From Vulcanimicrobiota bacterium (lineage in GTDB: Bacteria > Vulcanimicrobiota > Vulcanimicrobiia > Vulcanimicrobiales > Vulcanimicrobiaceae), in assembly GCA_028287565.1 (NCBI GenBank), contig JAQBPK010000099.1, forward strand, positions 1 through 32,937: a stretch of 32,937 nt of DNA, given 5' to 3'. The position numbers and the translations under genes are program-made. Below, one piece after another: positions 1-32,937 of this stretch. A model generated the notes under the pieces. The model saw nothing but the letters and a program-made list of their open reading frames with translations, was not told the origin of the DNA and did not search any database. Every line of letters begins with the position of its first letter. Within the stretch, counting starts at the first letter, position 1.

Positions 1-1271
1 CCCGAACCCACGCCGGCCGGCGCGACGATCTCCGCGAAGAGGCCGCGCATCGCGTCGTCGGCGCCGAAGCCGGAGGCGACCGCGTCGATCACCGCGTCGG
101 TCGGCGTCGCGAGCGCCAGATAGACGTCCAACTCGATTCCGGCGGCACGCCAGGTCCGGTGCGCCGCGGCCGCGTCGGCTATCGTCCAGCGCTCGAGCGC
201 CTCGCGTGCGCCGCGATCCGGCTCTCCGATGAGATAAGCGAGGGGCGACTCCGGGAACGCGGGCTCGGGATCCCGCCACGCCGGGGCCGAGTTGACCGCG
301 CACGGCGCGCCGGTGCGCGCGTCGAAGATCGGCTGGTAGCGCACCTCGAGCAGCGTGCCGGGATCGCCGTCGCGCAGCCGGGCGCGGATCGTCGCGCGCT
401 CGCCGAGCTCGCGGCCGGCGGACTCGCGGTACCAGTACGGGCGCGCGCCGCCGACCGACGCGGCGGCCATCGCGGCGGCGCCGGCCTTTTCGACCAGGTC
501 CTCCGGCTGCACGCCGTCGTCCGGGCAGATCGCCACGCCCACGTTCGCGCACGCGTCCGCCGCCGCGTTCGCGGCCGCGCGCAGCAGCCGCTGCGCCGCC
601 GGATAGGCTTCGGACTCGCCGGACTCGAGCGCGAGCAGCGCGAGGTACGCGTCGCCGCCGAGGTGCCCGAGGTGGTCGTTCGCGCGGACTTCGCCGCGCA
701 GGCGCCGCGCCACGGCGTCGCGCGCGGCTTCAGTCGAGCCCGCCGCGCGCGACGGCTCCACATCGACGTAGATCACCGCGAACGAGCGCTTCATGCGGCG
801 CGCGTCGTGCACCAGCTGCTCCAACCGCCGCAGCGTAGCGCCGCCGTCTGGGAGGTTGGCCGGTGCGCGCTCGGCGATGCGCTGCTCGAGCGCCCAGCCG
901 CAGCTCGCGACGACCGCGCGCGCGATCTCGACGGTATCCGCGCGCGGCTCGCGCCAGCGCAACGCGACCCGTTCGGGCCGGTCGGGCGCGATGCGAGCGA
1001 CGTACAGCTCGGGCGTCACGAGCTCGTCTTCCAGGACGCGGCGCGCGCGCTCGAAGAGGCGCCGCACGGCGACGCCGTCCGGCAGGCCGGGGACGGCGGC
1101 CACGATGCGGTCCTCATCGAACACGATCGCGCGCTCGACGTTCGCGAGCGTCCGCGCCAGCGAGAGCACCGCGCGCAGCCGCTGCGCGGGCTCGGCGACG
1201 CGATCGAACGCGCTCGTCCAGGCACGCGCAAGATCACGCGTGGGATAAGCCTCGCGATCGCTCCGGACCAC
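1..1271 (-). CDS. Degenerate GGDEF-EAL domain protein (3' end outside window)
   Basis: The minus-strand reading frame is open to the left window edge, so the C-terminus is missing. About 200 residues of N-terminal sequence without a recognisable domain precede a GGDEF-like half, whose core reads RANDHLGHLGGDAYLALLAL (near 640-700). It is followed by an EAL-like start, YQPIFDARTGAPCAVNSAPAW (near 290-350). The diguanylate cyclase signature GG(D/E)EF is GGDAY here, and the phosphodiesterase EAL triplet region is SAPAW. Both are eroded, so a c-di-GMP binding or structural role is more likely than turnover; that is inference. No signal peptide or membrane segment is visible. The start is uncertain: GTG at 1271 or an in-frame GTG at 1292; an in-frame TGA lies just above the latter. 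TATAGA sits a few bases upstream of 1271, which would fit leaderless translation. It is divergent from the CoA-transferase operon. Confidence 0.72.
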   Translation of the reverse strand, partial: MVRSDREAYPTRDLARAWTSAFDRVAEPAQRLRAVLSLARTLANVERAIVFDEDRIVAAVPGLPDGVAVRRLFERARRVLEDELVTPELYVARIAPDRPERVALRWREPRADTVEIARAVVASCGWALEQRIAERAPANLPDGGATLRRLEQLVHDARRMKRSFAVIYVDVEPSRAAGSTEAARDAVARRLRGEVRANDHLGHLGGDAYLALLALESGESEAYPAAQRLLRAAANAAADACANVGVAICPDDGVQPEDLVEKAGAAAMAAASVGGARPYWYRESAGRELGERATIRARLRDGDPGTLLEVRYQPIFDARTGAPCAVNSAPAWRDPEPAFPESPLAYLIGEPDRGAREALERWTIADAAAAHRTWRAAGIELDVYLALATPTDAVIDAVASGFGADDAMRGLFAEIVAPAGVGS

Positions 1272-1279
1272 CGGTAGTC

Positions 1280-1285
1280 TATATT
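1280..1285. promoter_or_regulatory. Possible bidirectional -10 element (TATATT / TATAGA)
   Basis: In the divergent gap between the GGDEF-EAL gene and the CoA-transferase operon, the only AT-rich spot is TCTATATTGTC. Read on plus it offers TATATT as a -10; read on minus it offers TATAGA about 7 nt before the GTG at 1271. No convincing -35 hexamer is seen for either direction, so this is a weak call. Confidence 0.3.
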
Positions 1286-1333
1286 GTCTCACGGGTCGCG
1301 CTCATGCTAGCCCGAACGGGTAAGCCGCGTCGC

Positions 1334-1353
1334 CTCCCTCCTCGGGGAGTTTT
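1334..1353 (+). terminator. Terminator-like hairpin in the CoA-transferase leader
   Basis: CTCCC (1334-1338) pairs with GGGAG (1345-1349) across a 6-nt loop and is followed directly by TTTT. No plus-strand gene lies upstream, so if functional it would act inside the 5' leader of the gene starting at 1384. A second small hairpin, CCCG-AA-CGGG, lies just before it. Confidence 0.35.
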
Positions 1354-1383
1354 CGGGCAACGTGTTGCACTAGTCGTGCTCGT

Positions 1384-2160
1384 ATGGACAAAGTCGTCGC
1401 ATCGGCTGCTCGAGCGGTCGCGGACATTCCCAGCGGCGCGTCGCTCGCCGTCGGCGGGTTCGGGCTCAACGGAATCCCGCACAACCTGATCGAGGCGCTG
1501 CTCGAGCAAGGCGCGACCGACCTGGTGACCGTCTCGAACAACTGCGGCGTCGACGGCTGGGGCCTCGGCGTGCTGCTCGACGCGAAGCGCATTCGGCGCA
1601 CGACCGGCTCGTACGTCGGCGAGAACAAAGAGTTCGAGCGCCAGTACCTCACCGGCGAGCTCGAAGTGGAGCTCGTGCCGCAGGGGACGCTCGCGGAGCG
1701 GCTGCGCGCGGGCGGGTGCGGCATCCCGGGTTTCTACACGCCGGCCGGCGTCGGAACGCTCGTCGCCGACGGCGGCCTGCCGTGGCGCTACAACGCCGAC
1801 GGCTCCGTCGCCATCGCGTCGTCGAAGAAAGACACGCGCACGTTCGACGGCCGCGACTACGTGCTTGAGGAAGGCATCGTCTGCGACTTCGCGCTGGTGC
1901 GCGCGAGCGTCGGCGACCGGCACGGCAACCTGATCTTCCACAAAGCGACGCGCAACTTCAACCCGCTGTGCGCGATGGCCGGAAGGATCACGATCGCGGA
2001 AGTGGAGGAGCTCGTCGAGCCCGGAACCCTCGATCCCGAGCACGTGCACTTGCCGGGCATCTACGTGCAGCGCGTCGTGCAGGTGGGACAAGCCGGAAAA
2101 CGCATCGAGCGCGTCACCACGCGCAAGCGCGCGAACGCCGATCACAAGGGAGGGCAATAG
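1384..2160 (+). CDS. scoA: 3-oxoacid CoA-transferase subunit A
   Basis: This is the alpha subunit of a succinyl-CoA:3-ketoacid CoA-transferase, which moves CoA from succinyl-CoA to acetoacetate in the cytoplasm. Family landmarks are clear: [18 protein letters not shown] near residue 20, [51 protein letters not shown] and [15 protein letters not shown]. The C-terminal block ends in [26 protein letters not shown]. At 258 residues it is longer than the usual 230 or so, mainly through an insert near residues 130-145 before [10 protein letters not shown]. The ATG at 1384 gives the conserved MDKVVASAA start, but no good ribosome binding site is visible. Subunit B follows after 2 nt, so the pair is translationally linked. 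Substrate could be another short 3-oxoacid; the family assignment itself is firm. Confidence 0.95.
2149..2153 (+). promoter_or_regulatory. Ribosome binding site for scoB (fixes GTG start)
   Basis: AAGGGAGGG lies within the last codons of scoA, about 10 nt before GTG at 2163, and supports that non-ATG start. Confidence 0.6.
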
Positions 2161-2162
2161 CC

Positions 2163-2831
2163 GTGGCGCTCACACGCACGCAGCTCGCCGCGCGCGTCGC
2201 ACAGGAGCTGCGCGACGGACAGTACGTGAACCTCGGCATCGGGCTGCCGACGCTGATCCCGAACTACGTTCCCGCGAACGTGACCGTCGTGCTGCAAAGC
2301 GAGAACGGGATTCTCGGCTTCGGCCCCTATCCGTATGAGGGCGAGGAAGATCCGGATCTGATCAACGCCGGCAAGGAAACCGTCACGGTGCTGCCCGGCG
2401 CGGCGTTCTTCGATTCGGCGACGTCGTTCGGAATGATTCGCGGCGGACACGTCGACGTTGCGGTGCTCGGTGCGATGCAGGTCGCGACCAACGGCGATCT
2501 CGCGAACTGGGTGATCCCCGGCAAGATGGTCAAGGGGATGGGCGGCGCGATGGACCTGGTGCACGGCGCGAAGCGCGTGATCGTGATGATGGAGCACACC
2601 GCCAAAGGCGGCGCGCACAAGATCGTCGAGTCGTGCGATCTCCCGCTCACCGGCAAAGGCGTCGTGCAGCAGATCATCACGGACATGGCGGTGATCGACG
2701 TGACGCCGGACGGCTTGGTGCTGCGCGAGGTGGCACCCGGCGTCAGCGTGGACGACGTGCGCGCGGCGACCGGCGCGCCGCTGCAGATATCGTCCGAGCC
2801 GAAGACCATGGAGATTCCGGCAGGCGTCTAG
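2163..2831 (+). CDS. scoB: 3-oxoacid CoA-transferase subunit B
   Basis: This is the beta subunit partner of the preceding gene. The N-terminus reads [33 protein letters not shown], which is canonical. The catalytic glutamate that carries the CoA thioester lies in [12 protein letters not shown] (about residue 45). [40 protein letters not shown] is the conserved central block. The 222 residues match the usual 210-220. The GTG start at 2163 follows a good Shine-Dalgarno inside scoA and sits 2 nt after the scoA stop, as expected for an obligate heteromer. The 76-nt gap to the next gene holds GC-rich inverted repeats (GCCGC-TGAGG-GCGGC near 2843-2857) without a T-tract. Confidence 0.95.
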
Positions 2832-2907
2832 CGGGCCGGCGGCCGCTGAGGGCGGCTGCGGGCGTCCCCGGGGCGCCTGCGCCGCCGCGTCGAACTCCGT
2901 CCGGGCT

Positions 2908-4086
2908 ATGTCGATCGCACCGCCACGCCCCGACACCTCCGACGAGGAGGCAATGATCCTGGACGTCGTCCGGCAGCTCGTCAAAGAGCGCGTCGAGCCG
3001 CGCGCCGCCGAGATCGACGCCAAGGCCGAGTTCCCGTGGGACATCAAGCAGCTCTTCGCGGAGAACGACCTGCTCGGCATCCCGTTTCCCGCCGAGTACG
3101 GCGGCCTGGGCGGCTCGTTCGTCACCTACGTCAAGGTCGTCGAGGAAGTGTCCAAGGCGTGCGCGTCGTCGGCGCTGATCATCGCGGTGCAGGAGCTCGG
3201 CGCGCTGCCGATTCTCATCGGCGGCAGCGACGAGCAGAAGAAACGCTGGATCCCCGATCTCGCGTCGGGCGCGAAGATCGCAGCGTACGCGCTCACCGAG
3301 CCGGGCTCGGGCTCCGATGCCGCGGGCTCGATGCGCACCAACGCGCGCCGCGACGGCGACGACTACGTGCTCGACGGGACGAAGATCTGGATCACGAACG
3401 GCAGCGTCGCGGACGTCGTGACGGTGTTCGCGGTGACCGATCCCACGAAGGGTCCGAACGGCATCAGCGCGTTCGTGGTCGAGAAGGGCACGCCGGGCTT
3501 CACCGTCGGCAAGCTCGAGAAAAAGATGGGCATCCGCGGCTCACCGACGGTCGAGCTGTCGTTCGAGAACTGCCGCGTGCCGGCCGCGAACCTGCTCGGC
3601 GAAGAAGGCGTCGGCTTCAAGATCGCGATGAAAGTGCTCGACAAGTCGCGCCCGGGGATCGCAGCGCAGGCGCTCGGGATAGCGCAGGGCGCACTCGACT
3701 ACGCGGTCGACTACACGAAGCAGCGCGTCGCGTTCGGCAAGCCGATCTCGCAGCAGCAAGGCCTGCAGTTCATGATGGCCGACATGAAGACCGAGGTCGA
3801 AGCGGCGCGTCTTCTGCTGTACGAAGCGGCGCGCAAGTGCGACGAGAACGCCGCCGACGTCACCACGTGGGCCGCGATGGCGAAGCTCAAGTGCGGCGAC
3901 GTCGCGATGAGCGTCACCACCGATGCGGTGCAGCTCCTCGGCGGGTACGGCTACTCGACCGAATACCCGGTCGAGCGCATGATGCGCGACGCGAAGATCA
4001 CGCAAATCTACGAAGGGACGCAGCAGATCCAGCGCATCGTGATCGCGCGGTCGATGGTCGGCAAGTGGAGCCCGCCGAAATCCTGA
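2908..4086 (+). CDS. Acyl-CoA dehydrogenase
   Basis: This FAD-dependent acyl-CoA dehydrogenase introduces the 2,3 double bond in acyl-CoA and passes electrons to ETF. All three domains are present in 392 residues. The N-terminal helical part includes [24 protein letters not shown]. The beta domain has [15 protein letters not shown] and [13 protein letters not shown]. The C-terminal helical part has [21 protein letters not shown] and [22 protein letters not shown]. The catalytic base is E369 in [11 protein letters not shown], the position used by short/medium-chain enzymes. The sequence is most like short-chain (butyryl-type) members, fitting the CoA-transferase upstream. ATG at 2908 has no clear Shine-Dalgarno. 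Exact chain length cannot be read from sequence alone. Confidence 0.95.
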
Positions 4087-4094
4087 CCGCGTCT

Positions 4095-4109
4095 TCGGGT
4101 AGAACCCGA
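4095..4109 (+). other. Hairpin between acyl-CoA dehydrogenase and the sensor gene
   Basis: TCGGGT (4095-4100) and ACCCGA (4104-4109) form a perfect 6-bp stem with a 3-nt loop in the 28-nt gap, ending 5 nt before the next start codon. There is no T-tract. It could dampen readthrough or hide the following ribosome binding region. Confidence 0.4.
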
Positions 4110-4114
4110 GCAGC

Positions 4115-6022
4115 GTGATCGCCGAGGCCCCCGGACCGAACATCAACCTGAGCCGGTCGCAGACGATCCGGCTGGTCGTCGTCGGAATCCTGGTGGTCCT
4201 CGCGCTGCTGCGCGTCGTACCGGATTTCGTGCGCGTCGCTTACCCGCTGCAGCTGTTCCGCTATCAGACCGACGGCAACGGCATCGTCAGCAGCGTCGCG
4301 CCGCGACCGTCGCCCACGCCGCGCGGCGCGGCGCGATCGGGCGTGGCGCGCGCCACGGCCAACCTGGTGTCGTTCGCCCGCCGCGGCCGGGGCAAGGCTT
4401 CGGTGAAGCCGTCCCCCGCGCCCGATCTGGGCGATGAGCTGCTGCGCGGCGACCGCGTGCGCATCGACCGGATCAGGCCGTTCGACCGCAAGCCCGGACT
4501 CGCGGGGCGCGGCTACACGTACGAGAACCCGATTCGGTTCTTGCCGGTCGAGCGCGCCGGCGAGGAGCGCGTGCTGCGCTTGGTGGCACGCCCCGAGTCG
4601 GTGACGATTCGTTCGACCGACATGCTGCGCATCGTGCTCTGCATCATTGCCGTGGCGCTCGGTGCCATGCTGTTCCTGATCAAGCCCAGCATCGCAACGG
4701 CGGCGTTCTTCGTCTTCTCGCTTGCCGCCGTCGAAGCGCCCGTGACCTACCTCGACACGATCATCCCAAACCCGTGGCGGCCGATTCCGGAGTGGATTCA
4801 CGACACGCTGCGCGGCGCCGTGCGGCCCGCGCTGCTGCTGTTCGCGCTGTGCCTGATCGACGGCGACGCCGACGCGCCCCGCGAGCGCCTGTTCGCGTGG
4901 TTCGCCGCCGCGCTTGCCATCGGCCTCGGCACGCTGAACGCGTACGCGCAATGGTCGATGAACTACGCTGCGCTGCCCGCGGAGCAGCTCGACCGCATCC
5001 TGCGCGGCACCTGGCACACGATCGACGTGATGATCGGCATCGCGCTGCTGGTCGCGTTCGTGCGCGCGCGGACGAACGACCGCCACCGCATCAGCTGGAT
5101 CGCGGCGGCGTTCTTGTTCGCGGGCGCGGCTCGGCTCGCATCCGACACGTTCTATCCCGGGCGCATCACGGGCTGGCAGAACAGCCTGCTCGTGTCCGCG
5201 ACGATCGTGCCGATCGCGACGATCTGGATCGCCGTGATCCGGCACCAGTTCTTCAACGTGGACTTCGTCGTGAGCCGTGCCGTCGTCTACGCCGCGCTCA
5301 CCGCCGGCGTCTTCGGCGTGATCTCCGTGTTCGAGGAGGTCGGCACGTACCTGTTCTACCAAAACGCCGACTTCGCGTACATCGTGTTCTCCGCGATCAC
5401 GCTTGGGCTCGGGATGATCACCGGCCGGCTCGTCAAGGTTCTCTCGCAGCTGGTCGACCGGTTCATCTTCCGCGACCGGCGCGAGCAGCGGCAGGCGCTC
5501 GAGTTCATTGCCGGCTACATCCTCGATGCCGAGACCGTCGAGGACGTCTACCGCGCGCTGCTGCAGGATGCGCCGCATGCGCTCAAGCTCTCGTTCGGCG
5601 GGATCCTCGGCCGCCAGCCCGACGGCAGCTACGTCCTCGCGCAGCAGAACAACTGGCCGGAGGACTTCAGCATCCGGCTCGATCCCAACGACGAGATCAC
5701 GCGCGCCATCACGCGCACGCGCGGCGCGCTGAGCTTCTCCGGCAAGGACACGCGGCTGATCCAGCGGTCGTTTCCGAACGAGCGGCTGACGTTCGCGGCA
5801 CCGATCTTCTTCGACCGCACGGTCAGCGGCATCGTGGTGTACGGCCACAACGTGAGCGGCCTGGACCTCGACCCCGAGGAGCGCGAGCACCTCGTGCGCG
5901 TCGTCGCGCACGCGTCGATCGCGCTGAACACGATCGAGCTCAACCGCTACCGGAACGCGAACGCAACGGCACCGCTCCCGGCGCCGGAACCGGCCCCGCT
6001 CCCATCCCCCGAACCAGCCTGA
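4115..6022 (+). CDS. Multi-pass membrane protein with PDZ-like extracytoplasmic region and C-terminal GAF domain
   Basis: This 635-residue protein starts at GTG. One membrane helix (about 18-40) is followed by an extracytoplasmic stretch. Its second half, about residues 107-165 (GDELLRGDRVRIDRIRPFD onward), resembles a PDZ-like module. About nine further hydrophobic segments run between residues 170 and 445. Then comes VDRFIFRDRREQRQALEFIAGYIL, typical of the linker after 7TM sensor regions in histidine kinases and GGDEF proteins. A GAF-like domain occupies about 465-605, and a proline-rich tail (APLPAPEPAPLPSPEPA) ends the protein. No kinase, GGDEF, EAL, HD or DNA-binding output follows, so it would have to signal through a partner. 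It may be co-transcribed with the upstream metabolic genes (28-nt gap). The ligand is unknown. Confidence 0.8.
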   Translation: MIAEAPGPNINLSRSQTIRLVVVGILVVLALLRVVPDFVRVAYPLQLFRYQTDGNGIVSSVAPRPSPTPRGAARSGVARATANLVSFARRGRGKASVKPSPAPDLGDELLRGDRVRIDRIRPFDRKPGLAGRGYTYENPIRFLPVERAGEERVLRLVARPESVTIRSTDMLRIVLCIIAVALGAMLFLIKPSIATAAFFVFSLAAVEAPVTYLDTIIPNPWRPIPEWIHDTLRGAVRPALLLFALCLIDGDADAPRERLFAWFAAALAIGLGTLNAYAQWSMNYAALPAEQLDRILRGTWHTIDVMIGIALLVAFVRARTNDRHRISWIAAAFLFAGAARLASDTFYPGRITGWQNSLLVSATIVPIATIWIAVIRHQFFNVDFVVSRAVVYAALTAGVFGVISVFEEVGTYLFYQNADFAYIVFSAITLGLGMITGRLVKVLSQLVDRFIFRDRREQRQALEFIAGYILDAETVEDVYRALLQDAPHALKLSFGGILGRQPDGSYVLAQQNNWPEDFSIRLDPNDEITRAITRTRGALSFSGKDTRLIQRSFPNERLTFAAPIFFDRTVSGIVVYGHNVSGLDLDPEEREHLVRVVAHASIALNTIELNRYRNANATAPLPAPEPAPLPSPEPA

Positions 6023-6049
6023 CCGCAGGCACGCAAACGCACTCGGGGA

Positions 6050-6088
6050 TTCGCTCGAAGGGCGACGGCTTCGCCGAAAGGCGAAGCC
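6050..6088. repeat. Dispersed hairpin element, copy 1
   Basis: This copy shares the core CGAAGGGCGACGG (6056-6068), followed by C/G and TTCGC, with a copy at 11409-11448. About 25 of the first 30 positions match. Both copies lie between convergent genes. Confidence 0.55.
6067..6088. terminator. Perfect GAAA-tetraloop hairpin at convergent gene ends
   Basis: GGCTTCGCC (6067-6075) and GGCGAAGCC (6080-6088) form a 9-bp perfect stem closed by GAAA. It sits between the convergent stops at 6022 and 6090 and touches the minus-strand stop codon. There is no T-tract, but position and stability fit a bidirectional terminator or 3'-end stabiliser. Confidence 0.5.
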
Positions 6089-6900
6089 TAGTGACCGACG
6101 CCTGAATACCGGTTCAGGCCGATGCGCCAGAACACGTACGCGAGCGCGACGGCGAGCAGGCCGATCGCCGGCGTCAGCAGGCCCACCGATTCCGGCAGCA
6201 TCGCGTGCTCGTGCGCTTTGTGCAGGAAGAAGCGTGCCGGGAAATAGTTCATGAAGGCGAACGGCACGACGAACGTGAGCAGCAGGCGCACGCCGCGCGA
6301 GTAGATGCTGATCGGGTAGCGGGTGAACTCCTGTTCGAGCTGGACGACGATCCAGCGCAGCGCGTCCACGCGCACGAACCAGAACGCGACCGTCGAGATG
6401 ACCAGGTTGAACGCGAGGTCGATCAGCGCGCCGCCCACCACGATGAGCGGCACGAACGCGAGGAACGTCGCGTCGACGACCACGCCGCTGTACCAGGTCG
6501 CCGCGCAGAACGTGATCACCGCAAGGATGAGCTCGTCGGGAAACACCTGGCCCGGCGTCGCGATCGCCTGGAACAGCGTGTCCAGCGGACGCACGAGCAG
6601 CCGGTCGAACTCGCCGTCGCGAACGTGCTCGGGGATGTCGCCGACCGTCGAGAAGAACGTGTTGTGCAGCGCGTGCGCGAGCATCCACATCCCGTACAGG
6701 AACGCCATGTCGCGGAACGTCCAGCCGTTCATCGAGGGGAAGCGGTTGAGCACGATCCACAGCGCCGCGACCGCCGAGCCGTGGTAGATGAACGTGAACA
6801 CGAACCAGATGAGAAAGTTCTCGCGGTACTCCAGCGTGGTGAGGATGTTGATCCGCCAGTACTGCTTGTAGACGTTGAGCATCACGCGCAGGCGGTGCAT
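6088..6900 (-). CDS. ABC-2 type transporter permease (COG3694-like)
   Basis: This membrane subunit of an exporter has 270 residues and about six hydrophobic helices. It begins MHRLRVMLNVYKQYWRINILTTLEYRENF. Conserved features of the uncharacterised ABC-2 group that pairs with COG4586/COG4587 proteins include FRDMAFLYGMWMLAHALHNTFF, DGEFDRLLVRPLDTLFQ and YSRGVRLLLTFVVPFAFMNYFPARFFL. The start at 6900 is set by a TGATG junction with the upstream permease (stop and start share one A). A longer in-frame extension to 6978 overlaps the upstream gene and is arginine-rich, so I reject it. It is the last gene of the three-gene operon. Substrate is unknown; relatives are suggested to export lipids, antibiotics or glycans. 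Confidence 0.9.
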   Translation of the reverse strand: MHRLRVMLNVYKQYWRINILTTLEYRENFLIWFVFTFIYHGSAVAALWIVLNRFPSMNGWTFRDMAFLYGMWMLAHALHNTFFSTVGDIPEHVRDGEFDRLLVRPLDTLFQAIATPGQVFPDELILAVITFCAATWYSGVVVDATFLAFVPLIVVGGALIDLAFNLVISTVAFWFVRVDALRWIVVQLEQEFTRYPISIYSRGVRLLLTFVVPFAFMNYFPARFFLHKAHEHAMLPESVGLLTPAIGLLAVALAYVFWRIGLNRYSGVGH

Positions 6901-7718
6901 CAGCCGCCCTGCACGACGACGCGCTTGGCCCCCGCGCGCCACATCAACGTGGCGATCAGCCCGAGCACGACGATCCAAAACGCCTGGAGTCCGAGCGCGG
7001 CGGCATAGCGCTCAGGCTTGATGACGCCGACGTAGATCAGCAGCGGCGTGGAGAACATCGCCGCGAACGGCAGCGCGAACGCGACCTTCTGCAAGAACGC
7101 GGGGAAGATCACCAGCGGGATGATCTCGCCGCCGAACAGGTCGGTCACCCACGTGACGATCAGCTGCATCGCGTGAATCTCCAGCGTCCAGAACGCCACG
7201 CAGTTGAGGATGAAGTTGATGCAGAACCCCACGAGGTAGCCCAGGCCGAAGCTCAGGAAGAACGTCGCGAGCGTGAGCGGTCCCGGAACGTCGATGTGAA
7301 CGATCAGCAGCGCGAGCAGCAGCGACGGGACGATGAGCACAGCGTGGAAGATCACCTCGCCGCTGCCGTCGGCGAAGAGGTACAGCGGCACGATGATCGG
7401 CTTCATGAAGTCGGTCGCGATGCCGCCGGTGTGCAGCTTCTCGTACAGCAGCCGCGTCTGGTCGATGTCCATCACGAGGCCCATCAGCAGCGCGACGGTC
7501 GAGTACGTGATGATCGCGTGCAGCGGCAGCTCGCTGGGCGCGGCGTTGCGCGCGTACAGCGCGACCCACACCATGCGCAGCAGATAAACGCGCACGAGAA
7601 CCGACGCGACGCTGGTGAAGACGTCGAAGCGGTAGGTGGCCTCGCGCGCCATCGCCTTCTGCATGAACTGGACGTACGGCTCGAAGCGAAAGCGCGGCCG
7701 CACGCGGGCCTCCGTCAC
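6900..7718 (-). CDS. ABC-2 type transporter permease (COG4587-like)
   Basis: This second membrane subunit has 272 residues and about six helices. The N-terminus FEPYVQFMQKAMAREATYRFDVFTSVASVLVRVYLL and the segment MDIDQTRLLYEKLHTGGIATDFMKPIIVPLYLFADGSGEVIFH match the COG4587-type permeases. It would form a heterodimeric pore with the downstream permease. The GTG start at 7718 overlaps the ATPase stop in a 4-nt GTGA, so the three subunits are translationally coupled in the order ATPase-permease-permease, as expected for this transporter type. Confidence 0.9.
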   Translation of the reverse strand: MTEARVRPRFRFEPYVQFMQKAMAREATYRFDVFTSVASVLVRVYLLRMVWVALYARNAAPSELPLHAIITYSTVALLMGLVMDIDQTRLLYEKLHTGGIATDFMKPIIVPLYLFADGSGEVIFHAVLIVPSLLLALLIVHIDVPGPLTLATFFLSFGLGYLVGFCINFILNCVAFWTLEIHAMQLIVTWVTDLFGGEIIPLVIFPAFLQKVAFALPFAAMFSTPLLIYVGVIKPERYAAALGLQAFWIVVLGLIATLMWRAGAKRVVVQGG

Positions 7719-8722
7719 GACGGCGCGCCCACCACGCCCTCGTGGTAGCCTTCCAGATAGATGCGCCGCACGATCGAGTCGATGTCGGGCTCGGTGATCG
7801 CGACGTCGATGATCTGATAGCGCTCGGTGACGCGCCGGATCAGCGCTTCCGCGGTGAGCCGGCGGCGGTCGAACCGCAGCCGCACGGTGTTGTGGTCGCG
7901 GCTCTCGAGCTCGGCGCCCGGCACGGCGAGCTCGGGATAGGACTCGGCCAGCGTCACCACCAGCGTGCGGTGCGTGCCGTATTCCTCGCGCAGCCGCTCG
8001 AGCGAACCGTCGTAGATCACGGTCCCCTCGTCGATGAGGATGATGCGGCGCGAGAGCCGCTCGACGTCCGCGAGATCGTGCGTGGTGAGGATGACGGTCG
8101 TGCCGCGCTCCTTGTTCACCATCGAGATGAACTCGCGGATCGCTTCTTTGGCGATCACGTCGAGGCCGATCGTCGGCTCGTCGAGGAACACGATCTTGGG
8201 ATCGTGCAGCATCGCGGCGGCGAAGTCGCCGCGCATCCGCTCGCCGAGCGACAGCTGGCGCACCGGGGTGGAGAGAAATCGCTCGAGGTCGAGGATCTCC
8301 GCGAAGTGCTTCATGTTCTCGAGATAGCGCGCTCGCGGCACGTCGTAGATCGCGCGCAGCAGCTCGAAGGACTCACGCAGCGGAAGATCCCAGTACAGCT
8401 GGCTGCGCTGTCCGAATACGACGCCGATGTTCGCGGCGTTCGCCATACGGTTCTGGTACGGCACGATCCCGGCGACGTGCAGCGTCCCCGCCGTCGGCAC
8501 GAGGATCCCGGTGAGCATCTTGATCGTGGTCGACTTGCCGGCGCCGTTGGGGCCGATGTAGCCCACCAGCTCGCCCGCATCGAGCGAGAAGCTGACGTCG
8601 TCGACCGCGACCTTGTCGACGAACGTCCGCGAGAACAAGGCCCTGACGGCGCCCCCCAAGCCCGGCTGGCGCTCTAGCGACCGGAACACCTTGCGCAGAC
8701 CAACCGCCTCGATGATCGCCAT
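7715..8722 (-). CDS. ABC transporter ATP-binding protein (COG4586-like)
   Basis: This is the ATPase that drives the two permeases downstream. From the ATG at 8722, Walker A is GPNGAGKST (residues 58-66) and the signature is LSLGERMRGDFAAAML. Walker B is KIVFLDEPTIGLD, and the switch histidine lies in LTTHDLADVE. The stretch RSLERQPGLGGAVRALFSRTFVDKVAVDDVSF before Walker A is a hallmark of the COG4586 group. A C-terminal accessory domain of about 80 residues follows the cassette. An in-frame GTG at 8743 would add MGKASPS; I prefer 8722 because MAIIEAVGLRKVF matches usual family starts, but neither has a strong Shine-Dalgarno. Confidence 0.9.
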   Translation of the reverse strand: MAIIEAVGLRKVFRSLERQPGLGGAVRALFSRTFVDKVAVDDVSFSLDAGELVGYIGPNGAGKSTTIKMLTGILVPTAGTLHVAGIVPYQNRMANAANIGVVFGQRSQLYWDLPLRESFELLRAIYDVPRARYLENMKHFAEILDLERFLSTPVRQLSLGERMRGDFAAAMLHDPKIVFLDEPTIGLDVIAKEAIREFISMVNKERGTTVILTTHDLADVERLSRRIILIDEGTVIYDGSLERLREEYGTHRTLVVTLAESYPELAVPGAELESRDHNTVRLRFDRRRLTAEALIRRVTERYQIIDVAITEPDIDSIVRRIYLEGYHEGVVGAPS

Positions 8723-8812
8723 GCTCGGCGAGGCTTTTCCCACGGAAACCGCACCCGGCCTTTACGTTGGCCCGAAAGGGACCCGTCCCGGCCAGGGGGA
8801 ACTGCGCGCGGT

Positions 8813-8827
8813 ACCAACACCGTTGGT
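8813..8827. promoter_or_regulatory. Inverted repeat ACCAAC-N3-GTTGGT, candidate operator
   Basis: This perfect 6-bp inverted repeat with a 3-nt centre lies in the divergent gap between the ABC exporter operon and the lysine-rich mini-gene. It could be an operator for either transcript. No -35/-10 pair could be placed with confidence. Confidence 0.35.
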
Positions 8828-8874
8828 GAAATAGATTCGGCGCCTTCGGCTCCGGGTCGAGTCTGACTAGGTGA

Positions 8875-8882
8875 GGGGGTGA
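8875..8882 (+). promoter_or_regulatory. Ribosome binding site of the lysine-rich mini-gene
   Basis: GGGGGTGA matches 7 of 8 positions of the consensus GGAGGTGA and ends 9 nt before the ATG at 8892. It is one of the better Shine-Dalgarno sequences in the window. Confidence 0.6.
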
Positions 8883-8891
8883 GTTAACAAA

Positions 8892-8951
8892 ATGGCAGCG
8901 AAGAAGAAAGCGGCGAAGAAGAAGCCGGGCAAGAAGGGTGGCAAGAAGTAA
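8892..8951 (+). CDS. 19-residue lysine-rich basic peptide
   Basis: The frame ATG to TAA encodes MAAKKKAAKKKPGKKGGKK, with ten lysines in 19 residues. It has a strong Shine-Dalgarno upstream (8875-8882) and ends about 60 nt before a good intrinsic terminator at 9014-9042, so it forms a self-contained transcription unit. The AAK/KKP composition resembles the basic tails of bacterial histone H1-like proteins and other nucleic-acid-binding tails, so RNA or DNA binding is a reasonable guess. A leader peptide or the coding part of a small RNA are alternatives. It is short enough that gene finders normally discard it. Confidence 0.6.
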   Translation: MAAKKKAAKKKPGKKGGKK

Positions 8952-9013
8952 GCCCATCCGTTCCTAGAGATAGAAACCAGAAGAAACTCTCAGTCATCAT
9001 CCATTCGATATCG

Positions 9014-9042
9014 AGCGCGGCCGGCAACGACCGCGCTTTTTT
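9014..9042 (+). terminator. Intrinsic terminator after the lysine-rich mini-gene
   Basis: AGCGCGG (9014-9020) pairs perfectly with CCGCGCT (9031-9037) across a 10-nt loop and runs into six T (9037-9042). It is the best Rho-independent terminator in the window. It ends at the minus-strand stop codon of the SRPBCC gene. Confidence 0.85.
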
Positions 9043-9492
9043 CTATGCGGGCTCAGGTGCGGTGTCCACCGCGCCGCCGGCCGCAAGAGAGGCGAGCCGC
9101 TCCAGATTTGCCGGCATCGCGTTCGCGATCCGCTCCGCGGCGCGGCGCAGCAGCAGGCCCGCGAGCGGGCCGCTGATCCCGACGGTCTGCGCGATCGACG
9201 TCCCGCCGCCGTGCGGCGCGAGCTCCCACCGCAAGCGCAGCGCGGCGACCGGACCGAACGTAACGACCAGCGCGAGCAGCCGCCGCGGGACGGCCGCCTC
9301 GATGCGGAAGGCGGTCTGCGGCGCGCCCTTCGGCTTCATCGTCAGCAGCGTGCCGGGCTCGACCGGGCCTTCCGGGGTCATCCACTGCACGCCGTGGTTC
9401 CACAGCGACCACCGCCGGCCGTCGAGCAGCGCGTCCCACACGCGCTCCGGCGGCGCGGGCGAGGCCGCTTCGGCGGTTCGTTCCCAGGTCAT
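9043..9492 (-). CDS. SRPBCC (START-like) family protein
   Basis: This 149-residue soluble protein has the helix-grip pattern of the polyketide cyclase/SRPBCC fold. The N-terminal strand and helix read ERTAEAASPAPPERVWDALLDGRRWSLWNHGVQWMTPEGPVEPGTLL. Antiparallel strands follow (TAFRIEAAVPRRLLALVVTF, LRLRWELAPHGGGTSIAQTV), and a long C-terminal helix ends the protein. The fold usually holds a hydrophobic ligand; nothing here identifies it. The start at 9492 lies 15 nt from the divergent start at 9508. Confidence 0.8.
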   Translation of the reverse strand: MTWERTAEAASPAPPERVWDALLDGRRWSLWNHGVQWMTPEGPVEPGTLLTMKPKGAPQTAFRIEAAVPRRLLALVVTFGPVAALRLRWELAPHGGGTSIAQTVGISGPLAGLLLRRAAERIANAMPANLERLASLAAGGAVDTAPEPA

Positions 9493-9495
9493 CGC

Positions 9496-9506
9496 GAAGC
9501 AGCTTC
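9496..9506. promoter_or_regulatory. Palindrome GAAGC-A-GCTTC between two divergent start codons
   Basis: The 15-nt gap 9493-9507 between the divergent start codons contains this perfect 5+1+5 palindrome. The gap is too small for two promoters, so the promoters must lie inside the opposite coding regions. Confidence 0.35.
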
Positions 9507-9507
9507 C

Positions 9508-10005
9508 ATGGACGAGCCCGAGAACCCGATCGTCGCGATGGCGACGAAGCTGCGCGCGCGGCGCGACCTCGGCGCGGCGATCGACTCGGCGACGGCCGGC
9601 GCGGCTGCGCCCCGGGGCGACGATGCCGAAGCCCGGTTCGCCGCGCTCGGCGATGTCCTCGCGACGGGGTCCAAGCGGCTCAACTCGATCCTCGGCCGGC
9701 GCGCGGGCGTGACGCTGGTGCGCCTGGAGAACCCGCCGCGGCTGCGGCTGCGCTTCCGCGACAAGCGGATCGCGCTCGACCTGGATGCGGCGCGCCAGCT
9801 CGTGATCGTCACCGGCGCGGGCCTGGAGGGCGAGTACCAGTTCATCGACGGCGACGTCCCGGCGCTGATGAACCTCTCAAAGTTCTCGACCGACGCGGGC
9901 TACCGCGATGCGCTGACCGGCTCGGAGCTGCTCAAGACGATCTCCGAGGACGCGCAGGTACCGCGCCCGCCGCACCTGGACGAACCCGGCCCGATGCGGT
10001 TTTAG
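9508..10005 (+). CDS. Conserved-looking protein of unknown function
   Basis: I do not recognise this 165-residue protein. It starts MDEPENPIVAMATKLRARRDL and has no signal peptide or membrane helix. A central region of alternating hydrophobic and charged residues, VTLVRLENPPRLRLRFRDKRIALDLDAARQLVIVTGAGLEGEYQF, looks like beta strands, with a helical C-terminal third. It is divergent from the SRPBCC gene with starts 15 nt apart. Its last 74 nt overlap the 3' end of nth on the other strand. Codon positions look like those of neighbouring real genes. Confidence 0.65.
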   Translation: MDEPENPIVAMATKLRARRDLGAAIDSATAGAAAPRGDDAEARFAALGDVLATGSKRLNSILGRRAGVTLVRLENPPRLRLRFRDKRIALDLDAARQLVIVTGAGLEGEYQFIDGDVPALMNLSKFSTDAGYRDALTGSELLKTISEDAQVPRPPHLDEPGPMRF

Positions 10006-10705
10006 CGCCGTTCGCGCCGGCGCGGAGCGCGAGCTTGGTCTGCAGATAGCGCGCGACGATCGGGCGTGAGGGGCACATCGTCACCGGGCACCGCCCGCAC
10101 AGCGGCACGGGCGCCTTGCAGATCTCGCGGCCGTGCAGGATCAGCCAGTGGTGCGCGTGGCGCCACTTCTCGCGCGGCACCAGCTTGGTGACGTCTTCCT
10201 CCACGCCGCGCGGCGTCGTCGCGAGCGTGAGGCCGAGGCGGTGCGCGACGCGGAACACGTGCGTGTCGACCGCGAACGCGGCCTCTTCGAACGCGATCGA
10301 CATGACGACGTTCGCGGACTTGCGGCCCACGCCGCGCAGCGCTTCGAGCGACTCGCGGTCGCCGGGCACCTGGCCGCCGTGCTCGGCGACGAGCCCTTGC
10401 GCGGCCGAGATGATGCTCTTGGTCTTCTGCCGGAAAAAACCGCACGACTTGATGATCTTCTCGACGTCGGCCGGGTCGGCGTTCGCGAGCGCGTGCGCAT
10501 CGGGATACTTCGCGAAGAGATGCGGCGTGGTGAGGTTGACGCGCGCGTCGGTGCATTGCGCGCTCAAGATCACCGAGACGAGCAGCTCGAACGGGTTGCC
10601 GTACTCGAGCGCCGTGACGGCGTGCGGATAGGTCCGCTCGAGGATCGCGAGCTCCTCGGCCGCGACGGCGCGGGTGACCTTCTTGGTCGGAAACGGGATC
10701 GCCAC
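9932..10705 (-). CDS. nth: Endonuclease III (DNA glycosylase/AP lyase)
   Basis: Nth removes oxidised pyrimidines and nicks the abasic site. The helix-hairpin-helix LEALRGVGRKSANVV carries the catalytic lysine K129, and the catalytic aspartate is D147 in FAVDTHVFRV. The N-terminal LLVSVILSAQCTDARVN is canonical. The iron-sulfur cysteines are C196, C203, C206 and C211, giving C-X6-C-X2-C-X4-C where C-X6-C-X2-C-X5-C is usual. After about residue 220 comes a basic, low-complexity tail (GANGAKTASGRVRPGAAGAVPARPRRSS), most of it encoded opposite the 3' end of the convergent gene. The start is GTG at 10705. The gene is divergent from the molybdoenzyme gene with a 41-nt gap. Confidence 0.95.
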   Translation of the reverse strand: MAIPFPTKKVTRAVAAEELAILERTYPHAVTALEYGNPFELLVSVILSAQCTDARVNLTTPHLFAKYPDAHALANADPADVEKIIKSCGFFRQKTKSIISAAQGLVAEHGGQVPGDRESLEALRGVGRKSANVVMSIAFEEAAFAVDTHVFRVAHRLGLTLATTPRGVEEDVTKLVPREKWRHAHHWLILHGREICKAPVPLCGRCPVTMCPSRPIVARYLQTKLALRAGANGAKTASGRVRPGAAGAVPARPRRSS

Positions 10706-10746
10706 GGGGCGGAACCTTCGGGCCCCGGATGCGAATCCTGTCTGCC

Positions 10747-11343
10747 ATGCCGTTCCTCAAGCAAAAGGACCCGACCGTTCCGCCCGGCCAGACCGTCACC
10801 GAGGGCTTCCCCGTCCTGCACGTCGGGGACGTTCCGGCGATCGATCCGGCGACGTGGCGGCTGCGCGTGTTCGGGCGGGTCGAGGCGCCGTTCGAGCTTT
10901 CCTATGACGAGCTGCGCGCGATGCCGGCGAGCGAGTACCGCGGCGACATTCACTGCGTCACGCGCTGGTCGAAGAAGAACACGTACTGGATCGGCGTGAA
11001 GTTCTCCGAGATCGTCGCGCGCGCGAAGCCGCTCGCATCGGCGATGTTCGTCGTGCAGCACGCGGACAACGACTACACGACGAACCTGCCCTTGTCGGTG
11101 ATGCTGGACGACGACGTGATGATCGCGTACGAGTTTGACGGGCAGCCCGTCGAGCCGATCCACGGCGGTCCGGTGCGCATGCTGGTGCCGAAGAAATATT
11201 TCTGGAAGAGCGCCAAGTGGCTGCACGGCATCGAGTTCCGCGACACCGACCAGAAAGGCTTTTGGGAAACGCGCGGCTACAACAACGACGCCGATCCGTG
11301 GAAGGAAGAGCGCTACGCCGACCTGCCGGCGTGGTTCGCCTAA
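10747..11343 (+). CDS. Sulfite-oxidase-like molybdopterin oxidoreductase
   Basis: This 198-residue protein consists only of the sulfite oxidase molybdopterin fold. The presumed molybdenum-ligand cysteine is C70 in DIHCVTRWSKKNTYWIGV. Other family blocks are YTTNLPLSVMLDDDVMIAYEFDGQPVEPIHGGPVRMLVPKKYFWKSAKW and the C-terminal GFWETRGYNNDADPWKEERY. No twin-arginine or Sec signal is present, so unlike MsrP (YedY) it should stay in the cytoplasm. ATG at 10747 gives MPFLKQKDPTVPPGQ, like relatives; an in-frame ATG at 10729 would add six residues. Physiological substrate is unknown for this small subgroup. Confidence 0.88.
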   Translation: MPFLKQKDPTVPPGQTVTEGFPVLHVGDVPAIDPATWRLRVFGRVEAPFELSYDELRAMPASEYRGDIHCVTRWSKKNTYWIGVKFSEIVARAKPLASAMFVVQHADNDYTTNLPLSVMLDDDVMIAYEFDGQPVEPIHGGPVRMLVPKKYFWKSAKWLHGIEFRDTDQKGFWETRGYNNDADPWKEERYADLPAWFA

Positions 11344-11366
11344 CCGGTTCGCCTGTTGACAACCGG
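11344..11366. other. Inverted repeat CCGGTT-N11-AACCGG after the molybdoenzyme gene
   Basis: CCGGTT (11344-11349) and AACCGG (11361-11366) form a 6-bp stem immediately after the stop codon. It is the first of three hairpins stacked in this convergent gap. Confidence 0.4.
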
Positions 11367-11376
11367 AAAGCGATGA

Positions 11377-11403
11377 GCGCCGCGGTCAGCAGAACCGCGG
11401 CGC
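11377..11403. terminator. Strong 10-bp hairpin at convergent gene ends
   Basis: GCGCCGCGGT (11377-11386) and ACCGCGGCGC (11394-11403) pair perfectly around a 7-nt loop, midway between the stops at 11343 and 11450. It is very stable and lacks a T-tract on either strand. It is probably a bidirectional 3'-end structure. Confidence 0.55.
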
Positions 11404-11408
11404 CAGGT

Positions 11409-11448
11409 TTCGCCCGAAGGGCGACGGGTTCGCGCGAAGCGCCAAGCC
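11409..11448. repeat. Dispersed hairpin element, copy 2
   Basis: This copy shares the core CGAAGGGCGACGG (11415-11427) with 6056-6068 and again lies between convergent genes. It contains the hairpin TCGCCC-GAA-GGGCGA (11410-11424) and runs up to the minus-strand stop codon, as copy 1 does. Confidence 0.55.
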
Positions 11449-11449
11449 A

Positions 11450-12337
11450 TTAAAGCCGGTCGGTGTAGCCCACCAGCGCGACGCCGTTGGTGCACGTGAC
11501 GTTCGGCGCGATTACCGTGGCGCCGGTGCAGTCGAGCGCGAAAAGCGACGTCCCGGCCGTGCCGGTGAAGTTGAGCGCGCCGCTCGTGTTCGGCTGCGTC
11601 GTTCCGTTGGGCGAGAAGATGTAGCGCGAATCGAGCGTCGACAGCGCCGGCGTGGTGCCGCTGGTTGCGGCACCGACCGCGAACGTGATGCTGCCGCTGA
11701 ACGCCGCGATGCTCTGCGGCTGGGCCGCGGTGAACGTCGTCGCCGCCGAGTTGGCCGCCGCGAGGTTGCCCTGCGGGGCCGCGACTTGCACGGTGAACGG
11801 TGTTCCCGGCGGTGCGCTCGCGGACGGAATGATGCCGAAGCCGGCGTTCGCCGACAGCACGCTGTTGCGTGCCGCGTTGTGCGCGCGGTACTGCGGCGCC
11901 GCCGTGTAGTCGAAATCCTGGAAGATGTCACAGTTCACGACGCCGCCCGCGTTGACGATGACGATCGAGTACTTGCCGTTGCTCGCGAGCTGCGGCAGCG
12001 GGCACGACGAGAGCTGCGCGGTGCCGGTGCTCGGCGCAGGCTGACCCGCGCGCTGTACGATGATGCTGGCCGCTGCGGCAGCTTGCGTCGTGAAATCCGA
12101 CGCTACGCCGTACGCAAGGTTGTTGACGATCGTTTGCGAGGGCGCCGCGCTGCCCGTCGTCTGGAAATAGATGTCGACGGCACCGCCGCCGCTGATACCG
12201 GGCGCACCGTTGACGATGCGCACGTTCGCCGTGTTACCGGAGACGTTCGCGATGGTGGCGGACGAACCGCCCCCGCACGCTGCGAGCGAGAGCGCAGCGG
12301 GCGCCGCTATGAGCGCGGCAATACGGGTCAACTTCAT
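11450..12337 (-). CDS. DUF4397 domain lipoprotein
   Basis: The N-terminus MKLTRIAALIAAPAALSLAAC is a lipoprotein signal with lipobox LSLAAC, so C21 would be lipidated and the protein anchored outside the cytoplasm. The segment NVRIVNGAPGISGGGAVDIYFQTTG begins a DUF4397 module, followed by strand-rich repeats (YGVASDFTTQAAAAASIIVQRAG, GKYSIVIVNAGG). The C-terminal half is A/T/S/G-rich and looks like a second beta domain. Cysteines near residues 112, 135, 271 and 279 could form disulfides. Total length is 295 residues. A Shine-Dalgarno AGGA lies about 9 nt before the ATG. Function of DUF4397 proteins is unknown. Confidence 0.85.
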   Translation of the reverse strand: MKLTRIAALIAAPAALSLAACGGGSSATIANVSGNTANVRIVNGAPGISGGGAVDIYFQTTGSAAPSQTIVNNLAYGVASDFTTQAAAAASIIVQRAGQPAPSTGTAQLSSCPLPQLASNGKYSIVIVNAGGVVNCDIFQDFDYTAAPQYRAHNAARNSVLSANAGFGIIPSASAPPGTPFTVQVAAPQGNLAAANSAATTFTAAQPQSIAAFSGSITFAVGAATSGTTPALSTLDSRYIFSPNGTTQPNTSGALNFTGTAGTSLFALDCTGATVIAPNVTCTNGVALVGYTDRL

Positions 12338-12408
12338 GTGGGGGTCCTGTGCTGAAAAGAAATGGGGAGAGGCGCAGTAAACCTACCCGCGCGAAGTAGC
12401 GGTAAACG

Positions 12409-12426
12409 CGGTACCGATGAGTACCG
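12409..12426. promoter_or_regulatory. Inverted repeat CGGTAC-N6-GTACCG upstream of the lipoprotein gene
   Basis: This perfect 6-bp inverted repeat with a 6-nt spacer lies in the 108-nt gap upstream of the DUF4397 lipoprotein gene and downstream of mutY. GGTA motifs recur nearby (GCGGTA twice at 12399-12413). It could be an operator, or a hairpin ending the mutY transcript. Confidence 0.4.
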
Positions 12427-12445
12427 TGTTAGCTTTCGCTGGGTT

Positions 12446-13357
12446 TTAACTGAGACGGATGCGAGTTGCTTCGCGCATCACGATGCCGTCGCGCACCAGC
12501 GCGTCGACGACGGCCGGTATCTCGTGCAAGCGATCGGATGGAACGACGGCGGCAAGATCGTGCTGCAATGCATCGAGGGCGAGCGATTCGCGTGCCGGGA
12601 CGTCGCGCAAGCGGTCGATGATCCGCCCGCGCAGGAAGCGGGTCGTTCGCTCGAACGGGATCGCTTCTTGCGGCGTTCGGCGTGCTGCGTGCTCGCGCAC
12701 GCGCGCCGCCAGCGTTGCGGAGTCGACCGGCGCAGCGGCGCACGTGTCGCGCAGCGGACACACCAGGCACTTCGCCGAGCGCGCGGTGCAAATCGTCGCG
12801 CCGAGATCCATCATTGCGGAATTCCAGTCGTGCGCCCCGCCGCGCGGCACAGCGGCGATAGCCAGCGTGTCGAGCGTGCGATCATCAGCTTGCGCCGGGT
12901 GTTCCAGACCGAATGCGACACGATGGATCACGCGCCGCAGGTTCACGTCGACCGCCGCGTCGTCGAGCTCGAACGCGAACGCCCGCACTGCGGCCGCCGT
13001 GTACGCACCGATGCCCGGCAGCGCGCGCAACTCCGCGGTGTCGCTCGGCAGCCGCCCGCCGTAGCGTTCGACGACCGCGCGCCCGAGCGCGTGCAAGCGC
13101 ACCGCGCGGCTGTTGTAACCGAGGCCGCGCCACGCGCGCACGACGTCGCCCGCGTCCGCGGCGGCGAGCGCTTCGAACGACGGGAACCGCGCGAGGAATG
13201 CTTCGTAAAGCGGGATCACACGCTCGACCTGCGTCTGCTGCAGCATGAGCTCGCTCACGACGATGCGGTACGGATCGCGCGTCGTGCGCCACGGAAGATG
13301 CGTGCGGCCGTGCACCGCGTACCACGCGAGCAGCGCCGCCGACGGAAACGCGTTCAG
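12446..13357 (-). CDS. mutY: A/G-specific adenine glycosylase, probable CTG start
   Basis: MutY excises adenine mispaired with 8-oxoguanine. Catalytic motifs are intact: SELMLQQTQV (general acid E36 by the numbering used here), the helix-hairpin-helix LPGIGAYTAAAVRAFAF, the aspartate in AAVDVNLRRVIHR, and the iron-sulfur loop C-X6-C-X2-C-X5-C in ICTARSAKCLVCPLRDTC. The MutT-like 8-oxoG reader domain is absent. The C-terminal 75 residues, with FERTTRFLRGRIIDRLRD, look like the short winged-helix tail of actinobacterial MutY. The first standard start, GTG at 13315, would cut off LLAWYAV just before HGRTHLPWR. A CTG at 13357 restores an N-terminus of normal length and overlaps the upstream stop as CTGA. 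Confidence 0.9.
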   Translation of the reverse strand: MNAFPSAALLAWYAVHGRTHLPWRTTRDPYRIVVSELMLQQTQVERVIPLYEAFLARFPSFEALAAADAGDVVRAWRGLGYNSRAVRLHALGRAVVERYGGRLPSDTAELRALPGIGAYTAAAVRAFAFELDDAAVDVNLRRVIHRVAFGLEHPAQADDRTLDTLAIAAVPRGGAHDWNSAMMDLGATICTARSAKCLVCPLRDTCAAAPVDSATLAARVREHAARRTPQEAIPFERTTRFLRGRIIDRLRDVPARESLALDALQHDLAAVVPSDRLHEIPAVVDALVRDGIVMREATRIRLS

Positions 13358-14799
13358 CGCGCGGCCTCGCCGATGCGGCGGATGCCTTCTTCGATCGCGT
13401 CGCGCGGCACCGGCGTGAGCGCGAGGCGGAAGTTGTGGTCGCCGCCCGACTGCGGGTAGAACGCTTCGCCGAACAGGAACGACGCGCCGCGGCGCTCCGC
13501 GTTCGCGAGCAGCACGCGCGCGCGCGTCTCTCTAGGCACCGTCGCCCACAGATAGTATCCGTCGCCGCCCTGCGCGACGCGCATGCCGGCCGGCCAGTAG
13601 CGCTCGATCGCGGCGTGCACGAGCGCGCGCCGTTCGCGCAGCTCGCCGCGCAGCGCGGTGACGTGCGCGTCGTACCCGCTCTCGAGATAGTCGCGCACGC
13701 CGGCCTGCATGTACATCGAGGTCGCCATGTCGTACGACTGCTTGCGCAGCAGCAGCCGTTCGTAGATCGTGCGCGGCGCGACCAGCCAGCCCAGCCGCAG
13801 CGACGGCGCGATCGTCTTCGAGAACGACGAGAGGTAGATGACGTATTCCGCGTCGTGCGCGAGCAGCGGCGGCGCGTGCGGATCGCCGAGCTCGCCGTAC
13901 GGATCGTCCTCGACGAGCGGGACGCCGTAGCGTTTGGCGAGCGTGATCAGCCGGTCGCGCCGGTCCGCGTTCATCGTGACACCGGTGGGATTGTGGATCG
14001 ACGGCATCGTGTAGATGAAGCGCGGGCGCCGCGTGCGCAGGATCGCCTCGACGTGGTCGACGCGCATCCCGTCCTCGTCGACCGGCACGGGAATCGCGCG
14101 CAACCCGGCGATCTGGAAGATCTGCAGCGCGCCGGGATACGTCGGCGCTTCCACGACGATCTCGTCGCCCGGTTCCGCGAGCGACTGCGCGACCAGCGTG
14201 ATCCCTTGCGTCGATCCCGTCAGCACGAGCACGTCGCGCATGTCCACGTTGCAGCCGCGCGCGCGCATCCGCGCCGCGATCGCTTCGCGCAGCGGGGCGA
14301 AGCCTTCGCTGTCGCCGTACGTCAGCACGAACCGCACGTCGCCGCCGGCGCGAGCGAACGAGCGCGACAAATCGGCGAGCGGCGACGGGTCGGCGGGCGG
14401 CACGCCTTGCACGAACGCGATGAGGTCGCCGTGCTCGCTCGCCGCCAGCTCGCCGAGCACGGCCGGAAACTGGCCGACGCGCCAGGGCGGCAGCGTCACC
14501 CACCACGGCACCGCCGGCGAGCGGTCCGGCCGTCCGCCGTCGAGCGAGGCGACGCGCGAGCCCGAGCCGACGCGCTGCGAGATCAGCCCGTCGGCGGCGA
14601 GATCGCGATAGGCATGAACGACGGTGGACCGGTTGACGTCGAGCCGCTCCGCGAACGTGCGCTCGGGCGGAAGCCGCGTGCCTTCGGGAAGCGCTCCGGC
14701 CAGGATCTGCTCGCGCAGGCGCTCGTAGATCTGGCGGTAGATCGGGACGATGCTGCCGCGGTCGAGGTCGAGCGCGAGCTCGGACGATCCGGTCCGCAT
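13354..14799 (-). CDS. MocR-type GntR regulator with aminotransferase-like domain
   Basis: This is a 481-residue PLP-dependent transcription regulator. Residues about 10-85 form a GntR winged helix: SIVPIYRQIYERLREQILAG, then LPPERTFAERLDVNRSTVVHAYRDLAADGLI. The rest is a fold-type I aminotransferase domain with LVLTGSTQGITLVAQSL, YTMPSIHNPTGVTM, EDDPYGEL and the PLP lysine K328 in YLSSFSKTIAPSLRLGW. The start is uncertain: ATG at 14799 has a GGA 9 nt upstream, while an in-frame ATG at 14850 would lie inside the operator region. It is followed by mutY with overlapping ends and is divergent from aceE. MocR proteins often control a neighbouring gene and themselves. The target cannot be told, but the inverted repeats upstream suggest autoregulation. 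Confidence 0.9.
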   Translation of the reverse strand: MRTGSSELALDLDRGSIVPIYRQIYERLREQILAGALPEGTRLPPERTFAERLDVNRSTVVHAYRDLAADGLISQRVGSGSRVASLDGGRPDRSPAVPWWVTLPPWRVGQFPAVLGELAASEHGDLIAFVQGVPPADPSPLADLSRSFARAGGDVRFVLTYGDSEGFAPLREAIAARMRARGCNVDMRDVLVLTGSTQGITLVAQSLAEPGDEIVVEAPTYPGALQIFQIAGLRAIPVPVDEDGMRVDHVEAILRTRRPRFIYTMPSIHNPTGVTMNADRRDRLITLAKRYGVPLVEDDPYGELGDPHAPPLLAHDAEYVIYLSSFSKTIAPSLRLGWLVAPRTIYERLLLRKQSYDMATSMYMQAGVRDYLESGYDAHVTALRGELRERRALVHAAIERYWPAGMRVAQGGDGYYLWATVPRETRARVLLANAERRGASFLFGEAFYPQSGGDHNFRLALTPVPRDAIEEGIRRIGEAAR

Positions 14800-14836
14800 C
14801 ACCGTCCATTCCACGCCGCTCGCCCTACCGCCCCCT

Positions 14837-14863
14837 CCAATTCGAGCCATTTGCCTGAATTGG
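14837..14863. promoter_or_regulatory. Inverted repeat CCAATTC-N13-GAATTGG over the mocR transcription start
   Basis: This perfect 7-bp inverted repeat lies directly downstream of the predicted -10 of the mocR promoter. Together with the ATTGG at 14880-14884 it makes three ATTGG/CCAAT half-sites spaced 21-22 bp apart, about two helical turns. That fits a MocR/GntR autoregulatory operator. Confidence 0.55.
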
Positions 14864-14891
14864 ATCGTAGAGCGCGCCGATTGGCAGGCAA
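14864..14891 (-). promoter_or_regulatory. Predicted sigma-70-type promoter of mocR
   Basis: On the minus strand TTGCCT (14891-14886) is a -35, TACGAT (14869-14864) a -10, and the spacer is 16 nt. Transcription would start near 14857, within the inverted repeat. Confidence 0.5.
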
Positions 14892-14894
14892 TCG
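14878..14894. promoter_or_regulatory. Inverted repeat CGATTG-N5-CAATCG over the mocR -35
   Basis: This perfect 6-bp inverted repeat covers the predicted -35 of mocR. Its ATTGG half-site is on the same strand as the one at 14859-14863, 21 bp away. Confidence 0.45.
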
Positions 14895-14954
14895 CCGCGC
14901 GGGTCCACGTTATCATCATCCGGAAGGCGACCGGTCACGAGGCGCTGTCCTCAC

Positions 14955-15003
14955 GTCATCCCGAGCCTAGCTCTCATGTCATCCCGAGCCTGTCGAAGGA
15001 TGA
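14955..15003 (+). repeat. REP-like repeat, one partial and one full copy, in the aceE leader
   Basis: GTCATCCCGAGCCT occurs twice (14955-14968 and 14978-14991). The second copy continues to form a 25-nt element with inverted ends TCATCC (14979-14984) and GGATGA (14998-15003), centre CGAGCCTGTCGAA. Very similar intergenic repeats are, to my knowledge, widespread in unrelated bacterial genomes as REP-like elements. It lies 45 nt before the aceE start. Confidence 0.65.
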
Positions 15004-15047
15004 GCCGAAGCCAAAATCTGCGCCCGAAGCCAAACGCAGGACCCGCC

Positions 15048-17771
15048 ATGATCGACACGTCCATCCAGAGCACCCTCGCCACCGACGGCGCCGCCGCCGC
15101 CAAGGCCGGCGCGCAGCCCGATCCGCAAGAGACCCGCGAGTGGCTCGATGCACTCGACGGCGTGATCGAGGCCGAAGGCGCCGCGCGCGCGAGCGAGCTG
15201 GTGCGCGCGATCGTCGAGCGGGCCGCGACGCGCGGCGTGCGCACGCCGGCCGCGCAGACGACGCCGTACGTGAACACGATCCCCGTCGAGGAGCAGGCGC
15301 ACTTCCCGGGCGATCACGAGATCGAGGAGCGGCTGCGCCACTACATCCGCTGGAACGCGATGGCGATGGTCGTGCGCGCGAACAAAGACAACAGCGAGCT
15401 GGGCGGTCACGTCGCGTCGTTCTCGTCGTCCGCGACGCTGTACGACATCGGGCTCAACCACTTCTGGCGCGGCCCCGAGCACAAGAACGGCGGCGACCTC
15501 GTCTATTTCCAGGGCCATTCATCGCCCGGCATCTACGCGCGCGCGTTCCTGGACGGGCGCATCACCGAAGAGCAGCTCGAGAACTTCCGGCGCGAGGTCG
15601 ACGGCAAAGGCGTTCCGTCGTATCCGCATCCGTGGCTGATGCCGGACTTCTGGCAGTTCGCGACCGTGTCGATGGGCCTCGGCCCGCTGCAAGCGGTGTA
15701 CCAGGCGCGCTACATGCGCTATCTGCACGACCGCGGACTTGCCGACACGTCGGACCGCAAAGTGTGGGGCTTCCTCGGCGACGGTGAGATCGACGAGCCC
15801 GAATCGCTCGCGGGGCTCGCGATGGCGGCGCGCGAGAAGCTCGACAACCTGATCTTCGTCGTGAACTGCAACTTGCAGCGGCTCGACGGCCCGGTGCGCG
15901 GCAACGGCAAGATCATCCAGGAGCTCGAAGGCGTGTTCCGCGGCGCGGGCTGGAACGTCATCAAAGTGATCTGGGGGACGCGCTGGGACCCGCTGCTCGC
16001 GGCGGATCACACCGGCATGCTCGTCAAGCTGATGGGCGAGACGCTCGACGGCGACTACCAGACGTTCAAGTCGCGCGACGGCAACTACGTGCGCGAGCAC
16101 TTCTTCGGCAAGTACCCGGAGACGCGCGCGCTCGTGGAGCGCATGACCGACGACGAAGTGTGGGCGCTCAACCGCGGCGGACACGATCCGTACAAAGTCT
16201 ACGCGGCGTACAAAGCCGCGTCCGAGCACCGCGGCGCGCCGACGGTAATCCTCGCCAAGACGATCAAAGGCTACGGGATGGGCTCGGCGGGCGAGGGCAT
16301 GAACATCGCCCACCAGCAGAAGAAACTGATGATCGAGCAGCTGCGCGCGTTCCGCGACCGCTTCTCGATTCCGATCTCCGACCGCGATCTCGAGACCGTG
16401 CCGTTCATCAAGCCCGCGCCCGACTCGCGCGAGGCGGCGTATCTGCGCGAGCGGGTCGCGAAGCTCGGCTCGGTTCCCACCCGGCGCCGCACCGTCGAAG
16501 CGCCGCTGGCGGTGCCGCAGCGTTCGGCGTTCACCGCACTCACCGAATCGTCGGGCGAGCGCGAGTTCTCGACGACGATGTCGTTCGTGCGCGCGCTCTC
16601 GACGATCTTGCGCGACAAGACCGTCGGCCCGCGCGTCGTTCCCATCGTCGCCGACGAGTCGCGCACGTTCGGCATGGAAGGGATGTTCCGCCAGCTCGGG
16701 ATCTACTCGACCGTCGGACAGCTCTACCGCCCGCAAGACGCCGATCAGCTGATGTGGTACCGCGAGGACAAAGCGGGCCAGATTCTGCAAGAGGGCATCA
16801 CCGAGGCCGGCTCGATGTGCTCGTGGATCGCGGCCGGGACGTCGTACTCCACGCACGGCGTGCAGACGCTGCCGTTCTTCATCTTCTACTCGATGTTCGG
16901 ATTCCAGCGCATCGGCGACTTCGCGTGGGCAGCGGGCGACATGCGCACGCGCGGCTTCTTGCTCGGCGGAACGTCGGGCCGCACGACGCTCAACGGCGAA
17001 GGCCTGCAGCACGAGGACGGCCACTCGCACCTGTTCGCGGCGGCGATCCCGAACTGCATGCCGTACGACCCGACGTACGCGTACGAGGTCGCGACGATCG
17101 TGCAGGACGGCGTGCGCCGCATGCTCGGCGAGCAAGAAGACGTGTACTACTACGTCACGCTGCTCAACGAGAACTACCAGCACCCCGCGATGCCGGCGGG
17201 CACGGAAGACGGCATCTTGCGCGGCATGTACCTGCTGCGCGACGGCGGCCGGCAGAAAGCGGTACAGCCGCGGGTGCAGCTGATGGGCAGCGGCTCGATC
17301 CTGCGCGAGGTGCTCGCCGCGGCGGACCTGCTGCGCGACGACTGGGGTGTCGTTGCGGACGTCTGGAGCGCGACGAGCTTCACGCTGCTGCACCGCGACG
17401 GCGAAGCGGCCGCGCGCTGGAATTTGCTGCACCCGGCCGAGACGCCGCAGCGCGCGTACGTGGCGGAGCAGCTCGACGGCCACGACGGCCCGGTGATCGC
17501 GGCGACCGATTACGTGAAGACGTTCGCCGAGCAGATTCGGCCGTTCGTCGGGGACCGCAAGTTCCACGCGCTCGGCACCGATGGATTCGGCCGCAGCGAC
17601 ACGCGCAAGCAGCTGCGCAACTTCTTCGAGGTCGACCGGCGCTGGATCACCGTTGCCGCGTTGAAGGCTTTGTCAACCGACACGACGACCGGTATCGACT
17701 CCGGCAAGGTTGTGTCGGCGATCGCGCGATACGGTATCGATCCCGGCAAACCCGAACCGACGACGGTTTGA
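15048..17771 (+). CDS. aceE: Pyruvate dehydrogenase E1 component, homodimeric type
   Basis: This thiamine-diphosphate enzyme decarboxylates pyruvate and passes the acetyl group to the lipoyl arm of E2. It is the single-chain AceE type at 907 residues (E. coli AceE is 887). The ThDP/Mg motif is GDGE (residues 244-247) followed by NCN at 273-275. Other AceE blocks are HFWRGPEHKNGGDLVYFQGHSSPGIYARAFLDGRI, TIKGYGMGSAGEGMNIAHQQKK, DESRTFGMEGMFRQLGIYS and GRTTLNGEGLQHEDGHSHL. The C-terminus has TDGFGRSDTRKQLRNFFEVDR. ATG at 15048 has GCAGGA 9 nt upstream; longer in-frame starts begin inside the REP-like repeat and are rejected. The E2 gene follows after 4 nt. No E3 gene is in the window. Confidence 0.97.
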   Translation: MIDTSIQSTLATDGAAAAKAGAQPDPQETREWLDALDGVIEAEGAARASELVRAIVERAATRGVRTPAAQTTPYVNTIPVEEQAHFPGDHEIEERLRHYIRWNAMAMVVRANKDNSELGGHVASFSSSATLYDIGLNHFWRGPEHKNGGDLVYFQGHSSPGIYARAFLDGRITEEQLENFRREVDGKGVPSYPHPWLMPDFWQFATVSMGLGPLQAVYQARYMRYLHDRGLADTSDRKVWGFLGDGEIDEPESLAGLAMAAREKLDNLIFVVNCNLQRLDGPVRGNGKIIQELEGVFRGAGWNVIKVIWGTRWDPLLAADHTGMLVKLMGETLDGDYQTFKSRDGNYVREHFFGKYPETRALVERMTDDEVWALNRGGHDPYKVYAAYKAASEHRGAPTVILAKTIKGYGMGSAGEGMNIAHQQKKLMIEQLRAFRDRFSIPISDRDLETVPFIKPAPDSREAAYLRERVAKLGSVPTRRRTVEAPLAVPQRSAFTALTESSGEREFSTTMSFVRALSTILRDKTVGPRVVPIVADESRTFGMEGMFRQLGIYSTVGQLYRPQDADQLMWYREDKAGQILQEGITEAGSMCSWIAAGTSYSTHGVQTLPFFIFYSMFGFQRIGDFAWAAGDMRTRGFLLGGTSGRTTLNGEGLQHEDGHSHLFAAAIPNCMPYDPTYAYEVATIVQDGVRRMLGEQEDVYYYVTLLNENYQHPAMPAGTEDGILRGMYLLRDGGRQKAVQPRVQLMGSGSILREVLAAADLLRDDWGVVADVWSATSFTLLHRDGEAAARWNLLHPAETPQRAYVAEQLDGHDGPVIAATDYVKTFAEQIRPFVGDRKFHALGTDGFGRSDTRKQLRNFFEVDRRWITVAALKALSTDTTTGIDSGKVVSAIARYGIDPGKPEPTTV

Positions 17772-17775
17772 GACA

Positions 17776-19572
17776 ATGGCGCAAGTAGAGCTGACGGTCC
17801 CCGATCTCGGCGGCTTCAACGACATCCCGGTGATCGAAGTGCTGGTCAGTCCGGGCGACACGGTCGCGAAGGACGCGCCGCTGGTGACGCTCGAGTCCGA
17901 CAAGGCGACGATGGAAGTCCCCGCGTCGTCGGGCGGCGTCGTCAAAGACGTGCGCGTGAAGATCGGCGACAAGGTGTCGCAAGGCACCGTGCTCGTCACC
18001 GTGGAGTCCGCGGATGTCATCGCGCCGCCGCACAAAGACGCCGTCGGCATCGCGGCGGCCGACGCGGCTGCAACGGAAGAGACCGGCGCGCCGCCGCCGC
18101 CGCCTATCCTCAACGACGCGCAACCCGCGCGCGTCACGGAATCCGTCGTCGAGCTCGCCGTCCCCGACATCGGCGATTTCAAAGACATTCCGGTGATCGA
18201 AGTGCTGGTGAAACCGGGCGACACCGTCGCCAAGGAAACCGCGCTCGTCACGCTCGAGTCCGACAAGGCGACGATGGAAGTCCCCGCTTCGAGCGGCGGC
18301 ACGATTCGCGACGTCAAGGTGAACGTGGGCGACAAAGTCTCGAAGGGCACCGTGATCGCAACCGTCGCGACGACCGCGATGCCCGGCGCTCCGGCGGCGG
18401 CATCTTCCACCGCACCGTCGTCTTCCGCCGCACCAACAGCTTCCACCGCAGCCGCGCCGCTCGAACGCCCGGCCTCCGCCGCGCAGCCGACATCACCGAC
18501 AACGCCGGCCGCCCCTGTGCAGTTCGCGTCGCCGGCAGCACCCGCCGCGACGCCACCCGCCGCGAACGGCCGCCCGCCGGTTTCAACGGCGCCTCCCGCG
18601 CCGCCGCAGACCGTCTCGACGAATGGTGCAACGAACGGCGTCTCATCCGCCGGTCCGGTGCACGCATCGCCGGCGATCCGCCGCTTCGCGCGCGAGCTCG
18701 GCGTCGATCTGGCCCGCGTGCGCGGCAGCGGCCCGAACGGCCGCATCACGCGCGACGACGTGCAAGGCTATGTGAAGACGGCGCTCGTCTCACCGCCGTC
18801 AACGGACGGCGCGAACGTGCGCGGCGGAACGCCCGGCGGCCTCGCTCTCAACCTCCCGCCGTGGCCGGTTGTCGACTTCGCGAAGTTCGGCCCGGTGGAA
18901 CGCGTCGCGCTCACGCGCATCCAGAAGGTCAGCGGCCCGGTGCTCGCGCGCAACTGGGTGATGATCCCGCACGTCACCCAGAACGACGACGCAGACGTCA
19001 CGGACCTCGAAGCGTTCCGCAAGCAGATCAACAGCGAGCGCAAAGACGTCAAGGTGACGATGCTGGCGTTCTTGATGAAGGCCGCGGTCGCGGCACTGAA
19101 ACGCTACCCGCAGTTCAACGCCTCGCTGGACGGCGACGACCTCGTCCTGAAAAAATACTACCATCTCGGTTTCGCAGCCGACACGCCGAACGGGCTCCTG
19201 GTACCCGTGATCAAGGACGTCGACCAGAAAGGCATCGTCGACATCGCACGTGAGACGTCGGAGCTCGCGGCAAAAGCACGCGACGGAAAGCTGGGCCCGA
19301 CCGACATGACGGGCGCAACGTTCACGATCAGCTCGCTGGGCTCGATCGGGGGCACGTACTTCACCCCGATCATCAACGCCCCGGAAGTGGCGATCCTAGG
19401 CGCCTGCAAAGCGGAAACACGCCCGGTCTGGGACGGCACGACGTTCGTTCCACGCCTGATCCAGCCGCTGTCGCTTTCGTACGATCACCGCGTGATCGAC
19501 GGCGCAAATGCCGCCCGCTTCACGGTAGAGATCAAGAACGGACTCGGCGATCTTCGCCGCGTCTTATTGTAG
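17776..19572 (+). CDS. aceF: Pyruvate dehydrogenase E2, dihydrolipoamide acetyltransferase
   Basis: This core subunit of the complex has 598 residues. There are two N-terminal lipoyl domains with lipoylation lysines K43 and K164, both in LESDKATMEVPASSGG. They are nearly identical to each other at DNA level around the motif, suggesting recent duplication or conversion. A long A/P/T/S-rich flexible linker (about 200-295) leads to the peripheral subunit-binding domain HASPAIRRFARELGVDLARVRGSGPNGRITRDDVQGYV. The acetyltransferase domain ends with the active-site H571 and D575 in LSYDHRVIDG. The 4-nt gap to aceE implies one operon. Because the E1 is AceE-type, pyruvate is the expected substrate. 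Confidence 0.96.
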   Translation: MAQVELTVPDLGGFNDIPVIEVLVSPGDTVAKDAPLVTLESDKATMEVPASSGGVVKDVRVKIGDKVSQGTVLVTVESADVIAPPHKDAVGIAAADAAATEETGAPPPPPILNDAQPARVTESVVELAVPDIGDFKDIPVIEVLVKPGDTVAKETALVTLESDKATMEVPASSGGTIRDVKVNVGDKVSKGTVIATVATTAMPGAPAAASSTAPSSSAAPTASTAAAPLERPASAAQPTSPTTPAAPVQFASPAAPAATPPAANGRPPVSTAPPAPPQTVSTNGATNGVSSAGPVHASPAIRRFARELGVDLARVRGSGPNGRITRDDVQGYVKTALVSPPSTDGANVRGGTPGGLALNLPPWPVVDFAKFGPVERVALTRIQKVSGPVLARNWVMIPHVTQNDDADVTDLEAFRKQINSERKDVKVTMLAFLMKAAVAALKRYPQFNASLDGDDLVLKKYYHLGFAADTPNGLLVPVIKDVDQKGIVDIARETSELAAKARDGKLGPTDMTGATFTISSLGSIGGTYFTPIINAPEVAILGACKAETRPVWDGTTFVPRLIQPLSLSYDHRVIDGANAARFTVEIKNGLGDLRRVLL

Positions 19573-19603
19573 GCTCGCCGGGAAGGGCCGGCGGCACACA
19601 CCC

Positions 19604-20707
19604 ATGTCAACCGATCGGACGGACACCATGGCCCAAATACGCCGCGACACGCGGCTCGCACAACTGACCCGCAGCTTGGAGGCGGTCGCGCAACCTCGTT
19701 TGCTGGAAGCGCAGATCGACGTGGCGCGCGCGCCGCAGGTCGCCGGCGCGGATTCTGCGGTTCTGTCCGCGCTGCAGTTTGCAATCGAGATCGAGATCGC
19801 GACGCTGCCGCCCTATTTCTGCGCGCTTTGGTCGATCAAAGCGGGCAGCGGGCCCGTATACCGCCTCATCTTCAACATCTGCCTGAACGAGATGCTGCAC
19901 CTCGGTCTCGCGTGCAATATGCTGACGGCGCTCGGCGGGAAGCCGGACATCAGGAGCGCGTACTACACGAACATCTCGTATCCGGCCCATGGGCTTCCGG
20001 ACGGCGTCCTGCCCGGACTCGTCGTCGATCTCGGCAGCCTCACGCACGACCGCGTCGTCAACCAGTTCCAAGTGATCGAGACGCCGGAGCATGAGATCAA
20101 GAGCACCCTTCGCGCCGACGATGCGCCGTTCACGATCGGACGGTTTTACGACGCGCTAGCCACGGCGCTGCCAGCCGGCGGCTGGACGGCAGGCAAACCG
20201 GTCACCGACGGGTTCATCACGCCGCAGATCACGTCCGTCACGACGGCACAGGCCGCGATCGCGAAGATCAAGCAGCAGGGCGAAGGGACGTCCGCGCTGC
20301 CGTACGCGGACGGGACGACGCTCGCGCATTTCTACACGTTCGAGGAGATTGCTCAGGAGAACCGCATCACCGGCGTGACGCCGGGAAATCCGCCGCAACT
20401 CATCTGGGCGAAGCCTCCCGATCCCGCGCTGAAAATGCCGGAGTGCTTCGTCATGAAGCCGATCGACCCGGGCGGCAGATATCTCAACCCACCTGCCGAC
20501 GTCGCCGCGAATCTTCAGCGTTTCAACGTCGCGTGGGACAAGCTGCTGACCGATCTCGACGCGGCCTGGGTCAACGACGATCTCGGGACGGCAGTGGACG
20601 ACATGACCGCGCTCAAGGATGCGGCGAACACGCTCTTTTCCGCACCTCCGTTCGACCCCGCGCAACCTGACCTGCGGTACGGTCCGGAGTTCATGCGTCC
20701 GCTTTAA
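19604..20707 (+). CDS. Ferritin-like domain protein (VioB/RebD C-terminal-like)
   Basis: This 367-residue protein contains the ferritin-like domain found in iminophenyl-pyruvate dimer synthases such as VioB and RebD. The key helix reads SALQFAIEIEIATLPPYFCALWSI, with the ligand glutamates, and is followed by NICLNEMLHLGLACNMLTALGGKPDI with the ExxH pair. A later FYTFEEIAQENRITGV may give further ligands. The C-terminal third is helical, rich in D and A, and ends ALKDAANTLFSAPPFDPAQPDLRYGPEFMRPL. The large N-terminal part of VioB is missing, so this is the stand-alone version, whose role is unknown; it need not make indolocarbazole or violacein. It follows aceF by 31 nt with a GGAAGG box, so readthrough from the PDH operon is possible. 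Confidence 0.8.
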   Translation: MSTDRTDTMAQIRRDTRLAQLTRSLEAVAQPRLLEAQIDVARAPQVAGADSAVLSALQFAIEIEIATLPPYFCALWSIKAGSGPVYRLIFNICLNEMLHLGLACNMLTALGGKPDIRSAYYTNISYPAHGLPDGVLPGLVVDLGSLTHDRVVNQFQVIETPEHEIKSTLRADDAPFTIGRFYDALATALPAGGWTAGKPVTDGFITPQITSVTTAQAAIAKIKQQGEGTSALPYADGTTLAHFYTFEEIAQENRITGVTPGNPPQLIWAKPPDPALKMPECFVMKPIDPGGRYLNPPADVAANLQRFNVAWDKLLTDLDAAWVNDDLGTAVDDMTALKDAANTLFSAPPFDPAQPDLRYGPEFMRPL

Positions 20708-20712
20708 GCGAT

Positions 20713-20726
20713 GCGGGTGGACCCGC
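20713..20726. terminator. Small hairpin between convergent stops
   Basis: The 22-nt gap between two convergent genes consists mostly of GCGGG-TGGA-CCCGC. The stem is 5 bp and there is no T-tract. Confidence 0.3.
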
Positions 20727-20729
20727 CGG

Positions 20730-22496
20730 TCATGGCCGCGTGACGGCCGGGAGCACGTAGCGCGGGACATAGTCCAGTACCGTCTTCCAGTTCGTCTTCG
20801 GGTCGGCGTAGTTCGCGCCGTACGCGGCGAACACGAGATCGAGCTCGGGCACGACCATCACCGTCTGGCCGCCGTTGCCGGACGCGAAGTACGCGTCCAC
20901 CGTGCGGCCCGCATACGGATAGCGCCGGTGCCACCAGAGGTAACCGTACCGGAAGCCCTTGCCGATCGTGAACCGTGCCTGCGTCGACCGCTTCACCCAT
21001 GCCGCGCTCACGATGCGCCGGCCGTGCCACGTACCGCCGTTCAGATACAGCTGGCCCAGCTTCATGAAATCGCGCGGCCGCCAGTACCAGCCGCCGCCCG
21101 TGTACGCATCTCCCAGCGGCGTCAGCGGGATGTAGTAGCGCCGGATTCCGAGAGGCTCGGCGAGCAGATCGCGCATCACATCGGGCAGCGGGCGTCCCGC
21201 CGCGCGGGCCACGACGCCGCCCGCGAGATGCGCGTTCGCGGAGCAATACACGAACTTCGTTCCGGGATCGCGCACCATGCGCAGATCGAGCAGCAGCCCG
21301 TACCAGTCGGGATTCTTTTCCTGGTTCGTGAAGACTTCTTCGCTGCCGGGCGGCTGCGGGTCGTCGCTCCAGTCGGCGCAGTCCAGTCCCGACGCCATGT
21401 TCAGCAAGTTCTCGAGCGTGAGCGCCCGTTTTCGCGGGTCGAGATCGCGCACGTGCGGGCGCATCACCGAGTACACCGGCGTCGTCGCATCGAGCCGCAC
21501 ACCCGCCTGCATGACGGCACCGGCGAGAACGGACACCACGGTCTTCGCGGCGGAGCGCGTCTCGTGCGGCTCGTCGCCGTGCTGCCCGAAGAAGTACTCT
21601 TCGGCGACAAGCTTCCCGTGGCGCGCGATCAGAACGCCGTGCACTTCGTGCGAGCCGACTTTGGCGATCGGCGTGTTGATGATCGCGCGCATCAGCTCGG
21701 AGATCGTTGCCTGTGACATCCCGACCTCGTCGGGCGTGCCGACGGGCCAGCCGTCGTTCTCGTCGCGCGGGGGCGTGTACCGGTACGATGCCGTAGGCCG
21801 GCCGCGCGGATAGAACCACGTGAACGCATCATTCGGAACACGGCGAAAGTCGTACGAGCCGCCGCGTTCGGCCAGGTAGATCGTCATCACGCCGTCGCGG
21901 ATCACGCCTTCTTCCAGCATCTTGCCGTGCGCGTCGAGCCAGCGCACGTTCTGCCCGTCCGCTTCGATGCGGTCGAGCGGGATGAACCGGCCGAGATTGC
22001 GCTCGGGGTTGCGGATGAACGCGCCCAGCGTGCCGTCCGCGCGCTTTGCGGCCTTGACGTAGAACGTGTACCGGTCGTCGAGCGGAACGACGTCGCCGGC
22101 GAAGCAGCTCCGGCCGCACGGCGACATCCACACCGGCGACGCGACCCGCTCGCCGTTCAGCTGCGTCTTCGGCTGGATCCAGTGGCCGGCCAGCTTCCGG
22201 CGGCGTTCGCCGAACGCGCCGGTGAACGATCCCGAGCCGTCCGGCAGTTCGAACGAGACGTTGTCGTGCATGACGCGCACCGGTGCCGTGCGGCCCGCGA
22301 TAGAGGCGCGCCAGCCCGTCGCGGTACGATCGACGACGAGCCGCCCGCGCACGTCGGGTCCGAAGCGCTCCTTCGCGTACCACAGTCCGGTGAGATCGGG
22401 CGCCGAAGCGGCCTGAGCGTTCGACGGCCCAGCCGGCGTCGTGAGCGACGTGATGGCGAGGACGGCGACGAGCGATACGCGCGAGAAGACGTTCAT
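20730..22496 (-). CDS. Secreted serine hydrolase, beta-lactamase class C-like, with N-terminal beta domain
   Basis: This 588-residue protein begins with a Sec signal peptide (MNVFSRVSLVAVLAITSLTTPAGPSNAQA). Residues about 30-255 form a strand-rich domain (DLTGLWYAKERFGPDVRGRLVVDR, WMSPCGRSCFAGDVVPLDDRYTFYV, MTIYLAERGGSYDFRRV). The rest is a beta-lactamase/D-alanyl-D-alanine-peptidase-like serine hydrolase. Nucleophile and base are in S315-A-A-K318 (HETRSAAKTVVS), and the tyrosine motif is Y417 in KFVYCSANAHLAGG. The canonical YxN is YCS here, so the second motif is atypical. Esterase, transpeptidase or peptidase activity are all possible. ATG at 22496 is chosen because a start at 22535 would put charged residues before the signal. 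It lies 65 nt downstream of the regulator gene. Confidence 0.88.
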   Translation of the reverse strand: MNVFSRVSLVAVLAITSLTTPAGPSNAQAASAPDLTGLWYAKERFGPDVRGRLVVDRTATGWRASIAGRTAPVRVMHDNVSFELPDGSGSFTGAFGERRRKLAGHWIQPKTQLNGERVASPVWMSPCGRSCFAGDVVPLDDRYTFYVKAAKRADGTLGAFIRNPERNLGRFIPLDRIEADGQNVRWLDAHGKMLEEGVIRDGVMTIYLAERGGSYDFRRVPNDAFTWFYPRGRPTASYRYTPPRDENDGWPVGTPDEVGMSQATISELMRAIINTPIAKVGSHEVHGVLIARHGKLVAEEYFFGQHGDEPHETRSAAKTVVSVLAGAVMQAGVRLDATTPVYSVMRPHVRDLDPRKRALTLENLLNMASGLDCADWSDDPQPPGSEEVFTNQEKNPDWYGLLLDLRMVRDPGTKFVYCSANAHLAGGVVARAAGRPLPDVMRDLLAEPLGIRRYYIPLTPLGDAYTGGGWYWRPRDFMKLGQLYLNGGTWHGRRIVSAAWVKRSTQARFTIGKGFRYGYLWWHRRYPYAGRTVDAYFASGNGGQTVMVVPELDLVFAAYGANYADPKTNWKTVLDYVPRYVLPAVTRP

Positions 22497-22533
22497 GGGG
22501 CGACGATACGCGCGCGGACCCGTGAGCGTCCTC

Positions 22534-22551
22534 AAAAAACGCTAACGAGCG
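22534..22551 (-). terminator. Weak intrinsic terminator between regulator and hydrolase
   Basis: On the minus strand CGCT-CGTT-AGCG is followed by six T. The stem is only 4 bp, so efficiency would be low. It lies just after the regulator stop codon. Confidence 0.35.
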
Positions 22552-22561
22552 CTGATTGCGG

Positions 22562-24043
22562 TCAGTTGGGGGCCGTCCATTGCCGGAAGCGCGAGTCGGA
22601 ACGCAGATCGTCGAAGCGCGGGTCGAACGCCAAGAACTGGCGCTCGACGCGATTGGCCGGCGGCGTCGCTCGCAGCAACGCGTAGGCTCGCGTCTTGTCG
22701 CCCAGCGCGAGCCACGCGAAGGCGATCGTGCGCGTGCATCCGGACCCGAACGCCTCTTTCGCGCCGATCGCGCGCAGCTTCGCCACGGCTTCAGCCCGCC
22801 GTCCGGTGCGTGCGTACAGTCCCGCGAGCAGCGCGTTCCGTTCCGCCCCATGCAATTGGTCGAACGCTGCGACCGCGGCGCGCTCGTTGCCGACCTGCTC
22901 GTACGCCAGCCCGAGCAAGACTTGGGTGGGATGGCGGCGCGGGTAGATCGCGAGCGACTCGTGCGCGAACCCGATCGCATCGCGGTACCGCCGCGTGAAG
23001 AACGCGTCGTGAGCAAGCCACGCGTACGTCGCCGGGGACGCGGGCTCGAGCGCGAGCGCGGCTTTGTGCTGCAGCACCGCGCGGGCGAAATCCCCGCGCA
23101 CCAGCAGCGCATTGCCGTACCAGTGGTGCGCGAGCGCGTAGCTGGGGTCGAGCTCGATGGCGCGCTCGAATTCCGCATCGGAACGCGAGTCTTGGCCGGT
23201 GAACTCGTTGATGGTCATCGCGAGCGACGTGTGCGCCTCCGCCGACCGCGGATCGATCTCGACGGCCTTGCGCGCGTTCTCGCTCGCGAGCGCGACGACT
23301 CTGCGGCACGCGGCCGCCATCGCGTCGCAAGCGCCGTCGAACGTCGCCAAGTAGGCGTCGGCGAGCCCGGAGTACCCGAGCGCGTTGTCCGGATCGCGCT
23401 TCACGACGTCGCGGAAATAGCGCACGCTCGCATCGACGTGCGCCGGATCCGTGCGCAGGTTCAAATGGTAGCGGCCGAGACGGTAGACGCGTTGCGATTC
23501 CGGGGTGAGGCGCGCAAAGGCGGGGGCCGTCACCGGTTTCGGCATACCGGCGGCGAGCAGTGCGAAGCCGAGCGCCGCGGCGAACGCGGCGAACCCCCAG
23601 CGCCGTTGCGATGCGTGCGGCGGCGCGGCGGCGCGCGGCACATCGTCGTCCAGCGTTGCGGCAGCGCGCGGCACATCGGCGTGCGGCGTTGCGGCGGCGC
23701 GCTTCACAACGGCCACCGCCGGCGCATCCACGGATTCGACCGGCGCGACGAAGCGATAGCCGCGGCATGCCATCGTCTCGATCGCGCCCGTGAGCCCGCC
23801 CGCCGACAGGACGCGCCGCAGCCGGTAGACGTTCTGCGTAAGGTTTCCTTCGTCGACGTACCGGTTCGGCCACAGCCGCCGCATCAGCTCGTCTTTGGTG
23901 ACGAGCTCGCCCGCGTTTTCGACGAGCACGCACAGCGTCTCGACGACCATCGGGCCCAGCGCGACCGGCACGCCGTCCTTCGCTAGCAATCGCGTGCGCG
24001 CATCGAGCGCGAAGGGACCGAACCGGACACGACGACCCGCCAT
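22562..24043 (-). CDS. CadC/ToxR-like transmembrane wHTH regulator with TPR domain
   Basis: This 493-residue protein has an OmpR-type winged helix at residues 1-105 (FGPFALDARTRLLAKDGVPVALGPMVVETLCVLVENAGELVTKDELMRRLWPNRYVDEGNLTQNVYRLRRVL ending in the GYRFV signature). A linker then carries three 11-residue repeats. One membrane helix follows (WGFAAFAAALGFALLAAG, about 148-165), then at least six TPR-like helical pairs (for example RAIELDPSYALAHHWYGNALLVRGDFARAVLQHKAAL). DNA is thus contacted in the cytoplasm and the TPR part faces the other side. The start at 24043 is set by GGAGGAA at 24046-24052. It is divergent from the trehalose operon and upstream of the hydrolase; either could be its target. 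Confidence 0.88.
   Translation of the reverse strand: MAGRRVRFGPFALDARTRLLAKDGVPVALGPMVVETLCVLVENAGELVTKDELMRRLWPNRYVDEGNLTQNVYRLRRVLSAGGLTGAIETMACRGYRFVAPVESVDAPAVAVVKRAAATPHADVPRAAATLDDDVPRAAAPPHASQRRWGFAAFAAALGFALLAAGMPKPVTAPAFARLTPESQRVYRLGRYHLNLRTDPAHVDASVRYFRDVVKRDPDNALGYSGLADAYLATFDGACDAMAAACRRVVALASENARKAVEIDPRSAEAHTSLAMTINEFTGQDSRSDAEFERAIELDPSYALAHHWYGNALLVRGDFARAVLQHKAALALEPASPATYAWLAHDAFFTRRYRDAIGFAHESLAIYPRRHPTQVLLGLAYEQVGNERAAVAAFDQLHGAERNALLAGLYARTGRRAEAVAKLRAIGAKEAFGSGCTRTIAFAWLALGDKTRAYALLRATPPANRVERQFLAFDPRFDDLRSDSRFRQWTAPN
23609..23707 (-). repeat. Three tandem 33-bp units in the regulator linker
   Basis: Three in-frame 33-bp units encode VKRAAATPHAD, VPRAAATLDDD and VPRAAAPPHAS. 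The consensus is V(K/P)RAAA plus five variable residues, located between the DNA-binding domain and the membrane helix. Copy number could change by slippage and alter linker length. Confidence 0.75.
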
Positions 24044-24045
24044 GA

Positions 24046-24052
24046 TTCCTCC
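24046..24052 (-). promoter_or_regulatory. Ribosome binding site GGAGGAA of the CadC-like regulator
   Basis: A perfect Shine-Dalgarno lies 4 nt (counted from GGAGG) before the ATG at 24043 and excludes the longer in-frame start at 24076. Confidence 0.8.
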
Positions 24053-24076
24053 GCGCAAGGGTTCCCGGGCTAACAC

Positions 24077-24094
24077 CTACAGAATTAGTTGTAG
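24077..24094. promoter_or_regulatory. Inverted repeat CTACA-N8-TGTAG, candidate regulator site
   Basis: This 5-bp inverted repeat with an AT-rich 8-nt centre (GAATTAGT) is the only AT-rich stretch in the 155-nt divergent gap between the CadC-like regulator and the MFS/trehalose operon. It is a natural candidate operator or promoter region. Confidence 0.4.
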
Positions 24095-24189
24095 TGCCGC
24101 GCCGCTCCTTCCGGAGATCTCACGCTTCCCGCGGTTTCCGCGCGGGGACCCTCGGGTACCTCATAGCGTCGCTCGCCCGCTCGCCGCTC

Positions 24190-24196
24190 GGAGGAA
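24190..24196 (+). promoter_or_regulatory. Ribosome binding site GGAGGAA that fixes a TTG start
   Basis: The sequence and spacing are the same as for the divergent regulator gene: GGAGG, 4 nt, then TTG at 24199. It decides the MFS start. Confidence 0.75.
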
Positions 24197-24198
24197 CG

Positions 24199-25638
24199 TT
24201 GGCCGCCAACGCCGCGCACATCTCGACTGACATCCCGTTCCGCCTCGATCGCTTACCGTGGGCGAAGTGGCACTGGGTCGTCGTCATCGGGCTCGGCATC
24301 ACGTGGATCCTCGACGGGCTCGAGGTGACGATCGTCGGCACGATCGGCCCGACGCTGACGTCGAAGAACGGTTTGGGACTCACGCCCGAACAGGCCACCG
24401 CGGCGGGCAGCTTCTATCTGGTCGGCGCGTGCGTGGGCGCGCTGGTGTTCGGCTACCTCACCGACAAGCTCGGGCGCAAGAAGCTGTTCCTCGTCACGCT
24501 GACATGGTATCTCGTGAGCACGCTGCTCACCGCGTTTGCATGGGACTTCTGGAGCTTCGCGCTCTTCCGCATGCTCGCGGGCGCGGGGATCGGCGGCGAG
24601 TACAGCGCGGTGAACTCCGCGATCGACGAGCTCATCCCGTCGGCGCGGCGCGGCGTCGCAGACATCGCGATCAACGGCTCGTGGTGGATCGGCACGCTGA
24701 TCGGTTCGCTGGTGTCGGTGCCGCTGCTCGACGGCCGCTTCATCCCCCCGTCGCTGGGCTGGCGCCTTGCGTTCGGCTTGGGCGCGTTTCTTGCGATCGC
24801 GGTGCTCGCGATCCGGCGCGGAATTCCGGAGAGCCCGCGCTGGCTGCTCACGCACGGCCGGCACGACGAGGCGGAGAAGATCGTGAGCGAGATCGAAGTC
24901 GAGGTGCGCAAGGAGACGGGCGAAGAGCTCCCGCGCGCGCCGCACAAGCAGATCACGTTCGACTCGTCGCGCAAGCACGGGATGCTCGACACGGTCGTCA
25001 CGATGGCGAAGACGTATCCGCAGCGCACGATCCTCGTGATGACGCTGATGATCACGCAGGCGTTTCTCTACAACGCCGTCTTCTTCACCCAAGGCCTGAC
25101 GCTCACGACGTTCTTCAAGGTCGCGCCGGGCGACGTCGGGTTCTACATCATCCCGTTCGCGATCGGCAACTTCCTCGGTGCGTTGATCTTAGGACATTTC
25201 TTCGACATCATCGGGCGCAAGATCATGATCTCGGGCTGTTACATCGTCAGCGGGCTGCTGCTGATCCTCACCACGATCCTGTTCCTCGGCGGCAGCCTCA
25301 CCGCGACGTCGATCGCGCTATGCTGGTCGGCGATGTTCTTCTTCGCGAGCGCGGGAGCGAGCGCCGCGTACCTCACCGTCAGCGAGATCTTTCCGCTGGA
25401 GACGCGGGCCGCGGCGATCGCCGTGGTGTACGCGGTCGGGACGCTGGTCGGCGGCGCGCTCGCGCCGGTCGTCTACGGCCACCTGATCGCGACGAAGGAC
25501 CCGCAGATGCTCGCGCGCGGCTGGATCTTCGGCGCGGTGCTCATGATCGTGGGCGGGATCGTGGAGATCGTGCTGGGCGTGGATGCCGAACGCAAGTCGC
25601 TGGAGGACATCGCAGCACCGCTCACCCAAGCTGCGTAG
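24199..25638 (+). CDS. MFS transporter, sugar-porter-like
   Basis: This 479-residue protein has 12 predicted membrane helices. Major-facilitator landmarks include an acidic pair in helix 1 (ITWILDGLEVTIVGTIG), the loop 2-3 motif DKLGRKKLF, RMLAGAGIGGEYSAVNSAIDE, PESPRWLLTHGR after helix 6 (a sugar-porter family mark), and FDIIGRKIMISG in the second half. The TTG start at 24199 has an ideal Shine-Dalgarno; an upstream in-frame GTG at 24094 would add 35 arginine-rich residues and cross the intergenic operator, so it is rejected. The treS start lies 3 nt after its stop, so it is the first gene of the trehalose operon. A sugar such as maltose, trehalose or glucose is a plausible substrate, though metabolite:H+ symporters share these motifs. 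Confidence 0.88.
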   Translation: MAANAAHISTDIPFRLDRLPWAKWHWVVVIGLGITWILDGLEVTIVGTIGPTLTSKNGLGLTPEQATAAGSFYLVGACVGALVFGYLTDKLGRKKLFLVTLTWYLVSTLLTAFAWDFWSFALFRMLAGAGIGGEYSAVNSAIDELIPSARRGVADIAINGSWWIGTLIGSLVSVPLLDGRFIPPSLGWRLAFGLGAFLAIAVLAIRRGIPESPRWLLTHGRHDEAEKIVSEIEVEVRKETGEELPRAPHKQITFDSSRKHGMLDTVVTMAKTYPQRTILVMTLMITQAFLYNAVFFTQGLTLTTFFKVAPGDVGFYIIPFAIGNFLGALILGHFFDIIGRKIMISGCYIVSGLLLILTTILFLGGSLTATSIALCWSAMFFFASAGASAAYLTVSEIFPLETRAAAIAVVYAVGTLVGGALAPVVYGHLIATKDPQMLARGWIFGAVLMIVGGIVEIVLGVDAERKSLEDIAAPLTQAA

Positions 25639-25641
25639 ACG

Positions 25642-28600
25642 TTGCCTCCCGACGACCGGTTCTGGTACCGCGACGCGGTCGTGTACCAGACGCACATCAA
25701 AGCTTTCCAGGACTCCAACGGCGACGGTGTCGGCGACGTGCGCGGGCTCACGTCCCGGCTCGACTATCTCGCGGAGCTCGGCGTCACCGCGCTGTGGCTG
25801 CTGCCGTTCTTTCCCTCGCCGCTGCGCGACGACGGTTACGACATCTCGAACTACACGGACGTCCACCCGTCGTACGGCACGCTCGAGGACGTGCAGCGGC
25901 TCGTCGGCGAAGCGCACGCGCGCGGCATCCGCGTCATCGCGGAGCTCGTCGTCAACCACACCTCCGATCAGCACCCGTGGTTCCAGCGCGCGCGCCACGC
26001 GCCGAGCGGCTCACCGGAGCGCGCGTGGTACGTGTGGTCGGACGACGACCGCGCGTACGCCGGGACCCGCATCATCTTCACCGACACCGAGATGTCGAAC
26101 TGGGCCTGGGACCCGGTCGCGGGGCAGTACTACTGGCACCGGTTCTTCTCGCATCAGCCCGATCTAAACTTCGAGAACCCCGAAGTGATCCGCGCAATCA
26201 CGGACGCGATGCGCTTTTGGTCGAAGATCGGGATCGACGGCTTTCGGTTGGACGCGGTGCCGTATCTGTGCGAGCGCGAAGGGACGAACAACGAGAACCT
26301 GCCCGAGACGCACGGCGTCATCAAGGTGCTGCGTGCGGTGCTCGAAGAGGAATTCCCCGACCGCATCTTCCTCGCCGAGGCGAACCAGTGGCCTGAAGAC
26401 CTGTCGTCGTACTTCGGCGACGGCGACGAGTGCCACATGTGCTTCCACTTCCCGCTCATGCCGCGGCTGTTCATGGCGGTCGCCGACGAGGACCGCTATC
26501 CCGTTCACGACATCCTGCGCCAGACGCCGCCGATCCCCGAGGGCTGCCAGTGGGCGGTGTTTCTGCGCAATCACGACGAGCTGACGCTGGAGATGGTGAG
26601 CGAGCGCGAGCGCGAGCGCATGAACGCGGTGTACGCGGTCGAGCCGAAGATGCGCATCAACGTCGGCATCCGCCGCCGGCTCGCGCCGCTGCTGGAGAAC
26701 GACCGGAGGCGCATCGAGCTCATTAACGGGCTTCTGATGTCGATGCCCCGCACGCCGGTAATCTACTACGGCGACGAGATCGGGATGGGCGACAACCTGT
26801 TCCTCAAAGACCGCGACGGCGTGCGCACGCCGATGCAGTGGTCGCCCGACCGCAACGGCGGCTTCTCGCTCGCCGAGCAAGTGCGGCTGTACGCGCCGGT
26901 GGTCACCGACCCGACGTACGGCTATTCCGCCGTGAACGTGGAGTCCCAGGAGCGCAACTCCACCTCGCTGCTCAACTGGATGCGGCGCATCATTGCGGTG
27001 CGCAAAGCGAGCACGGTGTTCGGGCGCGGCACGCTCACGCTGCTGTATCCCGAAAACCGGCGCGTGCTCGCGTACCTGCGCGAGCACGACGGCGACACCG
27101 TGCTCGTGGCGGCGAACCTCGCGCACACCGCGCAGGCGGTGCAGCTCGACCTCGCGCAGTTCGCCGGGCGCACGCCGTTAGAGATGCTCGGCTCGACGGC
27201 GTTTCCGCCGATCGCGACGACGCCGTACACGATCACGCTCGCGCCGTACGGCTTCTTCTGGTTTTCCCTCGTGCGCGATCCGCACGGGACGGCGGCGCCG
27301 ATTCGTTCGAGCGCGCTGCCGGAGCTTCCGACGGTCGTCGTGCCGCGCGGCGGCGTGGCGTTCGACGCGTGGGCGCGCGCGGTGATCGACGGCGACGTCG
27401 TCCCGGCGGCGCTCGGCGCGGCGCAGCACGGCCACGTGATCGACGCCTTCGTGGCGGACGAGATCGATCCGTCGCTCGCGTTCGTGGTCGTCGGCGAAGG
27501 ATCGAACCGCACCTCGCTGATGCTGCGTTTCGCATGGGACTCGGCGATCCGCGAAGACGCGCTCGCGCGCGCGCGCAGCGGGCCGCGCGAAGGATGGATC
27601 GCGGACGCGGCTTTGGATTCCGCGACCGCGCTCGCGATCGAGCGCGCGATGCGCGCCGGCACGGAGCTGCGCGACGACGACGGGCGCATGACGTTCGTGT
27701 GGGAAGGTGATGCGCGACCGGAGGCGAGCTCGTCGCAGCGGTTCGGGTTGGCGCCCGGCACGCAGCGCTGGATCCTCGACGATTCGCGGCTGGTGACGCT
27801 GCACCGCCGCATTCCGCGCGTCCAGAACAGCACCGTCGCTTTTCTGCGCCATCTGCGCGAGCGCGGTTTCGAGCAGGCGCCGCAGCTGTTCGGCAGCGTG
27901 CTGGTGAGCGACCGCAGCGGCGAGACGTGGGTCGCGGTCACATCGCAGAGCTTCATCCAGAACCCGACCGACATCGAAGCGGCGCTGCGCGAGATCCTGC
28001 GCACGGGAACGGCCGACGAACGCCTCATCCGCACCGCGCAGCACGTCGCCGATGCGCTCGCGGCGCTGCACCGCGCGCTGTCGATGCCGGGAAGCGACCC
28101 GACGTTCGGGACGCGCCCGCTCACGCCGGACGACCTCGCCGGCTGGCGTTCCGCCGCGCACGACGATCTCACGGCGATCGCGGCGTCCGGCATCGCGAGC
28201 ATCGCCGACGTGCGCGAGCGCATCGCCGCGGCGATCGACGGCCTGCCGGCAGCGGTGGGCGCCGCGTCGGCGCGCGCGCACGGTCGGCTGACGCTCAGCC
28301 GCGTGCTCCTGGTCGACGGACTGCCGGTGTTCGTCGGTTTCGGCGAGGCGCTGGCGCGGCGCTCGTCGCCGCTCAAGGACGTAGCGCTGCTCGCCAGATC
28401 GTTCGACGCGGTCACGCGCGAGACGATCCAGGCGAGCGCGTTCGATCCGACCGCCGACCGCGGCATGACGCGCGCGACGATGCTCGACCTCACGGCGCGC
28501 GTGCGCGAAGCGTTTCTCGCGCGCTACGCGGCGAGCGCGAGCGATCTTGCGACGATGCCGAGCGATCCCGCGCAGCGCGACGCGCTGATCCGCTTCTTCC

Positions 28601-28707
28601 GCCTGCAATCCGCGCTGCGCGACGTGCGCGATGCGCTCGCCGGGCACCCGAGCGCGCTGGCCGGCGCGGTCGACGCGCTGCGCGCCGAAGCCGACGGACC
28701 GCTGTGA
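25642..28707 (+). CDS. treS: Trehalose synthase fused to a degenerate maltokinase-like domain
   Basis: Residues 1 to about 545 are a full GH13 trehalose synthase that interconverts maltose and trehalose. It shows WYRDAVVYQTHIKAFQDSNGDGVGD, LPFFPSPLRDDGYDI, nucleophile D204 in GFRLDAV, acid/base E246 in FLAEANQW, and D312 in LRNHDE. The remainder (about 560-1021) aligns by position and fragments with the maltokinase domain of TreS-Mak fusions (SPLKDVALLARSFD). The expected ATP-binding lysine is T719 (VTLHRRI), the catalytic HGD(L/Y)HLGQ is HGRLTLSR (R882 for Asp), and the metal-binding DFEGEP is GFGEAL (G899 for Asp). It therefore looks like a pseudokinase. The TTG start lies 3 nt after the MFS stop, without a clear Shine-Dalgarno. 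The stop overlaps treZ. Confidence 0.93.
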   Translation: MPPDDRFWYRDAVVYQTHIKAFQDSNGDGVGDVRGLTSRLDYLAELGVTALWLLPFFPSPLRDDGYDISNYTDVHPSYGTLEDVQRLVGEAHARGIRVIAELVVNHTSDQHPWFQRARHAPSGSPERAWYVWSDDDRAYAGTRIIFTDTEMSNWAWDPVAGQYYWHRFFSHQPDLNFENPEVIRAITDAMRFWSKIGIDGFRLDAVPYLCEREGTNNENLPETHGVIKVLRAVLEEEFPDRIFLAEANQWPEDLSSYFGDGDECHMCFHFPLMPRLFMAVADEDRYPVHDILRQTPPIPEGCQWAVFLRNHDELTLEMVSERERERMNAVYAVEPKMRINVGIRRRLAPLLENDRRRIELINGLLMSMPRTPVIYYGDEIGMGDNLFLKDRDGVRTPMQWSPDRNGGFSLAEQVRLYAPVVTDPTYGYSAVNVESQERNSTSLLNWMRRIIAVRKASTVFGRGTLTLLYPENRRVLAYLREHDGDTVLVAANLAHTAQAVQLDLAQFAGRTPLEMLGSTAFPPIATTPYTITLAPYGFFWFSLVRDPHGTAAPIRSSALPELPTVVVPRGGVAFDAWARAVIDGDVVPAALGAAQHGHVIDAFVADEIDPSLAFVVVGEGSNRTSLMLRFAWDSAIREDALARARSGPREGWIADAALDSATALAIERAMRAGTELRDDDGRMTFVWEGDARPEASSSQRFGLAPGTQRWILDDSRLVTLHRRIPRVQNSTVAFLRHLRERGFEQAPQLFGSVLVSDRSGETWVAVTSQSFIQNPTDIEAALREILRTGTADERLIRTAQHVADALAALHRALSMPGSDPTFGTRPLTPDDLAGWRSAAHDDLTAIAASGIASIADVRERIAAAIDGLPAAVGAASARAHGRLTLSRVLLVDGLPVFVGFGEALARRSSPLKDVALLARSFDAVTRETIQASAFDPTADRGMTRATMLDLTARVREAFLARYAASASDLATMPSDPAQRDALIRFFRLQSALRDVRDALAGHPSALAGAVDALRAEADGPL

Positions 28708-30500
28708 CGCGTTACGGCCATGCCATGCCGTTCGGCGCGGAGCTGCGCGATGACGGCGTCGCATTTCGTCTCTGGGCGCCTTCGCGCGAGCGCGCGTCGG
28801 TGATCGTCGACGGTGCGGAACACATGCTGGAGCCGCGCGCCGCCGGATGGTTCGAGCGCACGGTGCGCGACGCGCGCGCGGGCTCGCGCTACGGGTTCGC
28901 GTTCCCCGGCTTCGGCGTGCACGTGCCCGACCCGGCGGCGCGCTTCGCGCCCGGTGGCGTGCACGCGCCGAGCGAAGTGGTCGACCCATGCGCCTACGTC
29001 TGGCGCGAAACGGCATGGCTGGGACGGCCGTGGCACGAGACCGTGCTGTACGAGCTGCACGTGGGGACGTTCACGCCGGAAGGCACGTATGCTGCAGCCG
29101 CGGAGCGGCTCGACGATCTGGTGCGGCTCGGCGTGACGGCGGTCGAGCTGATGCCGCTCGCGCAGCCGGCCGGCACGCGCAACTGGGGCTACGACGGCGT
29201 GCTGCCGTTCGCGCCGCAGCACGCGTACGGGACGCCCGGCGACCTCAAAGCGTTCGTCGAAGCGGCGCACGCGCGCGGGCTGTCGGTGTTCCTGGACGTC
29301 GTCTACAACCACTTCGGGCCCGAGGGAAACTACCTGCACGCATTCGCGGAGCCGTTCTTCACCGAGCGCCACCACACGCCGTGGGGCGCGGCACTCAACG
29401 TCGACGGCGAGCACGCGGGCGTCGTGCGCGAGTTCTTCGTGCAGAACGCGCTGTACTGGCTGCGCGAGTACCGTTTCGACGGGTTGCGCCTCGACGCGGT
29501 GCACGAGATCCGCGACGACTCGCGGCGGCCGTTCCTCGACGAGCTTGCGGCGCGCGTTCGCGCGGACGTCGAGCCCGGCCGCCACGTGCATCTGGTGCTC
29601 GAGAACGACGCGAACGACGCGCGGCGGCTCGCGGTGTACGACGCGCAGTGGAACGACGACGCGCACCACGCGCTGCACGTCCTGGTCACGCGCGAGCGCG
29701 ACGGCTATTACCGCGACTACGCGGACGAGCCTGCGCGGCTGCTCGGGCGCGCGCTCGCGGAAGGCTTCGCGTACCAAGGCGAACCGTCCGCGCACCGCGG
29801 CGGCGCGCCGCGCGGCGAGCCCAGCGCGTCGCTGCCCGCGACCGCGTTCGTCGACTTCCTGCAGAACCACGACCAGATCGGCAACCGCGCGCTGGGCGAG
29901 CGCATCGCCGCGCTCGCGCCGGACGATGCGGTGCGCGCGGCGACGGCGGTGGTGCTGCTCGCGCCGGCGATCCCGCTGCTGTTCATGGGCGAGGAATGGG
30001 CCGCGTCGACGCCGTTCTTGTTCTTCTCGGACTTCGGCGAAGAGCTCGGGCAGGCGGTCACCGAAGGGCGCCGCCGTGAGTTCGCCGCGTGGGCGTCGTT
30101 CGCCGGTCCGACGGCGCGCGAGCGCATCCCCGATCCGCAGGATCCCGCCACGATGCGCGCGTCGGTGCTGCGCTGGGACGAGCGCGCGCAACCGTCGCAC
30201 GCAGCGGTGCTCGCGTTTCACGAAGAGCTGCTCGCGCTGCGCGGCGGGCTCATCGTCCCGCGGCTCGCGCACGGCGCGCACGGCGACGGCTACCAACTGC
30301 TCGCGAAGACGGCGCTGCGCGTGAAGTGGCGCTTCGGTGACGGCTCGCGGCTCGGGCTGATCGCGAACCTCGGGCCCGAGCCGGCGACGGTGTCGTACGC
30401 GATCGGCGGCGTGCGCGTGTTCGCGCTCGGCGACGTCCCCGCGCACGCGGACGCGACGGCGCTCGCGCCGTGGAGCGCGGGCTGGTTTCTCGAGTCGTGA
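28704..30500 (+). CDS. treZ: Maltooligosyltrehalose trehalohydrolase
   Basis: TreZ releases trehalose from maltooligosyl-trehalose made by TreY. The N-terminal beta domain (FGAELRDDGVAFRLWAPSRERASVIVDG) is the usual TreZ/GH13 E-set module. The GH13 barrel follows with YELHVGTFTPEGTYAAAAERL, NWGYDGVLPFAPQHAYGTP and FLDVVYNHFGPEGNYL. The catalytic triad reads D264 in GLRLDAVHEI, E300 in HLVLENDAND and D390 in LQNHDQIGNRALG. LLFMGEEWAASTPFLFFSDF completes the family pattern. Length of 598 residues is normal. The GTG start overlaps the treS stop by 4 nt (GTGA), and the treZ stop overlaps the treY start in the same way. Confidence 0.96.
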   Translation: MTRYGHAMPFGAELRDDGVAFRLWAPSRERASVIVDGAEHMLEPRAAGWFERTVRDARAGSRYGFAFPGFGVHVPDPAARFAPGGVHAPSEVVDPCAYVWRETAWLGRPWHETVLYELHVGTFTPEGTYAAAAERLDDLVRLGVTAVELMPLAQPAGTRNWGYDGVLPFAPQHAYGTPGDLKAFVEAAHARGLSVFLDVVYNHFGPEGNYLHAFAEPFFTERHHTPWGAALNVDGEHAGVVREFFVQNALYWLREYRFDGLRLDAVHEIRDDSRRPFLDELAARVRADVEPGRHVHLVLENDANDARRLAVYDAQWNDDAHHALHVLVTRERDGYYRDYADEPARLLGRALAEGFAYQGEPSAHRGGAPRGEPSASLPATAFVDFLQNHDQIGNRALGERIAALAPDDAVRAATAVVLLAPAIPLLFMGEEWAASTPFLFFSDFGEELGQAVTEGRRREFAAWASFAGPTARERIPDPQDPATMRASVLRWDERAQPSHAAVLAFHEELLALRGGLIVPRLAHGAHGDGYQLLAKTALRVKWRFGDGSRLGLIANLGPEPATVSYAIGGVRVFALGDVPAHADATALAPWSAGWFLES

Positions 30501-32937
30501 CGCCGCGCTCGACGTACCGGCTCCAGTTCCACGCCGGCTTCCGGTTCGACGACGCGACGGCGCTGATCCCGTATCTCGCATCGCTCGGAATCTCGCACGT
30601 CTACGCGTCGCCGTATCTCAAAGCACGCGCGGGCTCCACGCACGGCTACGACATCGTGGACCACGGCGAGCTCAACCCGGAGATCGGCACCCCGGAGGAG
30701 TACCGGCGCTTCGTGGACACGCTGCGCGCGCACGGGATGGGACACATCCTCGACTTCGTGCCCAACCACATGGGCGTCGGCGGCGACGACAACGCGTGGT
30801 GGCTGGACCTGCTGACGTGGGGCGAGGACTCGCACTACTCGGACTACTTCGACGCCGACTGGCGCCCGCTGCGCGCCGAGCTGCGCGGCAAGATCCTGCT
30901 TCCGTTTCTCGGCCGGCAGTACGGTGACGTGCTCGACGAGGGCGAGCTGCGCTGGGAGTACGCCGGCGGCGGCTTCGCGCTGCGCTACTACGAGCACCGG
31001 CTGCCGCTCGCGCCGCCGTCGTACGCGCTCGTGCTCGCGAGCGCCGAGCCCGCGTCGCTCGCGTCGTTCGCGCCGCTGTTCGCCGCGCTCGACACGATGC
31101 CCGAGCACACGTCGCGGCGCAACGCCGCGGCGTCGCTGCGCCGCCTGGTCGCGGAGACCGAAGAGCGCACCGCGCGCGCACACGCCGAACGGCTCGACGC
31201 GGCGCGCACGACGCCGCAGGGCAAGACGCTGATCGAGCGCGTCGTCGAGGCGCAGCACTGGCGCCCGGCGTCCTGGAAGGTCGCCGCGGAGGAGATCAAC
31301 TACCGGCGTTTCTTCGACATCAACTCGCTCGCCGCGATCCGCATGGAGAACGCGAACTGCTTCGGCGACGCCCACCGGCTCGTGTTCGAGCTCGTCGCGC
31401 GCGGCGACGTCGACGGCCTGCGCCTCGACCACGTCGACGGCTTGTTCGACCCGATCGGGTATTGCGATCTGCTGTGCTCGCGCTCGGAGCTCCTCGGCCA
31501 GCCGATGTACCTGGTGATCGAGAAGATCCTCGCGGTGAACCAAGAGCTGCTCGACCGCTGGCACGTCGACGGCACGACCGGCTACGAGTTCATGAACGCG
31601 GTCACCGGACTGGCCGTCGCGGCGCACAACGAGCGCGCCTTCACCACGGTGTACCGGCGCTTCGCGCGCGACGCCGCGCCGTTCGAAGAAGTCGCCCACG
31701 CCGCGAAGAAGTTCGTGCTCGAGACGGCGATGTCGGCGGAGCTCAACGTCCTGGCGCTGCGGCTCGACCGGATCGCGCAGCGCGACCCGCGCACGCGCGA
31801 CTTCACGCTGGGCGCGCTGCGCCGCGCGCTGGTCGAGACGATCGCCGCGTTCCCCGTCTACCGCACGTACATCACCGGCGCGAAAGTCGAGCGGGCCGAC
31901 CGGCGCTTCATCGAGCGCGCGATCGCGGCGGCGCGCGCGAGCGATCCGTCGAACGAAGGCTCGGACTACGCGTTCCTGCGCCGCGTGCTGCTCACCGAGC
32001 ACGACGACGATTCGGTGCGCGAGCGCTACGTCGAGTTCGCGATGCGCTTCCAGCAGCTCACCGCACCCGTCACCGCCAAAGGCGTCGAGGACACCGCGTT
32101 CTACCGCTCGGTGCGGCTCGCCGCGCTCAACGAGGTCGGCGGCGATCCGGCGCGCTTCGGCACGTCGGTGGACGACTTCCACCGCCAGAACGCGCGGCGC
32201 GCGAAACACACGCCCAATGCGATGCTCGCCACCGCGACGCACGACATGAAGCGCGGCGAGGACGTGCGCGCGCGCATCGCCGCGATCTCCGAAGTGCCCG
32301 ATCAATGGCGGAGCGCGCTCGCGCGCTGGTCGCGGCTCAACCGCAAGCACCGCGGCGTCGTGAGCCCGCTGGCGGAGTATTTCGCATACCAAACGATCCT
32401 GGGTGCCTGGCCCATGGAGCTGCTGTCGGCGGAGCTCGACGCGGATGCGCTCGCGACGTTCACCGAGCGCATCGTCGGCTACATGCTCAAAGGCGGGCGC
32501 GAGGCAAAGCTGCGCACGAGCTGGACGAATCCGGACGCGGAGTATGAGGCCGCGCTCGAAGAGTTCGTGCGCGCGATCCTCGACCCGCAGCGCTCGGCGA
32601 CGTTCTTGGCGAGCCTGCGCACCGGCGCGCGCAGCCTCGCGGCGACCGCCGTGACGAACGGCCTCGCGCAAGCGGTGCTCAAGGCGACCGCGCCCGGCGT
32701 CCCCGACACGTACCAAGGCACGGAGCTGTGGGACTTGAGCCTGGTCGATCCCGACAACCGCCGCCCCGTCGACTTCGCCGCGCGCGCCGCGGCGCTGCGC
32801 GCGCTCGACGACGCGGTCGCAAGCGGCGTGCCGCGGGATGCGATCGCGCGCGATCTCATGGCCGCGTGGCCCGACGGCCGCATCAAGCTGTACGTGCTCG
32901 CGACGCTTTTGCGCCACCGCGCGAACGCCTCCTGGGC
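30497..32937 (+). CDS. treY: Maltooligosyl trehalose synthase (3' end outside window)
   Basis: TreY turns the reducing-end glucose of an alpha-1,4-glucan into a terminal alpha,alpha-1,1 (trehalose) unit. 813 codons are present with no stop; the family is typically 700-950 residues, so only a short C-terminal part is missing. It starts TPRSTYRLQFHAGFRFDDATALIPYLASLGISHVYASPYL. Other blocks are GSTHGYDIVDHGELNPEIG and ILDFVPNHMGVGGDDNAWW. The catalytic residues are D311 in VDGLRLDHVDGL, E342 in YLVIEKILA and D583 in TATHDMKRGED. APGVPDTYQGTELWDLSLVDPDNRRPVDF near the end is diagnostic. The GTG start overlaps treZ by 4 nt. Confidence 0.96.
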   Translation, partial: MTPRSTYRLQFHAGFRFDDATALIPYLASLGISHVYASPYLKARAGSTHGYDIVDHGELNPEIGTPEEYRRFVDTLRAHGMGHILDFVPNHMGVGGDDNAWWLDLLTWGEDSHYSDYFDADWRPLRAELRGKILLPFLGRQYGDVLDEGELRWEYAGGGFALRYYEHRLPLAPPSYALVLASAEPASLASFAPLFAALDTMPEHTSRRNAAASLRRLVAETEERTARAHAERLDAARTTPQGKTLIERVVEAQHWRPASWKVAAEEINYRRFFDINSLAAIRMENANCFGDAHRLVFELVARGDVDGLRLDHVDGLFDPIGYCDLLCSRSELLGQPMYLVIEKILAVNQELLDRWHVDGTTGYEFMNAVTGLAVAAHNERAFTTVYRRFARDAAPFEEVAHAAKKFVLETAMSAELNVLALRLDRIAQRDPRTRDFTLGALRRALVETIAAFPVYRTYITGAKVERADRRFIERAIAAARASDPSNEGSDYAFLRRVLLTEHDDDSVRERYVEFAMRFQQLTAPVTAKGVEDTAFYRSVRLAALNEVGGDPARFGTSVDDFHRQNARRAKHTPNAMLATATHDMKRGEDVRARIAAISEVPDQWRSALARWSRLNRKHRGVVSPLAEYFAYQTILGAWPMELLSAELDADALATFTERIVGYMLKGGREAKLRTSWTNPDAEYEAALEEFVRAILDPQRSATFLASLRTGARSLAATAVTNGLAQAVLKATAPGVPDTYQGTELWDLSLVDPDNRRPVDFAARAAALRALDDAVASGVPRDAIARDLMAAWPDGRIKLYVLATLLRHRANASW

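Follow-up and report, generated by a model that had tools for sequence, protein, structure and literature searches.

A fusion of trehalose synthase (TreS) to a maltokinase-like domain was found in a stretch of 32,937 nucleotides of bacterial DNA (the window), and the kinase half of the fusion, to judge from the residues at its active site, is a pseudokinase. The window is the whole of one contig of a 4.8-Mb draft genome (G000; 399 contigs, 83.7% complete) from the phylum here called Eremiobacterota; genomes of the same genus are labelled G001–G010. Across related domains an association was seen, the domain being complete in genomes that have GlgE and usually changed in genomes that do not. This rule, by which the presence or absence of GlgE would indicate maltokinase completeness, is new here. 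The initial annotation, whose observation was confirmed and whose interpretation found partial support, had seen neither the link of loss to the absence of GlgE nor the repeated loss. The genes concerned are the following.

24094..25638, + strand: gene for an MFS-type transporter (named by eye), directly upstream of treS
25642..27270, + strand: TreS (maltose alpha-D-glucosyltransferase) half of the fusion, residues 1–543; assigned from TIGR02456, best PDB relatives that are trehalose synthases, and the catalytic columns
27271..28704, + strand: putative pseudo-maltokinase domain fused to TreS, residues 544–1021; assigned from TIGR02457 (below its cut-off), AF2 and Foldseek
28704..30500, + strand: TreZ-like GH13 gene with a GTG start; assigned from Pfam GH13, CBM48 and DUF3459 and from synteny in relatives
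30470..32937, + strand: TreY-like GH13 gene, open at the contig end; assigned from Pfam GH13, the open ORF and synteny

The fusion of 1021 aa is encoded by a single ORF with a TTG start (25642–28707, + strand), the stop of which shares 4 bases with the GTG start of the TreZ-like gene. Its TreS half passed the NCBIfam model TIGR02456 (903.7 bits; curated cut-off 678.35) and was matched by PDB trehalose synthases at up to 797 bits. The window and all alignment rows with letters retain the Asp/Glu/Asp that is catalytic in GH13 enzymes, and the first-barrel His is kept as well. The names TreZ and TreY are putative, drawn from gene place and similarity. The order TreS-pseudokinase-TreZ-TreY was identical in G001, G006, G007 and G008, and the transporter gene lay upstream of treS in 4/5 other loci of the genus, the fifth being cut by a contig end. 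Glycogen synthase (PF08323) was detected in 3/12 genomes, including that of the window, and was not found in four other genus genomes searched. The genome paper of Vulcanimicrobium alpinus describes trehalose synthesis genes as encoded.

A Pfam search of the fusion protein returned no kinase domain in the C-terminal half. Ten positions of the kinase site were compared, among them the alpha-C Glu, a general feature of kinases. The other sites come from published maltokinase structures (PMC4306142; Gln310 from PMC11046441), and the reference numbering is that of the M. vanbaalenii maltokinase (PMC4306142), carried over by alignment. All ten sites were changed in the window (K149T, E(alpha-C)T, D305R, H307T, Q310R, D322G, E324G, K413S, Y416R and Y420D), the principal ones lying as follows.

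27796..27798, + strand: T719 in place of the ATP-binding Lys149 (alignment column)
28285..28287, + strand: R882 in place of the catalytic base Asp305 (alignment column)
28300..28302, + strand: R887 in place of the Mg ligand Gln310 (alignment column; ligand role from PMC11046441)
28336..28338, + strand: G899 in place of the Mg ligand Asp322 (alignment column)
28609..28632, + strand: S990, R993 and D997 in place of the maltose-site Lys413, Tyr416 and Tyr420 (roles from PMC4306142)

The alignment thus bore out the initial annotation, which had placed T719, R882 and G899 at the positions of the ATP lysine, the catalytic aspartate and the Mg aspartate and had called the domain a pseudokinase; residues for ATP, Mg, catalysis and maltose were all changed. 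It had also proposed aligning the fusions of related genomes, and the same ten positions were changed in 9/9 uncut copies of the genus (K to T/S, D to R, D to G, Gln310 to Arg, Glu324 to Gly, His307 to T/S/V, and the maltose-site Lys/Tyr/Tyr altered). In G004, whose copy (the tenth) is cut, only the first two changes (K to T/S and D to R) can be seen. H245 and D343, which are described as holding the HGD loop through a network of hydrogen bonds (PMC4306142), were retained in every row with letters. Against TIGR02457 (TreS_Cterm/putative maltokinase) the C-terminal half scored 99–103 bits and did not pass the cut-off of 375. A phmmer search of PDB with the single C-terminal half gave chance matches only, and a 13-row profile matched maltokinases and glucosamine kinase. 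A pseudokinase is recognized by the loss of catalytic residues with fold and selection kept, and this is the combination found here. The C-terminal half of the fusion is almost certainly not a maltokinase.

The domain is predicted to adopt the maltokinase fold, including the N-terminal cap. Its AF2 model (33 sequences) had a pLDDT of 87.9 and a pTM of 0.88, and the best Foldseek matches in PDB were the maltokinases 4u94, 4o7o and 5jy7, followed by glucosamine kinase, which is the comparison with mycobacterial Mak that the initial annotation had called for. TM values were 0.61–0.82 over the rows listed, which concern whole or large chains (0.71/0.77 for 5jy7_I), and the structural alignments to whole maltokinase chains ran over 463–464 columns. 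The cap motif is unrecognizable, as had been noted, but its fold does not appear to be lost, since the model places a helix and then strands at the position of the cap within these alignments. The domain is long and has no frameshift, as first described; its bounds are better drawn from about residue 544 (nt 27271) to 1021, giving 478 aa. Mycobacterial Mak/Pep2 (4u94, 4o7o, 5jy7) has the fold with its cap, H245 and D343 in common with the window domain; it differs in that Lys149, Asp305, Gln310, Asp322, Lys413, Tyr416 and Tyr420 are replaced here, and in that the domain here is fused to TreS. Modelling of the full-length protein (25 sequences) gave a pTM of 0.50, with the TreS half poorly modelled.

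The C-terminal half was present in 10/11 genomes of the genus (the window's own, G001 and G003–G010) at 62–80% identity, and was not found in G002. G003 also has a stray tail fragment of 92 aa, which was left out of the counts. The median dN/dS of the domain was 0.356 (0.155–0.490; 45 pairs from 10 genomes, median dS 0.66), as compared with 0.133 for TreS in the same comparison. The kinase/TreS distance ratio was 2.89 within the genus (44/45 pairs, one pair with a tiny TreS distance having been dropped), 3.05 among complete Eremiobacterota copies (15 pairs) and 4.02 in Proteobacteria (78 pairs). Relative to TreS, the dead domain evolves as slowly as complete maltokinases. Conservation in the genus reached the 96th percentile in the former catalytic loop, RAHGRLTLSR, and the 100th among 10-residue windows in RSSPLKDVAL, in agreement with the earlier remark that SPLKDVALLARSFD is kept. 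For the stem leading to the window genus, the kinase tree gave a length of 2.98 changes per column and the TreS tree one of 0.33; such a pattern would be expected if the domain had changed rapidly for a time and had then come under constraint again.

These data bear on the view that the domain is simply decaying, having become unconstrained after the loss of GlgE and being seen in the midst of erosion. The faster evolution of the domain than of TreS, the very long stem and the stray fragment in G003 would fit such a process. It is nevertheless improbable, given that none of the 10/10 genus copies contains an internal stop, that dN/dS is far below 1, that the rate ratio is not above that of complete maltokinases, that the dead site carries fixed substitutions and its loop is among the most conserved parts, and that the AF2 model of the domain is confident. 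The rate estimates place the domain under purifying selection, and within the genus it is a fixed feature.

PF11896 (GlgE) matched nothing in G000 at E<=10, the assembly being 83.7% complete, and was detected in 0/11 genus genomes at E<=0.001 in assemblies 73–99% complete. Neither a second maltokinase-like domain nor GlgE was found in G000, and the same held for the relative G006, which is 99% complete, in line with the initial statement that maltose-1-phosphate would not be made. Given this and the pseudokinase assignment, the fusion probably provides no route to maltose-1-phosphate.

With the 13-row profile, the domain was detected in 23/99 genomes of the family and 26/149 of the phylum, giving 29 copies besides one tail fragment. 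PF11896 was above its cut-off in 9/99 family genomes and in 0/8 genomes that were additional or searched again; sub-threshold matches of 12.6–14.6 bits were seen in four of these eight. All ten residues were kept in 10/29 copies, namely one in each of the nine GlgE+ genomes and that of G129. The remaining 19 had lost Gln310 (18 readable) and at least two other residues each, G004 being scored as degenerate from two readable positions. A complete maltokinase was accordingly present in 9/9 GlgE+ genomes as compared with 1/17 GlgE− genomes among the 26 with the domain (Fisher, 3e-6), and counting by genus gave 8/8 as compared with 1/6 (p=0.003).

The position of the copies followed the same division. 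Complete copies follow GlgE in 6/6 cases with readable upstream DNA (G015, G017, G023, G026, G072 and G102), and degenerate copies sit in TreS-Mak-TreZ-TreY loci without GlgE. In the GlgE+ genomes G023 and G120, a degenerate copy lies in a second locus, TreS-Mak-TreZ-TreY, and the complete kinase lies elsewhere (beside GlgE in G023). Different neighbours were seen in G030, G031, G040 and for the second copy of G101. G129 has all ten residues though it is GlgE−; it forms one genus with G128, which is changed (D305N, H307N, Q310K and D322G). The absence of GlgE is thus not always paired with kinase loss, in this genome and in G373 and G358 (below), or GlgE was missed there.

Loss of the kinase site appears from the trees to have happened more than once. 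On the TreS tree, the label complete or degenerate required seven changes, five of them forced by well-supported branches, and the kinase tree agreed. The AU test rejected a single clade of all degenerate Eremiobacterota f1/f2 copies (p=0.0008) but not a clade uniting the window genus with copy G023a (p=0.27). G023a has the same D to R and D to G changes; we therefore claim no convergence there. The trees offered only 2 and 3 phylogenetically independent pairs, numbers much too small to apply a sign test to the association.

Outside the phylum, 74 loci were chosen by peptide patterns lying outside the active site. All ten residues were present in 66/74, and five further copies were cut and kept all readable residues; the exceptions were L103 (K413R) and the degenerate L039 and L094. 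GlgE was in the locus for 63/66 complete copies and elsewhere in the genome for L046, L065 and L101, making 66/66. It was likewise outside the locus in the genomes of L099 and L103, and was not found in those of L039 and L094. For the class of G150, the same pattern was predicted before the GlgE search, when only the residues of L094/G150 were known. The domain occurred in 62/296 genomes of this class, 45 of which had GlgE. Among the GlgE+ genomes 43/44 readable copies were complete, G159 having Y416F and the cut copy G251 being excluded from the 44. Among the GlgE− genomes 2/17 were complete (G373 with all ten residues and G358 with nine readable) and 15 were changed. For ORFs showing TreS the figures were 19/20 and 2/14, respectively; G433 (broken ORF) and G206 and G242 (ORF without TreS) are in the 2/17 and out of the 2/14, and TreS fusion was called from one ORF motif, which may miss some fused rows, for example G266. 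The 12 changed TreS-fused copies formed one group on the tree and therefore count as one more event, not twelve; Fisher p-values for this class accordingly exaggerate how independent its genomes are.

In this GlgE− clade of the class of G150, Lys149 and Asp322 were kept and the acceptor side was changed, so these copies may phosphorylate another substrate rather than be dead. A change of substrate is plausible in that clade. A rival reading of the window domain is that it has remained a phosphotransferase, acting on a different acceptor or by unusual residues like some unorthodox 'pseudokinases', and related sugar kinases of other specificity do exist, for example glucosamine kinase (E 5e-11, with structure matches). 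This is very unlikely for the window genus, in which the ATP lysine is replaced together with the catalytic Asp and the two Mg ligands, in two cases by Arg. That the changes reflect an alignment or assembly artefact, or that maltose-1-phosphate is supplied by a second kinase elsewhere, is scarcely credible: the window genome is incomplete and in many contigs, and the best two of the motif windows have little length, but equivalent changes occur in nine separately assembled genomes, including the one-contig, 99%-complete G006, and each genus genome has one maltokinase-like domain apart from the G003 fragment.

The protein is likely to consist of a TreS isomerase that works and a maltokinase domain that is catalytically dead but not decaying. 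Maltokinase is described as drawing TreS toward the use of trehalose (PMC11046441), and failure of GlgE as causing a toxic build-up of maltose-1-phosphate (PMC4526890). In a cell without GlgE, no sink for maltose-1-phosphate is known, and the drain on trehalose through an active kinase would be irreversible, so that the kinase would be lost; the loss of GlgE may have turned it harmful or useless. A dead kinase would spare the cell maltose-1-phosphate and leave TreS free to make trehalose, interconverting maltose and trehalose beside TreZ/TreY. Retention of the domain for a non-catalytic role is likely, and we infer that it stays because TreS depends on it. On balance, we favour a role in the stability, assembly or regulation of TreS. 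The likeliest arrangement would be a domain docked within the TreS assembly, giving stability or an allosteric setting, by analogy with Mak on the beta-sandwich of mycobacterial TreS, on which Pep2 has been reported to dock (PMC6509496). The initial suggestion of sugar sensing is unlikely for the old maltose site, since its Lys413, Tyr416 and Tyr420 are S990, R993 and D997 here.

A more tentative and rather doubtful possibility is that the dead domain has been turned into a regulatory subunit, whose old ATP/Mg pocket binds an anion and sets TreS activity. The fixed R882 and R887 would line the pocket, and the loop is as conserved as in complete kinases; candidate ligands would be a sugar phosphate, polyphosphate or Mg-free nucleotide. 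If this were true, TreS-fused maltokinase domains would have a hidden non-catalytic job, visible wherever GlgE has been lost.

TreS-maltokinase fusions are usually read as 'GlgE pathway, makes maltose-1-phosphate', which would be wrong here, and two questions, whether GlgE is present and whether the ten residues are present, seem to separate both kinds in three bacterial groups. The finding also matters for the question of which way TreS flux runs in the cell, and natural dead-kinase fusions would offer a clean route to the non-catalytic service of the kinase domain to TreS, a question left by the TreS:Pep2 structure. A dead maltokinase was not found described in a limited literature search, with subscription papers mostly outside it.

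The closest known systems are the TreS-Mak fusions of Pseudomonas aeruginosa and Estrella lausannensis (PMC11046441), which have the same domains, order and fold. These are described as making maltose-1-phosphate, whereas here none of the ten sites is conserved and the search for GlgE found none. TreS of Thermus thermophilus also has a C-terminal domain, the addition of which reportedly raises TreS activity (PMC6100327). TIGR02457 had no match in one Thermus control genome, and plasmid searches for Thermus TreS gave no Thermus among the matches listed, which were mostly from Rhizobium, Azospirillum and similar bacteria. Single-domain TreS (PDB 5x7u, 4tvu) has the same isomerase half as the window and lacks a kinase domain. 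TreS thus exists as a single protein without this domain (PDB chains of 549–571 aa), and the domain is therefore not needed by TreS in general.

Two genomes of one genus, G128 and G129, lacked a detectable GlgE in the genome search, and each carries a maltokinase locus (L154 in G128 and L153 in G129). Alignment columns showed all ten maltokinase residues retained in one of these genomes, whereas the other carries the changes D305N, H307N, Q310K and D322G. The contrast looks, from the sequences, as if the kinase had been caught shortly after loss.

Within the class of G150, one clade lacks GlgE and has its kinase fused to TreS (G150, G201, G205, G307, G362, G383, G387, G400, G410 and G439; example loci L187 and L189-L192). 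Its kinase mostly retains Lys149, Asp305 and Asp322 and carries the changes H307R, Q310E, E324S, Y416R and Y420W, except that Gln310 is retained in G439 and position 416 is S in G410. This pattern may reflect an acceptor other than that of maltokinase.

One GlgE ORF, in G023, is extended:
L134, 5253-8603: GlgE ORF with an additional N-terminal part
The additional part is GH13-like (∼455 aa). Its counterpart in G040 (L143) sits close to TreS-Mak, on a contig in which no GlgE domain was found.

Elsewhere in the window, inspection by eye indicated:
4115-6022, + strand: putative membrane protein with a GAF-like part
By eye, no kinase domain follows the GAF-like part of this putative protein.

In G003, of the same genus as the window, a second pseudokinase piece, from the tail and 62% identical to the window, lies at a contig end (L020; G003:C120:12037-12297); the genome carries a full pseudokinase copy as well.
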